A stretch of 64,000 nucleotides of DNA from Pseudodesulfovibrio sp. zrk46. GTDB lineage: Bacteria > Desulfobacterota > Desulfovibrionia > Desulfovibrionales > Desulfovibrionaceae. The notes below the pieces were generated by a model that had not been told where the DNA came from, did no database searches, and saw only the letters and a program-made list of their open reading frames with translations. Positions 1-64,000 of the stretch are shown in pieces. The position numbers and the translations under genes are program-made. The stretch covers positions 3,409,669 through 3,473,668 of the forward strand of contig NZ_CP051216.1 of NCBI RefSeq assembly GCF_012516435.1, given 5' to 3'. Within the stretch, counting starts at the first letter, position 1. Every line of letters starts with the position of its first letter.

Positions 1-930
1 TCTATTTTCCTGCCAGGCCTCATCCAGCTTAAATAAAGTGTCGGCCAATGCCTGTCCTTTACCTATAGAATCTAGGGCAGCCTTGTACATTCTCAACCGT
101 ACGGCCTGATGGCTAGACTCCAAAGTCTTGTGAAGAATGGTACTTGGTGTTTCAGCAGTAAAGTCATCCCAAAAAGCCTTATCTATCCTGCCCAACTTCC
201 AAAGACGAGCTATAGATTTCGGGAAATTGGGATTTTCTTTGAGAAAAAGAGGAAGCAAGGTGCACCTAACACGATTGCGGGTCCAAGCCTGATCCGAATT
301 GCTCAAGTCTTCACGCCAAGTCGCACCAATAGTACTAAGAAATGCCTCTAGCTTCCCTTTGTTTGTCAAAAGGAAAGGGCGGAACAGTTTTCGCTTCTCA
401 TCCCAGCCCTCCATACCAGACAGGCCGGGCCACCCTGTGCCGCGAATCAAACGCATGAGCACATCCTCGCACAAATCACCGAGATGGTGTCCTACAGCAA
501 TAGCGTCTGCTTGATTGTCATCCTTTACGGAATGAAAAAAATTATATCGTGCGTTTCGCCCAGCTTCTTCAACTCCAATTCCCATCTTTTCAGCCAACGA
601 CGCGACATCAACATCCTTTTGAATGTATGTAATTCCAAGATGGCTGCATAGATTAGCAGCCCACACCGCATCATCAGTCGACTCAGGACGAAGCTGATGA
701 TTGAGATGGGCAGCAATGATATTGCCATTATTCTTTTGGGAAAGATAATATAAACAGAGAAGTAGGGCAGTTGAGTCCACTCCGCCGGAGAAAGCCACGA
801 CAAGCTTTTTTTGACCAAGTTCAAAGAACAACTCATCGCGAACAAATTGCTCAATGTGAAGGCAAAAATGCGCCCACTTAGGTGGTAATTCCTGCAGTGA
901 GTGCGGGATATCTATGGACGCACCCGTCAT
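1..930 (-). CDS. tilS: tRNA(Ile)-lysidine synthase TilS (partial, 3' end outside window)
   Basis: TilS uses ATP to join lysine to C34 of tRNA-Ile(CAU), so that it reads AUA as isoleucine; it acts in the cytoplasm. The minus frame is open from an ATG at 930 to the window edge, giving 310 residues. The PP-loop SGGVDST lies at residues 48-54, followed by the family's AHLNHQLRPES strand and AGRNARYNFF segment. The product runs off the edge, so the C-terminal domains may be only partly present. The start lies one base past the stop of the 115-codon gene upstream, so the two are probably co-transcribed with hemA. Family assignment is firm. Confidence 0.93.
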   Translation of the reverse strand, partial: MTGASIDIPHSLQELPPKWAHFCLHIEQFVRDELFFELGQKKLVVAFSGGVDSTALLLCLYYLSQKNNGNIIAAHLNHQLRPESTDDAVWAANLCSHLGITYIQKDVDVASLAEKMGIGVEEAGRNARYNFFHSVKDDNQADAIAVGHHLGDLCEDVLMRLIRGTGWPGLSGMEGWDEKRKLFRPFLLTNKGKLEAFLSTIGATWREDLSNSDQAWTRNRVRCTLLPLFLKENPNFPKSIARLWKLGRIDKAFWDDFTAETPSTILHKTLESSHQAVRLRMYKAALDSIGKGQALADTLFKLDEAWQENR

Positions 931-931
931 G

Positions 932-1279
932 CTAAACGTAGATTTCAAGCTCGTCCAGAAACTGATCGAGATACTCGATCATATGTTTACGCTGCTCAGC
1001 AGTCGCATAAGTGACGCAAGAACAACGAAGCTTATTGCGACCACGAACCAACAACTCCAATCGAACTTGTTTCTCAGAAATACCATCAACTAATTCAAGA
1101 GCCATAAAATAAGGACCGCATTCGTCTAGGTGATCCTTCTGTTCCTGCTGCAAAAGTTCTTCGGACATAGGCAGATAATAAATCCCATCGATAGGACCAC
1201 GCAAATCCAGTTCATCAAAAGCGTTCTGAACCTTGATAAAATCGTCTTCAGAAATATCGTCTAAGAGGTAGGTGCGCAT
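932..1279 (-). CDS. hypothetical protein, 115 aa, between tilS and hemA
   Basis: I do not recognise this gene. It encodes a soluble, acidic protein of 115 residues with no signal peptide or membrane segment. A stretch near residue 85 (RCSCVTY) holds two Cys, and the C-terminal third (EYLDQFLDELEIYV) looks like an amphipathic helix. Its ATG overlaps the last base of hemA and its stop is one base before the tilS start, so it sits inside a tight minus-strand operon. Position suggests a link to tRNA-Glu use or tetrapyrrole flux, but nothing in the sequence proves it. The reading frame is supported by the tight spacing on both sides. Confidence 0.75.
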   Translation of the reverse strand: MRTYLLDDISEDDFIKVQNAFDELDLRGPIDGIYYLPMSEELLQQEQKDHLDECGPYFMALELVDGISEKQVRLELLVRGRNKLRCSCVTYATAEQRKHMIEYLDQFLDELEIYV

Positions 1280-2652
1280 TATTGTTCCTTATTTTTTGAT
1301 ACATCAATGAGATGTTCAATATCTTCAGGGGTGCAAGTATTTGCTTTCCGATTCTGATGTGCCGTTACAGGTACTGTCTCGTCATCAAGATTAAACATGC
1401 GACGAGCCAAATCAATAAAGCGCTCAGCCGCCCCTTCTTCCTGAGTGCGTCGTTTTAAGAAACAAATGGGCTCGTGAAGGGACTTTCTTCCAACAGATAG
1501 CACTAGTGTTTCGAGAGACTTGCGCGTCTTTTCATTCACAGGACCGATCTTTTTCAAGGTCTTGCTCAGTTCACGAAGAGCGATTTCTTCACTCTTGTCC
1601 ACTAAATCAACAATTGTCGGTTGAAGCGCCAGCGAATTGAGCCAATTGCTGAATATCATAGTTTCAGCATCAACCACAGCACGAGCCTTATTTGCTTCCT
1701 CCTGACGCTGGGCCATATTATCTTCCACAACCTCTTTTAAATCATCAATATCGTAGAGGTATACGTTGTCCAGTTGGTTAACGTCAGGGTCGATATCACG
1801 TGGAACGGCAATATCGATAAAAAACATAGGTTTAAATTTACGTCGTTTGAGTACGGCTTTTACATCTTTGGCCTTGATGACTGACACTGGAGAACCAGTA
1901 GAACTAATAACAATATCCACCTCATGCAAACGATCAGGAAGGTGTTCAATCTGAATGGCTTCACCACCTAAAGATTGAGTCAACTCCTTAGCTCGAGAAA
2001 GTGTGCGATTGGCTACAATCGTGTCCTGAACTCCATTTTGAAGGAGGTGAGTGACAGCCAATTCAGCCATTTCGCCAGCACCAACCATCATTGCACGGGT
2101 GCCATCCAAATTACCAAAAATCTTCTTAGCAAGCTCAACAGCCGCATAGCTGATCGAAACCGCACTGGATGCGATTGCTGTTTCGGTGCGCACTCGTTTA
2201 GCTACGGAGAAAGACTTATGAAGCAATCGATTTATGATCGTTTTAGCAGTTCCTTCATCAGCAGCTTTTCGATAGGCATCTTTAAGCTGTCCAAGAATCT
2301 GTGGTTCTCCCATGACCATAGAGTCAAGACTGCACGCCACAGTAAAAAGATGTTTGACTGCATCTAACTCCCTGTGCTGATAAGTATTATCTATCAAAAC
2401 TTCCGGGGAACCTTTGCAAACTGCAGCCCAATATTGAATAATTGCCTCAACAACTTCACGTTCAGGCACACGCTTGGAAATAGCAATAATCTCCACTCGA
2501 TTACAGGTGGAGAGGCACATACATTCGCGAACAGGGCAATGCGCCATCAATCCTTTCTCAAAGTTATCCACATCGGTCAGGGCGAACTTTTCGCGTACAT
2601 CCACTCCTGCGGTGCGATGATTGAGTCCTATAAGTATGATCTTTCTATTCAT
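1279..2652 (-). CDS. hemA: glutamyl-tRNA reductase
   Basis: HemA reduces glutamyl-tRNA to glutamate-1-semialdehyde with NADPH, the first committed step of tetrapyrrole synthesis by the C5 route. The 457-residue product has the N-terminal GLNHRTA segment and the catalytic Cys50 in STCNRVE. An NADPH-binding segment (MMVGAGEMAELAVTHLL) lies near residue 190, and a C-terminal helical dimerisation domain follows. The start forms an ATGA overlap with the stop of the CcsA/HemX-like gene upstream, so translation is probably coupled. Together with the met8-like gene this suggests a supply line to siroheme, and in sulfate reducers also to haem through the siroheme-dependent route (known for the group, inferred here). 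Confidence 0.97.
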   Translation of the reverse strand: MNRKIILIGLNHRTAGVDVREKFALTDVDNFEKGLMAHCPVRECMCLSTCNRVEIIAISKRVPEREVVEAIIQYWAAVCKGSPEVLIDNTYQHRELDAVKHLFTVACSLDSMVMGEPQILGQLKDAYRKAADEGTAKTIINRLLHKSFSVAKRVRTETAIASSAVSISYAAVELAKKIFGNLDGTRAMMVGAGEMAELAVTHLLQNGVQDTIVANRTLSRAKELTQSLGGEAIQIEHLPDRLHEVDIVISSTGSPVSVIKAKDVKAVLKRRKFKPMFFIDIAVPRDIDPDVNQLDNVYLYDIDDLKEVVEDNMAQRQEEANKARAVVDAETMIFSNWLNSLALQPTIVDLVDKSEEIALRELSKTLKKIGPVNEKTRKSLETLVLSVGRKSLHEPICFLKRRTQEEGAAERFIDLARRMFNLDDETVPVTAHQNRKANTCTPEDIEHLIDVSKNKEQ

Positions 2653-3461
2653 GGCAGGGCTCTAAAAGTAATCGTGTGATGAATAAGGGAAATGCACATG
2701 CCCGAAAAGACCCAGATGGCAAGGATGGCTGGTTTGCGCCCGCGCCATCCCAGCACTACCCGCTGGTGAAAGAGAAAGGCGAACAGAAACCATACTGCCA
2801 AAGAACCGATCTTCATGACATCCCAAGAAAACTGCTTATCTGGTGCAATCCAGTACCAAAAGAATGTAGAAAACAAACCTAGAGTATAAAGTGGAAAGCC
2901 GATAACAACGGCCCAACGGTTAACTCTGTCAAACTTATCCAACGAAGGAACATCTTTGCCCATGCTGGACAAACCGGCCTTGGTTTTAAGTTTCTTATTG
3001 TAATGAATAAAGGCTACACCAGCCCCAAAGGCCATAATCAGAACACCCAAAGTCAAAATAAGCGAACCGATATGCAGACTGAAGAAAAGTGCGGTCAATT
3101 CCGGCGGCATGCTCACCCGGACTCCACCAAGGGCCAACGAGGCTATAAAAAGGAGTAAGGCCAAAGGCAGTGCAGTAATAGCGAGAAACTCCAAACGCAA
3201 TCGCCACCATAGGAAAAAATACAAAGCGAGTACGCACCAAGCCAGAATATTGAAATAAAATTTACCCGCGTACAAAGCGGCGTGATCCTGCATTACAACA
3301 AGCGATAAGTCGACAGTATTCATGACAAAACCAGCGACAGCCAGCCAGACCGCTATTTTTTTTAAACGATCATTGCCGGTGCCAAGTCCTGTGAGGAACA
3401 GCACTGTGCCCAGTCCATACAGGGCGATAATCACGATGTGCAGTAGTTCAAACAAGCCCAT
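2649..3461 (-). CDS. cytochrome c assembly / HemX-like membrane protein (CcsA family)
   Basis: The 270-residue polytopic membrane protein has about eight hydrophobic segments, starting with FELLHIVIIALYGLGTVLF. It matches the size and topology of the HemX/CcsA group often found beside hemA. Conserved-looking polar residues in the C-terminal half include a segment ending SWDVMKIGSLAVW and a His pair near the C-terminus (SLIHH). Family members either handle haem for cytochrome c maturation or modulate HemA levels; the sequence does not decide between these. The gene overlaps the met8-like gene by 14 bases and hemA by 4, a strong sign of a coupled operon. Confidence 0.82.
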   Translation of the reverse strand: MGLFELLHIVIIALYGLGTVLFLTGLGTGNDRLKKIAVWLAVAGFVMNTVDLSLVVMQDHAALYAGKFYFNILAWCVLALYFFLWWRLRLEFLAITALPLALLLFIASLALGGVRVSMPPELTALFFSLHIGSLILTLGVLIMAFGAGVAFIHYNKKLKTKAGLSSMGKDVPSLDKFDRVNRWAVVIGFPLYTLGLFSTFFWYWIAPDKQFSWDVMKIGSLAVWFLFAFLFHQRVVLGWRGRKPAILAIWVFSGMCISLIHHTITFRALP

Positions 3462-4125
3462 CTAACAGCTCCGGAATGTTGGCGTGCAAAGGTTGGGGCA
3501 AAGATTCATTAAGTATTTCCTGCGCTGCGTCAAGGTCTTGTCGCTTCAAAGCTTCCAAAAGTTTGGAGTTGACCAACTTACGAAACACAGCGGTATTGTG
3601 CTTAGTCTCCATTCCCAAATTAAGCATAAGCGGGCGAAGACGCCCCATTATAGTTAAAATAAAAGCGTACTCATCACCGAAATAATCCTCTAATTCCAGA
3701 CGAATCCGACGAGCCATAGCCGGGCTCTTCCCCGATGTGGACACAGCAAGCACAAGATCACCGCGCTGAAACGTAGCAGGTACGATGAAACTGCCCATGT
3801 CCGGATCATCCGCAATGTTGCAAAGAATTTGACGCTCATTACAAATATTGCCGATCCGGGAGTTGACGTCATCACTTGAGGTGCAGGCAATGACTAGAAA
3901 CTTCCCATCTACATCCTGATCTTGAAAAGGGCGACACTGGAATTCAACATTTCCCGAACCAAGAATATGTGCAAGCTCTGCATCGGCAGGACGTGTATCA
4001 ATGACAGTAACGCGCCCCGCCCCGGAATCAATCAGGGAGCGGATTTTTCTCTTTCCAACGCCTCCGGCACCGACCACCAAGCAATGCCTATTTTCCAGAT
4101 TCACAAAAAGGGGATAATGTTGCAT
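3448..4125 (-). CDS. precorrin-2 dehydrogenase / sirohydrochlorin ferrochelatase (Met8/CysG-N type)
   Basis: The enzyme oxidises precorrin-2 with NAD+ to sirohydrochlorin and may insert iron to make siroheme, the cofactor of dissimilatory sulfite reductase. The 225-residue product begins MQHYPLFVNLENR and has the Rossmann motif VVGAGGVGKRK at about residues 18-28. The central segment SGKSPAMARRIR is typical of the siroheme synthase middle domain. It lacks the C-terminal methyltransferase half of full CysG. I chose the ATG at 4125 because an AAGAG box lies five bases upstream; the longer frame would need a TTG with no such site. It is first in the ccsA-like/hemA operon. Confidence 0.9.
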   Translation of the reverse strand: MQHYPLFVNLENRHCLVVGAGGVGKRKIRSLIDSGAGRVTVIDTRPADAELAHILGSGNVEFQCRPFQDQDVDGKFLVIACTSSDDVNSRIGNICNERQILCNIADDPDMGSFIVPATFQRGDLVLAVSTSGKSPAMARRIRLELEDYFGDEYAFILTIMGRLRPLMLNLGMETKHNTAVFRKLVNSKLLEALKRQDLDAAQEILNESLPQPLHANIPELLDGLV

Positions 4126-4223
4126 GACTCTTGATAACGAATGCAAGCGAACATGTAAAACGGGAATTGCCCACTTCTTGCATTATCTGCCGGAAATACG
4201 GTAGAAAATTGACACAAAAAAAT

Positions 4224-5474
4224 ATGAAACACTATCTAGTTATACAACTTGCCCGATTCGGCGACCTCATTCAGACCAAACGACTTTTGGCCACACTATG
4301 CGCTCGTGAGAAAGCAAATGTACATCTGTGCGTGGATAACTCGTTGTCTTCATTGGCTCAACTGATCTACCCCAATGTGACTGTTCACTCCATTGCTTGT
4401 CATGGAACAGGCCTGACAGGCCCGGAGGCAATGTGTACCATGCTCGTGGACAATGTGTCTGCCTTCTCTCAATTAACATCCCTTAATTTTGAAACAATAT
4501 TCAATCTTAACTTTTCCCCACTCAATTTTCGTATCGCAGCGTTATTTGAACCAGAGAGAGTTAAGGGGTATTCATGGAAAAATGGTCAGGAACTAGTAGG
4601 AATATGGCCCTCCATGGCCATGCGGTGGTCTGACTATAGACGCATTGGCATCAACTTGGTGGATTTCTGGGCCGGATATTGCCCGGATATGATCAGCCCC
4701 CAAAAAGTCAATCCTATAGCATCTCCCAAAGGGGGCGGAATAGGGGTAGTCCTAGCTGGGCGCGAATCACGACGTTCTCTTCCAGTCAATACATTAGCAC
4801 AAGTAGTTTCAACTTTTGCACGTAGTCAGCAAGCCGAAAGAATTACACTTCTTGGAGGGGGCGCCGAAGAGGGCGCAGGAAAGGCTGTCATCAAATCACT
4901 ACCATCTGCACTTCAAAAAACAACTTCAAACATGGCAGGTAAAACTCAATGGACCGACTTGGTGGATATAGTCGGTTCTCTTGATATGCTCGTGACTCCT
5001 GATACAGGAACTATGCATCTGGCTGCCCATCTCGGCACTCCTGTCCGTGCTTTTTTTCTGTCCTCTGCATGGTGCTTTGAAACAGGCCCATATGGAACTG
5101 GACATCTGGTGTACCAAGCCTCAACAGACTGCCTACCGTGCCTAGAAACAGCTCCATGCATCTATGATGTTAAATGCGGTAATTCTTTCAATTCGCAAGA
5201 ATTTCAGCGTTTTCTTGTCACTCATAAACCTGAGCATTGTCCTACAAATCTAACACTATTCACATCTGAGTTCGACACATTAGGACAAGTCTATACTCCC
5301 GTGGCCGGAAATGACCCTGATGCCGAGCAACGCATAAAATTCCGCTCTTTCATTGAACAGTTTCTAACAGGGAAGGGGGAAGCCTCAGATATGGAAACCG
5401 TCTTCGCACAACGTCTATACCGTGAAAACGACTGGATCATGGATAGCGAACCAGGAAAATCCATTGGATTATAG
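4224..5474 (+). CDS. glycosyltransferase family 9 (heptosyltransferase-like)
   Basis: The 416-residue cytoplasmic protein begins MKHYLVIQLARFGDLIQT, the usual GT9 start in which R/FGD follows a Rossmann strand. The second lobe has LLGGGAEEGAGKAV and VTPDTGTMHLAAHLGTP, the donor-site signature of ADP-heptose:LPS heptosyltransferases. A Cys cluster (DCLPCLETAPCIYDVKC) precedes a roughly 100-residue C-terminal tail longer than in E. coli WaaC or WaaF. The start is the ATG at 4224; a longer frame runs back to 4131 but lacks family similarity. One base separates its stop from the next glycosyltransferase, so the two act together, on LPS or on a glycoprotein such as flagellin; the acceptor is unknown. 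Confidence 0.88.
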   Translation: MKHYLVIQLARFGDLIQTKRLLATLCAREKANVHLCVDNSLSSLAQLIYPNVTVHSIACHGTGLTGPEAMCTMLVDNVSAFSQLTSLNFETIFNLNFSPLNFRIAALFEPERVKGYSWKNGQELVGIWPSMAMRWSDYRRIGINLVDFWAGYCPDMISPQKVNPIASPKGGGIGVVLAGRESRRSLPVNTLAQVVSTFARSQQAERITLLGGGAEEGAGKAVIKSLPSALQKTTSNMAGKTQWTDLVDIVGSLDMLVTPDTGTMHLAAHLGTPVRAFFLSSAWCFETGPYGTGHLVYQASTDCLPCLETAPCIYDVKCGNSFNSQEFQRFLVTHKPEHCPTNLTLFTSEFDTLGQVYTPVAGNDPDAEQRIKFRSFIEQFLTGKGEASDMETVFAQRLYRENDWIMDSEPGKSIGL

Positions 5475-5475
5475 C

Positions 5476-6744
5476 ATGAAAAATTTACGTATTTTGGTTG
5501 TCTTACCACTTTATGGAGGCTCACTCCCAATTGGTAGATACGTTGCTTCGGCCTTGCGACAGGATAACCATATAGTGGAAATCTTCGAGGCTCCTGAATT
5601 CCACTCTGCATACGAATCACTCAAATCACTTAAGGTAACTACAGATCGATTGAGCTATCTCCAAAACTCCTTCCTTAATGTAGTTAGTCAATCCGTCCTA
5701 GCCAAAGTCGAGACCTTTGAGCCTGATCTGGTCATTGCCATGGCACAAGCACCACTGAACCATCAGGCCCTCAAACGTTTGAGGCGGGATGGTGTAACAA
5801 CAGCCATGTGGTTTGTTGAAGACTATAGATTGTTTACCTATTGGAAATCATTTGCACCTTTCTATGATATTTTTGCCGTTATCCAAAAAGAGCCTTTCTT
5901 TGAAGAGCTAGCCGCCATTGGTCAACCAAACGCTCTCTATCTGCCTCTGGCAGCCCAGCCAGATTTTCACCAACCTATAAAACTCACTTCTGTCGAACAG
6001 AAAAAATTCGGATCAGATATTTCATTTATGGGGGCAGGCTATCCTAATCGTCGAATTGCCTTCAAGGAAATGGTCAATTACGACATTAAAATATGGGGCA
6101 CAGAATGGGAAGGAGACCATGTTCTCGAACCTCTTGTCCAAATGAACGGAGCACGTGTTTCCCCCGAAGATTGCGTGAAAATTTTCAACGCCACCAAAGT
6201 TAATCTCAATCTGCATTCCAGCGTTCAATCAAAGAAATTAGTAACCTTCGGTGACTTCGTTAACCCGCGCACATTTGAATTGGCTGCATGCGGGGCATTT
6301 CAGTTGGTTGACGAGCGCAGCCTGCTTAATGAAGCATTTGCCAAAGACGAACTGGCAACCTTCGCATCAATTGAAGAACTAATCGAAAAGATTGATTATT
6401 TTCTCAACAACCAAAAAGAACGTGAATCCTTTGCCGTGAAATCTCAATTGCGCGTGCTCAAAGAGCATACTTATCAGACGCGCATGCGCACATTGTTGGA
6501 ATTTACCGCCCAACGAATGAAAGGATGGCCCCCAAAGCATACAGACTCAAATCTGCCAGCAAATTTCCCGCCTGAACTCGCCACTAAGATTAAACAGTTA
6601 CTTGGCAAACTAGGACTACCAGAAAGCACTTCTTTTGATGATATTGTTTGGGCAGTCAGACAACAGCAAGGAAAGCTATCAGAACTGGATACAGCCATTC
6701 TATTCTTAGATGAATGGCAAAAATTATACAAAAAAAGAGCTTAA
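5476..6744 (+). CDS. CgeB-like glycosyltransferase (DUF3880 / Glyco_trans_1_2 type)
   Basis: The 422-residue product begins MKNLRILVVLPLYGGSLPIGRY and ends with a GT-B-like lobe containing VNPRTFELAACGAFQLVDE, the signature seen in CgeB-type and DUF3880-linked glycosyltransferases. It has no membrane segment. It follows the GT9 gene directly (stop TAG, one base, ATG), so both are made from one message. A perfect hairpin follows the gene. Such pairs are often found near flagellar or surface-polysaccharide loci in Desulfovibrio relatives, but neither donor nor acceptor can be read from the sequence. Confidence 0.82.
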   Translation: MKNLRILVVLPLYGGSLPIGRYVASALRQDNHIVEIFEAPEFHSAYESLKSLKVTTDRLSYLQNSFLNVVSQSVLAKVETFEPDLVIAMAQAPLNHQALKRLRRDGVTTAMWFVEDYRLFTYWKSFAPFYDIFAVIQKEPFFEELAAIGQPNALYLPLAAQPDFHQPIKLTSVEQKKFGSDISFMGAGYPNRRIAFKEMVNYDIKIWGTEWEGDHVLEPLVQMNGARVSPEDCVKIFNATKVNLNLHSSVQSKKLVTFGDFVNPRTFELAACGAFQLVDERSLLNEAFAKDELATFASIEELIEKIDYFLNNQKERESFAVKSQLRVLKEHTYQTRMRTLLEFTAQRMKGWPPKHTDSNLPANFPPELATKIKQLLGKLGLPESTSFDDIVWAVRQQQGKLSELDTAILFLDEWQKLYKKRA

Positions 6745-6767
6745 ACAGGTTACAGTGGAGAATAAGC

Positions 6768-6802
6768 AAACTCCTTTATCTCGCTAAAAGATAAAGGAGT
6801 TT
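6768..6802. terminator. bidirectional hairpin between convergent genes
   Basis: A 13-bp perfect inverted repeat (AAACTCCTTTATC at 6768-6780 and its complement at 6790-6802) with a 9-base loop lies between the CgeB-like gene on plus and rarA on minus. Runs of A and T at the stem base serve both directions. Confidence 0.8.
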
Positions 6803-6820
6803 CTAGTTGATCATCATACA

Positions 6821-8044
6821 CTAACGAGATTTCTTAAACTGTCTAAGCCAAGCTTGAAGACGAGGTTCTTCCCCCTGGTCCTTGGGATGATAAAACTTAC
6901 GCCCCGTCAACTCATTAGGCAAGTAATCCTGATCTGCCCATGACCTTGGAAAGTTGTGTGGATACAGATACCCACGGCCATAGCCCCACTCCCTCTGCAA
7001 AGCAGAGGTGGCATTTCGCAGGTGAAGTGGAACAGGTTTAGGGCCATTCTCACGAACCTCTTTTTGAGCAGTACGATAAGCTGCGTAAGTAGAATTACTC
7101 TTTGGGGCCAATGCAAGATATACTGCGGTCTGTGCCATAGGAATGAATCCTTCAGGCATACCAATAGCTTCAATAGCCTGATGACAGGCCATGGCTTGAG
7201 GCAGCGCATTAGGATCTCCTAATCCGACATCTTCGGAGGCAGAGATAATGAGACGACGAGTCACAAACCGGGGATCCTCACCACTTTCAAGTAAACAAGC
7301 TAGATAATAGAGGGCCGCATCAGGATCACTACCCCGAATAGATTTGATAAGCGCAGAAGCTAGCTCGTAGTGAGAGTCACCATCACGATCACCTCGAACG
7401 ACTATCTCGGGTAGTGATTCTCGCAATTTTTCTGCGTTTCGCTGATCTTTTGGCAATTGAGCAGTATATTCAAGTAAATTCAGCAAAGTACGAGCATCAC
7501 CGCCAGACATGGCTGCCAATAATTGCTGACTATCTTCTTCCAACTCCAAACTCAATTCTGCTGCGCCGCGTACAACAACCTGGGCTAACTCTCCACGACT
7601 CAAAGGACGCAGACGCAACACATGAAGTCGCGAAAGAAGTTGGCGTGTAACACTAAATGAAGGGTTCTCCGTAGTCGTAGCCAGTAGTGTGATCTCACCG
7701 GTTTCAAGAATGGGAAGAAAAAAGTCTTGCTGTGCTTTGGAAAATCGATGCAATTCGTCAAGAATCAAAATATCGTGCCCAGGCAAACGCTTACGTAACG
7801 CAGTCAAGCCGGCTTCTGGAGCGCTTACACGCAGACTGCGTTTGCCTGATATTTTGGCCAACAAAAGGGCAAGGGTAGATTTACCACACCCTGGAGGACC
7901 GAAAAGGAGAAGGCTAGGTAATCGTTTAGACTGCGTTATCGCTTCAATTCGATTACGAATATGTCCCTGGCCGACAAAATCGTCCAGAGAAGTAGGTCGT
8001 ATACGGTCAGCCAATGGTTGGGCGTCTTCTATTTCCAACTTCAT
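6821..8044 (-). CDS. rarA: replication-associated recombination protein A (RarA/MgsA AAA+ ATPase)
   Basis: RarA is a clamp-loader-like AAA+ ATPase that acts at stalled replication forks. The 407-residue product begins MKLEIEDAQPLADRIRPTSL and contains Walker A GPPGCGKST at residues 49-57, Walker B ILDELHRFSKAQQDFFLP, sensor-1 LLATTTENPSF and the C-terminal MgsA domain (ASEDVGLGDPNAL). I chose the ATG at 8044, which makes an ATGA overlap with the rsmE stop; a longer frame reaching 8104 would lie inside rsmE and lacks family residues. Translation is probably coupled to rsmE. Confidence 0.95.
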   Translation of the reverse strand: MKLEIEDAQPLADRIRPTSLDDFVGQGHIRNRIEAITQSKRLPSLLLFGPPGCGKSTLALLLAKISGKRSLRVSAPEAGLTALRKRLPGHDILILDELHRFSKAQQDFFLPILETGEITLLATTTENPSFSVTRQLLSRLHVLRLRPLSRGELAQVVVRGAAELSLELEEDSQQLLAAMSGGDARTLLNLLEYTAQLPKDQRNAEKLRESLPEIVVRGDRDGDSHYELASALIKSIRGSDPDAALYYLACLLESGEDPRFVTRRLIISASEDVGLGDPNALPQAMACHQAIEAIGMPEGFIPMAQTAVYLALAPKSNSTYAAYRTAQKEVRENGPKPVPLHLRNATSALQREWGYGRGYLYPHNFPRSWADQDYLPNELTGRKFYHPKDQGEEPRLQAWLRQFKKSR

Positions 8045-8778
8045 TTCGATTCCTGCCTTGCAAACCAGCTGAGACTCAAACAATAGGCAGCAGCCGTTTC
8101 CCACCGTAAAATGGAGTCACCCAATGTGACCGGCTCAAAGCCTGTATCCAGCAAAAGACCTGCTTCCTTGTCTTCCATGCCACCTTCAGGGCCGATGACT
8201 ACCAGACACTTGCCACTTCTCATATGGACCGGAGCCAAGGGAGTAGTTGCCTTCTCAGACTCCCACGCGATGTAACAATGGTCGAAACTCTGAGCAAAAG
8301 CAACCAGCTCACTAATATCTCCAAGTGTTATCAGTTCAGGAATATACGGATTGCCACACTGCTTGGCCGCTTGTAAGCATTTCTCCCGCCATGTGTCTTT
8401 GGGTTGATCCGGAATTTTTCCCTGACTTCGACGAGCATCCCAGAAGGCTATGCCTGACGCCCTCAGTTCAACCGCCTTTTCAAACAAATAATTGCGTCGC
8501 TTGGATTTACCCCAACCAATAGCAAGCGTCACCCCTGTTTCCGGACGTTGCAATTCATTGATTTGCAATGCTTCAAGCAAGGCTCGCTTGTTGTCGATTT
8601 CTTTAACTAGGAACAACCCTTCACACCCTTCACCATCGAATAGGCGAACCGTCTGACCTGTTTCTGTACGAAGGACAGTCAACATATGACGCGCTTCGTT
8701 CCCTTTAAACAATACAGTATCTCCCACAAGGGAGGGCCAGTCTTCAGCGGGAAAATAAAATGAATTGAGCCGAGCCAT
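8041..8778 (-). CDS. rsmE: 16S rRNA (uracil1498-N3)-methyltransferase
   Basis: RsmE methylates U1498 of 16S rRNA in assembled 30S subunits using SAM. The 245-residue product has the N-terminal PUA-like domain (LFKGNEARHMLTVLRTETG) and the SPOUT knot, with VVIGPEGGMEDKEA near residue 190 and LGDSILRWETAAAYCL at the C-terminus, the SAM-binding trefoil loops. A GGAGGAG box lies just upstream of the ATG. It lies 47 bases downstream of lysA and its terminator, so it needs read-through or a local promoter, which I could not identify. Confidence 0.95.
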   Translation of the reverse strand: MARLNSFYFPAEDWPSLVGDTVLFKGNEARHMLTVLRTETGQTVRLFDGEGCEGLFLVKEIDNKRALLEALQINELQRPETGVTLAIGWGKSKRRNYLFEKAVELRASGIAFWDARRSQGKIPDQPKDTWREKCLQAAKQCGNPYIPELITLGDISELVAFAQSFDHCYIAWESEKATTPLAPVHMRSGKCLVVIGPEGGMEDKEAGLLLDTGFEPVTLGDSILRWETAAAYCLSLSWFARQESK

Positions 8779-8790
8779 ATCTCCTCCAAC

Positions 8791-8820
8791 AAAAAAGGGC
8801 CGGGAGCAAACTCCCGGCCC
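8791..8820 (-). terminator. Rho-independent terminator of lysA
   Basis: On the minus strand GGGCCGGGAG, a TTTG loop and CTCCCGGCCC form a 10-bp GC-rich stem (8797-8820) followed by a run of six T. It begins 7 bases after the lysA stop and sits just before rsmE. Confidence 0.9.
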
Positions 8821-8826
8821 TATCTT

Positions 8827-10065
8827 CTAGAGTTCGTTTGCGATCAAGTCTTCGTAAGTCTCGCGCTTTCGAGCAACAACAACTTTGTCGCCGTCCACAA
8901 TCAACTCGCATGCACGCGGCCTTGAGTTGTAGTTTGAGGACATAGTAAAACCATATGCGCCGGCAGAGTAGAGGGCCAACAACTCTCCCTGCTCAATACC
9001 CGGCAATTCGCGTTCTCGGGCTAAAAAGTCTCCTGACTCACATATTGGACCAACAACGTCGTACTCCTTAACCTCACGACCATGCAGCACTACCTCGCCA
9101 ATGCGATGAAAAGAACCATACAAGCTAGGACGAACCAAATCGTTCATAGCACCGTCAACGATAAGGAAGTTTTTAGTCGGATTGGACTTAGTGTAGACCA
9201 CCTCAGTGACCATGATGCCTGAGTTCCCCGCGATCACACGGCCTGGTTCCAATATAACAGTCAACGGGACATCGGCAAGCTTGTCTGCAAGAGCTTTACC
9301 GAATTCTGTCGGATGGGGCGGTTCCTCTTCGTCGTAGTTAATGCCCAGGCCGCCCCCCAGATCAAGGTACTTGATCTCTAAACCGGATTCTTTAAGTTTT
9401 TCATAGAATGCCAGCAATTTATCAAGAGCCTCTAAAAACGGATCAATATTGGTCAGCTGAGAGCCGATATGACAATCCATTCCGATGGCTTCAACATTGT
9501 CCATGTCCATAGTCATTTTGTATGCTTTGAGGGAATTCTCAATATCCAAGCCAAACTTATTCTTTTTCATACCCGTGGAGATATAAGGGTGGGTCTGCGG
9601 ATCAACATCCGGGTTGATACGGATGCTGATCTGGGCAACTTTTCCCAGTTCACCAGCCACTTCGTTAATCTTTACTAACTCGGCCTGGGACTCCACATTA
9701 AACATCAAAATACCTGCAGCCAGAGCTTCACGAATTTCGGAAGCACGCTTGCCTACACCTGAGTAGACGATTTTTTCAGCTGGTACTCCTGCTTTAAGAG
9801 CACGAAAAAGTTCGCCGCCAGACACCACGTCCATTCCAGCGCCTTCTTCAGCAAGCATTTTCAACACGGACAGGTTAGAATTTGCTTTAACCGAATAACA
9901 GGTCAAATGATCTAACCCATCGAAAGCTGAATCAAAAGCTTGAAAATGACGCTTAAATGTAGCAGCGGAATAAATATACAAGGGGGTGCCGTACTCAACG
10001 GCTAACTCAGTGACACTGACTTCCTCTGCGAACAGCTTGCCATCACGATATTCAAAATGATGCAT
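8827..10065 (-). CDS. lysA: diaminopimelate decarboxylase
   Basis: LysA is a PLP enzyme that decarboxylates meso-diaminopimelate to L-lysine, the last step of the pathway. The 412-residue product has the PLP lysine at K60 in CYSVKANSN, DCHIGSQ and LDLGGGLG in the barrel, and the catalytic Cys in GPICESGDFLA. Length and motif order match the family. dapL, the aminotransferase of the same pathway, lies 9 kb away on the other strand, so this organism probably uses the DapL variant route. An AGGAGAGA box precedes the ATG. A strong terminator follows. Confidence 0.97.
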   Translation of the reverse strand: MHHFEYRDGKLFAEEVSVTELAVEYGTPLYIYSAATFKRHFQAFDSAFDGLDHLTCYSVKANSNLSVLKMLAEEGAGMDVVSGGELFRALKAGVPAEKIVYSGVGKRASEIREALAAGILMFNVESQAELVKINEVAGELGKVAQISIRINPDVDPQTHPYISTGMKKNKFGLDIENSLKAYKMTMDMDNVEAIGMDCHIGSQLTNIDPFLEALDKLLAFYEKLKESGLEIKYLDLGGGLGINYDEEEPPHPTEFGKALADKLADVPLTVILEPGRVIAGNSGIMVTEVVYTKSNPTKNFLIVDGAMNDLVRPSLYGSFHRIGEVVLHGREVKEYDVVGPICESGDFLARERELPGIEQGELLALYSAGAYGFTMSSNYNSRPRACELIVDGDKVVVARKRETYEDLIANEL

Positions 10066-10181
10066 GGATCTCTCTCCTTAGATAAGTAAACTATGGCACT
10101 GAAACATGCACTATTCGTCTTGTCTAATTCGTTGTGCATATCGATGAAACCAAACGACATAAGCCGCTTGGGAAATAACGC

Positions 10182-10616
10182 CTAAGGAGTGGTGACGTAA
10201 ACGTCTGTATACTCGATAGGACTAGCAGGCAACTCACTTTTGCCAGCAACACGAAAACGATACTCCTTATCTTGATCAATGCCACAAAGACTCAGAGATA
10301 AGGTATTTCCGCTCATATCGAATTCAGTCTGATTGCGTGTGAAATGAACGACATCTCGAGGAACAAACGGACATCCAACACAGCCTCCGCCATCCCCCAC
10401 ATATTCATATTGAATGGTGGCCCGGTACAAACGATGGGATGCTCCATCAACAACAACCTTCATGAAAATACAATTATTTTGAACAGCTGTCGCCATCAGC
10501 TTCAAGGTAAACGTATCTTCACTTTCCACGGCAGAAGGCCATTCTTTTTTACCTAATGCACAACCAGAAAAGAAAAAAAGCAAAATAAGCGGTATTATTA
10601 TAGTAATAGGGCGCAT
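10182..10616 (-). CDS. putative lipoprotein, 144 aa, downstream of mutS
   Basis: The product begins MRPITIIIPLILLFFFSGC, a signal peptide ending in a lipobox-like FSGC, so it is probably lipid-anchored in the periplasm. The mature part of about 125 residues is predicted beta-rich and contains GGGCVGCPFVP, a CxxC pair, and CGID near the C-terminus. I recognise no named family. It follows the mutS stop by two bases and is likely expressed with it, though a shared function is not apparent. The 116 bases between it and lysA show nothing clear. Confidence 0.75.
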   Translation of the reverse strand: MRPITIIIPLILLFFFSGCALGKKEWPSAVESEDTFTLKLMATAVQNNCIFMKVVVDGASHRLYRATIQYEYVGDGGGCVGCPFVPRDVVHFTRNQTEFDMSGNTLSLSLCGIDQDKEYRFRVAGKSELPASPIEYTDVYVTTP

Positions 10617-10618
10617 AA

Positions 10619-13249
10619 CTATCCCTTAATCATATCTTTCCACTGGTTAATTAGCATAAGGGCCTGAATAGGCGTCATTCCGTCTACATCAATTTCCGTA
10701 AGCTGAGTGATAATGGGATGCTCAACTAATTCCTCACTGATCTCGATGGGCGGGGCACCAAATCCAGGAAGCAAAGTCTGTGACGCACGCTCCACAGCCC
10801 CTTTTGACCGAGTTTCTTGCGATTTTTCTTCCAACTTCGCAAGAATATCACGAGCACGTTCCACCACAGGGCGAGGCACACCTGCCAGCTTTGCAACCTC
10901 AATACCATAACTACGATCAGCCGGGCCAGGCACAAGCCTACGTAAAAAAACGATATCGCCTTTCCACTCCTTGACAGCAATATTTAAATTACGAAGCCCT
11001 TCGATCTTACCCTCAAGACTGGTTAATTCATGATAGTGCGTAGCGAACAACGTACGAATACCGCCACGAGCGCGCGTGGAAAGCTCTTCAACCACGGCCC
11101 AAGCCAAGGAAAGACCGTCATAAGTGCTTGTACCACGCCCGATCTCATCAAGGATTACTAGACTACGTTTGGTTGCTTGCCGCAAAATACGAGCAGTCTC
11201 GGTCATTTCCACCATAAATGTAGAATGCCCTTGAGCCAAATTGTCAGATGCACCGACTCGGGAAAAGACACGATCAGCCAAACCAATTCTAGCAAACTTA
11301 GCAGGAACAAAAGAACCGATCTGCGCCATGATTGTCAAAATAGCAACCTGTCGAAGCACTGTCGACTTACCAGCCATATTCGGGCCGGTAATAAGAAGGA
11401 TACGGCGCTCTTTGTCCATTCGCAGATCACCTGGAATATAATTAGATGCACCCATAGCATCTTCAACCACAGGATGACGACCTTTCTCTATCTCGATCTC
11501 CATGCCATCATGCAAGTCTGGACGACACCACTCATTAATGCGAGCAGCTTCAGCCAATCCCTGCCAATAATCGAGGGTGGCGATAACATCGGCCATGAAA
11601 AGGAATCGGCTCCGGGCTGCGGCAAGGCGGTCGCGCAAAGCTTGGAACAATTTATATTCCAATGACTTTCGCTCTTCAGATGCAGAAAGAATTTTATCCT
11701 CCATCTCTTTAAGATCTGGAGTGATATAGCGTTCACTATTAACCAGTGTCTGCCGACGAATGAAGTGGTCGGGAACTTGCCCTTTAAAAGCCTTGGAAAC
11801 CTCGAAATAATAGCCAAAGACCTTGTTGAAACCGAGTTTGAGTTTAGGAATATCGTTCGCCGTCAACTCCTTCTCATGCAACTCCTTAAGTCGATCTTCA
11901 CCATGCTCATTTAGTTCAATCAGTTCGTCAAGATTATCATCGAACCCTTTCTTGAACAAACCTCCATCCGTAATAACGGGAGGAGGGGAGTCCACAAGAG
12001 AAATATCAAGCAGAGCCGCTATATCATCCATAGCATCCCACTTTTTGATGATACGCTTAAGCTCAGATGCAGTTTCTAAATTTTCCTTCTGCAGCAGACT
12101 ATGAAGTCGGGGCATCATGTTGAGGCTCTGCCGCAACGCTATGAAATCCTTTGGATTAGCTCGGCCAAGAAAAACACGAGTGGACAACCGCTCCAAATCA
12201 TAAACCGAATCAAGAGCGTTACGAAGGTCAGAACGCAACTGATCCCGATCAAACAGGAACGTAACGCATTGAAGAGACTTTTCAATAGGAGCCATATCTC
12301 GCCACGGCTGACGCAAGCGGGCCTCTAACAAACGTCCCCCCATAGGGGTCTTCGTGCGGTCCAACACTTTCCACAAAGTGCCTTTACCGAGCTTACCATC
12401 AAGCCGACGAAAAATTTCTAGATTACGCTCGGTTACTTCATCAAGAAGGAGATGCTTGCCTAAATTAAGAGGTTTAAACTCGCCGATATGACCAAAGTCA
12501 CTCTTCTGAGTATGCTCCAAATATGTAAGTAGGGCTCCACAAGCTCGAACTAGCTCTGGCTTGTCATTCAAATCAAGAATGGCAAGTTCAGTTGATTCTT
12601 GTAAATCTTTAATTTTATTAGCAGAAGAAGAATAATCGAAATACACACCGAGTGGCACTGCAGTCACCTGTCCAGACAACTCATTGTACTGCGGAGGAAC
12701 CTTAACCCCCTGCGGCAAAAGCAATTCACTAGGGTTGATTTTCATCATCCACTGCCACAATTCAGGCTCTTTCCTGGAAAGAAGACCGGACCATTGTCCT
12801 GTGGAAAAATCAAGCCAGGCAATACCGCCCGCTCCACTCTTAGAATCCCAATAGAAAGAACCTAAGTAGTTATTTGCCTTTGATTTCAGATTGGAATCTT
12901 CGACAACGGTACCAGGGGTCAGAACACGTGTAACATCGCGCTTCACCAACCCCTTGGCTTCTTTTGGATCTTCAACCTGATCGCATATAGCAATCTTATA
13001 TCCCTTCTCCAACAACTGACTGAGGTATGGCTCCACAGCGTGATGAGGCATACCGCACATGGGAATGGGGTTTTCATCATTGGGATTACGGCTTGTCAAC
13101 GCAATCTGAACAGAACGCGCAACTATCTCCGCATCCTCAAAAAACAATTCATAAAAGTCGCCCATGCGAAAGAATAAAAGGCAGCCTGGATTCTCCTCCT
13201 TGAAACGGAGGTACTGCTCAAGCATGGGGGTCAGTTTTTTCTTTACCAC
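10619..13249 (-). CDS. mutS: DNA mismatch repair protein MutS
   Basis: MutS finds base mismatches and recruits MutL. The 876-residue protein has the mismatch-reading F-x-E motif (F32-Y33-E34 in GDFYELF), connector and lever domains, the Walker A GPNMAGKST near residue 623, DEIGRGTSTYDG and the ATHYHEL switch. Length is normal for MutS1. The C-terminal part (VEHPIITQLTEIDVDGMTPI) resembles the dimerisation tail. It follows lapB by 18 bases and precedes the lipoprotein gene by 2, so it lies in a HIT-lapA-lapB-mutS-lipoprotein operon. Confidence 0.98.
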   Translation of the reverse strand: MVKKKLTPMLEQYLRFKEENPGCLLFFRMGDFYELFFEDAEIVARSVQIALTSRNPNDENPIPMCGMPHHAVEPYLSQLLEKGYKIAICDQVEDPKEAKGLVKRDVTRVLTPGTVVEDSNLKSKANNYLGSFYWDSKSGAGGIAWLDFSTGQWSGLLSRKEPELWQWMMKINPSELLLPQGVKVPPQYNELSGQVTAVPLGVYFDYSSSANKIKDLQESTELAILDLNDKPELVRACGALLTYLEHTQKSDFGHIGEFKPLNLGKHLLLDEVTERNLEIFRRLDGKLGKGTLWKVLDRTKTPMGGRLLEARLRQPWRDMAPIEKSLQCVTFLFDRDQLRSDLRNALDSVYDLERLSTRVFLGRANPKDFIALRQSLNMMPRLHSLLQKENLETASELKRIIKKWDAMDDIAALLDISLVDSPPPVITDGGLFKKGFDDNLDELIELNEHGEDRLKELHEKELTANDIPKLKLGFNKVFGYYFEVSKAFKGQVPDHFIRRQTLVNSERYITPDLKEMEDKILSASEERKSLEYKLFQALRDRLAAARSRFLFMADVIATLDYWQGLAEAARINEWCRPDLHDGMEIEIEKGRHPVVEDAMGASNYIPGDLRMDKERRILLITGPNMAGKSTVLRQVAILTIMAQIGSFVPAKFARIGLADRVFSRVGASDNLAQGHSTFMVEMTETARILRQATKRSLVILDEIGRGTSTYDGLSLAWAVVEELSTRARGGIRTLFATHYHELTSLEGKIEGLRNLNIAVKEWKGDIVFLRRLVPGPADRSYGIEVAKLAGVPRPVVERARDILAKLEEKSQETRSKGAVERASQTLLPGFGAPPIEISEELVEHPIITQLTEIDVDGMTPIQALMLINQWKDMIKG

Positions 13250-13267
13250 GAGAAATATGTATTCTTA

Positions 13268-14416
13268 TTATTGAGAGAAATCAGTACGAAAGGCAATGGA
13301 ATGCCAACTGCGGCATCGGGGGCAGTTGAAAAAAAGTTGGTCCCGCTTTAAACCACAGCGACGGCAGTAAAAACGTCGAACCCGACGAGCATGCCCCATA
13401 AAGAATGAGAGTTGTTCCTTAAAAAAAGGCGTCATGGTCTGATCACTTTTGGAGAGTTCAAACAACTCTAATCGTGCTAACCAAAACGAAGGTTCAAGCA
13501 CTAAGGCCTTCTCCAACCATGATTTGGCATTGTCCACGTCATCGACACGTAACAGAAAGACTGCACCGTAGTAGAGTAACAACACATGCGGGTCCTGCTG
13601 TTCAATCACCGGAACAACAGCCTTGGCAAGCTGCTCGTCAGAACACACCTTGCTCCATTGCTCATTGTCTGCTAGTCGGCCAGCTTCACGTTCAGCGCGA
13701 CGCGTGGCTTCCAGCAGCCCTTCAAGAAGCACAAACCGAAGGTCCGGAGCTACTTTTTCCAGGGCATCACGTAGAATGTCTCCAACTTTTTTGGAGTTAC
13801 CGCACTTGTAGGCCTGAATTATTTGCTCAAGCCATGCTTCAACAGCACCCGGGTAAGCTCTAATTGCATGGCGAAGAGCTCTATGCGCCTGAGAGTCCTG
13901 CCCTTCTTCAAAATAGTCCATTGCCAAACGGACAAGACTATGTGCCTGAGGTAAGGGAAGGGCAAGTTGACCGTAAGAATCGGCAGCCTTTTCATACGCT
14001 CCGCGTTCGGCGGCTAGCCGGGCCATTTCATGATGAATCGCAGTAGGGTCGTGCCCAAAAGAGCGGGCATCTTCAAAAGCCTTCTCGGCGCGATCTAGAA
14101 AACCACCACGGCGGAAATCTCGTCCTAATTCGAAGAGAGCACGAGCCTTAAACTTGCGGTCAAGGCCCGGCCTCACGATAAGACTATTTCTAATCTGGAT
14201 AGCGCGCTCTATCTCCCCTTGAGAACGATATAAACTACCAAGGGCAAGATAGATTTCAACGGCTTCAGGGTTGTTTTTAACAACCTGACTAAGCTCTTCA
14301 ATGGCCGCACGAGTATCCTGCACGGGCAGTGCTTCACTGCCGCCCGCTTCACGGGCAGCCTTCAGCTTCTGCTCGTAGCCATTCGGCTTTTTGCGACTGA
14401 ACAGCTTCCAGACCAT
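13268..14416 (-). CDS. lapB: LapB/YciM-like TPR protein with rubredoxin-type zinc ribbon
   Basis: LapB in E. coli controls LPS synthesis by steering LpxC to FtsH. This 382-residue protein has several TPR units (VEIYLALGSLYRSQGEIERA and ARALFELGRDFRRGGFLDRA are clear) and ends in a zinc ribbon, CRRCG at about residue 353 and CPRC at 367, the LapB hallmark. It follows lapA by 9 bases, the usual pairing. The N-terminus MVWKLFSRKKPNGYEQ lacks the hydrophobic anchor of E. coli LapB, so it may reach the membrane by binding LapA. Assignment rests on domain order plus neighbour. Confidence 0.88.
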   Translation of the reverse strand: MVWKLFSRKKPNGYEQKLKAAREAGGSEALPVQDTRAAIEELSQVVKNNPEAVEIYLALGSLYRSQGEIERAIQIRNSLIVRPGLDRKFKARALFELGRDFRRGGFLDRAEKAFEDARSFGHDPTAIHHEMARLAAERGAYEKAADSYGQLALPLPQAHSLVRLAMDYFEEGQDSQAHRALRHAIRAYPGAVEAWLEQIIQAYKCGNSKKVGDILRDALEKVAPDLRFVLLEGLLEATRRAEREAGRLADNEQWSKVCSDEQLAKAVVPVIEQQDPHVLLLYYGAVFLLRVDDVDNAKSWLEKALVLEPSFWLARLELFELSKSDQTMTPFFKEQLSFFMGHARRVRRFYCRRCGLKRDQLFFNCPRCRSWHSIAFRTDFSQ

Positions 14417-14425
14417 GTGGATTCC

Positions 14426-14782
14426 TTAAGCCTGCTCTTCAGTCTTTTCTTCAGAAGAAGTGTAGGGTTCTTCACTGATGGGCATGTTTCGCAAGGAGTT
14501 TAACTCCTGCTCAAGGCTGGCCATACGAGTCTTGCACTCCTTAAGACGGGAGCCTGCGCGAACCTTATCAACGGCAAAGTAAACCATGGTCATAAGACAA
14601 CCAGCAACAAAAGAAGCAAGAATCAGGACACCAAAAGGCAAAGGCAAAGAATGCAGAGTCATGGCGTATGGGATGTCCAATTTCAATTGCAGAGACTGCA
14701 ATAGCACGTCATTGTTCTGAGAAAAGAACAGAATAGAAAATACGAAAAGGGCCAGCAAGAACAGAACTTTGATAAAACGCAT
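14426..14782 (-). CDS. lapA: LapA-like membrane protein (DUF1049)
   Basis: A 118-residue inner-membrane protein with two hydrophobic segments, FIKVLFLLALFVFSILFF and PLPFGVLILASFVAGCLMTM, joined by a short loop containing SQNN, followed by a cytoplasmic coiled coil (RLKECKTRMASLEQELNSL). This is the LapA/DUF1049 layout. The ATG at 14782 has AAGGAG eight bases upstream and is preferred over a GTG three codons earlier. It is paired with lapB downstream; together they probably link LPS synthesis control to the membrane. Confidence 0.87.
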   Translation of the reverse strand: MRFIKVLFLLALFVFSILFFSQNNDVLLQSLQLKLDIPYAMTLHSLPLPFGVLILASFVAGCLMTMVYFAVDKVRAGSRLKECKTRMASLEQELNSLRNMPISEEPYTSSEEKTEEQA

Positions 14783-14794
14783 TAGACACACTCC

Positions 14795-15283
14795 TTAAAA
14801 TGTTATTTCCTCAAACAGCGGCTTCAACCTGCTGTATGTCGATGACAGATGTTCCGGTATGACGGACGTTTCTCCAAACACCGCCATAAATGAGGCATCG
14901 CCGTTCCAGCGCGGCACCATCTGAAAATGAAGATGCGCTGCAATTCCGGCCCCCGCAGCCTCACCTAAATTCAATCCCATATTAATACCCTGAGGATTGA
15001 AAGCTTTTCCCAAGACCGTGGTGCTATGCCTAAGCCACAACATACAATCGTTGGACTCTTCCAAAGTCAAATCCGTCAGATTGCTTACATGACGATATGG
15101 GCAGACCATGAGATGACCATTATTATATGGGAATTTATTCATGATCACGTAGCAATGCTCACCTCTAGCAAGTATGCATCGCTCTTCGTCTTCCGACGTA
15201 TTCTCCGGTATGCAAAAAACACATTCGTCAGGCTTGGGGCCCAGTATGTAATCGAGACGCCATGGCGCCCACAGAACTTCCAT
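14795..15283 (-). CDS. HIT-family nucleotide hydrolase/transferase
   Basis: The 162-residue protein has the histidine triad in GIAAHLHFQMVPRW, and an N-terminal CVFC pair that in related proteins binds zinc with a downstream His. The downstream segment RWNGDASFM resembles the Ap4A-phosphorylase-like HIT branch, so it may cleave dinucleoside polyphosphates or nucleoside phosphoramidates; the substrate is not known. It is the first gene of the lapA-lapB-mutS operon, with a 12-base gap to lapA. Confidence 0.9.
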   Translation of the reverse strand: MEVLWAPWRLDYILGPKPDECVFCIPENTSEDEERCILARGEHCYVIMNKFPYNNGHLMVCPYRHVSNLTDLTLEESNDCMLWLRHSTTVLGKAFNPQGINMGLNLGEAAGAGIAAHLHFQMVPRWNGDASFMAVFGETSVIPEHLSSTYSRLKPLFEEITF

Positions 15284-15399
15284 CGTCTATCCAGTACAAT
15301 AATATTCTAAAAGACTTTAGCAATCGTGTTGCAGTCATGCCAACAACGGCTTGATTTTTCTACACGGCTTGTGCTCGCAGGGCAAGCATGAAACGCCAA

Positions 15400-18090
15400 T
15401 TAACCAGCACTTTCCGAGTTGTGATTTATAAAATCCTTATGCACTTGATTTGCAAGTTTTACCTGCTCATCTTTTGTTTCTACGACACCATCAATCTTAG
15501 CAGCCATGACTTTATTCAGAATCTTTGAATAGACCGGCCCCGGTTCTATTCCCAAATGCAATAAATCATTTCCATCAATTTCAATGGTCATATAACGCAA
15601 CCGAGAAAGATACTGAGATATATTTCTACGAATATGTTCCTTTCGACTCCGAGCCATAAGAAAAAGGACACCCTCGACAGGAATTGGGTGTAAGATGGCA
15701 AACAACTTGCTCAGTTTAGATTTGCCCTCACGCCATCCCATAAGCTTCATAAGCGCATCACCGATCATATCACGCAACTGAAGGAAATCACGCTCCTCAC
15801 GTTTAGTAAAATGCAACCGATCAGTAACTTGCGTAATCTGCTCACGTTTAATTCCCATGGTCATCCCAAGAAAATAGAGCTTCCAAGGAACCACTTCTGG
15901 CTCAAGATAAAGCAATTTGTACCAACTATGCACCTTAGATAGCTCAGTCAGTACATGAATTCGATCCCTTGTCAGTTCCAACAAAGGATGGATTGCCTTC
16001 ATAATACCAAGTTCACCAACCCGGTTTAGACAAGCTAACGGATCGCCCTCATTTACGATAAGCTGTAATTCATGCATTACTCTGGTGCCAGACAGCTTGC
16101 TGAATAATTCAAGATTCATGGCATTTTTAATTAGGCGCATAGTTTGACCACCAATCTGAAAATCAAATCGACGCTCAAACCTAATAGCCCTAAGGATTCG
16201 AGTGGGATCCTCTACAAAGCTCAATGAATGCAGTACACGTATTGTCTTATTACGAATATCACGCTCTGCGCCAAAAAAGTCGACCAATTGACCATATCTT
16301 CCAGGATTCAATCGAAGAGCCAAAGCGTTGACCGTAAAATCTCTTCTGTAAAGATCCATTTTAATGGAAGAAAGCTCTACAGTTGGTAGGGCAGCCGGAT
16401 ATTCATAGTATTCAAGACGGGCTGTGGCGACATCAACACGTTGACCATCCGGAAGAATTGTTACCGCAGTCTTAAACTTATGATGCGCCTTAACACGCCC
16501 CCCCAACTTGGCAACCAACTTCTTGGCAAAATGGATTCCATCCCCCTCTACAACAAGGTCAAGATCCAGATTAGAACGCCCCAATAAAATATCACGAACA
16601 AAGCCACCTACGGCATATACTTCCCACCCTAGTTCTTTACCTAAACTGCCAGCCTCTTTTAAGAGGTCGAGCATATTTTGCGGCAGTCGGTTATTAACCA
16701 TTGAAGCAATATTCCGCTCGCGTCGTCTATCTGGCATCAGGGATTCAGGGATGCGTGCAGGCTCTTCGATTAGCATATTCATGAGATCAGTACGGGTGAT
16801 AACACCTATAATCTCACCATGCTCAACCACAGGAAGCATACGCTGACGATTCCCTAGTATGATTTCCATAACCCTATAGAGCTCTGTGTTCGAGTCCACC
16901 GATTCAAAAGAACGACTCATATACTCGTCGACTCCCATATCTCCTAAACCATGGGCAACCGCTTTATCCGCAGTGGCCTGCCCAATAATCCCCACACACT
17001 TGCGAGTACTTTTGCCAACGACAGGCACATCTTTGAGCCCATATCTTGTCATCATCTCTACAGCTTCGCTTAGAGAATGACTGTCTTCAATGGCAATTGC
17101 GGGCTTGGACATAAGGCTCTCAACCACAATTTGTGGGTTCACCTGAGAGTATAACAAAGCAAACAAATCATCTCTGACTTCAGCCAATGTCTTTTCCTTT
17201 ACAGTTGCTGAAGCCGCAGCGGCATGGCCTCCACCGCCCATGGATGAGCAGATTTGTCCAACATTAACATCGGGATTTTTGGAGCGTGCAACCACGTGAA
17301 TACGATCAGCCATACGCCCGAGAGCAAATGCGACCCCAATATCTTCCATATCCATGAGTTTATGAACCAAAAGAGCAAAATCAGGGACAAATTTATCTGT
17401 AGAAATTTCAGTAATTACAACATCAACACCATGAATATCATAAGTATGTGCATTTTGTAGTAACTCACCAAGATTAGTTACTTGTTCAGCTGACATTTCA
17501 TGAGATAATAGATCTTTAATAACCTCTATATCCATTCCCTGACCTTTAAGCCAACCAGCAGCCTCAAAATCTTCAGGCGTAGTCGTATTAAAGCCAAAGG
17601 AACCGGTATCTTCATAAATCCCCAAACCAAACAGAGTTGCCTCTTCGGTATTCAATGAGATTCCTTGTTCCTTAATTATTGATGTAATGATCGTGGTGGT
17701 CGAACCCCAGTCCCGGTAAACAGTCTTGTCAGCAGCAAGATCATCATCTGTATCCGGATGATGATCATAAAGATGAATTTTCAAATTTTGGTTTTCAAGA
17801 ATCGGCCGGACATGCGAAATACGAGACCGCTGTCGAGTATCACAAACGACTAGTAGCTCGACACTTTTCGGATCAATATCCTTGAACATTTTGAAATTAA
17901 AAAGATACGTTGTGCTTTGAATAAAAAAATTTCGCAGATTTTTTTCCTGACTACCTGGAAAGACTAATGTTGCTCCGGGATAAATTTTACTAGCTGCGAC
18001 AATGCTGGCCAAAGCATCAAAATCAGCATTGGCGTGTGAAGTGATGACAATAGGGGCCGTAATACGAGGTGTTTTTTGATTATTTGACAT
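15400..18090 (-). CDS. DHH-DHHA1 / CBS pair / tRNA nucleotidyltransferase fusion
   Basis: An 896-residue three-part enzyme. Residues 1-310 are a DHH/DHHA1 phosphoesterase unit (SHANADFDA, DHHPDTDD, GGGGHAAAAS). Residues about 315-435 are two CBS domains (GLKDVPVVG, RMLPVVEHGEIIGVITRTD). Residues about 475-896 are a class II polymerase-beta nucleotidyltransferase with YAVGGFVRD, the metal motif LDLDLVV near 508, RRDFTVNALAL and EDPTRILRAIRFERR. Proteins with this architecture include the A-adding enzymes of Aquifex-type split CCA systems. All catalytic carboxylates are present. It follows xerD by 17 bases. The specificity (A-only, CCA or poly(A)) cannot be read from the sequence. Confidence 0.92.
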   Translation of the reverse strand: MSNNQKTPRITAPIVITSHANADFDALASIVAASKIYPGATLVFPGSQEKNLRNFFIQSTTYLFNFKMFKDIDPKSVELLVVCDTRQRSRISHVRPILENQNLKIHLYDHHPDTDDDLAADKTVYRDWGSTTTIITSIIKEQGISLNTEEATLFGLGIYEDTGSFGFNTTTPEDFEAAGWLKGQGMDIEVIKDLLSHEMSAEQVTNLGELLQNAHTYDIHGVDVVITEISTDKFVPDFALLVHKLMDMEDIGVAFALGRMADRIHVVARSKNPDVNVGQICSSMGGGGHAAAASATVKEKTLAEVRDDLFALLYSQVNPQIVVESLMSKPAIAIEDSHSLSEAVEMMTRYGLKDVPVVGKSTRKCVGIIGQATADKAVAHGLGDMGVDEYMSRSFESVDSNTELYRVMEIILGNRQRMLPVVEHGEIIGVITRTDLMNMLIEEPARIPESLMPDRRRERNIASMVNNRLPQNMLDLLKEAGSLGKELGWEVYAVGGFVRDILLGRSNLDLDLVVEGDGIHFAKKLVAKLGGRVKAHHKFKTAVTILPDGQRVDVATARLEYYEYPAALPTVELSSIKMDLYRRDFTVNALALRLNPGRYGQLVDFFGAERDIRNKTIRVLHSLSFVEDPTRILRAIRFERRFDFQIGGQTMRLIKNAMNLELFSKLSGTRVMHELQLIVNEGDPLACLNRVGELGIMKAIHPLLELTRDRIHVLTELSKVHSWYKLLYLEPEVVPWKLYFLGMTMGIKREQITQVTDRLHFTKREERDFLQLRDMIGDALMKLMGWREGKSKLSKLFAILHPIPVEGVLFLMARSRKEHIRRNISQYLSRLRYMTIEIDGNDLLHLGIEPGPVYSKILNKVMAAKIDGVVETKDEQVKLANQVHKDFINHNSESAG

Positions 18091-18107
18091 AATGTCCTGT
18101 TCTATCC

Positions 18108-19022
18108 TTACATTCCAGACCGAGGATGAAATTCTTGATGCATAGCTTTAAGTCTTCCTGCTTGGATATGCGTATATATCTCTGTTGCAGTGATATCTGA
18201 ATGCCCGAGCAATAGCTGAACGGTTCGCAGATCTGCGCCACCTTCAAGAAGGTGTGTAGCAAAGGAATGGCGGAAAGTATGGGGTGAGATACTCCGTTTT
18301 ATATCGGCTTTCTCGGCAAATTTCTTGATCAATTTCCACACTCCCTGACGGGTTAATCCTTTGCCGGAGCGATTAAGAAACATGCGGTCCTCTGTTGGCT
18401 TGAAAGTAGGGCGAATCTCTTCCACATAACGATTCAAGATATCTTGGGCGGTGAAATGAATAGGCACCAATCGCTCTTTCGCCCCCTTGCCGAATATTTT
18501 CAAAATACCGACTTGGGCATCGTAGTCCAAAACCTTCATTTGAATCAATTCGGACACACGTAGTCCCGCCGCGTAAAGCAATTCCAGCATTGCCTTGTCA
18601 CGCATACCAAGCTTTGTACTAATATCGGGCAAGGCGAGTATGCGGGAGACTTCATTACGCGTCAGAAATTCCGGAAGTTTTTTCGGAAGTTTAGGATTTT
18701 CCAACAAATGGCCAGGATCCTCTTTGTACCACCGCTCATCCATAGCAAAAGTAAAAAAGCCACGCAGAGTAGAAAGATGTCTAGCCAGCGATCTACTTTT
18801 CAACCCCTTGGCCCTCAAATATGTGAGATAAAAAAAGAGCGTTTTATCTGATAACTCTTCCAACCTGAAGGATTTGTCTTGAAGAAAGGCGAGTAGGGAG
18901 GTCAGATCCTGTGAATAACTGGCAAGACTGTTCTCAGACAATCCCTTTTCTATTAGAATATGCTCTAGATAACGATCCACCCAGCGATGGGAGAGTAGAG
19001 CGTTTTTATCTTTGTCAGGCAT
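18108..19022 (-). CDS. xerD: tyrosine recombinase XerD
   Basis: XerC/D recombinases resolve chromosome dimers at dif. The 304-residue product begins MPDKDKNALLSHRWVDRYLE, has a SAM-like core-binding domain and the full catalytic set: Arg in LYAAGLRVSEL, Lys in IFGKGAKERLVP, HxxR in SPHTFRHSFATHLL, His in LLGHSDI and Tyr in TEIYTHI. The 304-residue length matches the Xer housekeeping group rather than phage integrases. I chose the ATG at 19022; a longer frame reaches 19094 without similarity. XerC versus XerD is a judgement from overall resemblance. Confidence 0.9.
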   Translation of the reverse strand: MPDKDKNALLSHRWVDRYLEHILIEKGLSENSLASYSQDLTSLLAFLQDKSFRLEELSDKTLFFYLTYLRAKGLKSRSLARHLSTLRGFFTFAMDERWYKEDPGHLLENPKLPKKLPEFLTRNEVSRILALPDISTKLGMRDKAMLELLYAAGLRVSELIQMKVLDYDAQVGILKIFGKGAKERLVPIHFTAQDILNRYVEEIRPTFKPTEDRMFLNRSGKGLTRQGVWKLIKKFAEKADIKRSISPHTFRHSFATHLLEGGADLRTVQLLLGHSDITATEIYTHIQAGRLKAMHQEFHPRSGM

Positions 19023-19132
19023 GAATTTAGCTCTGGCCTTTGTATTCTGTTTATGGATTGATACGCAAAATGAATTAGACAATATGAAAATCAAATGTTC
19101 AGGATGGATAATCGTAAAATAAACATCGTATA

Positions 19133-19146
19133 TTGTTAGCTAACAA
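19133..19146. promoter_or_regulatory. 14-bp perfect palindrome upstream of dapL
   Basis: TTGTTAGCTAACAA is a perfect palindrome in the 218-bp divergent region between xerD and dapL, 26 bp upstream of the dapL -35 box. It could be an operator for either gene; no regulator is known. Confidence 0.4.
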
Positions 19147-19172
19147 GGTGCCGCCCAAAGCGCAATGTCGCA

Positions 19173-19201
19173 TTGACACGCGGTCTTACCCCATTTATGA
19201 C
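19173..19201 (+). promoter_or_regulatory. sigma70-like promoter of dapL
   Basis: A consensus TTGACA (19173-19178), 17 bp, then TATGAC (19196-19201; four of six bases). The start codon is 39 bases downstream, leaving a leader of roughly 30 bases with AAGGAG at 19225-19230. Confidence 0.72.
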
Positions 19202-19240
19202 AAGTGCTCTATCAGAGTGAATTTAAGGAGAGTCTTTACA

Positions 19241-20407
19241 ATGTCTGATTTCAAGCTTGCCGACCGTCTTTCTACGCTGCCCCCATACCTTTTTGCAGCC
19301 ATCGATAAGGCCAAGGCCGAAGTTGCCGCCCAGGGAATGGACATCATTAGCCTTGGCATCGGCGATCCTGATCTGCCGACCCCGGATTTCATCATAGACG
19401 CCCTGTACGAAGGTGCCAAGAAATCCGTTAACCATCAGTATCCTTCATATGTAGGTATGATGTCTTACCGTCAAGCTGTTGCCGATTGGTACAAACAACG
19501 CTTTAACGTGGACCTCAACGCCGAAACGGAGGTCGTTAGCCTGATCGGATCGAAAGAAGGCATCGCTCACTTCCCACTGGCGTATATAAATCCTGGCGAC
19601 CTGGCTCTCATCGCCACTCCTAATTACCCGGTATACGGTATCGCCACTAGCTTTGCCGGCGGTGAAGTAGAGTACCTGCCGCTGCTAGAAGAAAATGACT
19701 TTCTTGTCGACCTGGATGCTATTTCCGACGACACCTGGGCCAAGGCAAAAATGATTTTCGTCTGCTATCCGAACAACCCAACAGCAGCGACCGCCACCAA
19801 AGACTTTTACGATCGTCTGATTGAAAAGGCAAAAGAGTTCAACGTAATAGTTGTCTCCGACGCCGCATACACTGAAATATACTACGATCCGTCCAACAAG
19901 CCCATTTCCATCTTGGAATGCGAAGGAGCCAAGGACGTATGCATTGAGTTCCACTCACTGTCCAAAACTTACAATATGACCGGATGGCGTATTGGAATGG
20001 CTGTGGGAAACAAAGACCTCATCGCAGGGCTTGGCAAGATCAAGGAAAACGTAGATTCTGGTATCTTCCAGGCCGTTCAGGAAGCTGGAATTGCTGCACT
20101 CCAGAAGGGAGAACCGTACGCCGAGAAATTTCGCGCAATCTACAAGGAGCGCCGAGACGTTGTTTCCGCCGCACTGACCAAAGTAGGCATCAAACACCGT
20201 GTTCCGGACGCTGCTTTCTATATGTGGTGCAACACTCCCGAAGGATACACCTCGTCCGAATTTGTCACCAACGTCCTGAAACAGACAGGCGTCGTGCTGA
20301 CTCCCGGCCAGGGCTTCGGGGCCCCCGGGGAAGGCTATTTCCGCATTTCCCTGACCGTTAATAACGATCTGCTCGAGGAGGCGGTATCCAGGATATCGAA
20401 ACTGTAA
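19241..20407 (+). CDS. dapL: LL-diaminopimelate aminotransferase
   Basis: DapL converts tetrahydrodipicolinate directly to LL-diaminopimelate with glutamate as amino donor. The 388-residue class I aminotransferase begins MSDFKLADRLSTLPPYLFA and has SLGIGDPDLPTPDFI, the PLP lysine in SLSKTYNMTGWRIG and GQGFGAPGEGYFRIS at the C-terminus, typical of the DapL group. The ATG at 19241 follows AAGGAG by ten bases; the open frame reaches back to 19133 with no similarity. It has its own promoter. Its TAA stop overlaps what should be the folK start (see folK). lysA, a later enzyme of the pathway, is also in the window. Confidence 0.94.
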   Translation: MSDFKLADRLSTLPPYLFAAIDKAKAEVAAQGMDIISLGIGDPDLPTPDFIIDALYEGAKKSVNHQYPSYVGMMSYRQAVADWYKQRFNVDLNAETEVVSLIGSKEGIAHFPLAYINPGDLALIATPNYPVYGIATSFAGGEVEYLPLLEENDFLVDLDAISDDTWAKAKMIFVCYPNNPTAATATKDFYDRLIEKAKEFNVIVVSDAAYTEIYYDPSNKPISILECEGAKDVCIEFHSLSKTYNMTGWRIGMAVGNKDLIAGLGKIKENVDSGIFQAVQEAGIAALQKGEPYAEKFRAIYKERRDVVSAALTKVGIKHRVPDAAFYMWCNTPEGYTSSEFVTNVLKQTGVVLTPGQGFGAPGEGYFRISLTVNNDLLEEAVSRISKL

Positions 20408-20904
20408 ACTGCTACGTCAGTCTCGGTTCCAACCAGGGCGACCCCGAAGAGAACCTGAACTACGCACTGACGTTGTTAGAAGAATATGGCGACGAGATAA
20501 CTCTGAAATCGTTTTCGCACACTTACCTGACTGAGCCTCAAGGGGAGATTAAAGATCAACCCTGGTTCACAAACCAGATAATCAAGCTGGAAATCGATGC
20601 AGAGATTTGGGCTCCTTCGGGATTCCTGTCTACCTGCACTGCTATTGAGGCCAAAATGGGGCGTCAAAGGCAGGAGCCAGGTGGCCCTAGGCCTTTGGAT
20701 ATGGATATCATTGCATGGGGTGACTTAGAGTTGGAAAGCGATTTCCTGACCCTGCCACACCCGCGCGCAAAAGAAAGGGCATTTGTCCTCATACCACTGA
20801 AAGAAGTAGAACCAGACTTCGTCTTTCCCGACGGAACACATATTGATGAGGCACTTAATGCCATCGATTACCGCATGGAAGACAATAAGATTTGGCAAGA
20901 TTAA
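20404..20904 (+). CDS. folK: 2-amino-4-hydroxy-6-hydroxymethyldihydropteridine pyrophosphokinase, start codon lost
   Basis: FolK transfers pyrophosphate from ATP to the hydroxymethyl pterin in folate synthesis. The frame has YVSLGSNQGDPEENL at its start, GRQRQEPGGPRPLDMDII in the catalytic loop and LPHPRAKERAFVLIPL after it, all diagnostic. The conserved N-terminus has no ATG, GTG or TTG: the frame closes at a double TAA at 20359-20364 and the first TTG is at 20473, which would remove the core strand. Codon 20404-20406 is GTA and overlaps the dapL stop TAA (20405-20407); a GTGA overlap would have given GTG. CAGGA at 20389-20393 is well spaced for 20404. Coordinates assume initiation there (166 aa). 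Confidence 0.85.
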   Translation, partial: VNCYVSLGSNQGDPEENLNYALTLLEEYGDEITLKSFSHTYLTEPQGEIKDQPWFTNQIIKLEIDAEIWAPSGFLSTCTAIEAKMGRQRQEPGGPRPLDMDIIAWGDLELESDFLTLPHPRAKERAFVLIPLKEVEPDFVFPDGTHIDEALNAIDYRMEDNKIWQD

Positions 20905-20922
20905 CAGAAAACGGAGCGCTTC

Positions 20923-21201
20923 ATGCTGAAATTCATTGTCATCGGCGTAGCCTTATTTCTCGTCTACAAACTCTTCATGGGCGACAAGAAAAAACGAGAA
21001 ATGGAAAAAACCGAAACGACCAAAAAAAGGGCGGCTTCCGGAGAAATGGCAAAAGACCCTATCTGCGGCACGTATGTCGAGAAGGACGGAAGCATTCGGG
21101 TTAAGGAAGGGGAGAAAGTACATGTCTTTTGCTCCTACGAATGCCGAGACAAATACCTCAAGCAACTTGAAGCGACCACAGTCAACGAAGAGACCGAATA
21201 G
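20923..21201 (+). CDS. small membrane-anchored YHS/MYM-like zinc protein
   Basis: A 92-residue protein with an N-terminal membrane helix (MLKFIVIGVALFLVYKLFM), a charged linker of about 25 residues, then a small metal-binding-like module: DPICGTYVEKDGS and VHVFCSYECRDKYL, with three Cys spaced as in YHS or TRASH zinc folds. Such proteins (PP0621-like) are common and uncharacterised. It follows folK by 18 bases and is last before a terminator, so it shares the dapL transcript. The function is unknown; metal binding is inferred. Confidence 0.8.
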   Translation: MLKFIVIGVALFLVYKLFMGDKKKREMEKTETTKKRAASGEMAKDPICGTYVEKDGSIRVKEGEKVHVFCSYECRDKYLKQLEATTVNEETE

Positions 21202-21226
21202 ACAGATCTTCCAAAGACGTCTCATC

Positions 21227-21252
21227 AAGGCCCCTAAACGGGGCCTTTTTTT
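21227..21252 (+). terminator. Rho-independent terminator of dapL-folK operon
   Basis: AGGCCCC, loop TAAAC, GGGGCCT (21228-21246), followed by seven T. Confidence 0.93.
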
Positions 21253-21724
21253 ATGCTTTAAGAAGATTGAATCAATTCTGTGGAATAGTATTACACGTCA
21301 CAAATGAGCATTTTGCAAAAAACATACGATGTAGTGATTCTTCCATATTTAGCCTCAGAGGGAGTTTAGCTAACTATCGGAATCCAAACCTTGCAAGCTG
21401 CTATTAAATATCCTCAGAACAGATACAAAAAATCGATCGCTTATCGGGAATCATTCTAACTGCACAAGCTTTAAGATTTATATCAATTAATTACAGCACC
21501 ATATACTACTGTCTCATAATGTAAATTATGTAAACTTTTAACATAACAAAGTAAGAAAAATCATTGTAAAGTCGAAATTTCCACATTTTCAAATTTTAAT
21601 GCTAACCATAAAATTGAATTCAGAATCAGATTATTAATGTGGAAGGTAAAACGCCCGTTGTATGTTTCTAGCCCTACTGGTAAGAATTCTGAGTCCACAA
21701 CCACAACAAACAATAATTCTACTT
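21253..21724. other. AT-rich gene-free stretch of about 470 bp with a palindrome
   Basis: No open frame of credible length and no RNA gene was recognised here. The stretch is clearly richer in A+T than its neighbours. It contains CATAAT-gtaa-ATTATG, a 6-4-6 inverted repeat at 21515-21530, which overlaps two direct copies of ATGTAAA. These may be operator sites for the secreted helical-repeat gene that follows. No convincing -35/-10 pair was found near that start. Confidence 0.5.
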
Positions 21725-23836
21725 ATGAAAAAAACTATCCATATTGGCTTCATCCCCCTGCTGTGCACCATTTTTCTCTTTGCAACGACAGCATTTGCTC
21801 AAAAACAGACTCTAAAGTTCGAAGAATGGCTCCAAAAATACGGCGCATGGGATCAACTTGAGAAGGAATACTCTCAAGAGCAAGATAAAGATGCCCCAGA
21901 AACTATTCTCAAACGTGTTAAGGTCTATCTCAACCTCAATTCTCCAAAGGAAGCCCTTGAAATCGTAGAGATGACACCTACATTTGACGACAATGCTACT
22001 GAAGCAAATCGTCTATGGCTTGGCGGACAAGCCCACCGAGCCCTAGGAGACCTAACCAAGTCAGTCCTGTGGTTTACCCAAGCTGCATCACATGTGGAAA
22101 ACAGCAATGAGTTAAGTACACTATTTAGGTCTGAACCAGGACTTGAAGAAATCTGGAAAGACGTATGGTTAAGGATGTACTGGGCACACACTGCGAACTA
22201 CAGCCTGTCGCGAGATGCTCAACATGGTGCACTAGCTAAAATTGCTGATATTGGTATGAAAGTGTGGGGAGATAAATATTGGCAAAAAACGGTATCCATT
22301 ATGAATCAAGATAATTCAGAAGAATCGCCCTCTCCAATTCCTCCAACACAACTGAATGAAAATGGACAGCCGATTCAGCCTTTCATTTCACAGGCTGATA
22401 CGGACTTGATCGTAAGAGCTTTAGCTGCAACTTCACTTGAGAAATTCAAAGAAGCCCATCAGTTTGTGTCTGAAATCCAGCAGGCCCCAGTTCGCTTCTT
22501 CTGGATCACTGTCATCCAATTCATTGAAGATGGCCAACTCCCGGAATCACTTACACCTCTTATTGATAGTAACTACTTAAAAGCAAGTGCTTTTTGGCAG
22601 GGGAATTTACTAGCCCCCTACTCTACTTCTCGCACTAGTTGGCTTCTGGGCAATCCAGACTCCGGCCCCTGGACTAAATTCCGCAACAACATTCTTTCCA
22701 TGACTCCTGGTGAAGCTGCCAAATCAATTAATAATGAACTTGGCTCCATGTTGATCTCAGAGCAAACAGCAACCTTATTAAACAATTTCAAACTGGCACT
22801 TTCCTTGTTTACCGGTGATTTTATCAACGCTTCCTCCACGTGGGGTCAACTTGAAAAGCGAAATCTTCCCTTAGCGTTACAACTTGCTGGTATCATTCAG
22901 TTCAAGGATAGCTTGAACATTGTCCTTCCGACAGAACCAAGCAAGTCATATGTTATTTCTCCCATTTTCACGGCTCTTTCTGGTGCTGCAGGACACAATA
23001 TAACCGGAAACGATGAAGCGCCTTTCTGGATCAGTGCACCGCAAGACAAACTTATAAGACTTTCACAGAGGGAGTACCCGATAGACAAACTACTACTGCT
23101 CGCCTACTGGCAACAGCAATTCGACACCAAGGCTTCACCTGACTTGGCCAAACGAGCAGCTTATCTTTTCAATGGAACGGCCTTTGGTAATGAAAGCCTG
23201 CTTTATCTCGCCAACCATGCAGTTAAAAGTAAGCATCTACAACTTGGAGCATTTTATCTCAATTCTGTGAAAAGCGACGATTTGGACAAATTCAACAAAA
23301 TGATCTGGCTTGACATTAAGACACGATTGGAGTTGGACGCCGGTCGAAATGCTAGTGCATTAACAACATTTAAGAAAATGCATGAACTCGGCGTAGACAT
23401 CCCCGTCATGACCAGGCTTCGTATGGCCTTACTTTTTCAGCAGCGTCGCGATTTTGGTGCAGCTAAAGAGCAATTGCTCGCCATGTGGTCTAACAAGGCC
23501 ACTATGACTACAACCTTGCAAGCAGAGACTCTCTTCTGGCTGGGCGAAGGGGAGCAGGCTCAGCAGAATACTGAAGAGGCTTTAGATTATTATCTCAAGC
23601 TCGCATGGCAATATCCACAAGAGAATATATGGGCTCTAACAGCCATGTATCGAGCCTCTCTTATATATGAAAAACGAGGCAAATACGACACAGCTAAAAG
23701 ACTACTAACAACTGTAGTCAAACGTGCAGATCGTAAAGAACAACGTGAGGCAGCCAAGGCCCGCATCAATGCAATTGATAAAAAGATGGGTAAGCCCTCA
23801 TCAAATCAAAGCTCGGCATTAGTGTACCCATTCTAA
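21725..23836 (+). CDS. secreted helical-repeat (TPR-like) protein, 703 aa
   Basis: The product begins MKKTIHIGFIPLLCTIFLFA with a cleavable signal peptide (TTAFAQ), so it is periplasmic or bound to the outer membrane. The rest is alpha-helical with TPR-like units. The clearest are near residue 85 (RLWLGGQAHRALGDLTKSV) and at the C-terminus, from LFWLGEGEQAQQNTEEALDY to ASLIYEKRGKYDTAKRL. I recognise no catalytic motif. The ATG at 21725 is chosen because the signal peptide starts there; an upstream frame opens at 21662. It stands alone between an AT-rich stretch and a perfect 21-bp hairpin. It is likely a scaffold or assembly factor. Confidence 0.8.
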   Translation: MKKTIHIGFIPLLCTIFLFATTAFAQKQTLKFEEWLQKYGAWDQLEKEYSQEQDKDAPETILKRVKVYLNLNSPKEALEIVEMTPTFDDNATEANRLWLGGQAHRALGDLTKSVLWFTQAASHVENSNELSTLFRSEPGLEEIWKDVWLRMYWAHTANYSLSRDAQHGALAKIADIGMKVWGDKYWQKTVSIMNQDNSEESPSPIPPTQLNENGQPIQPFISQADTDLIVRALAATSLEKFKEAHQFVSEIQQAPVRFFWITVIQFIEDGQLPESLTPLIDSNYLKASAFWQGNLLAPYSTSRTSWLLGNPDSGPWTKFRNNILSMTPGEAAKSINNELGSMLISEQTATLLNNFKLALSLFTGDFINASSTWGQLEKRNLPLALQLAGIIQFKDSLNIVLPTEPSKSYVISPIFTALSGAAGHNITGNDEAPFWISAPQDKLIRLSQREYPIDKLLLLAYWQQQFDTKASPDLAKRAAYLFNGTAFGNESLLYLANHAVKSKHLQLGAFYLNSVKSDDLDKFNKMIWLDIKTRLELDAGRNASALTTFKKMHELGVDIPVMTRLRMALLFQQRRDFGAAKEQLLAMWSNKATMTTTLQAETLFWLGEGEQAQQNTEEALDYYLKLAWQYPQENIWALTAMYRASLIYEKRGKYDTAKRLLTTVVKRADRKEQREAAKARINAIDKKMGKPSSNQSSALVYPF

Positions 23837-23847
23837 AGCTTACCCAA

Positions 23848-23892
23848 CAAAACAAAATCCCCAGCAACGGTGTTGCTGGGGATTTTGTTTTG
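23848..23892. terminator. 21-bp perfect hairpin, bidirectional terminator
   Basis: Arms at 23848-23868 and 23872-23892 are fully complementary around a 3-base loop (GGT), with a GC core and A/T-rich outer stem. It serves both the helical-repeat gene (plus) and the Cache gene (minus). Confidence 0.9.
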
Positions 23893-23906
23893 TCTATTTT
23901 CATATC

Positions 23907-24422
23907 TTAGTGATTAAGACTCGAAAAATAAATACCTGATCCAATGAACAATCTCGTCCCTGGTATCGGGGCTACATAAACCACCTTGTCATGAGTTTCA
24001 TTTGAATCCGGTTTTTTCCAGTTGTACTCAATAAATCCTCCTCCGCTATTCCCAACAGAAAGGATCTCCCTAATCACATACTGCCCATTTTCATCCTGCA
24101 AGTCATATAAATTGCGACCAATAAGTTTGGGTTGAGTAGCGTGCGCAACACAGGTGCCTTTGTCGTCATAAACAAAGAAATACCCAGATGAGTCTGAAAA
24201 GAAACGAATCGGGCTAATATACTTAGAAACAACTTCTATTTGCTTTATATGGGACTTCTCGCCTTCTAATACCCCTCCCAGCCCAACTGCTGTCACCGTA
24301 ACAACAAGCTCCAATGACTGCCTAGTGCCAAATGAAGAAGCAGCGTCTGATTGCTTTGGGCAAACAAGTGGGAGCAACAGCAGGATAATTGCTAAAGCAT
24401 TATACACATTCAATTGGGACAT
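23907..24422 (-). CDS. stand-alone periplasmic Cache-domain protein
   Basis: A 171-residue protein with an N-terminal signal (YNALAIILLLLPLVCPKQSDA) and a single Cache sensor domain: FFVYDDKGTCVAHATQPKLI, GRNLYDLQDENGQYVIREIL and VYVAPIPGTRLFIGSGIY are the usual Cache_2 elements. There is no second membrane helix and no signalling domain, so it is probably a free periplasmic ligand binder rather than a chemoreceptor fragment. The ATG at 24422 has GGAG eight bases upstream; a TTG four codons earlier is less likely. No kinase or receptor gene is adjacent. Confidence 0.83.
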   Translation of the reverse strand: MSQLNVYNALAIILLLLPLVCPKQSDAASSFGTRQSLELVVTVTAVGLGGVLEGEKSHIKQIEVVSKYISPIRFFSDSSGYFFVYDDKGTCVAHATQPKLIGRNLYDLQDENGQYVIREILSVGNSGGGFIEYNWKKPDSNETHDKVVYVAPIPGTRLFIGSGIYFSSLNH

Positions 24423-24556
24423 CCATTTCTCCAAAACAATCTAAGAATCGAATTTGTCTGTATACATTGACATATAAGTACGTCTTTCTCCACCTCGCCA
24501 TCAAGCCCATTTTTTAACAGAACAGATTAATGACCAATAGTTGTAAACCAAAAAGA

Positions 24557-24584
24557 AAGGGCTGCAGATTTATCTGCAGCCCTT
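24557..24584 (-). terminator. terminator of the first tRNA-Leu gene
   Basis: A 13-bp stem (AAGGGCTGCAGAT and complement) directly downstream of the tRNA on minus, followed by TTTCTTTTT. Confidence 0.88.
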
Positions 24585-24594
24585 ATTCTTTTCG

Positions 24595-24681
24595 TGGTGC
24601 CGAGGGGGGGATTCGAACCCCCACGGAATTTCTTCCACTGCCCCCTCAAGACAGCGTGTCTACCAATTCCACCACCTCGGC
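24595..24681 (-). tRNA. tRNA-Leu (anticodon GAG), copy 1
   Basis: An 87-nt tRNA with encoded CCA. The acceptor stem pairs GCCGAGG with CCTCGGC. The D-arm has GGAATTGGTAGAC, the anticodon stem-loop is CTGTC-TTGAGGG-GGCAG (anticodon GAG at loop positions 3-5), then a long variable arm as in type II tRNAs and TTCGAAT in the T loop. It decodes CUC and CUU. It is identical to the copy at 25095-25181. It has its own terminator and a possible promoter. Confidence 0.97.
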
Positions 24682-25050
24682 GTCCTTGCGAGGAAGGAAT
24701 ATTTCTAATGAATCCGCATAAAAGTCAACTAAAATTTGGAGTTTTTCTAAATTTTTTTTTATTATCAATTAAGGGCGAATAGATTAGTCAAAAAAAACTA
24801 AATATACCAATTATTTGTACACAAAAACAGAAAACTGTTTGAGCCTAACTTAATATGACGAACTGCCAACCTCTGTCCTCAGAACACAGGTATAAACGAG
24901 ACTTTTCACTACGTAAATCAACGTCATCTTCCAAACCTCACATACCTCCTACGCAAATCAACAGCGAGATTCGTCCCCTCTTGCCTTTGAGCCTTCCAGC
25001 GCCCCAGAGGAGCTATCTGGCTATCAACAATTGGTCATGAACATACTCAC
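24682..25050. other. gene-free spacer between the two tRNA-Leu copies
   Basis: No convincing gene was found. The stretch starts A/T-rich (24720-24850) and becomes C/T-rich (24860-25010). It holds a 14-bp direct repeat with one mismatch, CTACGTAAATCAAC at 24909 and CTACGCAAATCAAC at 24949, 40 bp apart. No integrase or partial tRNA was seen. Confidence 0.5.
24699..24728 (-). promoter_or_regulatory. possible promoter of tRNA-Leu copy 1
   Basis: On minus, TTGACT (24723-24728) precedes an A/T-rich -10 region (AAATAT at 18 bp, or TAGAAA at 15 bp). The tRNA 5' end is about 18 bases further. The -10 is weak, so this is tentative. Confidence 0.45.
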
Positions 25051-25052
25051 GC

Positions 25053-25087
25053 AAAAAAGCCGTAATCCTAACGGATTACGGCTTTTT
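25053..25087 (-). terminator. terminator of the pgk-tpiA-secG-tRNA-Leu transcript
   Basis: GCCGTAATCC and its complement (25059-25068, 25073-25082) around a 4-base loop, flanked by A runs and T runs that extend the stem and give a U tract on minus. Confidence 0.92.
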
Positions 25088-25094
25088 GATTTCG

Positions 25095-25181
25095 TGGTGC
25101 CGAGGGGGGGATTCGAACCCCCACGGAATTTCTTCCACTGCCCCCTCAAGACAGCGTGTCTACCAATTCCACCACCTCGGC
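25095..25181 (-). tRNA. tRNA-Leu (anticodon GAG), copy 2
   Basis: Identical over its full 87 nt to copy 1, exactly 500 bp away, and with the last four bases 3' of the CCA also shared. Its 5' end is only 15 bases from the secG stop, so it is probably processed out of the secG message. The secG-tRNA-Leu(GAG) neighbour relation is also known in E. coli (secG-leuU). Confidence 0.97.
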
Positions 25182-25196
25182 ACTATATGCTCAGAG

Positions 25197-25544
25197 CTAT
25201 TCGCTCTTGGCGTCGTCTCCAGTATCCTTGAACTGAACACCCGGCTTCTGCTGGTCTGCAGGAACTATCGGCTGAACCACACCTTCACCTTGCAGCATCA
25301 GGGAATTCTGATCAGTGACCTTGTTACCAGTCAGGACATTGTAGGTCAGGGAAGTCACAAGGAAAACAGTAGCCAAGCCTGCAGTGACCTTGACGAGAAG
25401 TCCTCCGGCACCGGTACTACCAAACATGGTAGAACTTCCGCCTCCGAAAATGACTCCCATCCCTTCGTGACCGGACTGAAGCATTACAGCACCGATCAAG
25501 AAAACGCAAGCGATAACATGAATCACAATTACTAAAGTTTCCAA
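25197..25544 (-). CDS. secG: preprotein translocase subunit SecG
   Basis: SecG is the small helper subunit of the SecYEG channel. The 115-residue product has two membrane helices (TLVIVIHVIACVFLIGAVML and VTAGLATVFLVTSLTYNVL) and the conserved cytoplasmic loop GGGSSTMFGSTGAGGLL. The C-terminal tail after residue 75 is polar and family-variable. It lies between tpiA (40 bases upstream) and tRNA-Leu (15 bases downstream) in one transcript that closes with a terminator. Confidence 0.95.
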   Translation of the reverse strand: METLVIVIHVIACVFLIGAVMLQSGHEGMGVIFGGGSSTMFGSTGAGGLLVKVTAGLATVFLVTSLTYNVLTGNKVTDQNSLMLQGEGVVQPIVPADQQKPGVQFKDTGDDAKSE

Positions 25545-25584
25545 AATCTTATCCTTCGTCTGACTCGTTTTTCTTTGCTTTGGA

Positions 25585-26340
25585 TCAGGCTAAAACAATC
25601 TGAGAAAAGCTTTCGCCCTCCAAGCTCGCGCCTCCTACCAATACTCCGTCGACATTGTCAAGCGCAATAATCTCTGCGCAATTAGCAGGCTTCACACTTC
25701 CACCGTATAACACTCTCATTTCATTAGCCTTTTCTCCAAAGATTGAAATAAGAATTTTTCTAGTAAAAGCATGAGCTTCCAATATTTCTTCTGGACCAGC
25801 GACTTCCCCGGTACCAATCGCCCAAACAGGTTCATAAGCAATACTCAGATTTTCCGGATCGATATTGATCGGAACATTCTTTAAGCCAACACGTATCTGA
25901 TGCTCTAGCACCTCTTCAACACGCCCAGCCTTTCGATCCTCGATCTTTTCACCAATGCAGAAGACAACCTTAAGACCGGACTCTAAACCATAAGACGTCT
26001 TTGCCCCAATATACTCATCATCCTCGCCAAGGACATGTCGACGTTCTGAGTGGCCAGTCAGCCCATACACGGCCCCCACAGACTCAAGCATCTTCGGAGA
26101 GATCTCACCAGTATAAGCGCCCTCTTCCTTTATGTAATAATCCTGCCCGCCGACCGAGAAACCATCAATACCTTGGAAGACGTCAGCTACTCCTTTAAGA
26201 GCTGTGAATTGAGGGAATACAAGCACCTCGCGATCTCCAGGCAACTTGGCAGCAGCCAAGTCAACCAGTTCTTGTGCTGTAGCCCGAGCTTCATCCCAAG
26301 TCTTAAACATCTTCCAGTTCGCAGCCATCAATTTTTTCAT
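25585..26340 (-). CDS. tpiA: triosephosphate isomerase
   Basis: TpiA interconverts dihydroxyacetone phosphate and glyceraldehyde-3-phosphate. The 251-residue barrel has MAANWKM (catalytic Lys), GHSERRH (catalytic His), AYEPVWAIGTG (catalytic Glu), and VLYGGSVKP with GVLVGGASL in the phosphate-binding loops. I chose the ATG at 26340, which forms an ATGA overlap with the pgk stop; the frame opens three codons earlier. It lies in the rimI-pgk-tpiA-secG series. Confidence 0.97.
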   Translation of the reverse strand: MKKLMAANWKMFKTWDEARATAQELVDLAAAKLPGDREVLVFPQFTALKGVADVFQGIDGFSVGGQDYYIKEEGAYTGEISPKMLESVGAVYGLTGHSERRHVLGEDDEYIGAKTSYGLESGLKVVFCIGEKIEDRKAGRVEEVLEHQIRVGLKNVPINIDPENLSIAYEPVWAIGTGEVAGPEEILEAHAFTRKILISIFGEKANEMRVLYGGSVKPANCAEIIALDNVDGVLVGGASLEGESFSQIVLA

Positions 26341-27539
26341 CGGTTGCACTCCTTTAATGCCTTAAATGCAGGCAATTCTTTTCCTTCAAGAAATTCAAGG
26401 AAAGACCCACCACCGGTAGATATAAAACTAAATTTATCTGCAAGGTGTAACAAATGAACCACCGCATCTGTATCGCCGCCCCCAACGATACTCACAGCAT
26501 CGTCCATCTCAGCTATAGCTCGACATACATCAAACGAAGCCTCTGCGAATGCCGGTGTCTCAAAAAGCCCCATAGGGCCATTCCAGACAATCGTTTTAGA
26601 ACGCTTAAGTACAGCAACAAAGTCCTTCGCTGACTCTGGTCCAATATCAAGAACCATAGCTTCTGCAGGAATACTATCTGCATCGCATACACCATCAGGT
26701 TCAGTGGCGGTATGCGTAGCTGCATACTTGAAGTCAGTTGGCAAATGCAACTTGGATCCCATCTTCTCTGACTTCTCTATAATATTGCGAGCAGCGTCCA
26801 CTAACTCTTCTTCAACCAGAGATTTGCCAACATTCAAGCCTTTTGCGAGAAGGAAAGTGTTAGCCATGGCTCCGCCGATGATGATGTCATCTACTTTTCC
26901 AAGAAGGTTATTCAATATTCCTAGCTTGGTGGAAACTTTTGCCCCGCCCGACACACAGACATAAGGTCGTCTAGGATCAGCAAGAGCGTCACCAAGAAAT
27001 TCAACTTCCTTCTTTAAAAGAAAACCACCACAACACATTTTGGCATGCTTCGGTACATCCACCACAGAAGAATTAACTCGATGCGCCACCCCAAAAGCAT
27101 CATTTACATAGATGTCAGCCATGGATGCCAGCTTGCTTCCAAAATCTCCTCGATCCTCTTGAGTCTTACCAGTCTCCTCAGGATTAAAGCGTAGATTTTC
27201 CAACATCATAACTTGGCCAGGTTTTAATGATGCAGCCATCTCCAAAGCCTCTCTCCCTACAGTGTTTGGGGCAAGAGGAACGTCAACACCGAGAAGCTGA
27301 GAAGTTCTTTGGGCAACTGGAGCTAATGTCAACTCCTGCACAACTTTCCCCTTAGGTTTGCCAAGATGTGCACACAATATAACTGAAGCCCCTTTCTCCA
27401 ACGCATACTTCAGAGTAGGAAGTGCCGCCTGAATACGGTTATCGTCCGTAATAGCACCAGTTTCATCCTGAGGGACGTTAAAATCCACACGGAATAAGAG
27501 TTTCTTACCTTGAATGTCAATTTGATCAATAAATTTCAT
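26337..27539 (-). CDS. pgk: phosphoglycerate kinase
   Basis: Pgk makes ATP from 1,3-bisphosphoglycerate. The 400-residue monomer has RVDFNVPQDETG, AHLGKPKG, the hinge region GGAKVSTKLGIL, and WNGPMGLFE and GGGDTDAVV in the nucleotide lobe, all canonical. It is 21 bases downstream of rimI and coupled by a 4-base overlap to tpiA. Length is normal. Confidence 0.98.
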   Translation of the reverse strand: MKFIDQIDIQGKKLLFRVDFNVPQDETGAITDDNRIQAALPTLKYALEKGASVILCAHLGKPKGKVVQELTLAPVAQRTSQLLGVDVPLAPNTVGREALEMAASLKPGQVMMLENLRFNPEETGKTQEDRGDFGSKLASMADIYVNDAFGVAHRVNSSVVDVPKHAKMCCGGFLLKKEVEFLGDALADPRRPYVCVSGGAKVSTKLGILNNLLGKVDDIIIGGAMANTFLLAKGLNVGKSLVEEELVDAARNIIEKSEKMGSKLHLPTDFKYAATHTATEPDGVCDADSIPAEAMVLDIGPESAKDFVAVLKRSKTIVWNGPMGLFETPAFAEASFDVCRAIAEMDDAVSIVGGGDTDAVVHLLHLADKFSFISTGGGSFLEFLEGKELPAFKALKECNR

Positions 27540-27560
27540 ATGTTCCTCAACAAAAGAAAG

Positions 27561-28010
27561 TTAGCCTGTAGCAAAATCACATCGGAATAACAAAGCATCC
27601 TCTTTGGTATCTGGATAATACCTCTTTCGAACACCAACTTGCACATATCCAAATTTTTTATACAAATCTATGGCCGGAGTGTTTGATATCTTTACATCTA
27701 GAAAACTCTTTACAATTCCCTTCTTAGTACAAATCTCAAAAGCACGTTTCAAAAGGGCCTTGGCCAAACCTCGCTTTCGGTAATCAGTATGAACAGCTAG
27801 ATTGAGAATTTCCATTTCATCCTCGATTAGAGAAATCGCAATATACCCGACAAGACGGGCATCTTCACGAACGCCGAGGATCTTAAACACGCCCCTCTCA
27901 AGGCCCATAAGAAACTGATCACGACTCCAATGGTAATCAAAACAAGATTTCTCCAGTTTTATTAGATCATCCAAGTCTGAAGCCTTCAGTTGTATCACCT
28001 GACCAGACAT
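27561..28010 (-). CDS. rimI: ribosomal-protein-alanine N-acetyltransferase (RimI-like GNAT)
   Basis: The 149-residue GNAT protein has the acetyl-CoA loop RKRGLAKALL and the RimI-type ends IEDEMEILNLAVH and NTPAIDLYKKFGYVQVGVRKRYY. RimI acetylates the N-terminus of ribosomal protein S18; other targets are possible. The ATG at 28010 has GAAGGA just upstream and is preferred over one nine codons earlier. It is first in the pgk-tpiA-secG transcript, 89 bases from the divergent Nudix gene. Confidence 0.88.
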   Translation of the reverse strand: MSGQVIQLKASDLDDLIKLEKSCFDYHWSRDQFLMGLERGVFKILGVREDARLVGYIAISLIEDEMEILNLAVHTDYRKRGLAKALLKRAFEICTKKGIVKSFLDVKISNTPAIDLYKKFGYVQVGVRKRYYPDTKEDALLFRCDFATG

Positions 28011-28099
28011 AGTATCCTTCTCATCATTTCCCCACACTGGAAATGTATAAGCAATAAGTGTATACTTTCTTTATAATCAAATCAAAGATTTCCGCTGAC

Positions 28100-28639
28100 A
28101 TGACTATTATTACTAAAAATACTTCAAAAAAAATTGACAGCACCGAGTTCATTGAGATTGTGGACGACAACAACCGCCCTTTGGCAGTCCTTCCCAAAGA
28201 CCTGGTTCACCGCCAGATGCTGAAACATAGGTCTGTACAGATCCTTATCTTCAATCCAAAGAAAAAAATCTTCTTGCAAAAAAGAACAAAAAATAAAAGC
28301 TTTTACCCAAATCGTTGGGATGTGTCAGCTCGTACTCACCCCTTGATTGGAGAGTCCTCTCTCGATGCAGCTCAACGTATTCTACGAACCAAACTTCAAC
28401 TAGAAGTTGAAAGCCCTCAATTAATCCGATCTCTTCCCGCTTGCCCTGAAACAGGCTTCGAGCATGTCACTATTTTTTCAATTCCCAAAAACACTCAATC
28501 AATCATCCCTAATGAAAACGAAGTGTCTGAAGGATACTACTTTTCAAGAGAGGAACTAACCTGTCTTGTCAAAGAATTTAGAGAATTACTTACGCCCAAC
28601 CTAGTAACTTTGTGGGAAGCAGGCCTACTGACGGCTTAA
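28100..28639 (+). CDS. Nudix/IDI-like protein with degenerate catalytic box
   Basis: A 179-residue Nudix-fold protein, beginning MTIITKNTSKKIDSTEF. It has the strand IFLQKRTKNKSFYPNRWDVS and the box region HPLIGESSLDAAQRILRTKL. The canonical RE-x-x-EE is replaced by RI-L-R-T-K, and the IDI-type Cys before HP is Arg here, so the metal-binding carboxylates of both Nudix hydrolases and isopentenyl-PP isomerases are missing. It may bind a nucleotide or diphosphate without hydrolysis. Its stop overlaps the suhB stop in a shared TTAA. Confidence 0.8.
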   Translation: MTIITKNTSKKIDSTEFIEIVDDNNRPLAVLPKDLVHRQMLKHRSVQILIFNPKKKIFLQKRTKNKSFYPNRWDVSARTHPLIGESSLDAAQRILRTKLQLEVESPQLIRSLPACPETGFEHVTIFSIPKNTQSIIPNENEVSEGYYFSREELTCLVKEFRELLTPNLVTLWEAGLLTA

Positions 28640-29427
28640 ACCCTACAAAGCAAACAACTGAGTTCTTTATGAATTAATCCATTGGTAGCCATGATGGACT
28701 TAGATTCAAATGAGTATGGCTCTCCCGACTCATACTCAGAAACCATCCCTCCAGCTTCTTGAATTAGCAATATACCTGCTGCAGTGTCCCACGGATTAAG
28801 CGCACTTTCGTAAAAACCATCATACCTTCCACATGCAACGTATGCCAAATCAAGTGCCGCAGCCCCCGGTCTACGAATCCCCTGAGTGATTGGAAGCAAC
28901 GATTTTAATTGCTTAAGAATCGTGTCTAGGTGGTCATCAATTGCATACGGAAACCCTGTTGCCAACAAAGCCTCCTCCATAGTCGTCACTCGGGATACCC
29001 GAATCGGTTTTTCATTCAAAAAAGCTCCATGGCCTTCGACTGCAAAAAACAACTCCCCCATCAGAGGCAAATTAACAAGCCCTAACACTACACGATTGTT
29101 GTGCCATAGCCCTACCGAAGTGGCGACCATGGGTAGACCATGTGCAAAATTCGTTGTGCCATCAACGGGGTCTATAATCCAAGTGAATTCTCCTAAGGGG
29201 GTATCCTTGGCGGACTCCTCTGCAAGAAAGTCAGAGCCAGGCAACAGGCGGGACAACTCTTCTTTAAGCATTTCTTCAACAGCAATATCTGTCTCAGTAA
29301 CTAGATCGATTCTTCCCTTATGCCTAACTTTCTTAGCCTGCGTGGATGCATCGATTACAATATTTCCTGCTTTACCTAATATATATACAAGATCATCACA
29401 GAACTTTTTCTCATTGTATAAAGCCAT
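28636..29427 (-). CDS. suhB: inositol-1-monophosphatase family protein (SuhB-like)
   Basis: The 263-residue enzyme has the metal site FLAEESAKD, WIIDPVDGTTNFAHGLP and the C-terminal NPWDTAAGILLIQEAGG, the three hallmarks of IMPase/SuhB. It dephosphorylates inositol phosphates or related sugar phosphates; SuhB also acts in rRNA antitermination in E. coli. Substrate is not decided. It starts just after the hairpin behind the Cys-rich small gene, so it probably has its own promoter, which I did not find. Confidence 0.9.
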   Translation of the reverse strand: MALYNEKKFCDDLVYILGKAGNIVIDASTQAKKVRHKGRIDLVTETDIAVEEMLKEELSRLLPGSDFLAEESAKDTPLGEFTWIIDPVDGTTNFAHGLPMVATSVGLWHNNRVVLGLVNLPLMGELFFAVEGHGAFLNEKPIRVSRVTTMEEALLATGFPYAIDDHLDTILKQLKSLLPITQGIRRPGAAALDLAYVACGRYDGFYESALNPWDTAAGILLIQEAGGMVSEYESGEPYSFESKSIMATNGLIHKELSCLLCRV

Positions 29428-29442
29428 GTTGCCTCCATGAAA

Positions 29443-29463
29443 AAAGGCGGTAAAACCGCCTTT
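29443..29463 (-). terminator. terminator of the Cys-rich small gene
   Basis: AAAGGCGGT, loop AAA, ACCGCCTTT; followed on minus by a T run, between the DUF6485-like gene and suhB. Confidence 0.88.
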
Positions 29464-29486
29464 ATTTCTTAAACTGACCTGAGATA

Positions 29487-29690
29487 CTAAGCCCTCCGCT
29501 GAATAAAGAACTCAACAGATCGATTGTAGGTCCGTTCTTCTTCTTTTGTAAAATAACACCCCGGCAATTCACCACGCTGACGATGGTAATGAAGACACTC
29601 ACAGCAAATGCCGTGCTTATCGCAACTGTAAGTACAGGTACAGTATTGCTCGTTGATTTTCGCCCTAGGACACTGATCCTTCTTTTTCAT
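29487..29690 (-). CDS. DUF6485-like Cys-rich small protein
   Basis: The 67-residue protein begins [20 protein letters not shown] and has eight Cys plus His residues: C-P near the start, [18 protein letters not shown] and GCYF. This pattern matches the small DUF6485 family, probably a metal-binding (zinc or iron-sulfur) protein of unknown function common in anaerobes. I chose the ATG at 29690 with AGGGGG upstream; an ATG eight codons earlier is also possible. It is monocistronic with its own terminator. Confidence 0.82.
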
Positions 29691-29829
29691 CGCACCCCCT
29701 CGTATCTTTGCCACAGATCAAATAGTAAGCCAGAAAACATTAGCCAATCGCCCTTATAGTGTCAATTATTCAGGCTGATTGTTAAAAGAATACTACGCCT
29801 TTATCTCGTTATCACAAATGAGGTTCACT

Positions 29830-29858
29830 TTTTCACAACATCTCTATCGTGTTATAAT
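29830..29858 (+). promoter_or_regulatory. probable promoter of the 582-residue unknown gene
   Basis: TTTTCA (29830-29835), 17 bp, then a perfect TATAAT (29853-29858). The ATG is 94 bases downstream. Confidence 0.6.
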
Positions 29859-29916
29859 CGTTGTAATCCGACCAAGATGAGTATATATGGTTAAGATTAT
29901 AGGTACATTGTTTTGA

Positions 29917-29932
29917 TTGGAGTGAACTCCAA
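29917..29932. promoter_or_regulatory. inverted repeat in the leader of the 582-residue gene
   Basis: TTGGAGT-GA-ACTCCAA, a perfect 7-2-7 palindrome 20 bases before the ATG at 29953. As DNA it could be an operator; as RNA its 2-base spacing disfavours a stable hairpin. Confidence 0.45.
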
Positions 29933-29952
29933 CAGGAATACGGATTAGTGGC

Positions 29953-31701
29953 ATGTGGAAAAAAGCGTTCAGTAAAGCGCCTGACTTTGAAAAATACGGC
30001 AAAAAAAATTCCCCGGCAACAAATGTGAGCACAATAGAAAAGCTCAAGAAATTTCTTGACTTCTGCCACATCAAATACTGCCTATTAAAACCGTACTTTG
30101 AAGTCGATGACTACCCACTTGTAGAGGCTCGTGAATTACTTCCTTCATTCGAAGTAGACCTTTATGAATACAAGGCTCTTCCGGGAATGAGTTTGGTTGT
30201 ATTTGAAAGACAACTCAATTCATTTCAAGAAGTGTTTCAGTATGATGCGCTACATGCCCTTTCTGAGTGGGAAGACATGCACGACAAAGGGAGCGAGGCG
30301 TGTGGTGTTGAAGAAAACGTTATCGCTACTAATATTCGAACATTTCAAAGCCGACTCCCCAAGCGCCATCATACAGATTTTCTTAAAGAATTTGATAGCT
30401 CAGACATCACGACAATGGACAACTACGGAGAGATGCTTGAATTTCTTTTAGAACTTGAGCGCGCTCACGTTCTGGCCCTTGATCCAAACGGTAAATTCAC
30501 ACTTCAAGGGATGTACGCATCACTGCCATCAAACTTGGACAGCGAACTTAAACAATTTGGGCTTAGAATCGGAAAATTTAAGCCCGGCAACAGCTTGATG
30601 TATGAGTGCAATCGCTTGTTTGTGTATCAGTTCATGATGGAATTGCATGGATTCCCTATTGTTTCTGAACGTCGGACATCATCTGCCATGTTTGCCATCC
30701 GTTTATTGCGATCTGGCGAACGCTTTATTGTTCGAGTACTTGGGCAGAGCGACAGAACAATCACAACTATGATGACACCGCCTCCTGATACCCCCAAAAG
30801 GATCAAGAAGTATCCTCGCATTGAAAAAATCGCACTAGTTCAAGTTAATGAGAATCAAAAAGATACTATTACTCTACTCAAAGAACGAGGCTTTTTAGTC
30901 GACCCTAAAAAACGGGTCGTAATTCTACGTGTCATATACCAACAACATGAGTATAGCCCCAAAAACGTTCGTGAAGATCGTGCACTCTCTGTTCTTCGGC
31001 AAGAAGTCATTCATCCGATCACAGGCGAAGTCATTGACTCACTCAATATTATCCAGAATATCCAAAACATGATTCTGCAACTCAACGATATCGTACGTGG
31101 CGAATATCGCATGCCGATCAACTACAAACGCAACGAAATCATCAGAAACACAGATACCCCTGAAAATCGCCTTAAAGTTCTCTACACATGGCTTTCAAAA
31201 CATATGCATCGCATTGTTGACTACACTGACGAATACTACTCTCAACTCGTTAGAGTATTAGATGGTTACCTTCTCGCCCCAGAGCATTATAATGTTTTCA
31301 ATGAACACTACTCGTTGCATCAAGAAGTATGGTCTCGATACGGTCATATTCAACAGGCACGAAAGGTACGCATCCTTGAAGATCTTCGTTACAGAAAATA
31401 TAAAGGTGAACCTGTTACATACGAAAAGATGCTTGAACTCATGACGGAAATCATGAATGAACTTAAATTTGAAATAGTTAACTACTTTGACAAGTTGGTT
31501 GTCAAAGTATTGATCATCGGCAACGATGTCATTTCTGATCCTTATCTACTTAGAAAATACGTAAACATAGACCAGAAAAAACTATCTCCATATGGACGTA
31601 GAATTCGACAACGCTACAGCCAGCTGGTAACGCTCCTTGACGAGTTTCGATCAATAAGAAAATCAAGAACGTCCGGCACTCTCGAGCCGGGCATGTTTTA
31701 G
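29953..31701 (+). CDS. unrecognised 582-residue protein
   Basis: I recognise no family. The protein is soluble, basic at both ends and has no signal peptide or membrane segment. Segments that may mark domain cores are KLKKFLDFCHIKYCLLKPYF (residues about 30-50), RTSSAMFAIRLLRSGERFIV (about 240-260), KKRVVILRVIYQQHEYS (about 318-335) and a long helical C-terminal part with PYGRRIRQRYSQLVTLLDEF. A promoter and palindrome precede it, and gcvT follows 20 bases after the stop, so the two may be co-transcribed. The start at 29953 is the first ATG after an in-frame TGA; AGGAA lies 14 bases upstream, which is rather far. Confidence 0.78.
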   Translation: MWKKAFSKAPDFEKYGKKNSPATNVSTIEKLKKFLDFCHIKYCLLKPYFEVDDYPLVEARELLPSFEVDLYEYKALPGMSLVVFERQLNSFQEVFQYDALHALSEWEDMHDKGSEACGVEENVIATNIRTFQSRLPKRHHTDFLKEFDSSDITTMDNYGEMLEFLLELERAHVLALDPNGKFTLQGMYASLPSNLDSELKQFGLRIGKFKPGNSLMYECNRLFVYQFMMELHGFPIVSERRTSSAMFAIRLLRSGERFIVRVLGQSDRTITTMMTPPPDTPKRIKKYPRIEKIALVQVNENQKDTITLLKERGFLVDPKKRVVILRVIYQQHEYSPKNVREDRALSVLRQEVIHPITGEVIDSLNIIQNIQNMILQLNDIVRGEYRMPINYKRNEIIRNTDTPENRLKVLYTWLSKHMHRIVDYTDEYYSQLVRVLDGYLLAPEHYNVFNEHYSLHQEVWSRYGHIQQARKVRILEDLRYRKYKGEPVTYEKMLELMTEIMNELKFEIVNYFDKLVVKVLIIGNDVISDPYLLRKYVNIDQKKLSPYGRRIRQRYSQLVTLLDEFRSIRKSRTSGTLEPGMF

Positions 31702-31721
31702 CACCACTCCTAGGAGGAAAT

Positions 31722-32807
31722 ATGACTGATCTGGAAATAACACCTCTGACTCAATGGCATCGTGATAATGGTGCCAAAATGGCTCCTTTCGCTGGATTCG
31801 ATATGCCTGTGCAGTACAAAGGCATCATAGTTGAGCACAAACATACTCGCACCAAAGCCGGAATCTTCGACATCTCCCACATGGGGGAGTTCGCTCTTGC
31901 AGGAGAAGGGGCTAAAGACGCGCTAAATAAAATTGTTAGCCATGACCTCGAAACGTTAGCTCCTGGCAAATGCCGATACGGCTTTCTGCTCAACGAATCC
32001 GGTGGCATTAACGACGATCTCATCATCTATTGTTTAGCACAAGATGAATACATGCTCGTGGTAAACGGTGCATGTCGCGAAAAAGATTTCAAACATATTC
32101 AGGCAAACTTACCTGAATCAATCCTGCTCACTGACATCAGTGATCAGACTGCCAAGATCGATGTGCAAGGTCCTGAAAGCCTCGACGTGATCAACGACCT
32201 CATGAATGAAAAATGGAATCACTTAAAATACTTTAACTTTGAAACAACCGAAAAACTCGGCTTCTCCATGATTATCAGTCGAACAGGCTACACTGGAGAA
32301 TTGGGATATGAGCTGTACCTCCCCGCAGATAATGCCCTCGAGATTTGGGAAAAACTCGCGACTGACGAAAGGACCGAACCTATTGGTTTAGGTGCACGTG
32401 ATACTTTGCGCCTTGAAATAGGCTATCCTCTTTACGGCCAGGACCTTGATGAAAAACACACTCCCAAAGAAGCTGGTGCGGGATTCTTCCTTAAGAAGGA
32501 AACTGACTACATAGGCAAGGCTGGCTTGGCTGAAGTAAAAGAATCTCTTATTGCCCTTTCCATCGAAGGCCGCCGAACCCCACGCCATCACGACGAAGTT
32601 CTGCTCTCATCAGGGGAAAAGACAGGCACAATTACTAGCGGCTCTTTCGCTCCTAGCCTTGGGCACTGCGTTGCTTTAGCTTACGTCAAAGCCAATGATG
32701 CGGATAACGATACATTCATCATTAAAACAGCTCGAACTGAACTGGAAGCAAAGAAAGTGTCCCTGCCCTTCTACACCGAAGGCTCTGCACGTATGAAAGT
32801 TGATTAA
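31722..32807 (+). CDS. gcvT: aminomethyltransferase, glycine cleavage T protein
   Basis: GcvT moves the aminomethyl group from the H-protein to tetrahydrofolate. The 361-residue product has PLTQWHRDNGAKMAPFAGF, GIFDISHMGEF, RTGYTGELGYELY and GLGARDTLRLEIGYPLYGQ, all conserved in GcvT. AGGAGG lies just upstream of the ATG. The other glycine-cleavage genes (gcvH, gcvP) are not next to it, and a terminator follows. folK, needed for its folate cofactor, is in the window but not linked. Confidence 0.96.
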   Translation: MTDLEITPLTQWHRDNGAKMAPFAGFDMPVQYKGIIVEHKHTRTKAGIFDISHMGEFALAGEGAKDALNKIVSHDLETLAPGKCRYGFLLNESGGINDDLIIYCLAQDEYMLVVNGACREKDFKHIQANLPESILLTDISDQTAKIDVQGPESLDVINDLMNEKWNHLKYFNFETTEKLGFSMIISRTGYTGELGYELYLPADNALEIWEKLATDERTEPIGLGARDTLRLEIGYPLYGQDLDEKHTPKEAGAGFFLKKETDYIGKAGLAEVKESLIALSIEGRRTPRHHDEVLLSSGEKTGTITSGSFAPSLGHCVALAYVKANDADNDTFIIKTARTELEAKKVSLPFYTEGSARMKVD

Positions 32808-32830
32808 AGACTATGTAATAACCTAAAATG

Positions 32831-32861
32831 AGAGCCTCGCAGGATCATCCTACGAGGCTCT
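32831..32861. terminator. hairpin between gcvT and acyltransferase gene
   Basis: AGAGCCTCG and CGAGGCTCT (9 bp) around a 13-base loop, then TTCTTTT. It serves gcvT and possibly the convergent gene. Confidence 0.83.
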
Positions 32862-32884
32862 TCTTTTGAAATTCAAAATTCGTT

Positions 32885-33529
32885 TTATTCTGATCCAAGC
32901 ACCTGCATTCGCTTTTCAAGACGCTCCCGCTCACGGGCCAAAACATCCTTTTCCAATTTCTCTTCAGTCACTTTCATGGGCTCACCGATATAAGCACGGC
33001 ATTTGGTAAAAGGCATTGGCAGAACAAATTTATCCCAAGAATCAAAAACTTTCCTTGTTCTCGGAAACATTCTGATTGGCACAACTTTGGCTCCCGCTCG
33101 CTGAGCCATAAAAATAGCACCATCTTTTGCCTTGTGCCGAGGGCCGCGCGGCCCATCTATCGTAAAGACTGCTATTCGATTCTCTTTTTTCATGATCCTA
33201 GCAGATTGCAAGAGTGCCTTAAGGCCACCCCTGCTGCTGGACCCACGGACAGTCTTGGTTCCAAGCTTTTCGAGCACTTGGGCAATGAACTCACCATCCT
33301 TGCTCTGACTCACCACAATGACGAACTGATTCGCCCAATCAACTCCAAAATTTATTACTGGGAAGAGTTCGCCATGCCACAGAGCAACAACAAACGAATC
33401 CCCTGCCGCATTACCCTCAATCACCCTTTTCCAGTCTCCATGTACTTCAAAGCGAATGGTCTTGGACCACCAGCGAAGCAATCGGGTAACAACTGGCGTG
33501 AATATAAGTGGATCAATCCGAATTTTCAT
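32885..33529 (-). CDS. lysophospholipid acyltransferase-like protein (DUF374)
   Basis: The 214-residue protein has the HxxxxD-like start VVALWHGELFPV and the phosphate-binding segment TIDGPRGPRHKAKDGAIFMA, typical of the DUF374 branch of LPLAT acyltransferases; related proteins acylate lipid A or lysophospholipids. The precise acceptor is unknown. No clear cleavable signal; a membrane-associated N-terminus is likely. GAGG lies before the ATG. It is divergent from yedF with a 159-bp gap. Confidence 0.87.
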   Translation of the reverse strand: MKIRIDPLIFTPVVTRLLRWWSKTIRFEVHGDWKRVIEGNAAGDSFVVALWHGELFPVINFGVDWANQFVIVVSQSKDGEFIAQVLEKLGTKTVRGSSSRGGLKALLQSARIMKKENRIAVFTIDGPRGPRHKAKDGAIFMAQRAGAKVVPIRMFPRTRKVFDSWDKFVLPMPFTKCRAYIGEPMKVTEEKLEKDVLARERERLEKRMQVLGSE

Positions 33530-33688
33530 ATCGACCTCAATGTTGATATCACTTCATATAGATGAAGACTAATTTCGGCAAGTGACTGCAACTATTGATA
33601 TCACAATTCGGCTTAAACGAATTCATAAGCTATATCTATTTGACCTACAGGGACTGCCTATGCTTTTTATATTTTTTAAGGAGCGATA

Positions 33689-34309
33689 ATGACGCAAATA
33701 CAAATTGAATGCCAAGGACTGCCTTGCCCGCAACCTGTCATCAAATGCAAAGAGGCAATTGAAGAGAATATGCCGGACATTATCTCTATTACTGTTGATA
33801 ATGAGGCTGCAAAAGAGAATGTTACTCGTTTTCTCACCACACAGGGGTACGACGCAACTGTCAGCAATGACGGTGACTATTTTGTAATCAAGGGGGCTCG
33901 TGGTCCCGAATCCAATGGACATTGTGAAGTATGTCAAGAGATGAGTGAGGCAGAAATAGCTGCCGTCGGACAGCCAAAGAACCTCATCTTCATCGCCTCA
34001 GATGTCATCGGATCCGGCGATGATGAACTAGGCGGCAAGCTCATGTACAATTTTTTGCTAACGCTCAAGGAAATGGGAAAGGACCTGTGGCGAATTGTCA
34101 TGGTCAACGGCGGTGTTAAACTGGCCGTAGAAGATGCTCCCTCCTTGGAAGTTCTCAAAGAACTCGAACAAAGTGGCGTCTCTATTCTTGTCTGCGGCAC
34201 CTGCCTTGAGCACTTTGGCTTGACCCCCAAGCGCGGTGCAGGCGAAGTGACCAATATGCTCGACATCGTTACAAGCTTCCAGCTTGCCACTAAGACCATT
34301 CGCGTTTAA
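33689..34309 (+). CDS. yedF: selenium metabolism protein YedF (TusA-DsrE fusion)
   Basis: The 206-residue protein joins an N-terminal TusA/SirA fold (ECQGLPCPQPVIKCKEAIE with the CPxP signature) to a C-terminal DsrE-like fold (FIASDVIGSGDDELGGKLM, LVCGTCLEHFGL). This fusion is the YedF marker of selenium-using bacteria. It probably handles persulfide or selenide for delivery; its exact reaction is not settled. The presence suggests the genome uses selenium, though no selenoprotein or selD lies in the window. A terminator follows. Confidence 0.92.
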   Translation: MTQIQIECQGLPCPQPVIKCKEAIEENMPDIISITVDNEAAKENVTRFLTTQGYDATVSNDGDYFVIKGARGPESNGHCEVCQEMSEAEIAAVGQPKNLIFIASDVIGSGDDELGGKLMYNFLLTLKEMGKDLWRIVMVNGGVKLAVEDAPSLEVLKELEQSGVSILVCGTCLEHFGLTPKRGAGEVTNMLDIVTSFQLATKTIRV

Positions 34310-34320
34310 AGATGTGCACC

Positions 34321-34358
34321 ACGGCACAGGGGTAAAGCCTTGCCCTTGTGCCGTTTAT
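34321..34358 (+). terminator. terminator of yedF
   Basis: ACGGCACA pairs with TGTGCCGT (34321-34328, 34347-34354) with an inner GGG/CCC and one bulge, then TTATTT. Confidence 0.75.
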
Positions 34359-34384
34359 TTCATCATTTAAACGGAGAAATGGTC

Positions 34385-35140
34385 ATGTCTCAAGACACCA
34401 CTGCCATACGCCTCAATAAATTCATCGCCCAATGCGGCATTTCATCCCGCCGCGGAGCCGACGAACTCGTTTTTTCCGGAAAAGTCACCATCAACGGAAC
34501 CGTGGCCGATTCACCCGGCATCAAGGTTAATCCAGCCAATGATGTGGTCAAGGTCAACGGCAGACCGGCTAAGCTCCCTGGCGGCAAGGGAGACATAACC
34601 CTACTTCTTCACAAGCCTATCGAAATCGTAACCACGGCCAAAGACCCTCAGGGACGCAAAACTGTACTCGATATGCTCCCCTCCAAAATTAAAGAAATGC
34701 GACCATTTCCTGTTGGCCGTCTCGATTTTTTTTCGGAAGGGCTACTCTTGCTTACCACAGACGGCGATCTCTGCTACCGCCTTACTCATCCCAAATATCA
34801 CCTCGCAAAAGTTTACGCCGTAACTATTCGCGGCACCGTTCCGGAAAGAGTCATCAAATCGATGCGAATTGGCATGACGCTAGAAGACGGCACCATACTG
34901 GCCCCGGTCACGGTGGAGGCAAAGAAACCAATTGCTGGAACACAAGTATTGGAAATGACTTTAATTCAAGGTGTTAATAGACAAATTAGACGTATGTGCG
35001 CTGAAAATGGTCTAACTATTTTGAGACTTAAACGAATCAAACAAGGCCCCATCGATTTGGGTAAACTCAAACGGGGAGAATGGCGCGAGCTCTCTAAGAG
35101 AGAACTCGCATCATTGAAAAAAGCGGTTAAGTTGGATTAA
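34385..35140 (+). CDS. ribosomal large subunit pseudouridine synthase (RluB/RsuA family)
   Basis: The 251-residue protein begins MSQDTTAIRLNKFIAQCG with an S4 RNA-binding domain (ISSRRGADELVFSGKVTING), followed by the RsuA-type catalytic domain with the Asp in VGRLDFFSEGLLLLTTDGD and the C-terminal GVNRQIRRMCAENG. It converts a uridine to pseudouridine in rRNA; RluB, RluE and RluF-like targets cannot be separated by eye. GGAG lies 8 bases before the ATG at 34385. Its stop shares TTAA with the convergent lolA. Confidence 0.92.
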   Translation: MSQDTTAIRLNKFIAQCGISSRRGADELVFSGKVTINGTVADSPGIKVNPANDVVKVNGRPAKLPGGKGDITLLLHKPIEIVTTAKDPQGRKTVLDMLPSKIKEMRPFPVGRLDFFSEGLLLLTTDGDLCYRLTHPKYHLAKVYAVTIRGTVPERVIKSMRIGMTLEDGTILAPVTVEAKKPIAGTQVLEMTLIQGVNRQIRRMCAENGLTILRLKRIKQGPIDLGKLKRGEWRELSKRELASLKKAVKLD

Positions 35141-35829
35141 TAGCCGACAGTGTTGTCTTCCACCTGAGTGCCTTCGGGCGGAGAAAAACTAAACATATCA
35201 GGCTCAAGTTCCACATTCAGCTCCACATCAGACAGACGCACTTCGTTACCGTTTCCGTAGAAATCTACAATCATAACTTGACGTAACAAACCACTTTTCG
35301 GCTCAACCCCGATGTACGCGAGCACCAAACCGGGCTCTGCTTCCTTGGGTACAAGTTGGAGAACAGTGAATCCCTTGCCCCACTTTTCACGGACCTCATC
35401 AGCCCCCGCCCACTCGGTCTTAACAATAAAATCTTCCTTGAGGTTGGCCTGACCAGATAGAAAACGGAGAACAGTTTTTGAATCTAAAAGAGTTGCCACG
35501 CTATACTTAATGGCGAGTTCTTCGTCAGGGATATAATCCCAAGCAAATTCAGGGCCTACTACCAGCAACTCCTTTTCTGGCTTAGAAGTTTCCCAACGAA
35601 CTTGAGAAGGCTGCTTAAACCAGATACGCCCTTCACGGACATCCACTTCCCCACTGGCTACATTGGTCAACTCTTGAATAAACCCAGCTTGAAATGTCTT
35701 CAGAGTTTCGTATCGTTGCTGAATCAAGTCAGGCATTTCATCAGTGGTAGTAGCTTCTGCAGAGTTTGCTACACTTGAGACAAACGACATGAAGAAACAA
35801 ATTATAATGGCAATATGTATCCTAGACAT
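35137..35829 (-). CDS. lolA: outer-membrane lipoprotein carrier LolA-like protein
   Basis: LolA carries lipoproteins across the periplasm. The 230-residue product has a cleavable signal (MSRIHIAIIICFFMSFVSSV) and the LolA fold with YETLKTFQAGFIQEL, GRIWFKQPSQVRWE and LSDVELNVELEPDMFSF. It lies 13 bases after ftsK on the same strand, a common LolA-FtsK link. The ATG at 35829 is taken; a TTG four codons before is less likely. Its stop overlaps rluB's stop. Confidence 0.9.
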   Translation of the reverse strand: MSRIHIAIIICFFMSFVSSVANSAEATTTDEMPDLIQQRYETLKTFQAGFIQELTNVASGEVDVREGRIWFKQPSQVRWETSKPEKELLVVGPEFAWDYIPDEELAIKYSVATLLDSKTVLRFLSGQANLKEDFIVKTEWAGADEVREKWGKGFTVLQLVPKEAEPGLVLAYIGVEPKSGLLRQVMIVDFYGNGNEVRLSDVELNVELEPDMFSFSPPEGTQVEDNTVGY

Positions 35830-35842
35830 TATGTAACCCAAA

Positions 35843-38083
35843 TTATTCCTTAATTAAAACCTTACGCGGCTTGCTGCCATCCTGAGGACCGAGAATACCT
35901 TCGGCTTCCATTTGTTCAATATATCTCGCAGAACGGTTGAAGCCAATTCGAAACCGACGTTGTAGCAATGAAATGGAAGCCTTACCCTGAGTTATCACAA
36001 ACTGTACCGCTTCATCATACACAGGGTCATCAGAATTTCCTGCAGGGCCAGAACCACCCGCTCCTCCTGAATCTTTTTTCCAATCTGAAAAATCGAGATC
36101 GAAATCCTGAGGTATGGCATCCTTCCAAAAATTAACAACGTGTGCAATTTCCGTCTCATCTACGTACGCGCCGTGCATTCTCTTCAGCTTGCCACCACTC
36201 GGTTTAAAGAGCATGTCACCACGCCCCAACAACCTCTCAGCACCAACCGCATCAAGAATGGTACGAGAATCGAACTTGGATGTAACAAAGAATGAGATAC
36301 GAGTAGGGAAGTTCGCCTTAATAAGACCTGTGACAACATCGACACTAGGACGCTGAGTCGCCAAAACCATATGAATACCCGCTGCACGAGCAAGCTGCGC
36401 CAAACGTACGATACACTGCTCTACGTCTTTGGCTGCTGTCATCATCAAATCTGCCAATTCATCAATGATGATTACAAGATAAGGCATAGGTTTAAAGGAC
36501 TCAAAGTCCTCTGGGATATTCTCACCATATTCAGAAAGTTTCTTATTGTACCCTTCAATATTACGAACACCAAGTTTGGCCATCTTCTCATAACGGCAAT
36601 CCATTTCGAACACAGCCCATTCCAGCGCAGACTTGGCCAGATTCATCTCAGTAACAACAGGGTGTACTAAATGAGGAAGCTTTGCATATGGGGCTAGTTC
36701 GATACGCTTGGGGTCAACTAACAACAACTTTACTTGATCTGGACCAGCTTTGTATAAAAGGCTCAACAAAAAACCGTTAATCCCTACAGATTTACCTGCG
36801 CCAGTTGCCCCTGCGACAAGGAGATGAGGCATTTTGGCAAGATCTGCCACTCGTGTAGCGCCATGGATATCCTTACCTAAAGCCAGAGTTAACGGTGAGC
36901 CGCTCTTGGTAAATTCCTTTGACTCTAATACTTCACGAAGAAAAACCGTTTCACGATCAATATTTGGTATCTCGATCCCCACACTATCCTTGCCTGGAAT
37001 AGGGGCTTCAATACGAACTGACTCAGCCTTCAAAGCCAAAGCTATGTCATCAGTTAAATTTTCAATTTTACTAACCTTAATACCTGGAGCAGGCTTAAAT
37101 TCAAACATTGTAACAACAGGCCCAGGAACAACACGCTGGATTTCACCTTGTACGTTAAAATCGTTGAGACATTCTTTTAAACGATCCGCCAAAGGCTGCA
37201 AAACTTCAGGCGTCTGGGTTGTTTTCTGATCTGCGGGAAGAGTTAATAACTCAGTACTTGGTAACGAACCTCCTCCAACTGGCTGAACTTTTGGCTTTAT
37301 CGATTTGTCTTTTTGCGGCCTGTTGACAGGTTTCGGCTTGCTTTTTTCACTGTCACCTAAATCGACAAATTGAAGGTCCAACTCACCTTCATCGTCATCT
37401 TCATGCGATTTCTTTGCTGCCTTCTCAACTTCACGGGCTGCCTTCTTGGCCGCTTTTGCTTCTTTTCGTTCGCGCCTGAGTTCACTCCGTTCTTCTGCCC
37501 CTTCACGCCAAACCGACCACAATGCGACAATGCGTTCCCAAATAGTTGCCCAAGTAAAACCCACTACCATTTGAAATGAAACAACAGTTACGAATGTCCA
37601 CAGCAGAGCTGCACCTAAAGGGCGAAGGTATGGCAACGTATATTTGGAAATAATATCCTGTCCAAAGAATCCTCCTCCGAGAAGACCGTAGCTATCAGGA
37701 GGCACCGCACAAACCCATGGATGATTGGCCCAAGCTTCAAAGGCAACAAATAATCCTATGAATCCCAACCAACGAGTTTTGGACATGCGAATACGAGAAA
37801 CGAACCGGGACAGCGAAAGATATAGAAAATAGAAAGGCCAGATCATGGCTCCCAAGCCGAATATCTCAACAAGGAATCCCGCACAATAAGATCCGGCTAC
37901 ACCTACCACATTCTGCACTTCCCACCCCTTGGTGACCGCTTGATTAAAGCTAGGATCCTTCGGATGAAATGACAGTAGACTTAAAAACAAGAATGCCGCC
38001 AAAAACAAGAAAAATAGGCCGAGAAACTCTCTGCCACGTCCTTTTGGCTTAGGTTGGTTTGACTTGATCTTTTTGGGTGCCAT
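35843..38083 (-). CDS. ftsK: DNA translocase FtsK
   Basis: FtsK pumps DNA at the septum and activates Xer recombination. The 746-residue protein has four N-terminal membrane helices, a short charged linker (rich in Lys/Glu/Ala, residues about 180-270), the motor with Walker A GATGAGKSVGING near 410 and LVDPKRIELAPY, DELADLMMTA, and a C-terminal gamma domain (VITQGKASISLLQRRFRIGF) that reads KOPS sites. xerD is also in the window. A terminator separates it from efp. Confidence 0.97.
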   Translation of the reverse strand: MAPKKIKSNQPKPKGRGREFLGLFFLFLAAFLFLSLLSFHPKDPSFNQAVTKGWEVQNVVGVAGSYCAGFLVEIFGLGAMIWPFYFLYLSLSRFVSRIRMSKTRWLGFIGLFVAFEAWANHPWVCAVPPDSYGLLGGGFFGQDIISKYTLPYLRPLGAALLWTFVTVVSFQMVVGFTWATIWERIVALWSVWREGAEERSELRRERKEAKAAKKAAREVEKAAKKSHEDDDEGELDLQFVDLGDSEKSKPKPVNRPQKDKSIKPKVQPVGGGSLPSTELLTLPADQKTTQTPEVLQPLADRLKECLNDFNVQGEIQRVVPGPVVTMFEFKPAPGIKVSKIENLTDDIALALKAESVRIEAPIPGKDSVGIEIPNIDRETVFLREVLESKEFTKSGSPLTLALGKDIHGATRVADLAKMPHLLVAGATGAGKSVGINGFLLSLLYKAGPDQVKLLLVDPKRIELAPYAKLPHLVHPVVTEMNLAKSALEWAVFEMDCRYEKMAKLGVRNIEGYNKKLSEYGENIPEDFESFKPMPYLVIIIDELADLMMTAAKDVEQCIVRLAQLARAAGIHMVLATQRPSVDVVTGLIKANFPTRISFFVTSKFDSRTILDAVGAERLLGRGDMLFKPSGGKLKRMHGAYVDETEIAHVVNFWKDAIPQDFDLDFSDWKKDSGGAGGSGPAGNSDDPVYDEAVQFVITQGKASISLLQRRFRIGFNRSARYIEQMEAEGILGPQDGSKPRKVLIKE

Positions 38084-38102
38084 GTGTTTCCTCTCTTACA
38101 AT

Positions 38103-38140
38103 AAAAAGGCCCTGGACAGCGAACTGTCCACGACCTTTTT
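38103..38140 (-). terminator. terminator of aroQ-efp
   Basis: AAAAAGG...TGGACAG, loop CGAA, CTGTCCA...CCTTTTT, with two small mismatches; T run on minus. Confidence 0.88.
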
Positions 38141-38171
38141 ACGCAATTTTCACAACGAGTTGCAAGTCTCG

Positions 38172-38729
38172 TTATTCTCGACCAAGGTATTCGCCGCTAC
38201 GAGTGTCAACTTTAATGACATCACCCTCGTTAATAAACAGAGGAACCTGAACAAGCAGTCCGGTTTCCATAGTGGCAGGCTTTGTGGCGTTAGAGACTCG
38301 GTCACCCTGCACGCCTGGATCAGTCTGGGCTACAGTCAGGTTAACATTTGCAGGCAGGTCTACACCGATGAGTTCGCCATTATACAGAAGCACTTTTACA
38401 GTATCTCCTTCCTTGATGTAACCACCTTTCGATCCGACATTCTCAGCAGGGACGTTGGTCTGTTCGTAGCTCTCCAAATCCATAAAGACGAAGTCCTCAC
38501 CGTCCTTGTAGATAAACTGCTGATCTACGACAGCCATATCGGGCTTCTTGACTTTTTCACCAGAACGAAAAGTTTTATCAAGCACCTGACCGGTCTTCAT
38601 CTGGCGCAGTTTGGTGCGCATCATTGCACCACCTTTACCAGGCTTGAAGTGTTGAAATTCGACAATTTCAAAAGGCTTGCCGTCAATTTCAATTTTAAGT
38701 CCGGTCCTGAAATCCTTGGTAGAAATCAT
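38172..38729 (-). CDS. efp: elongation factor P
   Basis: EF-P rescues ribosomes stalled at polyproline. The 185-residue product has three OB-like domains; the loop [15 protein letters not shown] holds the Lys (PGKGG) that is modified in EpmA-type systems. The C-terminal [16 protein letters not shown] is typical. It follows aroQ by 44 bases and ends at a terminator. Confidence 0.97.
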
Positions 38730-38773
38730 ATCAACTCCGTTATCTTGCCTGATAGAATCAGGCTTTTGTATTC

Positions 38774-39235
38774 TTATTCGCCACGCAGACGCTCATAGAT
38801 CGCCTGAACAGCAAGGGCATAACTCAGAATTCCAAAACCAGCAATCACGCCGATACACTGTCCGCCCATAATAGACTGTTGGCGAAGAGGCTGATCTGTA
38901 CGCGCCCAAATATTACTTATATGCACCTCAACGCATGGGATATCGATCCATGCAAGACTATCAGATATGGCAAGACTAGTATGCGTAAATGCTCCAGCAT
39001 TAAAAACAATTCCATCAACCCTATCTTCGCGCGCATTTTCCAATCGATCAATCAACGCCCCTTCGCTATTAGACTGGAAATGACTAATAACGATATCCTT
39101 AGACTTATTACCCATAAGACTTTTAATGATCTCAGGCATATCGTCCATTGTCTGCGAGCCATATATTTCGGGCTGACGTTTACCGATATGTCCCAGATTT
39201 GGGCCATTGAGTATCAATACATTGAGCTTTCCCAC
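38774..39235 (-). CDS. aroQ: type II 3-dehydroquinate dehydratase
   Basis: AroQ dehydrates 3-dehydroquinate in the shikimate pathway. The 153-residue product has [20 protein letters not shown] (catalytic Tyr in EIYG), [13 protein letters not shown] with catalytic His, and VEVHISN with a downstream Arg. The usual N-L-N-L-L-G is N-L-G-H-I-G here, a small change. It is in one transcript with efp; engB is divergent. Confidence 0.94.
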
Positions 39236-39343
39236 AGCAATCCTCTCTCATTCATTAGCCCTGTCTACTTGACTATGTTACGCAAAAGAAGAACATTGAC
39301 TTCCCACGTTCATCAAAAAAAAAACAGGAAACGGTACCTTCAT

Positions 39344-39925
39344 ATGAACCGCACCATCGAATTAGTTAAAACAATATACGAAATCAAGCAACTTGAGGAC
39401 TTCGAAGAAGCACAAATAGCCCTTGCAGGACGCTCCAACGTTGGAAAATCCTCTTTAGTGAACCGATTAGCAGGACGTAAAAAGCTAGCCAAAATTAGTT
39501 CCAAGCCTGGTAAAACCCGCAGTCTAAACTACTACCGCGTCAACCCCGACGGTTATTTCATTGTTGATCTGCCTGGGTATGGATATGCAAAGTGTTCCAA
39601 AACAGAACGTGCTAAATGGGCTAAACTCATTGAAGCCTACATTCACGAAAACCAACAGCTTAAGGCCGTAGCAGTTCTCCTCGATTCTCGCCTTAATCCA
39701 CAAAAAATTGATCTAGAACTGACATCCTACATTCGCAGCTTGGGAATCCCACTCATTCCTATTCTTACCAAATCGGATAAGCCCAAACAGAGAGAGAGAG
39801 CCAAGGTTCAAAATCAGTGGCAGGACATCCTCCAACAAGACAGAGCACCGCTTTGCTTTTCAAGTAAAACAGGAATGGGGGAAGCTAAACTCTGGGACAT
39901 TTTCGCAGAGCACGCCTCCCTATAG
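39344..39925 (+). CDS. engB: ribosome biogenesis GTPase EngB/YsxC
   Basis: EngB is an essential GTPase in 50S assembly. The 193-residue product begins [19 protein letters not shown] and has G1 [14 protein letters not shown]3 DLPGYGYA, G4 TKSDK and G5 SSKTGMGE. An open frame of 155 more codons runs back over aroQ without similarity and is rejected. An AGGA box is 15 bases upstream, a long spacing. It converges on lptG with a gap of 18 bases and no clear hairpin. Confidence 0.95.
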
Positions 39926-39943
39926 TTTTCACTTGCTACACCA

Positions 39944-41077
39944 CTATACCCGCTTAATACGCAAACCCATTAGCCACTCTTTTAGAGTGGCTTGAAACCC
40001 CGGCATAGCCACCCATGCCAGCCGTAAAGATGCTAGGCCGCCCATGATGATGTTTCCCATCCAGGCGGCCAATATCGGCGGCAATACTCCTTTCTCACCT
40101 GCCGTAGCACCAACGACATGAATGCCATATTGTACGAATATAAGTATAAGCGACAAGCCGATATTGGCATAAACATTTTCAGAGAATGTAACTAATGTAA
40201 GCGCCATTAAGGCCATTACAGCTATGGAAAAGGCATAAGACCATTTTCCATGCCAAACAGTCTTAAGAATCTCCACGTTTGAACCAGATTCCTCTAATTT
40301 TTTAATCGCTTTAGAAAGCTCAACGAGTGGCAACTGAGCCTTATCTCCCTTTAGTTCAACGGCTGCATATGCTTTGAGATTTTGACGCACGGACAAGAAC
40401 TGCGACAACCTGTTCACTGAAACAAAGGTACGGGTGTCCAGTTCATGTACATCTAATAACCCCCAACCATGATCATCAATCAAAGCTTTTTTCGCTGATA
40501 AAATTCGTATCAACTCTTGGCTATCAGTCGCAAACTCATACACAGTAATGCCAGTGGCACGACTCTTTCCAGGAAAAGCCTCGTCAGCTCTCACGATAAA
40601 TGGACCATCGCGAAACCAAAGCTGTTTAATGGTTAACTCATCCAATTGCTTCTTACGAACATCCTCTTTCCAGATACGATTAGCTTCCACCTCGCCAAAC
40701 ACACCTAAGAACTGAGAAAAAACAAGTTGCCCCCCACTCCACACCAAAGCATAGATCAAAAAGAAACGAATGAACCATGCAAAAGAAACTCCTCCTGCAC
40801 GGAGAGCAAGCATCTCCTTACTTCGAGTTAGGACACCTAGTTGAATCACCATTGCAAGCAAGAATATGGCAGGCATCAATTGAGATACAATCAGTGGAAT
40901 TTTAACGAAGAAATAAAAAAGAATTGTCTCCGCTCCTAGTCCAGCACGAATAAAATCGTCCAACCTGTCAAAGACATCAGAAAGCAAATAGATACAGGTA
41001 CCTACCGCCAAACAAATGGTCATAAGATACAGATTCTGACGAATTAGATACCTATGGAGAACACCTAAACCAATCAT
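39944..41077 (-). CDS. lptG: LPS export ABC transporter permease LptG
   Basis: LptG with LptF and the ATPase LptB pulls LPS from the inner membrane. The 377-residue protein has three N-terminal membrane helices (RYLIRQNLYLMTICLAVGTCI), a periplasmic beta-jellyroll (residues about 130-270) and three C-terminal helices, the YjgP/YjgQ layout. It overlaps lptF by 4 bases. lptB is not in this window. Confidence 0.92.
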   Translation of the reverse strand: MIGLGVLHRYLIRQNLYLMTICLAVGTCIYLLSDVFDRLDDFIRAGLGAETILFYFFVKIPLIVSQLMPAIFLLAMVIQLGVLTRSKEMLALRAGGVSFAWFIRFFLIYALVWSGGQLVFSQFLGVFGEVEANRIWKEDVRKKQLDELTIKQLWFRDGPFIVRADEAFPGKSRATGITVYEFATDSQELIRILSAKKALIDDHGWGLLDVHELDTRTFVSVNRLSQFLSVRQNLKAYAAVELKGDKAQLPLVELSKAIKKLEESGSNVEILKTVWHGKWSYAFSIAVMALMALTLVTFSENVYANIGLSLILIFVQYGIHVVGATAGEKGVLPPILAAWMGNIIMGGLASLRLAWVAMPGFQATLKEWLMGLRIKRV

Positions 41078-42249
41078 GCTGCCGCCTTTTTTCGAGTCAA
41101 GCGGTCACGCACATGAACGAACAAATCTACAATAGGGAGAGTACGTTCTTCATTCGCGTACTTCATGCCAATTACAGCGACTAAAATATAAAGAATATTT
41201 GGAGCCCACATACCATAAATGGGAGGAATAGAGCCCCCTTCTCCCATACTTACACCAATGGAAAACATAGAATAATATACCAAAAACAATCCCATTGACA
41301 TTACCAAACCATACTGCTGCTTGAGTCCACGAAAAACATAGGCAATAGGAATGGCAAACATACCAAGAATTATGCACCCCAACGGAAGGGTCAGGCGCTT
41401 AAAATATTCAGTATCTACCTTCCGATAAAACCGGGGAGAGTCAGTGGGAGCTTTCGCTGGATCGTTTCTAATTTCAGACAAACGAGCAAATGTCATATCT
41501 TTGGCCTTTTGCTCCGAAAAATCAAAGCCCCCAAGCAATTTTCCAAGATCAAGTCGTACAGCATACTTGCCAAATTTAAGGACATTTAACTCTTCGCCAC
41601 TTTGTCGAAAAATCTTGCCTTTATTAAAAATAATATTGACTTCAGCTGTCTCAGGTGAGGATACAATTTGAGCTTCTGGAGCAACAACGACAACAGAGGT
41701 GCCTTTGATCGACTCATCGCGCACAAAAGCAAATTTCAACTCCCCCTTCTCATTGTCTACCTGATGGGCATAAAATGTAAGCCCAGGAAACTCTTTATTA
41801 AATACTCCTGGTTGTAAGGCAAACTTGGAATGAGATCGCGCAAATTCATAAATTTTCGTTTTGAACATATCCATACCCCAAGCCAAACCCCAAAAAGAAA
41901 TGAAGAATGTGAACAGCGTACAAATTGTACAAAACGCAATAGGAGCAGGCAGCATACGATAAAGACTAACGCCGTTGGCCTTGAGAGCAGTGAGTTCATT
42001 ATCTGTACTCATGCGCAAAAAGGTCAAAAACACACTTAGCATCGTGGAAATTGGCGTGATTAGCAGAAGAAAAAAAGGCGTCAGAAAGAAGAACAACTGC
42101 AGAATATTGATAAAGCCAATATTCTGCGAAAGAAAAAGCGTACGCAACTGAAGCATCCTGCCAATCAGGATAAGTCCCAATAGACAGGATACAGTCAAAC
42201 CAAACAATTTACACAGTTCAGTAAATATATTTTTATGTAGTAATTTCAA
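41074..42249 (-). CDS. lptF: LPS export ABC transporter permease LptF
   Basis: The 391-residue partner of LptG, with the same YjgP/YjgQ topology: NIFTELCKLFGLTVSCLLGL as the first helix, a periplasmic jellyroll in the middle and FKRLTLPLGCIILGMFAIPIA near residue 295. It overlaps lptG by 4 bases downstream and the small 68-codon gene by 17 bases upstream, so all three are coupled. Confidence 0.92.
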   Translation of the reverse strand: MKLLHKNIFTELCKLFGLTVSCLLGLILIGRMLQLRTLFLSQNIGFINILQLFFFLTPFFLLLITPISTMLSVFLTFLRMSTDNELTALKANGVSLYRMLPAPIAFCTICTLFTFFISFWGLAWGMDMFKTKIYEFARSHSKFALQPGVFNKEFPGLTFYAHQVDNEKGELKFAFVRDESIKGTSVVVVAPEAQIVSSPETAEVNIIFNKGKIFRQSGEELNVLKFGKYAVRLDLGKLLGGFDFSEQKAKDMTFARLSEIRNDPAKAPTDSPRFYRKVDTEYFKRLTLPLGCIILGMFAIPIAYVFRGLKQQYGLVMSMGLFLVYYSMFSIGVSMGEGGSIPPIYGMWAPNILYILVAVIGMKYANEERTLPIVDLFVHVRDRLTRKKAAA

Positions 42250-42439
42250 GTTTTTGAGCTACCTTTTTTTCCTCATAAAACCGTAGGAGGAATTCCATTT
42301 CCTTTGGGCTAAGATTGTAACGAACTGACGCTTCTTCAAGCAATACTTCAAGATTTATAGCGCTATCCCTCTCTACCATTTCACTAATCCAAGCGATAGC
42401 TTTACGCGTCAACTCACTCTGAGGCATTATTGTACTCAT
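42233..42439 (-). CDS. small hypothetical protein coupled to lptF
   Basis: The 68-residue product begins MSTIMPQSELTRKAIAWISE. It is all-helical by look, acidic, with EMEFLLRFYEEKKVAQKLE at the end. No family is recognised. The ATG at 42439 has a good GGAGG eight bases upstream; a longer frame to 42529 lacks one. The 17-base overlap with lptF suggests coupled translation, so it may be a helper or regulator of the Lpt permeases. Confidence 0.7.
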   Translation of the reverse strand: MSTIMPQSELTRKAIAWISEMVERDSAINLEVLLEEASVRYNLSPKEMEFLLRFYEEKKVAQKLEITT

Positions 42440-42565
42440 GAAATCGCCTCCAATTTGCTGATGTACAAAGTCAGAAATACACCACCTTCCAGGGGGTTGC
42501 AAGACACGGTTTACTGAGTTAGCCCTCACAAGTCATATCAATCATTTTTCTTTCAAGAGGTACAA

Positions 42566-43357
42566 ATGGCACCTTGGTACGTAGCCGTCATACTTGGCAT
42601 AGTTGAAGGCCTGACAGAATTCCTTCCAGTTTCCAGTACTGGTCACCTTATTATTGCTGGCTATATACTCGACTTCACTGGGCCAAAAGCTGAAACTTTT
42701 GATGTTGTCATTCAACTCGGAGCGATCTTAGCTGTGGTAGTATTGTACAGAGAACGGTTTCTCGGCCTATTAAAGACCGACCCCAATCGTAAATTCTCTG
42801 GTTTTTATGGTCTTTACCTCCTTTTCCTCACCTCGCTTCCAGCATCTTTACTCGGACTTTTGGCACACGGATTCATCAAAAGTCATTTATTTAACCCCAT
42901 CACAGTAGCATGTGCATTAGCAGTTGGGGCAATAATGATATTCGTTGTAGAAGGACGCGAGAATAACGAAAAGACCACATCCCTTGATGAAGTTACTCCC
43001 AAACTTGCGTTCGGTATTGGTTGCTTCCAATGCCTAGCTCTCTGGCCAGGATTCTCCCGCTCAGCTGCTACAATCATGGGTGGAATGATTCTTGGTGCAC
43101 GTCGAACTGTTGCTGCTGAATACTCATTCATAGCTGCTGTCCCTATCATGTTTGCAGCTACCGGCTACGATATGCTTAAAAGCTATCACCTGTTCTCAAC
43201 AGAGGACTTTCAATTCTTAGCCATTGGCTTTGTAGTTTCTTTCATTTCCGCCTGGTTAGCAATTAAAGGATTCATCTACCTTTTAGGTAAGCTAACATTA
43301 CGTCCATTTGGTGTTTATCGACTCATTTTGGTTCCGTTGATATTCTTGTTTTTTTAG
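42566..43357 (+). CDS. uppP: undecaprenyl-diphosphatase UppP (BacA)
   Basis: UppP dephosphorylates undecaprenyl-PP to recycle the lipid carrier for peptidoglycan and LPS. The 263-residue membrane protein has EGLTEFLPVSSTGHLII and the second active-site stretch PGFSRSAATIMGG, plus seven to eight helices. It sits divergent from the lptF operon. Confidence 0.96.
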   Translation: MAPWYVAVILGIVEGLTEFLPVSSTGHLIIAGYILDFTGPKAETFDVVIQLGAILAVVVLYRERFLGLLKTDPNRKFSGFYGLYLLFLTSLPASLLGLLAHGFIKSHLFNPITVACALAVGAIMIFVVEGRENNEKTTSLDEVTPKLAFGIGCFQCLALWPGFSRSAATIMGGMILGARRTVAAEYSFIAAVPIMFAATGYDMLKSYHLFSTEDFQFLAIGFVVSFISAWLAIKGFIYLLGKLTLRPFGVYRLILVPLIFLFF

Positions 43358-43394
43358 AGATTTTCAATAATTTAAAAATTTCTTATTTTTTCAC

Positions 43395-43424
43395 TTGCCA
43401 AGCATCGGAAGTTAGGCCTATAAG
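43395..43424 (+). promoter_or_regulatory. promoter of tRNA-Met
   Basis: TTGCCA (43395-43400), 18 bp, TATAAG (43419-43424; five of six bases). The tRNA starts 26 bases downstream. Confidence 0.75.
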
Positions 43425-43450
43425 CTTGTCCGCTTCGACGGCAAAAACGT

Positions 43451-43527
43451 GGCGAGGTAGCTCAGTTGGTTAGAGCATGCGGCTCATATCCGCAGAGTCG
43501 GAGGTTCAAGTCCTCTCCTCGCTACCA
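43451..43527 (+). tRNA. tRNA with anticodon CAT (elongator tRNA-Met most likely)
   Basis: A 77-nt tRNA with encoded CCA. The anticodon arm is TGCGG-CTCATAT-CCGCA (anticodon CAT), the D-arm GCTCAGTTGGTTAGAGC and the T loop TTCAAGT. Pair 1-72 is G-U. It lacks the unpaired C1-A72 and the GGG/CCC anticodon stem of the initiator. tRNA-Ile2 (the CAT tRNA modified by TilS) is the alternative; identity cannot be fixed from sequence alone. Confidence 0.93.
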
Positions 43528-43538
43528 CGAATTAAATG

Positions 43539-43579
43539 AAGATCCGTAAATCCAATTTGGCTTTACGGATCTTTTTTTA
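43539..43579 (+). terminator. terminator of tRNA-Met
   Basis: AAGATCCGTAAA and TTTACGGATCTT (12 bp) around an 11-base loop, then seven T. Confidence 0.93.
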
Positions 43580-43615
43580 TTTTGAGCAATTTACCCATTA
43601 TAGGAGGGGAAGTTC

Positions 43616-44080
43616 ATGACACCGGCAATCAAGAAAGCCAAGCAAGCCAAGATCTCATACTCAGTTCATGAATACAATCATGACCCATCCGCCAAATCCT
43701 ATGGGCTTGAAGCTGCTGAAAAGCTAAAATTAGACCCAAAACAAGTTTTCAAGACGCTAGTAACTTCAGCAGGGAAAGATTTAATAGTTGCAGTTATTCC
43801 TGTCGACCAATCACTCGATTTAAAATTACTAGCAAAAGCTATTGGATCAAAAAAAACAGCCATGGCGGACATCACACAAGTAGAACGAGTTACAGGATAT
43901 GTAATGGGGGGGATTAGTCCTCTGGGACAAAAAAAGCTACTTCCCACCATAATCGAAGAATCGGCACTACGGTTTGACACCATATACGTAAGCGCTGGCC
44001 GAAGAGGATTGGACATAGAACTTTCTCCAAGCGACCTAGCAAAACTAACAAAAGGCAAACTCTCCCATATATCTCGCTAA
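43616..44080 (+). CDS. ybaK: Cys-tRNA(Pro)/Cys-tRNA(Cys) deacylase YbaK
   Basis: YbaK clears cysteine mischarged onto tRNA-Pro. The 154-residue product begins MTPAIKKAKQAKISYSVHEY and has QVFKTLVTSAGKDLIVAV with the catalytic Lys, KKTAMADITQVERVTGYVMG and GGISPLGQKK, typical of this branch of the ProX/YbaK family. GGAGG lies upstream. It lies between tRNA-Met and ssrA; no terminator was seen after it. Confidence 0.93.
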   Translation: MTPAIKKAKQAKISYSVHEYNHDPSAKSYGLEAAEKLKLDPKQVFKTLVTSAGKDLIVAVIPVDQSLDLKLLAKAIGSKKTAMADITQVERVTGYVMGGISPLGQKKLLPTIIEESALRFDTIYVSAGRRGLDIELSPSDLAKLTKGKLSHISR

Positions 44081-44149
44081 CCACTTTTGCTATCGGGACA
44101 ATTAAACTCATCTACTGACAATCTTTCAGACTATATCCTAATAAAATGG

Positions 44150-44179
44150 TTGCCAAAGGGAGACGTGAACTTATATAGA
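44150..44179 (+). promoter_or_regulatory. promoter of ssrA
   Basis: TTGCCA (44150-44155) with TATATA at 16 bp (44172-44177) or TATAGA at 18 bp (44174-44179). The mature 5' end is at 44204. The -35 is the same as that of tRNA-Met. Confidence 0.68.
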
Positions 44180-44203
44180 TTTTGGCCGAAGAGTTCTTTG
44201 AAA

Positions 44204-44587
44204 GGGGGCGCATTGGTTTCGACGGGGATAGTTGATGCCAAGGCTGCAAGTCGAGGTTGGTCGATGGCCTCGTAAAAATCGACCAAAAGATAATTGCAAA
44301 CGACAATTACGACTACGCAATGGCTGCTTAATTGCAGAGTTGCACCTTGACACACTAGATGTCACGATTCTCCCGCTGACGCCTTATAAGCGGACAGGAT
44401 CGTCAATTCATAGGGCTAGTTTCGACGGTCTGTTCTTTGCCACCGAAGCGAAAACAAAGAAGGACTAGTCCAACGGCCGTCTGGCCCGGAGCAATCCGTT
44501 GGGTGAATTTTTATTCCGGACCTAAACTTGTAGACGCTTTGCGCTGATCGTTCTCGGACGGGAGTTCGACTCTCCCCGCCTCCACCA
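44204..44587 (+). ncRNA. ssrA: transfer-messenger RNA (tmRNA)
   Basis: tmRNA frees stalled ribosomes and tags the peptide. The 384-nt RNA starts GGGGGCG and ends CGCCTCC-ACCA, forming the acceptor stem with the usual third G-U pair; GTTTCGACGGGGA and a TTCGACT T-loop are present. The tag frame at 44296-44331 reads ANDNYDYAMAA then TAA, a normal proteolysis tag. Pseudoknot-like repeats fill the middle. CCA is encoded. A strong hairpin follows. Confidence 0.97.
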
Positions 44588-44640
44588 TTTCTAGAGCTTG
44601 TGTTTCAGAAAGAAGCAATATGCTCTATTTCTGTAAGAAA

Positions 44641-44690
44641 AACTGCTTGTTACAATGAAAATTAATTTCGTTGCGCCAAGCAGTTTTTTT
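44641..44690 (+). terminator. terminator downstream of ssrA
   Basis: AACTGCTTG pairs with CAAGCAGTT (44641-44649, 44677-44685); an inner stem CAATGAAA/TTTCGTTG extends it; a run of seven T (44684-44690) ends it. Confidence 0.85.
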
Positions 44691-44699
44691 CGTTCTACG

Positions 44700-44740
44700 C
44701 TACACACTTTTCCCGGCTTCTACACACATTCCTACACACA
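44700..44740. repeat. three CTACACAC repeats next to the integrase stub
   Basis: The octamer CTACACAC occurs at 44700, 44720 and 44732 in the same orientation. The spacing (20 and 12 bp) and the place, between the ssrA terminator and the integrase stub, suggest remnants of integrase or excisionase arm sites. This is inference. Confidence 0.4.
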
Positions 44741-44754
44741 TAGGAGTTGTTGTA

Positions 44755-44856
44755 GTGCCACACAGACACCCCACCGACCTCGTTAAGCAGTCACACGGAT
44801 ACTGTTTCCGCATAAACGTTCCTGCTGACCTCCAAGTTTATTTGCACCAAGTCTAA
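44755..44856 (+). pseudogene. N-terminal stub of a tyrosine-family integrase
   Basis: A GTG with AGGAG eight bases upstream opens a 33-codon frame containing LVKQSHGYCFRINVPADLQV, which resembles the N-terminal arm-binding segment of phage and island integrases (the pattern LVKRG-YYFR-VPADL). A TAA then closes the frame, and the following codons (KNKLW) fit the family's next residues (KKELR) before more stops. The catalytic domain is absent. It lies 168 bases downstream of ssrA, a common integration site, so it is read as the decayed end of a lost element. Confidence 0.72.
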
Positions 44857-44958
44857 AAGAACAAACTCTGGTATTTGTTATAATTGCCCTAACGCTCTAC
44901 ATAAGCTAGCAATAATAAATTGTGTTGTTTTGACCAATCGAAAATAGGAGTGAACGGA

Positions 44959-46098
44959 GTGCCACCATCAAAACTAAGATTTTCCTGGCATCAATGGAAA
45001 TTTGTCCTCCTTTCAATAATAGTCACTCTATGTTCATGCGGGGACTCTACTCCGATACTCATTGGTTTTTCTGGACAGCTTACTGGCAAGATGTCCGACC
45101 TTGGAGTTTATGCACGCAATGGCGCGATACTCGCCGTCGAAACAATTAACTTAAATGGGGGCATTAATGGTCGGCCTTTAAAACTATTATCAGAGGACGA
45201 TCTAAATACCCCAAACGGGGCCCTGAATGCAGACACCAAATTAATTGAAACAGGTGTTGTTGCAATAGTCGGACACATGACGAGCTCACAGACTATGGCA
45301 GTTATGCCGATTGTCAATGAGACAGGAATCGTCATGATATCTCCCACTACCTCCACCCCAGCCCTCTCAAGAAAAGCCGACTCCTTTTTCCGTACTATGG
45401 TAGAAAACACTCTCCAGAGTAAGGAATTGGCAGATTATGCTAGATCTGCACTAGACATAGCAACGGTGGTGTCAGTTGCAGAAGCCGACAACAAGAGCTA
45501 TTCTTTTACATTCCGAGATGGCTTTATTCAACGCTTCAAAGAGGTTGGTGGTACTATTTCTGGAATAACGACCTACTCTTCTAGCAATGCACCCAATTGG
45601 GATACAATCACAGATATGCTCATTGAAACGAATCCCGATGCGGTACTACTTACCTGTCCCGCTCAGGATGTTGTTTCTATAGTGCAACGAATTCGTGACG
45701 CAGGCTTAAAAACACGCATTCTGTCAGGAGCCTGGGCTTACACCGATAATTTATTGGATTGGGGAGGACAATACGCTGAAGGTATTATATTTGTCATAGA
45801 TTTTGCTGCAGACAACCCAAACCCAGAATTCATTAAATTTCGAGAGGCATACAGAAATCGCTTTGGACGCAATCCCAATTTTGCCTCTGCTTTTAGCTAT
45901 GAAGCCGTACAGGCACTTGCTAATGCTCTCGAAAAGACAAATGGCTCCTCCGAAGGACTCGCGGATGCAATGGCCCCAAGTAATATAATCAACGGGGTAA
46001 TTAGTCCGTTTAAGCTCAATGAGTTTGGTGACGTCGAAAGGAACGTTTTTATTGTAACTGTGCAGGAAGGACAGTTTAGAACAGTCGAAATGCGATAG
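44959..46098 (+). CDS. LivK-like periplasmic binding lipoprotein
   Basis: The 379-residue product has a signal ending in the lipobox LCSC (lipid Cys27) and a type I periplasmic binding fold (ILIGFSGQLTGKMSDLG, ARNGAILAVETINLNGGING, VGHMTSSQTMAVMPIVNE), related to branched-chain amino acid binders. The GTG at 44959 is preferred because AGGAG lies eight bases before it. No ABC permease or ATPase gene is near; instead a hybrid kinase follows after 40 bases, so it is more likely a signal receptor than a transporter part. Ligand unknown. Confidence 0.85.
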   Translation: MPPSKLRFSWHQWKFVLLSIIVTLCSCGDSTPILIGFSGQLTGKMSDLGVYARNGAILAVETINLNGGINGRPLKLLSEDDLNTPNGALNADTKLIETGVVAIVGHMTSSQTMAVMPIVNETGIVMISPTTSTPALSRKADSFFRTMVENTLQSKELADYARSALDIATVVSVAEADNKSYSFTFRDGFIQRFKEVGGTISGITTYSSSNAPNWDTITDMLIETNPDAVLLTCPAQDVVSIVQRIRDAGLKTRILSGAWAYTDNLLDWGGQYAEGIIFVIDFAADNPNPEFIKFREAYRNRFGRNPNFASAFSYEAVQALANALEKTNGSSEGLADAMAPSNIINGVISPFKLNEFGDVERNVFIVTVQEGQFRTVEMR

Positions 46099-46138
46099 AA
46101 ATAACAGATGGTTTGAAAACACGAAAAGCGATAAGTTC

Positions 46139-48721
46139 ATGGCAGCTATTTCACTGAGACAATTGGTTCAGCGCAACCTCACTAACCTGATGCTCATTCC
46201 AAGCATCTGCCTCATTTTGTTGCTTGGAGCCTATACAATTTACGAAAAAAGTCAGAGTTTTGAGACAAAAAATGCCGTATTAACTCAATCTCTTGGTAAA
46301 CACATCTCAGCTCACCTTCACGACTCCAAAATAGCATTAACATCACTTTCGACAAGCATCACAAGATATGACCCATTTTGGTTTCACTGGGTTTTAAGCA
46401 ATTTTCTTCAAGCCTACCCTCACTTTGAACGCCTTATATATTTGGATGCCAACGGCAAAATACTAGCCACCTCTCCCCAAGGCAACGAGTTGGTGTCCAT
46501 GGAACGCTTTATAGACAAAGTCTCAAACCAAGCAAGCATTGTCTCTGATCCTATAATCTCCCCTGCAACTCAAAATCTCGTTGTCTATCTTGGAATTCGT
46601 TTACCCAATGGAAGTATAATCATTGGCGAGCTTAGCTTAAGCAAATTGCAAACCCACCTTGAAAACCTGCTCCCCAAAGGAGAAGGGATCCTCATCCTGA
46701 CAGATTCTTATGGCAACCTCATATCTCATCCCGATTTCCATCGGGTTATAACTCAAGAGAATATTGGCAACTTAGACATTTTCACAGAATTTACAGACGA
46801 CTCTCTCTATACTAACTTCTATAAAGAGGAAGGAATTTATCATTTTGGAACAATAGCAAAGGTGGCTCAAACAGATTGGCTGTTGCTTATATCGAAACCC
46901 GTCAGAGAAGTTTTTCTCCCCATCATATCTCCTCTCCTTATACTACTGAGTGTAATTTTACTTCTCTTCTTCATGTTTGCCCATTTTCTGCAGCATAGGC
47001 TTCGCGAAAGTATAGTTAGACCACTTGCACACTTTACCGAGTCAATCGAAATGACAGCAAAAGGAGACTATAGTCGCCCTGATTTACATGACGAAGTCTT
47101 TTCCGAGCTTGCCATCATTGAACAAGAATTTGACGACATGGTTAAACAGGTCAACATTCGAGAACAAGAGATCAAAGAAAGTGAAGAACGTTTCAGACAA
47201 CTCGTTGAAAACATACATGAGGCGTACTGGATTAACGACGTTGCAGATAATAGAGTTATATATGTTAGCCCCTCATACGAAATGATCTGGGGACGCACAC
47301 GTGAATCATTATATGAAAATCCAGAATCATTTTTCCTTGCAATTGACAAAGACGATCGACTTCCAGTTCTTGATGCATTCAACTCATTGAGAAATGAAGG
47401 CATGATTGTTGATCAAGAATTTCGAATCATAATGCCTGATGGCAAAATTCGTTGGATTCGTGCGCAAGCCTTTCCAGTATATGACGACGAAGGGGTTCGC
47501 GTTCGCATGGTCGGTGTTGCTGAGGACATTACAGAAAGAAAGGCCATTTCAACAGCTTTAATGAAAGCAAAACAAGATGCGGAAACAGCGAGCCAAGCTA
47601 AAACAGAATTTCTCACAAACATGAGTCACGAATTAAGGACCCCGCTCAATGGCATTCTAGGAATGCTGCAACTGACCCGTGACACCAAACTCAACGTTGA
47701 ACAAGCAGACTACATTGAAACTGCAATTAGCTCGAGCAAAGTGCTACTCAATGTTATTAACGATATCCTTAACATAGCACAAATCGAAGCCGGCAAGCTT
47801 GCATTGCATGAACAACTCTTCTCTCCACATGAAGTAATGGAAACTATTTTCCGTTTTTTTAAACACTCCACTGAATCAAAAAACATTGAACTCAGTATGG
47901 ACGTCGAACCAGGACTCCCTCCCTTCCTCATTGGTGACGAAGTACGAATCCGACAAATATTATTCAATCTAGCTGGCAACTCAGTAAAGTTCACGGATGA
48001 AGGAACAATACATGTGCATGCCCAGACACTCCCAATTCAGAAAAAAACTGGTAGTATTAATATATTGTTCACGATTTCTGACACTGGCATAGGTATACCT
48101 GCAGAAAAAATAAACTATGTATTCGAATCATTTACTCAGGTTGACGGAACATACACACGTCGCTACCAAGGCACGGGATTAGGATTAGGTATCGTGCGAA
48201 GCTTGGTAGAATATATGAATGGCTCCATCACTGTTGATAGTGATACAGGAAAAGGCACGACAATTTATGTGTCCTTACAGCTAGGACTTCCAACTCGCGA
48301 ACAAATGTCTGAAAAGCCTGAAATAGATGTATTCGAACCCCAACTGAGGCCGCTCGATATTCTTGTTGTCGAAGATGATCGCGTGAATCAGATCGCCATT
48401 AGTAGAATGCTTCAAAAAATGGGACATGCAGCGACATGTGTTAATGATGGCCAAAAAGCGGTCGACATTCTTAAAGAAGAAAAATTTGATTGCGTTTTCA
48501 TGGACATCCAAATGCCAATTATGGATGGAATTGAAGCAACTAAATACATAAGAACATCAAATGACATGATTAATGTCTCAAAACTCCCCATTGTTGCTTT
48601 AACTGCTCATGCAATGCCAGAAGATCGAAAGAACTTCCTTGAGGTGGGAATGAACGACTATATTTCAAAGCCTGTGTCATTTGAACAACTGACATCCGCA
48701 TTAAAACGAATCATGGATTAA
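46139..48721 (+). CDS. hybrid sensor histidine kinase (dCache-HAMP-PAS-HisKA-HATPase-REC)
   Basis: An 860-residue membrane kinase. TM1 (NLMLIPSICLILLLGAYTIY) and TM2 (LLILLSVILLLFFMFAHFL, about 265-285) bracket a Cache-type periplasmic domain. HAMP, a PAS domain (residues about 350-465) and HisKA with His497 in MSHELRTPLNG follow; the ATPase has GTGLGLGIVRSLVEY and the receiver has its phospho-Asp789 in FMDIQMPIMDGIEA. There is no output domain, so an Hpt or partner regulator elsewhere is expected. It follows the binding lipoprotein by 40 bases and probably works with it. A terminator follows. Confidence 0.93.
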   Translation: MAAISLRQLVQRNLTNLMLIPSICLILLLGAYTIYEKSQSFETKNAVLTQSLGKHISAHLHDSKIALTSLSTSITRYDPFWFHWVLSNFLQAYPHFERLIYLDANGKILATSPQGNELVSMERFIDKVSNQASIVSDPIISPATQNLVVYLGIRLPNGSIIIGELSLSKLQTHLENLLPKGEGILILTDSYGNLISHPDFHRVITQENIGNLDIFTEFTDDSLYTNFYKEEGIYHFGTIAKVAQTDWLLLISKPVREVFLPIISPLLILLSVILLLFFMFAHFLQHRLRESIVRPLAHFTESIEMTAKGDYSRPDLHDEVFSELAIIEQEFDDMVKQVNIREQEIKESEERFRQLVENIHEAYWINDVADNRVIYVSPSYEMIWGRTRESLYENPESFFLAIDKDDRLPVLDAFNSLRNEGMIVDQEFRIIMPDGKIRWIRAQAFPVYDDEGVRVRMVGVAEDITERKAISTALMKAKQDAETASQAKTEFLTNMSHELRTPLNGILGMLQLTRDTKLNVEQADYIETAISSSKVLLNVINDILNIAQIEAGKLALHEQLFSPHEVMETIFRFFKHSTESKNIELSMDVEPGLPPFLIGDEVRIRQILFNLAGNSVKFTDEGTIHVHAQTLPIQKKTGSINILFTISDTGIGIPAEKINYVFESFTQVDGTYTRRYQGTGLGLGIVRSLVEYMNGSITVDSDTGKGTTIYVSLQLGLPTREQMSEKPEIDVFEPQLRPLDILVVEDDRVNQIAISRMLQKMGHAATCVNDGQKAVDILKEEKFDCVFMDIQMPIMDGIEATKYIRTSNDMINVSKLPIVALTAHAMPEDRKNFLEVGMNDYISKPVSFEQLTSALKRIMD

Positions 48722-48765
48722 GCGTTCTTCAACATGACGCTCGCAAAGGGCGACATACTTACTAT

Positions 48766-48804
48766 AAAAAAGGTCCCTGACAACACTAACTGTCAGAGAC
48801 CTTT
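48766..48804. terminator. bidirectional terminator between kinase and motB genes
   Basis: AAAGGTC-c-CTGACA and TGTCAG-a-GACCTTT with an 8-base loop; A and T runs on each side. Confidence 0.87.
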
Positions 48805-48818
48805 ATTCTTCATTTAAC

Positions 48819-49568
48819 TTACCACTTAGATCTGCCCACTGGAAGGTAGAAGAATTCAACCCTTCTGTTAGCTCGTTTATTTGCTTCAGTTGTACTGGGA
48901 AGAATTGGTTTTGCACTCGCGTAGCCGACAGCCTTCATTCTATTGGCTGGTATTGTTGAATTGGAAAGAATATAACGTAGACATGAGGCAGCTCTAGCGG
49001 CAGAAAGCTCCCAGTTAGAAGAATAAAGCTGGCTCTCTGCCCTCTCTCCATCAGTATGTCCACGAATAACCAAGTTAAAACTCTTGTTAGCCATTCCTTC
49101 AATAACGACATTGAGAGCATCCTTAGATTGAGGCGTCAACTGTGCAGATCCTTTCGCAAACATAGCATTGCTATCGAAACGAAGCATTACTCCGGACTTG
49201 TCACTGCTGACACGAGCCATTGCAGACAAATCTTTGGCCCGAATAAATTTCTTCAATCGAGCCCCCAATTCAACAATCTCTCTATTCTCACGAACACTTC
49301 TACGCTCTTTAAAACTAGATTCAGCATATGGGGTAGCCAAGGCAGATTTGTCCTCCATTTGCACACCCATAGCTTCTTGTATAGACCCCATCATCATTTT
49401 AAAGTTCGTAACGTCCTGATTGGTGAAGGAGAGCAAAAGTACAAAAAAACACAAAAGCAACGTTACCATATCAGCAAACGTCGCCATCCATGCCGGAATA
49501 CCTGCTTCAGGCTTAGGAGGATCGGACTTAGCACCCGATTGCTGCTCTTCTACTACGTCTTCCGCCAT
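48819..49568 (-). CDS. motB: MotB/PomB-like flagellar stator protein, paralogue 2
   Basis: The 249-residue protein has one N-terminal membrane helix with the ion-binding Asp in WMATFADMVTLLLCFF, then an OmpA-like peptidoglycan-binding domain (VIRGHTDGERAESQLYSSNW, LSAARAASCLRYI). It anchors the stator to the wall. It follows the first motB by 12 bases. It differs from the first mainly in the linker and loop sequence. Either copy could pair with the single MotA gene upstream. Confidence 0.9.
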   Translation of the reverse strand: MAEDVVEEQQSGAKSDPPKPEAGIPAWMATFADMVTLLLCFFVLLLSFTNQDVTNFKMMMGSIQEAMGVQMEDKSALATPYAESSFKERRSVRENREIVELGARLKKFIRAKDLSAMARVSSDKSGVMLRFDSNAMFAKGSAQLTPQSKDALNVVIEGMANKSFNLVIRGHTDGERAESQLYSSNWELSAARAASCLRYILSNSTIPANRMKAVGYASAKPILPSTTEANKRANRRVEFFYLPVGRSKW

Positions 49569-49580
49569 TAAGAATACCTG

Positions 49581-50345
49581 CTACCACGCATCTCGCTGTG
49601 GCATATGAAGATAAAATTCAACCCGCTGATTTTTAGCTCTATTTTCCGGAGTATCATTGGGGGCAGCGGGTCGCGTATCTGCATACCCAACAGCCTTTGC
49701 TCGGCTTATCTCAATATTTCCTTTATTTACGATATAGTCTAACGCGACAGCTGCCCTTGCTGCAGACAACTCCCAATTGGATGGAAATTTTTTAGTTGAT
49801 ATTGGTCGGTCATCCGTATGTCCTCGAACAACAAGGTGCAACTTGTAATCTTTCAAGACTCTAATGACATTGTCTAATATTCTATCAGCACTATTAGACA
49901 ACTCTGCAGACCCAGGCTTAAACATTGATGCTGAATTGGCACTAAAAATAACCCCATCGCGATCTGCTGTAACACCAGTGCCTTCCTTCAACTCCACATC
50001 TTCATCTTCCAGAAGAGATTTGATGCGCATGATGACCCCCAACAGAAGACGCTCATCATGTGAAATCTTTGCTGTGAGATCTTTGGCAGTGGAACTGGTA
50101 TTAAAAAGAGCCATATCATCTGAAACAGCGCGAAGCTCTTTAACCCCGAATGCTCCCTTAATCGACCCTAGAGCGTCACGATACTTCTCTTCACTTTGTT
50201 CAGCAAAAGAAAGCAAGAGTACAAAGAAACACAATAAAAGAGTCACCATGTCGGCGAATGTCGCCATCCACCCCGGCAACCCTTCATCGCCTGGAGGTTC
50301 TTCAGGCGGCTTACGCTGTATTTGCTCTTCGGCTTGTTCAGCCAT
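49581..50345 (-). CDS. motB: MotB/PomB-like flagellar stator protein, paralogue 1
   Basis: The 254-residue protein has the same plan: WMATFADMVTLLLCFFVLLL with the conserved Asp, a plug-like linker, and OmpA C-terminal VVRGHTDDRPISTKKFPSNW with LSAARAAVALDYI. It starts 23 bases after the motA stop and precedes its own paralogue, all in one transcript. The DMVTLLLCFF context resembles Na+-type PomB more than E. coli MotB, though this does not prove ion use. Confidence 0.91.
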   Translation of the reverse strand: MAEQAEEQIQRKPPEEPPGDEGLPGWMATFADMVTLLLCFFVLLLSFAEQSEEKYRDALGSIKGAFGVKELRAVSDDMALFNTSSTAKDLTAKISHDERLLLGVIMRIKSLLEDEDVELKEGTGVTADRDGVIFSANSASMFKPGSAELSNSADRILDNVIRVLKDYKLHLVVRGHTDDRPISTKKFPSNWELSAARAAVALDYIVNKGNIEISRAKAVGYADTRPAAPNDTPENRAKNQRVEFYLHMPQRDAW

Positions 50346-50368
50346 AAACCTGACTCACTTGATTAATA

Positions 50369-51124
50369 CTATGCGGACTCTTCACGCATTGCTGGAGCCA
50401 AGAAAGCCTGAAGCTTTTCTTTGACGACAGAAGGATGGTCGCCTCTCTGAAGAGATGAAACACCTTCCACCATAATCTGCATAAACAAGGCATCTTCTGC
50501 AGACCGCTCTTCCAATTTAGTAGCCATAGGCAAAAACACACAGTTTGCCATAACCGCCCCATAAAAAGTTGTGAGAAGAGCAACAGCCATAGCCGGACCG
50601 ATTGATGATGGATCGGAAAGGTTGGAAAGCATGTTCACCAAACCAATCAAGGTACCGATCATTCCAAATGCAGGGGCCATCGCTCCCATCCCTTTGAAAA
50701 CGGCCTGACCTTGACGATGACGTTGCTTCATGAATTCCAATTCAATTTCCATGACAGAACGAACTAAAGCCTCACTTGACCCGTCAACAACCAACATCAC
50801 ACCTTTTTTTAGAAAGGGATCATCAATCGCGACTTTTTCTAAAGCGACAAGGCTCTCCTTTCGTGCAGTGTCAGCCAACGACGTAATCAAACGTATTATT
50901 TCCTGTGGATCATTGGATTTGAACAGCAAAGTCTTTAAACCAACTTTAATAGTTCCAATAACAACGTTCATAGGAAACATTACAAAAGTAACAGCAAAGG
51001 TGCCACCAATGACAACGACAACGGAGGGTATATCGAGAAACCCAGCAGCGTTACCACCCATAAATATGGTAGTTAAAACAAGACCGAACGAGCCGGCAAG
51101 ACCGATAAGGGTTGCAATATCCAT
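50369..51124 (-). CDS. motA: MotA/PomA flagellar stator protein
   Basis: The 251-residue protein has four membrane helices and begins MDIATLIGLAGSFGLVLTTI, then IPSVVVVIGGTFAVTFVMF, as in PomA-type (sodium) stators. The cytoplasmic loop with Arg/Glu that contacts the rotor and the GPAMAVALLTTFYGAVMANC helix 4 are intact. It follows fapA by 3 bases and is followed by two motB genes. A sodium motor would suit a marine habitat (inference). Confidence 0.93.
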   Translation of the reverse strand: MDIATLIGLAGSFGLVLTTIFMGGNAAGFLDIPSVVVVIGGTFAVTFVMFPMNVVIGTIKVGLKTLLFKSNDPQEIIRLITSLADTARKESLVALEKVAIDDPFLKKGVMLVVDGSSEALVRSVMEIELEFMKQRHRQGQAVFKGMGAMAPAFGMIGTLIGLVNMLSNLSDPSSIGPAMAVALLTTFYGAVMANCVFLPMATKLEERSAEDALFMQIMVEGVSSLQRGDHPSVVKEKLQAFLAPAMREESA

Positions 51125-51127
51125 AAG

Positions 51128-52249
51128 CTATCTTTTCATTTTTTTAGCGGCAGCGCCAATTTTTACTTCACCATTATCATAATAAAAATAAACATCTTCC
51201 AAAAAGTCATCAACTTTTAAGTATGCGGATCCGATGGCAATTTCCACTCCTGGCTTAACTACTCCCGTAACCAACACTTTGCACTCATCAAGAACCTCAG
51301 TAGCCTCTATGCCATCCCACAACTTCTGTTTTAAGAGCTTGACTAGCTCTATTTCCTTTTCAGCAGACGCAAGTTTTTCTTTTATTTCGGTAGCATCATC
51401 TTCGTTTCGATCAATCGCCTTTTTATATAGGGAGATATCAGCATGTAATCTCTTGATACGAATATTATACTCTTCATCAGCGAATAACAGGGTAGGATTA
51501 TAACCAAGGACAATTAAGGTATCGGTCCCAAGCCCTCCGCCCAATTGCTCGCCAACATAAATATAGTCATGACAATAATAGTTGCCACCGGTCAAACGTC
51601 CTCCTACCGCAAGACGCTTACCTGCATACACATCAGTATGCATTAAAGCCCCTTTAACGAGAACATCTTCTCCAGCCTTAAGTGTACCAAATTCGCAAAA
51701 AGCAGTCTTAATAGTCTTGCCAGCTTCAAGATAAGCCTCTTTGCCTCCCTTGATTCCACCGCGGCAATTCAAATTTCGCAATGCTTCAATATGAGCACCT
51801 TCTATTTGACCATTAACAGTGACATCTCGTCCACTGAGAGAAAAACCAGTTCTAACTGCTCCGCCAACCGTAACATTGCCAATAAAATCAATATTGCCTG
51901 TATGAAAATCAATATCTTTAGGAACGACGATGTCCTCTTCAACAATGATCTTATCGTTTTCATATCTGACACAGCCATTGACAGCTGCATATAACTTATT
52001 AGGCTGTTTTCGCTTAATCCCTGTACCACGTCCTGCAGGAAAGCGTTTTTCTTCATGGACAAAGCGAGAATCGACTTCAACGCCATCTGCACCGTTAAAT
52101 TCAACCCATTCTGCAATAACGCTGCCGGCCTCCACATTTTGAACATAATTCAACTCATAGTGGTCGACACTACCGTCATCTTGTAATTCAGGCTTAAGAT
52201 GATTCAGATCTAAAGTAGGATCAAAATGGTGCTTCAAAAAAAAGGGCAT
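51128..52249 (-). CDS. FapA/DUF342 polymer-forming-like protein
   Basis: The 373-residue FapA-type protein has an N-terminal domain, then a beta-helix (NGQIEGAHIEALRNLNCRGG, EAGKTIKTAFCEFGTLKAG and so on) and a coiled coil near residues 260-315 (rich in Lys/Glu). Such proteins are linked with flagellar assembly or placement. It is first in the fapA-motA-motB-motB operon and has a plausible sigma70-like promoter upstream. Confidence 0.85.
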   Translation of the reverse strand: MPFFLKHHFDPTLDLNHLKPELQDDGSVDHYELNYVQNVEAGSVIAEWVEFNGADGVEVDSRFVHEEKRFPAGRGTGIKRKQPNKLYAAVNGCVRYENDKIIVEEDIVVPKDIDFHTGNIDFIGNVTVGGAVRTGFSLSGRDVTVNGQIEGAHIEALRNLNCRGGIKGGKEAYLEAGKTIKTAFCEFGTLKAGEDVLVKGALMHTDVYAGKRLAVGGRLTGGNYYCHDYIYVGEQLGGGLGTDTLIVLGYNPTLLFADEEYNIRIKRLHADISLYKKAIDRNEDDATEIKEKLASAEKEIELVKLLKQKLWDGIEATEVLDECKVLVTGVVKPGVEIAIGSAYLKVDDFLEDVYFYYDNGEVKIGAAAKKMKR

Positions 52250-52347
52250 TGTCCCTCAACTTTCCTAGGATAACCCTCGCGATATAATACTTCGAAGGCT
52301 TAAATAGCAGAACCCTCTAGAATTTCATTACATTTTAAACGACAGAA

Positions 52348-52376
52348 ATCTTATTAAAAAATGGTAATACAGTCAA
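52348..52376 (-). promoter_or_regulatory. sigma70-like promoter of the fapA-motA-motB operon
   Basis: On minus, TTGACT (52371-52376), 17 bp, TAAGAT (52348-52353; four of six). The fapA ATG is about 98 bases further. Confidence 0.55.
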
Positions 52377-52434
52377 TTAGTTTGAAATTTTGATTAGAAC
52401 AAGTCGGAATAATCAAAGTTTTTATTTTAGAGCC

Positions 52435-52461
52435 TAAAGTTGAACTCGAAGTTGCCGATAA
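52435..52461 (+). promoter_or_regulatory. sigma28 (FliA) promoter of flaG
   Basis: TAAAGTTG (52435-52442), exactly 11 bases, then GCCGATAA (52454-52461). This is the FliA consensus with a single doubtful base in the -35. flaG starts 59 bases downstream after GGGAGGGAG. Confidence 0.93.
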
Positions 52462-52520
52462 AATAAGCGTAAGAGGCAAGTCCGGTTGGGATGATTCGTG
52501 CAACACCAGGGAGGGAGCCC

Positions 52521-52916
52521 ATGAATATCCCCGAAATTACCAATGAAGTGAAGCAGGTCGCACGTTCGGAGAACGTGCATCCAGCGCAGTCGGTGGAAAG
52601 ACCATACAGCCGCGACGGTAGCGTCAGGGCGGCTCCTGACGCTGTCCAAAAGCAGAATGCGCTGAACAAGGAAAACCAAAATCCTCGTGAATTTTCACGA
52701 GAAGAGATGAACTCCTTTATCAAGGATGCAGAAGAACAGTTGGAAGCTAAGGATATCCAATTAAAGTTCAATATCCTTGAAGAAGACGACACCATTCAAG
52801 TCGAAATTGTCGACGCCGAAGGAAAGACTATTCGAAAGATCCCAGGCGATGAGCTTGTTAAGCTTTCACAGTCACTGAAGAGTCTAGAACGCGGTTTCAT
52901 AGATAAGGTTTCCTAG
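52521..52916 (+). CDS. flaG: flagellar protein FlaG
   Basis: The 131-residue protein begins MNIPEITNEVKQVARSENVH and ends with the FlaG domain (LKFNILEEDDTIQVEIVDAE, KTIRKIPGDELVKLSQSL). FlaG affects filament length and is usually a late flagellar gene. That fits its FliA promoter. GGGAGGGAG lies just before the ATG at 52521, favoured over one ten codons earlier. It is divergent from the fapA/motA operon. Confidence 0.93.
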   Translation: MNIPEITNEVKQVARSENVHPAQSVERPYSRDGSVRAAPDAVQKQNALNKENQNPREFSREEMNSFIKDAEEQLEAKDIQLKFNILEEDDTIQVEIVDAEGKTIRKIPGDELVKLSQSLKSLERGFIDKVS

Positions 52917-52943
52917 CCACGAACTTCAGTATGCAGGCTTTCA

Positions 52944-52975
52944 AGCCCCCCCGAGCTGACAATGCCGGGGGGGCT
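52944..52975 (+). terminator. GC-rich hairpin after flaG
   Basis: AGCCCCCCCG and CGGGGGGGCT (10 bp) around a 12-base loop. There is no T run, so termination is weak or Rho-assisted. Confidence 0.55.
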
Positions 52976-53001
52976 AAAGCCCGTTCTACGGCCCAATACA
53001 C

Positions 53002-53030
53002 TTGCCAAGCCCCTACTGCTGTTGCATATT
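53002..53030 (+). promoter_or_regulatory. possible promoter of the small acidic gene and azoreductase
   Basis: TTGCCA (53002-53007), 17 bp, CATATT (53025-53030; four of six). The ATG is at 53065. Confidence 0.5.
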
Positions 53031-53064
53031 GAAAATGGAAGGCCTTGAATACTAGGAGGAAATC

Positions 53065-53361
53065 ATGTCCGACTTCAGCATTTCTGCTATGACCATGTCG
53101 TCAATGGCATCAGAGAATCAAGCGGCATCCTTTGAGAATTCTGTAGATATTGCCAGCAGTACAATTATGTCCGGTATCAACCAAGAAGGGGCTGACTCCC
53201 AGGAAAACGCCGTAGCTGGTGCAGAAGTAGCATCACGTACCACGGAATTCTTTGGAAATGGCACAGACTTAGGTTCGACAGGAACCGATATTGACGTGGC
53301 CCAAGCGATCAGTTCGACTCTTTTAGAGGGAACTGGAACAATCACCGACAAGGTCGTATAA
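53065..53361 (+). CDS. small acidic Ser/Thr-rich protein of unknown function
   Basis: The 98-residue product begins MSDFSISAMTMSSMASENQA. It is very rich in Ser, Thr, Ala and Gly, has one Lys and no Cys, and is probably disordered or assembles by helices. The N-terminal part slightly resembles YjfB-like small motility proteins, but the similarity is too weak to name. AGGAGG lies five bases before the ATG, so it is a real gene. An azoreductase follows after 13 bases in the same transcript. Confidence 0.72.
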   Translation: MSDFSISAMTMSSMASENQAASFENSVDIASSTIMSGINQEGADSQENAVAGAEVASRTTEFFGNGTDLGSTGTDIDVAQAISSTLLEGTGTITDKVV

Positions 53362-53374
53362 AAAGGAGTCTTAT

Positions 53375-53992
53375 ATGAGCACGTTAATGTTCATTCAAGC
53401 TTCCCCAAGAGGAAGCCGCTCTCACTCCATTGCGCTAGCGAATGCTTTCATCAAATCTTACACAAATATCCATCCAGAAACGAAAGTTATCATCCGAAAC
53501 GTATTCGACATGAAATTGCCAATACTTGACGAAAAGATGCTCACTGGAAAGTATAACATAATGCATGGACGCGACTTCACAGATGAAGAAAGAGGCCTAT
53601 GGAGCGAGGTTGAAAAAATTATTGAAGATTTCAAAACAGCAGACAAATATGTTTTTGCAATCCCAATGTGGAACTTCTCACTTCCCTACCGCCTCAAGCA
53701 TTTCATGGACGTAGTAGCCCAACCGACCTACACATTTTCCGTGGGGCCCGATGGATACAAAGGATTGATAAATGCAAAGGCTTTTATTGCTTACTCAAGA
53801 GGTGGAGACTACAGTGATGATTCGCCTTATAATTTCCAAGCATCCTACATGAACCATTATCTTAGTTTTATTGGCATAAAAGATGTGAAAAGTGTTGCCG
53901 TACAACCCACACTTGCAGGTGGCCCTAGAGGGCGCGATAAGGCAAAGACAACGGCTATCAATAAAGCTCTCGAACTAGCCAAGGTCTTTTAA
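53375..53992 (+). CDS. FMN-dependent NADH-azoreductase (AzoR-like)
   Basis: The 205-residue flavodoxin-fold protein has ASPRGSRSHSIALAN (FMN phosphate loop), IPMWNFSLPYRLKHFMDVVA and YSRGGDYS, as in AzoR quinone/azo reductases. It most likely reduces quinones or nitro/azo compounds; real substrate unknown. It lies after the acidic small gene and is closed by a GC-rich terminator. Confidence 0.9.
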   Translation: MSTLMFIQASPRGSRSHSIALANAFIKSYTNIHPETKVIIRNVFDMKLPILDEKMLTGKYNIMHGRDFTDEERGLWSEVEKIIEDFKTADKYVFAIPMWNFSLPYRLKHFMDVVAQPTYTFSVGPDGYKGLINAKAFIAYSRGGDYSDDSPYNFQASYMNHYLSFIGIKDVKSVAVQPTLAGGPRGRDKAKTTAINKALELAKVF

Positions 53993-54012
53993 AATTGATG
54001 GAATCAAAATAA

Positions 54013-54040
54013 AAGAGCCCCGTCCAAGGACGGGGCTCTT
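54013..54040. terminator. bidirectional terminator between azoR-like gene and PEP-synthase-like gene
   Basis: AAGAGCCCCGTCC and its perfect complement (13 bp) separated by AA, with A and T runs outside. Confidence 0.9.
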
Positions 54041-54058
54041 GCTTATTATTCTGAAAGC

Positions 54059-57000
54059 CTACCATTGCTTCTTGCGTTGAGCTTCTAAAGCAGATTCCTG
54101 CTCGTCAAAAGACTCGAAACCGGCATGCCGCATGGCGTCTTCCACCGTGTAATGCCAGTCCCAACTAGCGTAAATGACCGGTTTGTGGAACATGGCACGG
54201 AACTGCTCCATCTCCTGACGATAGAATTCTTCCTTAGGAGTCTCCATGTGCTCACGGAGCTGTTCACTGAATCGATCCAACTCTCCTTCGTACCATTCCA
54301 TGAAGTCCTCAGGAGACTTATATTTCTTGAGAATGTGACCATAGCTATTCTCTTCCAACAAAGCACAGAGCTTAACCATGTGCTGCTTCTTCAACCACTC
54401 GCCCAAATCACGAGTTTTGATATTCTCGGCTTCTACTGCCGCCATATCAATCTTGGTCTGATGGTAGGTATCAGGTACGACCGAAGCGGAAACAATGCCC
54501 GCGATAGCCACCAAGCCACGCAAAATAACAGAGTTACTGACACCCTGGCCACAGAAGCCAACCTTCTTACCAACTTTCTGTCCGGCAAAAATCGCAGACA
54601 GTATAGCCCAAACAACGGCAGGATCTTCTTCATCATAGATATGCTGAAGGCTAGCGTTGTCTCGATCGGTAGCCAGTACCATCTGGGTCATGTCGTTTGA
54701 GCCGATAGAGAATCCATCGACTTCCTTAAGAAACTCTTTGCAGAGTACGGCATTACTCGGAATCTCGGCCATAAGAATAACTTTAAGTTCATCGCGACCA
54801 GATTCAAGATTGTGAACCTGCTTAAGGTAACGCTTCATTGAACGAGCTTCTTCCAAAGTACGGACAAACGGGAACATAATGGACAGATTCTTTCCACCAT
54901 AGATACCACGGGCCAGCTTGAACGCTTCGAGTTCCCAGTCGTGAATATTACGAGAGACACCGCGATAACCAATCATAGGATTATCTTCATGGGCTTCGAA
55001 CAAGGATCCGCCCAACAGATTGCGATACTCATTCGACTTGAAATCAGTGGTACGGTAAACGATATTACTACCATAGAAAGCCATTGCGAATAGGGCCAAG
55101 CCCTGAGACAGAGTTTGGATATAATTTTCTTTACCAGTGGTATAACCACGGGCTTCAAGAATACCACGAATACGATCGGGCAAGGTTGCTACCTCGTCCA
55201 TCTCAGACTTAAGTCCCATCTTCAAAGCGACTTCTTCACGAAGCGCGGTAACCTGATCAATGTATTCTACAACCTCAGGCTCTTCCTTAAGACGCTCAAT
55301 ATAACCGGCCACAATCTTTTCGTGCTGCTGACGAATCTTCCAAGTCTCGGTACGAGGTTGGGGCATAGGCTCAAGCATATCATGGAAGCCAAGAATGACG
55401 GCCACATGAGCATCAAGATCTATGGAAGTCTTGAGCACATCTAAACGCTCCGTAGCGTGATTAATGTGTTCGTCAAGTTTGTGGTCCATTTCACGCAGCT
55501 TGCGATGCATGGCCAGCACTTCATCAGTGCTGCGGGAGCCTTCTTGCTCTGCCAGAGAATCCATTTCTTTGGAAAGACCGGTGATGAGTCCAACATACTC
55601 GCGAAGCTTAAGCGGCATACGAATCAGGCCATCATCAAGCTGCTGCTTCATGACCTTAGTCAAACGGGTGTCCATTTCCTGAAGCTTCTGATCCACCAGA
55701 TCATTCAAAGTGTCTTTGTCGTAAGCTTCCAGTGCCATGGGGTGAACACCGATGTTACCAAGCATAAACTCAGCACGCAGAAGGCCAACCTCGAAATCTG
55801 GCACATTACGCAACCGAGACAGGAACAGAGCCTGACCAACATCAGCAAGGATCAAACCAACCTTTGTCTTGGTAGCCGGCAGTTCGGCAACATTGATTTC
55901 GCCGCCTACTTCCACCAGAGGCAGCTCCCCGCGATAAACTTTGCCGCGAGAGCCATCAACAGTGACCTGTTGACCTTCCAGAGAGCGAAGAGCCTCAAGG
56001 CGCTGGATACCAATAATTGCAGGAATACCAAGTTCGCGAGAGGTGATGGCCGCGTGGCTAGTGTCTCCGCCCACGTCTGCGAGGATAGCAGATGCGATAC
56101 GCATACCGGGAACCATATCCGGATCAGTACGCTCGGCCGCAAGGATATCACCCTTATCAATTTTGTTCAGCTCCAGAGCTGAACGGAGATATTTAACCGT
56201 TCCCTGCCCTGCACCACGAGATGCGCCATTACCTTCCAGAATAACTTCAGCGGAATCCAATGCATCTTTGTCCACTTCGAGACGACGCATAAAAATGGTA
56301 TCAGGATGCTGCTCGAAATCTTCGTTCCAACGGGTTTCGGGACGAGCCTGCACAAACCAAAGACGATCAGTCTTATCGATGCAGAACTCAGTGTCCATGA
56401 TCATGCCTTCGTAGGCCTTAGAAATGGCACGAACCCCCTGAGCAACGGTCTCTGCCTGAGCAATAGACAGAGCCCAACGATTGACTTCGTTTTCCGGCAC
56501 CTTAACCACATGAGTGCCGCTGCCATCTTCCTTGTATACGATCTTCTTCTCTTTGCAGCCCATGTAGCGGATGACAACTTCGCTTCCGCTATCGCGCTGG
56601 AAAACATAAAATTTATCAGGAGTAACCATACCACCGACAACAGCTTCGCCCAGACCATAGCTGGCATCAATGGAAACGAGATCATTACGATCGGTACCAC
56701 GACAACCGGTGGCGGTATCGGCACTGAAAGCGGTTCCGGAGATAACCGGATTGATCATACGCATGAGGCAAACTGACAGGGAAGTATGCTCGATGGCCCA
56801 CTCTTTCTTAGCAATCTCGGCAATGGAATCATCACCGGTTTCCTCAGCCCTAGTAATGGCGTCAAGAATGGCCTCACGACGATAAGTCATAGAGCGCAGG
56901 TTGTATGCGGAAGCACAATCCCAATGATAAGCTTCCAAACAAGTGTCAGCGCCAACTATATTAAGGTAAGTATCTTGGAGACCTGCAAAAGCCTTTTTAC

Positions 57001-57661
57001 GACTATCTTCACCAGCTGCGGAGGAACGAACTGCGACAGGAACGTCGTCCATTCCTGCTTCCTTGCAGATGGAGAGGTAAGCACCTTTGACTTCCTTGGC
57101 GATATTTTCAGGAACTGTCACGGAAAGGATGGCAGACTGCACAAGTACGGAGCGCATACGGAGCTGGTCAATACCCTCAGGAGAAGTAGCAAAACCATCA
57201 ACAACATTATTGATGAAAGTACGAAGCTTGATAAGCGTACCCGATTTCTTTGCAGACTCCTCAGCAACACGCTTACCAACTTCACGAACAAAATGCTGTA
57301 AGTATTCTGAATCCTGATTGACCTCGTCAGAATTCCAGTCGACCCTTTTATACTCTTTGTCTACTGTAGCACGAACCACGGCAGCATTCACCTTGGTTTC
57401 GTCCAGGATTTGATGAAATGCGTGAGAGGAAATTGCCCTAAATTCCGGGGCGCGGATGCCAGAGACCTGGCTGATGATGGCAGTATTATAGTTCTTGCCG
57501 CCGACAAGCAGTTCAGCTTCTTCGCCGATACCCTTGATATCAGCACCGTCTAGAATCATCTTCTGTTTAAGACGCTCTACTTTCGCCCCCGCCTTTTTGG
57601 CTTTACCAGTTTCGGCCTTGGGCTCGACCTGTTCTGCGGTTTTGGTCTGGGTCTTGGCCAT
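54059..57661 (-). CDS. large PEP synthase / pyruvate-phosphate dikinase-like protein
   Basis: The 1200-residue protein has an ATP-grasp domain (VPVAVRSSAAGEDSRKKAFA, DASYGLGEAVVGG), the swivelling His domain (GGDTSHAAITSRELGIPAII, His about 536) and the C-terminal barrel (YRTTDFKSNEYRNLLGG, EIPSNAVLCKEFL, SIGSNDMTQ, catalytic Cys in GFCGQGVSN near 1036). It is some 400 residues longer than E. coli PpsA because of a coiled insertion of about 150 residues in the barrel (rich in Lys/Glu) and a tail of about 120. It likely makes PEP from pyruvate. It follows pyruvate carboxylase by about 360 bases on the same strand. Confidence 0.9.
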   Translation of the reverse strand: MAKTQTKTAEQVEPKAETGKAKKAGAKVERLKQKMILDGADIKGIGEEAELLVGGKNYNTAIISQVSGIRAPEFRAISSHAFHQILDETKVNAAVVRATVDKEYKRVDWNSDEVNQDSEYLQHFVREVGKRVAEESAKKSGTLIKLRTFINNVVDGFATSPEGIDQLRMRSVLVQSAILSVTVPENIAKEVKGAYLSICKEAGMDDVPVAVRSSAAGEDSRKKAFAGLQDTYLNIVGADTCLEAYHWDCASAYNLRSMTYRREAILDAITRAEETGDDSIAEIAKKEWAIEHTSLSVCLMRMINPVISGTAFSADTATGCRGTDRNDLVSIDASYGLGEAVVGGMVTPDKFYVFQRDSGSEVVIRYMGCKEKKIVYKEDGSGTHVVKVPENEVNRWALSIAQAETVAQGVRAISKAYEGMIMDTEFCIDKTDRLWFVQARPETRWNEDFEQHPDTIFMRRLEVDKDALDSAEVILEGNGASRGAGQGTVKYLRSALELNKIDKGDILAAERTDPDMVPGMRIASAILADVGGDTSHAAITSRELGIPAIIGIQRLEALRSLEGQQVTVDGSRGKVYRGELPLVEVGGEINVAELPATKTKVGLILADVGQALFLSRLRNVPDFEVGLLRAEFMLGNIGVHPMALEAYDKDTLNDLVDQKLQEMDTRLTKVMKQQLDDGLIRMPLKLREYVGLITGLSKEMDSLAEQEGSRSTDEVLAMHRKLREMDHKLDEHINHATERLDVLKTSIDLDAHVAVILGFHDMLEPMPQPRTETWKIRQQHEKIVAGYIERLKEEPEVVEYIDQVTALREEVALKMGLKSEMDEVATLPDRIRGILEARGYTTGKENYIQTLSQGLALFAMAFYGSNIVYRTTDFKSNEYRNLLGGSLFEAHEDNPMIGYRGVSRNIHDWELEAFKLARGIYGGKNLSIMFPFVRTLEEARSMKRYLKQVHNLESGRDELKVILMAEIPSNAVLCKEFLKEVDGFSIGSNDMTQMVLATDRDNASLQHIYDEEDPAVVWAILSAIFAGQKVGKKVGFCGQGVSNSVILRGLVAIAGIVSASVVPDTYHQTKIDMAAVEAENIKTRDLGEWLKKQHMVKLCALLEENSYGHILKKYKSPEDFMEWYEGELDRFSEQLREHMETPKEEFYRQEMEQFRAMFHKPVIYASWDWHYTVEDAMRHAGFESFDEQESALEAQRKKQW

Positions 57662-57915
57662 CTCTCTCCTCCTGGATGATTCGTGCGGCATATTGTGACG
57701 TTTTAATCCAAATTCTACCGTGGCCCACGAAGTTATATAAGGTAATACGATTCATAAGAATCAATCCCGACTAACCATCAAAACCTCGATTACAGGTAAA
57801 TTTAACTGTTCGTCAATGAAACAATTGGTCCAACCAGTGAACAAATATACCAATATATTTCATCCATCACTTCTTAATTAATCCAAAACAAGCACTTTAA
57901 AAATGAAAAAAAAAG
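57662..57915. other. upstream region of the PEP-synthase-like gene
   Basis: Together with the hairpin that follows, this fills a 361-bp gap between the PEP-synthase-like start and the pyruvate carboxylase stop. AGGAGGAGAG lies directly before the ATG. I did not find a convincing -35/-10 pair or known operator, and no small gene. Confidence 0.5.
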
Positions 57916-57955
57916 AAAGGCTGACATGCATTTACAGCACATCAGCCTTTAGTTA
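57916..57955 (-). terminator. terminator of pyruvate carboxylase gene
   Basis: AAAGGCTGA and TCAGCCTTT (9 bp) around a 17-base loop; on minus it is followed by a long T run (57900-57915). Confidence 0.85.
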
Positions 57956-58022
57956 CTATTTCCAGCTAGTTGATTTAAGCGTAATATCTATATTAAACCA
58001 ATTTGCCTAACAGCATTATTTT

Positions 58023-61000
58023 TTACATTTTCTGGCCGCAGTTGGGGCAGAAATTGACATCCTGGACAGGAACTTCCAACTTACAAGTAGGACAAATTCC
58101 GCCTGCAGGACCAAGCTCAACAATGAGTTCGCCTTCGACGACAGGAATCATCTTCTTGTCTTCGGTGTAGTTGCCTGCCTTGAGGACTCGACAAACTGTA
58201 CCGTCAACAGGCGCTAGAACCGACTTCTCCTGCTTCATGATGGAGATGTTGAACAGCTCCTCACCAGCCTTAACCTTGTCGCCCGGACGCACATGAGTAA
58301 CCCAAAGATCACCATTGCTGGGAGAACCTACGTGGTACTCATTGTTTGGATCGGCCATTTCGAGGGATTCTTTCGAACCAGCTTCCGGCTCAGCAACCTT
58401 GACCTGATGGCTAAGTACCTCTGAGTCAAGGATGTAGCGAACAACGACCATGCCATTCTCATCAGGTTCAGAAATGTCAAGAATACGCATGACGTGCGGC
58501 TTCTTACAATTACCCTGAAAGTGCAACACCTCGCCCTTTTCCAGGCCTTCGAACCAAACATCAACAGGCAAATTGTTGATGTTACCAAATTGTTCGCAGA
58601 ATTCGATGGTGGTGATAGCATCACCAGGATGGTTGAGGTACATGACGAATTCTTCATCGGTGGGCTGACGATGCAAACGTTTCTGTAGTGCTTCCTTCTC
58701 TGCCGCCAAATCCACATCGACAAGAGTTTGGAGCGGAGACTCCTCGGTGCGTTCTGCAATAGCGGTTTCCCAACCTTTGCCAAAAGCAGACTGATAAACC
58801 CAGTCTTCGGGGAACCCAAGAGGCAGTTTGCCAAACTTGCCAAGCAAAAGGTTACGGAAGGCATCATTGGAATCACGATAGATATCCAACCGAGCCTCAC
58901 GCTCAAGGTCTGTCAGATCCTCTTCCTTACAAAGATTCACGATATCAAGCATGTTAAGCAAACGTCGAACTTCACGCTCGCCACCACGCTTGTACGCACC
59001 GGTTACACCTAGAAAGGCCGTATTCCATGTAATTTGTGAACCAGGGGTCACGTCATGATAACGAACGATCTTACGGGTTCCTTCAAGGAATTTGAGCATA
59101 TAGGGCAGAAGCTTGATGTAGCCCTGCTTAAGCGCACCTTCCTGAGAAGAAGAAGTCGCACCTCCCGGCATGCCATGGCGCACCACGTCATGATCAATCC
59201 CCTGAAAGTAAGGAGCGGTGTATTTGTCATAATACGGCATGATCTGCTTGAGCTGGAAATTAGTAGCTCGGATCATATCCTTATCAAGATGAGTCTTGAG
59301 ACCGATCTCATCCTCTATGTAGGCGGCAGTGGAAAGAACTTCGCCCTGCCCGTACCAACGAACGGAAGCCCCCACAGCCACATCCACAATGTGCGCACCG
59401 GCTTCTGCTGCGGCGCCCATGGTCGGAACAAACAAACCGTCAGTGTAATGACGATGGGAATGAATGACCAGTTCAGGATATTTCGAAGTAAGAGAACCAA
59501 TCAGTTCCTTCATGAATCTGGGAGGACATACTCCGGCCATATCTTTAAGGCCGAGAATGATCATGCGCTCAGCCTGCTTCTCCGAAACACCAGCTACATC
59601 AGCGCACATACGAATGATTTCCGCAGTAACATCCATATAGCGTTCCACATCGAATCCCTTCGCCCAAGACAAAGAAATGGCAGGTTCGAAGATGTTCTTC
59701 GTGGAGTTCAGCGCCACTTCAGCAAAAGGACGCATGTTTTCGATGTGGTTCAGGAAGTCAAAACAACGGATTACATCGTAATGCTCATTGATCATCTCAC
59801 CTGTCAGCCGCATCACATTCTTTGGCTGCGGTTTGTAACCAAGTACATTTGTAGAACGAATGAGAATCTGCTTTAGTGTATTGGGAGCAAACTTGTTCCA
59901 TTCAGCAGCTTCGGCAAACGGATAAGTCATGTTCGCCAACATAGCCACATGGAAATGAGCGCCACCGCCATTCTCCAAAGAGAAAAATCCGCATTTATCC
60001 AAAGAGGGCCCAACGATGCGGTCTTCGGCCAAACGGAAACGGTTACCTGAATTGGACTGTGTGATATCGCGTGTGGTTGTATCCGTCATATGGATCATAC
60101 CAGATTCACGGTCAGAACGAAGGGTATCAAGAATGGCATCGCGATCCATACCACGAGTAATGCTCGGCTCAAACCAAGAAGATACTTCAGGAGGTTCAGC
60201 TAATTCAAAACGCCCGACCCGCTTATCCTCACGCCCACGATACTCACCGAGTTGAACGTATTTATTGTAACCGAGCGCAGAAACTTCAGCCACAAGACGG
60301 GTCATACGTAAAGAATCTGGCTCTCTATCTGAGTAATCCATGAGCTCAGCATAATTATGACGTACGAAGTTCGTATCATAATCACCTTCAATAAACTTCG
60401 GATGATCAATGATTTTACGATGGAAAGGAATAGTCGTTTTCAGACCGCCAATCATATACTCGCGCAACGCACGGCTCATCAGAGCCACAACTTTCAACCA
60501 GGAATTACCATATGCAATCAGCAACGAAGCTGCTGAATCATAGTTGGACGGAAAGCGGTAGCCATCACCAATACAGGAGTCGATACGGATACCTTGACCA
60601 CCCGGCGAAACATAACGGGTGATTCGTGCAGAATTAGGCTCAAAGTTCTTCTGCGGATCTTCACAATTGATGCGACACTGAAACGCCCACTGAAACGGCT
60701 TAGTGTTCTCTTCGTTAAAACGAAGTTCTGCACCAAACGCAATGGCGATTTGCTCTTCCACCAAGTCAATGCCGTAGCGGCATTCGGTAATACCGTGCTC
60801 AACCTGAAGACGAGTGTTCACTTCAATAAGATAAGGCTCACCTTTGGCATCCACCAAAAACTCAACAGTGGCCAGTGAGTAATATCCGGAAGCTTTAATA
60901 AGCTTTTTGGAGTAATCCTTAAGCTTAGCGCGAAGCGCTTCAGAATATTTCGGCCAAGGAGATGGCGTAATTTCCACCAGCTTTTGGTGGTTGCGTTGAA

Positions 61001-61760
61001 CGGAACAATCACGCTCATCGAAGCAAAACACATTACCGTACTTGTCAGCAATGACCTGAATTTCGATATGACGAACCGAGGTCAGTAACTTTTCAACGTA
61101 AAGACGCGGATTGCCGAAAGAAGCCTGGGCCAAGGCCGAAGCCTTAGAGAAAGCATTTTCCAGATCTTCTTCTTTGTAAACCTCGTAAATACCGCGCCCA
61201 CCGCCGCCACCTTCTGCCTTAAGCATAATGGGAAGGCCAATTTCTTTGGCAATTTCACGAGCTTCGGGAATTGAAACAGCCCCTTCTGAACCGGGGACAA
61301 CCGGCACACCTTCCTCAATGGCAAGCTGACGGACAGCTACTTTGTTACCGAGGGTGCGCATAGGGCCCTGCGGAGGACCAATAAAGATAATACCCGCTTC
61401 TTCACATCGGGCCGGGAAAGTATCGTCTTCGGAACCGAAGCCCCAACCGGGGTGAATAGCCACGATGTCATTGGCTTTGGCTTCTCGAATAACACGGTCC
61501 AGATCAAGATACGCACGGGGATCGGCACCGAGCATCAAAAGCTCGTTGGCACCGGAGGTAGCAGGTGAGGTTTTGTCCACGTCGGTGGCGGTCATGATCG
61601 CCTTTGCGTTGAACATCTCGGTAATGGATCGGCAAATACGCCTAGCCGGGATACCCCGGTTGGCAACCAGAATCCGCTTACCCTTGACCTCTTCAAGTAC
61701 CTTTTCAAAGGACTTCGGCTGCATGGATTTCACTGACTCCTTGGACATAAATGGGAACAT
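58023..61760 (-). CDS. pyc: pyruvate carboxylase, divergent, with C-terminal zinc ribbon
   Basis: Pyc makes oxaloacetate from pyruvate, ATP and bicarbonate. The 1245-residue chain has the biotin carboxylase domain (ILVANRGIPARRICRS, AEGGGGGRGIYEVY), the carboxyltransferase barrel (TTTRDITQS near 560 rather than RDAHQS; LKDMAG Lys; IHSHRHYTDG metal HxH) and a biotinyl domain with Lys1176 in IMKQEKS instead of MKME. After it comes an unusual ribbon, CPTC (1223, 1226) and CPNC (1238, 1241). R, D and Q of the CT site are kept. It lies between birA and the PEP-synthase-like gene; a C3/C4 anaplerotic module is inferred. Confidence 0.92.
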   Translation of the reverse strand: MFPFMSKESVKSMQPKSFEKVLEEVKGKRILVANRGIPARRICRSITEMFNAKAIMTATDVDKTSPATSGANELLMLGADPRAYLDLDRVIREAKANDIVAIHPGWGFGSEDDTFPARCEEAGIIFIGPPQGPMRTLGNKVAVRQLAIEEGVPVVPGSEGAVSIPEAREIAKEIGLPIMLKAEGGGGGRGIYEVYKEEDLENAFSKASALAQASFGNPRLYVEKLLTSVRHIEIQVIADKYGNVFCFDERDCSVQRNHQKLVEITPSPWPKYSEALRAKLKDYSKKLIKASGYYSLATVEFLVDAKGEPYLIEVNTRLQVEHGITECRYGIDLVEEQIAIAFGAELRFNEENTKPFQWAFQCRINCEDPQKNFEPNSARITRYVSPGGQGIRIDSCIGDGYRFPSNYDSAASLLIAYGNSWLKVVALMSRALREYMIGGLKTTIPFHRKIIDHPKFIEGDYDTNFVRHNYAELMDYSDREPDSLRMTRLVAEVSALGYNKYVQLGEYRGREDKRVGRFELAEPPEVSSWFEPSITRGMDRDAILDTLRSDRESGMIHMTDTTTRDITQSNSGNRFRLAEDRIVGPSLDKCGFFSLENGGGAHFHVAMLANMTYPFAEAAEWNKFAPNTLKQILIRSTNVLGYKPQPKNVMRLTGEMINEHYDVIRCFDFLNHIENMRPFAEVALNSTKNIFEPAISLSWAKGFDVERYMDVTAEIIRMCADVAGVSEKQAERMIILGLKDMAGVCPPRFMKELIGSLTSKYPELVIHSHRHYTDGLFVPTMGAAAEAGAHIVDVAVGASVRWYGQGEVLSTAAYIEDEIGLKTHLDKDMIRATNFQLKQIMPYYDKYTAPYFQGIDHDVVRHGMPGGATSSSQEGALKQGYIKLLPYMLKFLEGTRKIVRYHDVTPGSQITWNTAFLGVTGAYKRGGEREVRRLLNMLDIVNLCKEEDLTDLEREARLDIYRDSNDAFRNLLLGKFGKLPLGFPEDWVYQSAFGKGWETAIAERTEESPLQTLVDVDLAAEKEALQKRLHRQPTDEEFVMYLNHPGDAITTIEFCEQFGNINNLPVDVWFEGLEKGEVLHFQGNCKKPHVMRILDISEPDENGMVVVRYILDSEVLSHQVKVAEPEAGSKESLEMADPNNEYHVGSPSNGDLWVTHVRPGDKVKAGEELFNISIMKQEKSVLAPVDGTVCRVLKAGNYTEDKKMIPVVEGELIVELGPAGGICPTCKLEVPVQDVNFCPNCGQKM

Positions 61761-61806
61761 GCACCTTTCTTATTGAATCACCGCCTGCCATACAAAAATG
61801 CGACGA

Positions 61807-62721
61807 TCACAAAGGCGCTATCGAACCGGAAAAGAGGACAGACTCTTTCCCTTCACGGCGTATGACGAGTCCGCCTAGAGGTGAAACCCCTACGATATCT
61901 GCGTAGTATACGTCACTCTCCCTCTCATGGATTCGGACGCGATGCCCCAGCCAAGCAAGTCGGCTGGTCATGGCTGATAGGAACTCTTCTGGTTCCAACT
62001 CGTCGAGCAAGCCTACATACACGGATTCTCCACGATTTACAAGAATTTCCCACAAGGCTAAAGGGCCACCAGAAGCCTTGTCTGTTTTCAAAATGGCCGC
62101 AGGAACAGAACGATCTTCGCGCATTTTATCATCAGGCGGAGACTCCTCAAGATTGACGCCCATTCCGAGAATAACGAGAGACCCCTTTTCTTCAAGCAGC
62201 ATCCCACCAACCTTCCTATCTTGCTGAAGAAAATCGTTGGGCCATTTCAACTCAATGTGCGTTCCTAATTCTGCAAAAGCTTCAGCAAAAACATAGCCAC
62301 ACACTAACGGCAACAGATGGCTCCATAGCTCAAGCCACGGTCCGTCCTCTGGCTGATTCGGCAACACGACGGACACATGAAGATTGCCCGCAGGCGATAT
62401 CCAATGACGCCGCAACTGCCCTCGCCCATGGGTCTGATTAACGGCTATAACAGCTCCCCACGCCCCTAACGCCCCCTTCTCAGCCAAATAACGCGCCACC
62501 TCCATTGTACTGGTGCATTCGTTAACAACTACGACCGTACAGGACGACTCAACAACACTTCGTTGAAAAGAACCAACACCTTCAAGCTCATAAGGTTGCC
62601 ATACACCTAAACGATCAAACTCATTGCTCCATGATTTAGACACGACAATTTGGCTTCTCCGGGTCGCAGGCACCACTCCTTCAGCACCGCTTTCCCAGTA
62701 GTAAATTCCTTGTGGCAGCAT
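61807..62721 (-). CDS. birA: biotin-[acetyl-CoA/pyruvate carboxylase] ligase
   Basis: BirA attaches biotin to carrier Lys residues. The 304-residue protein has CTSTMEVARYLAEKG, THGRGQLRRHWISPAGN and KWPNDFLQQDRKVGGMLLE, the catalytic core, and a C-terminal SH3-like domain. The N-terminal 60 residues are not a recognisable winged helix, so it probably lacks the repressor function. It lies 46 bases upstream of pyc, its likely substrate gene. GAAGG lies before the ATG; the divergent cca starts only 27 bp away. Confidence 0.93.
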   Translation of the reverse strand: MLPQGIYYWESGAEGVVPATRRSQIVVSKSWSNEFDRLGVWQPYELEGVGSFQRSVVESSCTVVVVNECTSTMEVARYLAEKGALGAWGAVIAVNQTHGRGQLRRHWISPAGNLHVSVVLPNQPEDGPWLELWSHLLPLVCGYVFAEAFAELGTHIELKWPNDFLQQDRKVGGMLLEEKGSLVILGMGVNLEESPPDDKMREDRSVPAAILKTDKASGGPLALWEILVNRGESVYVGLLDELEPEEFLSAMTSRLAWLGHRVRIHERESDVYYADIVGVSPLGGLVIRREGKESVLFSGSIAPL

Positions 62722-62748
62722 GGTTTACCTTCTGATAGTAAATACTTA

Positions 62749-63858
62749 ATGGATATCTATCTTGCTGGCGGAGCCGTCCGCGACCTTATCTTAGGGCACT
62801 CAATTACTGATCGTGACTATTTAGTCACCAACACATCACGTGAAGAATTCGTTAAGCGCTTCCCTAATGCACAGCAAGTTGGTCGAACGTTTCCGATTTT
62901 TTTGATCAACAAAATGGAGTTCTCTTTCCCTCGAGGAAACTCACTAGACGAGGAAGTAAAATCCAGAGACCTAACTGTCAATGCACTACTACTCAACTCG
63001 CAAGGGGACCTAATCTGTCACCCTCGTTCACTTGAGGACTTAAAAAACAAAGTTCTCCGTCCCGCCTCAAAGCAATCGTTTATTGATGACCCACTGCGTG
63101 TTTTTCGAGCCGCTCGGTTCTGGGCCAAGTTTCCAGATTTCACACCTCACGCGAGTTTACTGGAAACAATGCACTCCGTTTCCCAAAACGGCCATCTAGA
63201 TATCTTACCTGCAGATCGAATTGGCCAAGAAACGATCAAAGCCCTTAACACAATAAAGCCAGGCAATTATATTCGACTTCTCACACAAACTGGATGCCTA
63301 TCTCCTTGGTTCGATGCACTCAATTGTATCTCTCAATCGTCCACAGAGTCTACGGACTTTCTTTCAAACAATATTGTTGAGCATACAGCTCAACTAATGG
63401 ACAAACTCAGCGGCAACGCCAAAGCAGTTTGGATGGGACTATGTCACGGCATCGGAAAAAGACATGGTGACAGCAAGACTCCCTTTCTCCATACACACGA
63501 CATAAATAGAGAGGCTGTAGCAAAAGAACTCGCCAGTAGAATCAGATTGTCCAATGCATTGTCTATTGCAGGCGCCAAAGCTACCCGGTGGCATATGGCC
63601 GCATCACACTACGACAGACTCCCCGCAGACACACGTGTGGACCTTCTCATCGACCTTCATTTAGCAGGAATTCTTGATGAGTCATTTGACCTCGTTGCCG
63701 CTGATAATAATATTTTTTTTCATAAACGGGCTCACACTGACCTTGAAACTATTCTTACAGTCAACCTTAAGTCACGAGATAGAAATCTTGGTCCGAAATC
63801 AGGTGAAATACTCAGAGCTATGCGCGCAAAGAAGTTGGCCGTTCAGACAAAAAAATAA
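62749..63858 (+). CDS. cca: tRNA nucleotidyltransferase (class II, HD motif altered)
   Basis: The 369-residue protein begins MDIYLAGGAVRDLILGHSIT; the metal Asp pair is D21/D23 (TDRDYLV). SRDLTVNALLL and DDPLRVFRAARFWAK follow, as in E. coli Cca. The C-terminal HD-type domain reads LCHGIGK (H233, G234), so the HD phosphohydrolase Asp is missing. It adds C and A, or CC only, to tRNA 3' ends. The ATG at 62749 gives the proper N-terminus; the open frame reaching 62650 lies in birA. A second nucleotidyltransferase (15400-18090) is in the window. Whether the two split the work is unknown. Confidence 0.9.
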   Translation: MDIYLAGGAVRDLILGHSITDRDYLVTNTSREEFVKRFPNAQQVGRTFPIFLINKMEFSFPRGNSLDEEVKSRDLTVNALLLNSQGDLICHPRSLEDLKNKVLRPASKQSFIDDPLRVFRAARFWAKFPDFTPHASLLETMHSVSQNGHLDILPADRIGQETIKALNTIKPGNYIRLLTQTGCLSPWFDALNCISQSSTESTDFLSNNIVEHTAQLMDKLSGNAKAVWMGLCHGIGKRHGDSKTPFLHTHDINREAVAKELASRIRLSNALSIAGAKATRWHMAASHYDRLPADTRVDLLIDLHLAGILDESFDLVAADNNIFFHKRAHTDLETILTVNLKSRDRNLGPKSGEILRAMRAKKLAVQTKK

Positions 63859-63972
63859 TGCCTCTGTTTTGACAAAAAAATATGGAACGTATAAGAATTA
63901 AGCATTGAATCAGGAATATTCATCGACCTCGATGAACTGAGCAAATTATTCGAATAGACTGGAGATTATCCC

Positions 63973-64000
63973 ATGAGGCTTGTTACCCGCTCCGACTTCG
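63973..64000 (+). CDS. start of a gene beginning MRLVTRSDF (partial)
   Basis: An ATG at 63973 has GGAG eight bases upstream and opens MRLVTRSDF before the window ends. Such a start is seen in DHH-type exopolyphosphatase-like proteins, but nine residues cannot prove it. Confidence 0.4.

Follow-up and report, generated by a model that had tools for sequence, protein, structure and literature searches.

Where does translation of folK begin in Pseudodesulfovibrio sp. zrk46? The question is raised by the window, a stretch of 64,000 nucleotides (positions 3,409,669 to 3,473,668 of contig NZ_CP051216.1). In it, a dapL-like aminotransferase gene on the plus strand (nt 19241–20407, Pfam Aminotran_1_2) is followed by folK, which sits in the −1 frame relative to it. 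The product of the upstream gene was named LL-diaminopimelate aminotransferase (dapL) in a sequence-only reading of this DNA. The folK frame is open from nt 20365 to 20904. It is preceded by a double stop, TAA TAA (nt 20359–20364), which excludes starts farther upstream. The first ATG, GTG or TTG in the frame is TTG 20473. The sequence-only reading had claimed a missing start on this ground, and the claim holds; the positions it gave for the double stop, two in-frame ATC codons, a GTA codon, the dapL stop and TTG 20473 all agree with the sequence.

The folK frame encodes a complete domain. Its match to Pfam HPPK (PF01288) scores 108.6 bits against a gathering score of 25.7 and covers positions 1–116 of 116. 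Position 1 of HPPK aligns to residue 17 of the open frame, the Tyr encoded at nt 20413, which is the first residue of the FolK N-terminal motif YVSLGSN (nt 20413–20433). TTG 20473 was rejected as the start, as it would cut the first 20 residues off the HPPK domain. The genome is a single contig of 4,082,342 bases with one HPPK match, so that the genome-wide search for another folK, proposed in the sequence-only reading, returned no second copy. The genome also harbors a folP-type pterin-binding gene (309-codon frame), and a frame of 819 codons gives a second pterin-binding match. Purifying selection acts on folK: median dN/dS is 0.138 for the 211 of 465 genus pairs whose dS is below 2, and across all 465 pairs the median pN/pS is 0.223. 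HPPK is present in 108 of the 118 relatives searched. Genomes G011, G013, G316 and G322 have a second HPPK match (L002, L003, L202 and L210) in open frames of 494 to 986 codons, and in G011 and G013, which are members of the genus, this match outscores the dapL-linked folK. A tblastn search against plasmids gave FolK matches that are all below 60% identity.

Several signals precede the motif. We count folK codons backward from the motif Tyr, so that codon −9 is ATC (nt 20386–20388), codon −6 is a second in-frame ATC (nt 20395–20397) and codon −3 is GTA (nt 20404–20406), which overlaps the dapL stop TAA (nt 20405–20407). A Shine-Dalgarno sequence, AGGAGG (nt 20376–20381), lies within dapL codons 379–381 (Glu-Glu-Ala). 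It is separated from ATC 20386 by a 4-nt spacer (nt 20382–20385), which holds the dapL Ala381 wobble, and it lies 22 nt upstream of GTA 20404. The A of ATC 20386 is the dapL Val382 wobble, and the codon after this ATC is CAG. If ATC 20386 is read as Met, folK extends over nt 20386–20904 including the stop and encodes 172 residues. RNA folding of nt 20351–20430 shows nothing unusual (z 0.19).

The dapL-folK junctions of relatives were aligned, a check that the sequence-only reading had suggested, and the missing start proved to be common to most of them. From 234 loci, 8 were dropped because they did not fit the motif pattern and 18 as duplicate junctions, leaving 208. A dapL homologue lies at most 400 nt upstream of folK in 110 of these, and in 91 of the 110 its stop is exactly 5 nt ahead of the motif. 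Junctions with the dapL stop 2–11 nt ahead of the motif were taken as overlap junctions; 94 are distinct. L125, from another phylum, was left out of the 94, as were L378 and L381, and L377, L379, L380 and L382 gave no pattern match. L125 (Candidatus Calescamantes, JAGGYA010000019.1) itself carries a dapL-folK pair with a 5-nt stop-to-motif distance, GTA at codon −3 and TTG at codon −11.

A canonical start, meaning ATG, GTG or TTG in codons −14 to 0 unless stated otherwise, is lacking in 82 of the 94 overlap junctions, and in 79 of the 91 junctions with the 5-nt distance. In 61 of the 82, the frame is free of canonical starts as far back as the preceding in-frame stop; in the other 21, they occur only within dapL, 62 to 226 codons upstream. 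In contrast, 95 of the 98 folK loci not adjoining dapL have a canonical start within 25 codons. Within the genus, the junction is present in 32 of 36 genomes, the four misses being genomes that are 81–87% complete. Of the 32, 21 lack a canonical start anywhere between the preceding in-frame stop and the motif, and one more (L035) has canonical starts only at least 62 codons upstream, so that 22 lack one within 14 codons of the motif. Nine have GTG three codons ahead of YVSLGSN, and one has ATG two codons ahead. Other genomes of the genus and other genera of the family share the absence, which is therefore not due to chance. Three loci (L065, L069 and L265) have folK 118–257 nt past dapL, with TTG or GTG candidates only at least 24 codons upstream; by eye, L069 has a hairpin-like repeat between the two genes. 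In L224, 267 nt separate the end of the dapL frame from the folK motif while the junction GGAGGC GGT GTT ACG is intact, which suggests a dapL frameshift or an assembly error.

The codon that these junctions share is codon −9. An in-frame ATC, GTC or GTT is carried by 92 of the 94 overlap junctions (ATC 66, GTC 13, GTT 13). Between the end of GGAGG and the scored codon there are exactly 4 nt in 85 of the 92, 7 nt in three, and 1 nt in four, for which scoring began at an additional codon in front. These four are the reason that the counts differ from those of the aligned codon −9, which is ATC in 63, GTC in 15, GTT in 9 and GGC in one of the 88 aligned junctions. The alignment used 88 of 90, the remaining two being without a near-full dapL. 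ATC 20395 was rejected as a conserved start, as codon −6 is TTC in 12 of the 32 genus members and ATC in 20 (dapL Ile ATT and ATA, respectively). Codon −3 is GTA in 58, GTG in 10, CTA in 10, ATA in 9 and TTA in one of the 88.

Some dapL-folK overlaps, comprising the same two genes with the same overlap, differ in having a canonical GTG or ATG at the dapL stop. In L022 and L070, the two junctions of the 94 without a near-cognate codon, GTG is found in both (Fisher p 0.015, for sequences that are not independent). L378, which has a TAATG overlap and an ATG start, has also lost the near-cognate codon. Yet ten genus members retain ATC at codon −9 although they have a GTG or ATG at the dapL stop; among the 94 junctions, 10 combine a near-cognate codon with a GTG or ATG near the dapL stop and could start at either. 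By these sequences, the near-cognate and canonical start types are not strictly exclusive.

The dapL gene carries a record of the same signals. In the 32 genus dapL genes, the Val382 wobble, which is the first base of the candidate start, is A in every case, the only invariant site among 112 fourfold sites; parsimony gives 0 changes against a mean of 8.3. Other conserved dapL Val codons have at least 6 third-base changes each, and 12.5% of Val codons are GTA. Codons 379 and 380, the final bases of which complete the Shine-Dalgarno sequence, show 0 third-base changes, against a mean of 5.85 and a minimum of 2 for 13 other invariant Glu codons. The Ala381 wobble in the spacer varies freely, with 7 changes in the genus. 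The seven codons from Val382 accumulate 17 third-base changes against a mean of 50.3, the lowest of 382 such runs, the next lowest elsewhere having 25. When runs of five codons are compared, the last one in dapL, with 15 changes against a mean of 35.9, comes only fifth from the bottom of 384, and another run has 15 as well. Counts for codon runs, Glu codons and codons 379 and 380 are from 31 genus taxa, L061 being dropped as a duplicate. Leaving the Shine-Dalgarno bases aside, the ATC is thus where low synonymous change sets in, which is what a folK coding region starting at this codon would produce.

Across the family, all 88 sequences have a purine at the Val382 wobble, though the residue is V, L or A, whereas purine/pyrimidine changes at 99 other fourfold sites average 14 with a minimum of 3. 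Counting all changes, the site has 5, no fewer than the lowest of the 99 others (mean 22.5), which also has 5. In 34 genomes in which folK is not expected beside dapL, the relatives of zrk46 dapL among the matches listed are at most 41% identical to it, so that these genomes offer no close folK-free dapL for comparison.

The same arrangement persists away from dapL. Four loci of genus label g25 have folK without a dapL match in the fetched stretch, and each carries GGAGG or AAGGAG followed by GTC/ATT (L204), ATC (L206), ATC (L209) or GTT (L211). Reading back to the preceding in-frame stop, no canonical start occurs in L204 or L211; in L206 and L209, in-frame canonical candidates lie at least 25 codons upstream, hence these two are not deciding. 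In a sister family, folK of L026 and L027 lies 105–106 nt from dapL and has ATG ACG at codons −9 and −8, whereas two overlapping folK genes of that family (L031 and L381) have GTC ACG. The comparison points to a start at codon −9, with ACG as the second codon.

The best explanation of these data is that FolK is translated from the near-cognate ATC 20386, in the manner of infC and of Streptomyces sigR, and we hold this to be very probable. At the sequence level, the locus combines the lack of a usable canonical start nearby, a strong Shine-Dalgarno sequence and a codon conserved beyond expectation with low synonymous change in dapL, purifying selection on folK and persistence in two dapL-free relatives. 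The sequence-only reading had listed this ATC among several non-standard options, and in that part it was very probably right, given the conserved codon and Shine-Dalgarno sequence in relatives.

Other explanations account for less. An error of sequencing or assembly, or a dying pseudogene, has in its favor that one base change would give GTG at 20404, and the sequence-only reading had accordingly offered a sequencing error or a single G-to-A loss of a GTGA stop/start overlap. However, the site is conserved and the start is missing in 22 of 32 genus genomes and 82 of 94 junctions; folK has a low dN/dS, and it is the sole folK found in a genome that also has a folP-type gene. On the sequences of the relatives this explanation is already refuted, and we give it practically no weight. 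The GTGA overlap does exist, in 9 of the 32 genus relatives, but its loss here is not supported: GTA with TAA is the commonest state (58 of 88). GTG at codon −3 is confined to one genus cluster, with one GTA member inside it, and one distant relative, L022, and therefore looks derived. A more serious alternative is a start at GTA 20404 by termination-reinitiation, in which dapL ribosomes at the TAA step back one base onto GTR. GTR is indeed found at codon −3 in 30 of 31 genus members (21 GTA, 9 GTG), the stop is held at exactly 5 nt from the motif in most linked loci, and the wobbles of Lys387 and Leu388 are also nearly fixed, with 1 change each. Against this, codon −3 is not kept as a start across the family, being ATA, CTA or TTA in 20 of the 88, and since CTA and TTA are implausible as starts, it is not the shared start. 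The Shine-Dalgarno sequence lies 22 nt upstream of GTA, the invariance of the wobble bases of Val382 and of codons 379 and 380 is left unexplained, GTG is just one change away (TAA to TGA) yet is found in only 10 of the 88, and L211 and L204 have folK without dapL nearby. We regard initiation at GTA as unlikely.

Two further alternatives are less probable still. ACG, the codon after codon −9, could be the start in the relatives with GTC or GTT, with the ATC start special to other lineages. This would fit the presence of ACG after GTC or GTT in 24 of 24 cases and after ATC in just 23 of 63, and its 7-nt spacing from GGAGG. But zrk46 has CAG there, so that ACG cannot account for zrk46, the ATG ACG of L026 and L027 makes ACG a second codon, and sigR uses GTC or GTT; we consider an ACG start very unlikely. 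A DapL-FolK fusion through −1 frameshifting near the dapL end, the shift that the sequence-only reading had raised, agrees with the frame of folK relative to dapL and with the Shine-Dalgarno-like element upstream. A slippery heptamer of the form X XXY YYZ, sought in phase over the stretch that begins at the final stop of the folK frame, or 45 nt upstream, and ends at the dapL stop, was found in 0 of the 94 junctions. Moreover, a folK-frame stop lies directly ahead of GGAGG in 12 of 32 genus members, leaving little room for a shift, and the element is kept in folK genes without dapL nearby. We find such a fusion hardly credible.

Initiation at ATC 20386 would then proceed as follows. The ribosome-binding site and the folK start would sit within the last dapL codons, in the other frame, and the ordinary CAU initiator tRNA would read AUC 20386 as formyl-methionine, probably aided by the strong AGGAGG four bases upstream. 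Two features speak against such initiation: the pairing of AUC with CAU has a mismatch at the third base, and weak third-base pairs gave extremely little product in vitro (PMC10158994); in addition, a Shine-Dalgarno spacing of 4 nt is on the short side. Relatives would use ATC, GTC or GTT at the same codon. A change to ATG or GTG is probably hard, since the third base of the start also serves as the middle base of Ser383, a conserved dapL codon. The start is expected to be weak and may be restrained by IF3, as are those of infC and sigR. A weak folK start would fit the finding that IF3 disfavours weak third-base pairs, as described in PMC10158994.

Near-cognate initiation is very probably already in use in the genus, at infC. 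In infC of zrk46 (L225:1444-1446; G000:C1:2868966-2868968) there is no ATG, GTG or TTG before the conserved region, and its start appears to be ATA; the gene overlaps the end of the preceding one, presumably thrS. ATA follows GGAGG in 26 of 30 genus infC loci (23, plus three of the remaining seven), and four are not settled by the pattern; five of the 23 also have a nearby in-frame ATG or TTG. FolK resembles infC in having a near-cognate start (ATT, ATC or ATA in infC) after a strong GGAGG and in overlapping the upstream gene. According to PMC5472188, infC starts at ATT in E. coli, whereas Streptomyces uses ATC. The two genes differ in that feedback through IF3 itself is known for infC (PMC5472188), while there is no known reason for IF3 control of folK.

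The parallel with sigR is closer in the start codon. In the part of Feeney et al. 2017 (PMC5472188) available, sigR starts with GTC in 32 of 34 Streptomyces species and with GTT in 2 of 34, after AGGAGGTG. Its start was proved by stop-codon replacement, is repressed by IF3 and had been misannotated by gene finders. In both sigR and folK, a purine-U-C/U start is fixed across species with a strong Shine-Dalgarno sequence (AGGAGGTG in sigR) just upstream. They differ in that sigR is a regulator and folK a folate enzyme, folK uses mostly ATC, and the folK start is embedded in the upstream gene in another frame. The sigR start also has mutational and IF3 evidence behind it, whereas that of folK is proposed from sequence. 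In E. coli infC fidelity mutants, other non-canonical starts are reported to gain 3- to 15-fold (PMC5472188). Literature searches on folK or dapL in Desulfovibrio, on AUC, ATC and GTC starts and on proteogenomics gave no report of a near-cognate folK start among the matches listed, as judged by titles and the beginnings of abstracts. In the portion available, a Desulfovibrio vulgaris study mentions no alternative starts besides TTG and GTG (PMC3219674), and the available portions of PMC5622118, PMC11497404 and PMC11445065 contain nothing on AUC or GUC starts.

From these junctions, a near-cognate folK start is predicted for at least 19 of the family's genus labels. Annotations limited to ATG, GTG and TTG are therefore likely to misplace or lose folK, and we expect it to be truncated or absent in them. 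If the ATC start is true, a metabolic enzyme with a near-cognate start would widen the small documented class of infC and sigR. A further gene with a conserved near-cognate start is pcnB. The locus would also show how a non-standard start can become fixed through overlapping frames, and would offer a test case, far from Streptomyces, for IF3 control of further genes.

Why the start would stay weak is a separate matter. It is possible, though we think it improbable, that the weak start is kept by selection for weakness, and that folK across Desulfovibrionaceae is throttled by initiation fidelity, that is, by the IF3 level and the initiator tRNA. The hints are that the near-cognate codon persists in the dapL-free L204 and L211 and that GTG, one change away, has been taken in just 10 of 88. 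Folate is the source of the formyl group of the initiator tRNA, so such throttling would link folate synthesis with the condition of the initiation machinery.

Five CAU tRNAs were found in the genome. Two identical copies at L330 are of initiator type, and no other initiator was noted in a scan that was incomplete and inspected only the CAU tRNAs for initiator features. The genome has 67 RF00005 matches, and no tRNA-Ile(GAU) or tRNA-Ala(UGC) is among the ARAGORN genes; perhaps, as a guess, stretches of the rRNA operons are missing or masked, which would account for this. A CAU tRNA at nt 43451–43527, whose ends are not of initiator type, lies upstream of a tmRNA (nt 44204–44587) with the tag ANDNYDYAMAA. 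Two tRNA-Leu(GAG) genes are located on the minus strand about 400 bases apart, at nt 24595–24681 and 25095–25181.
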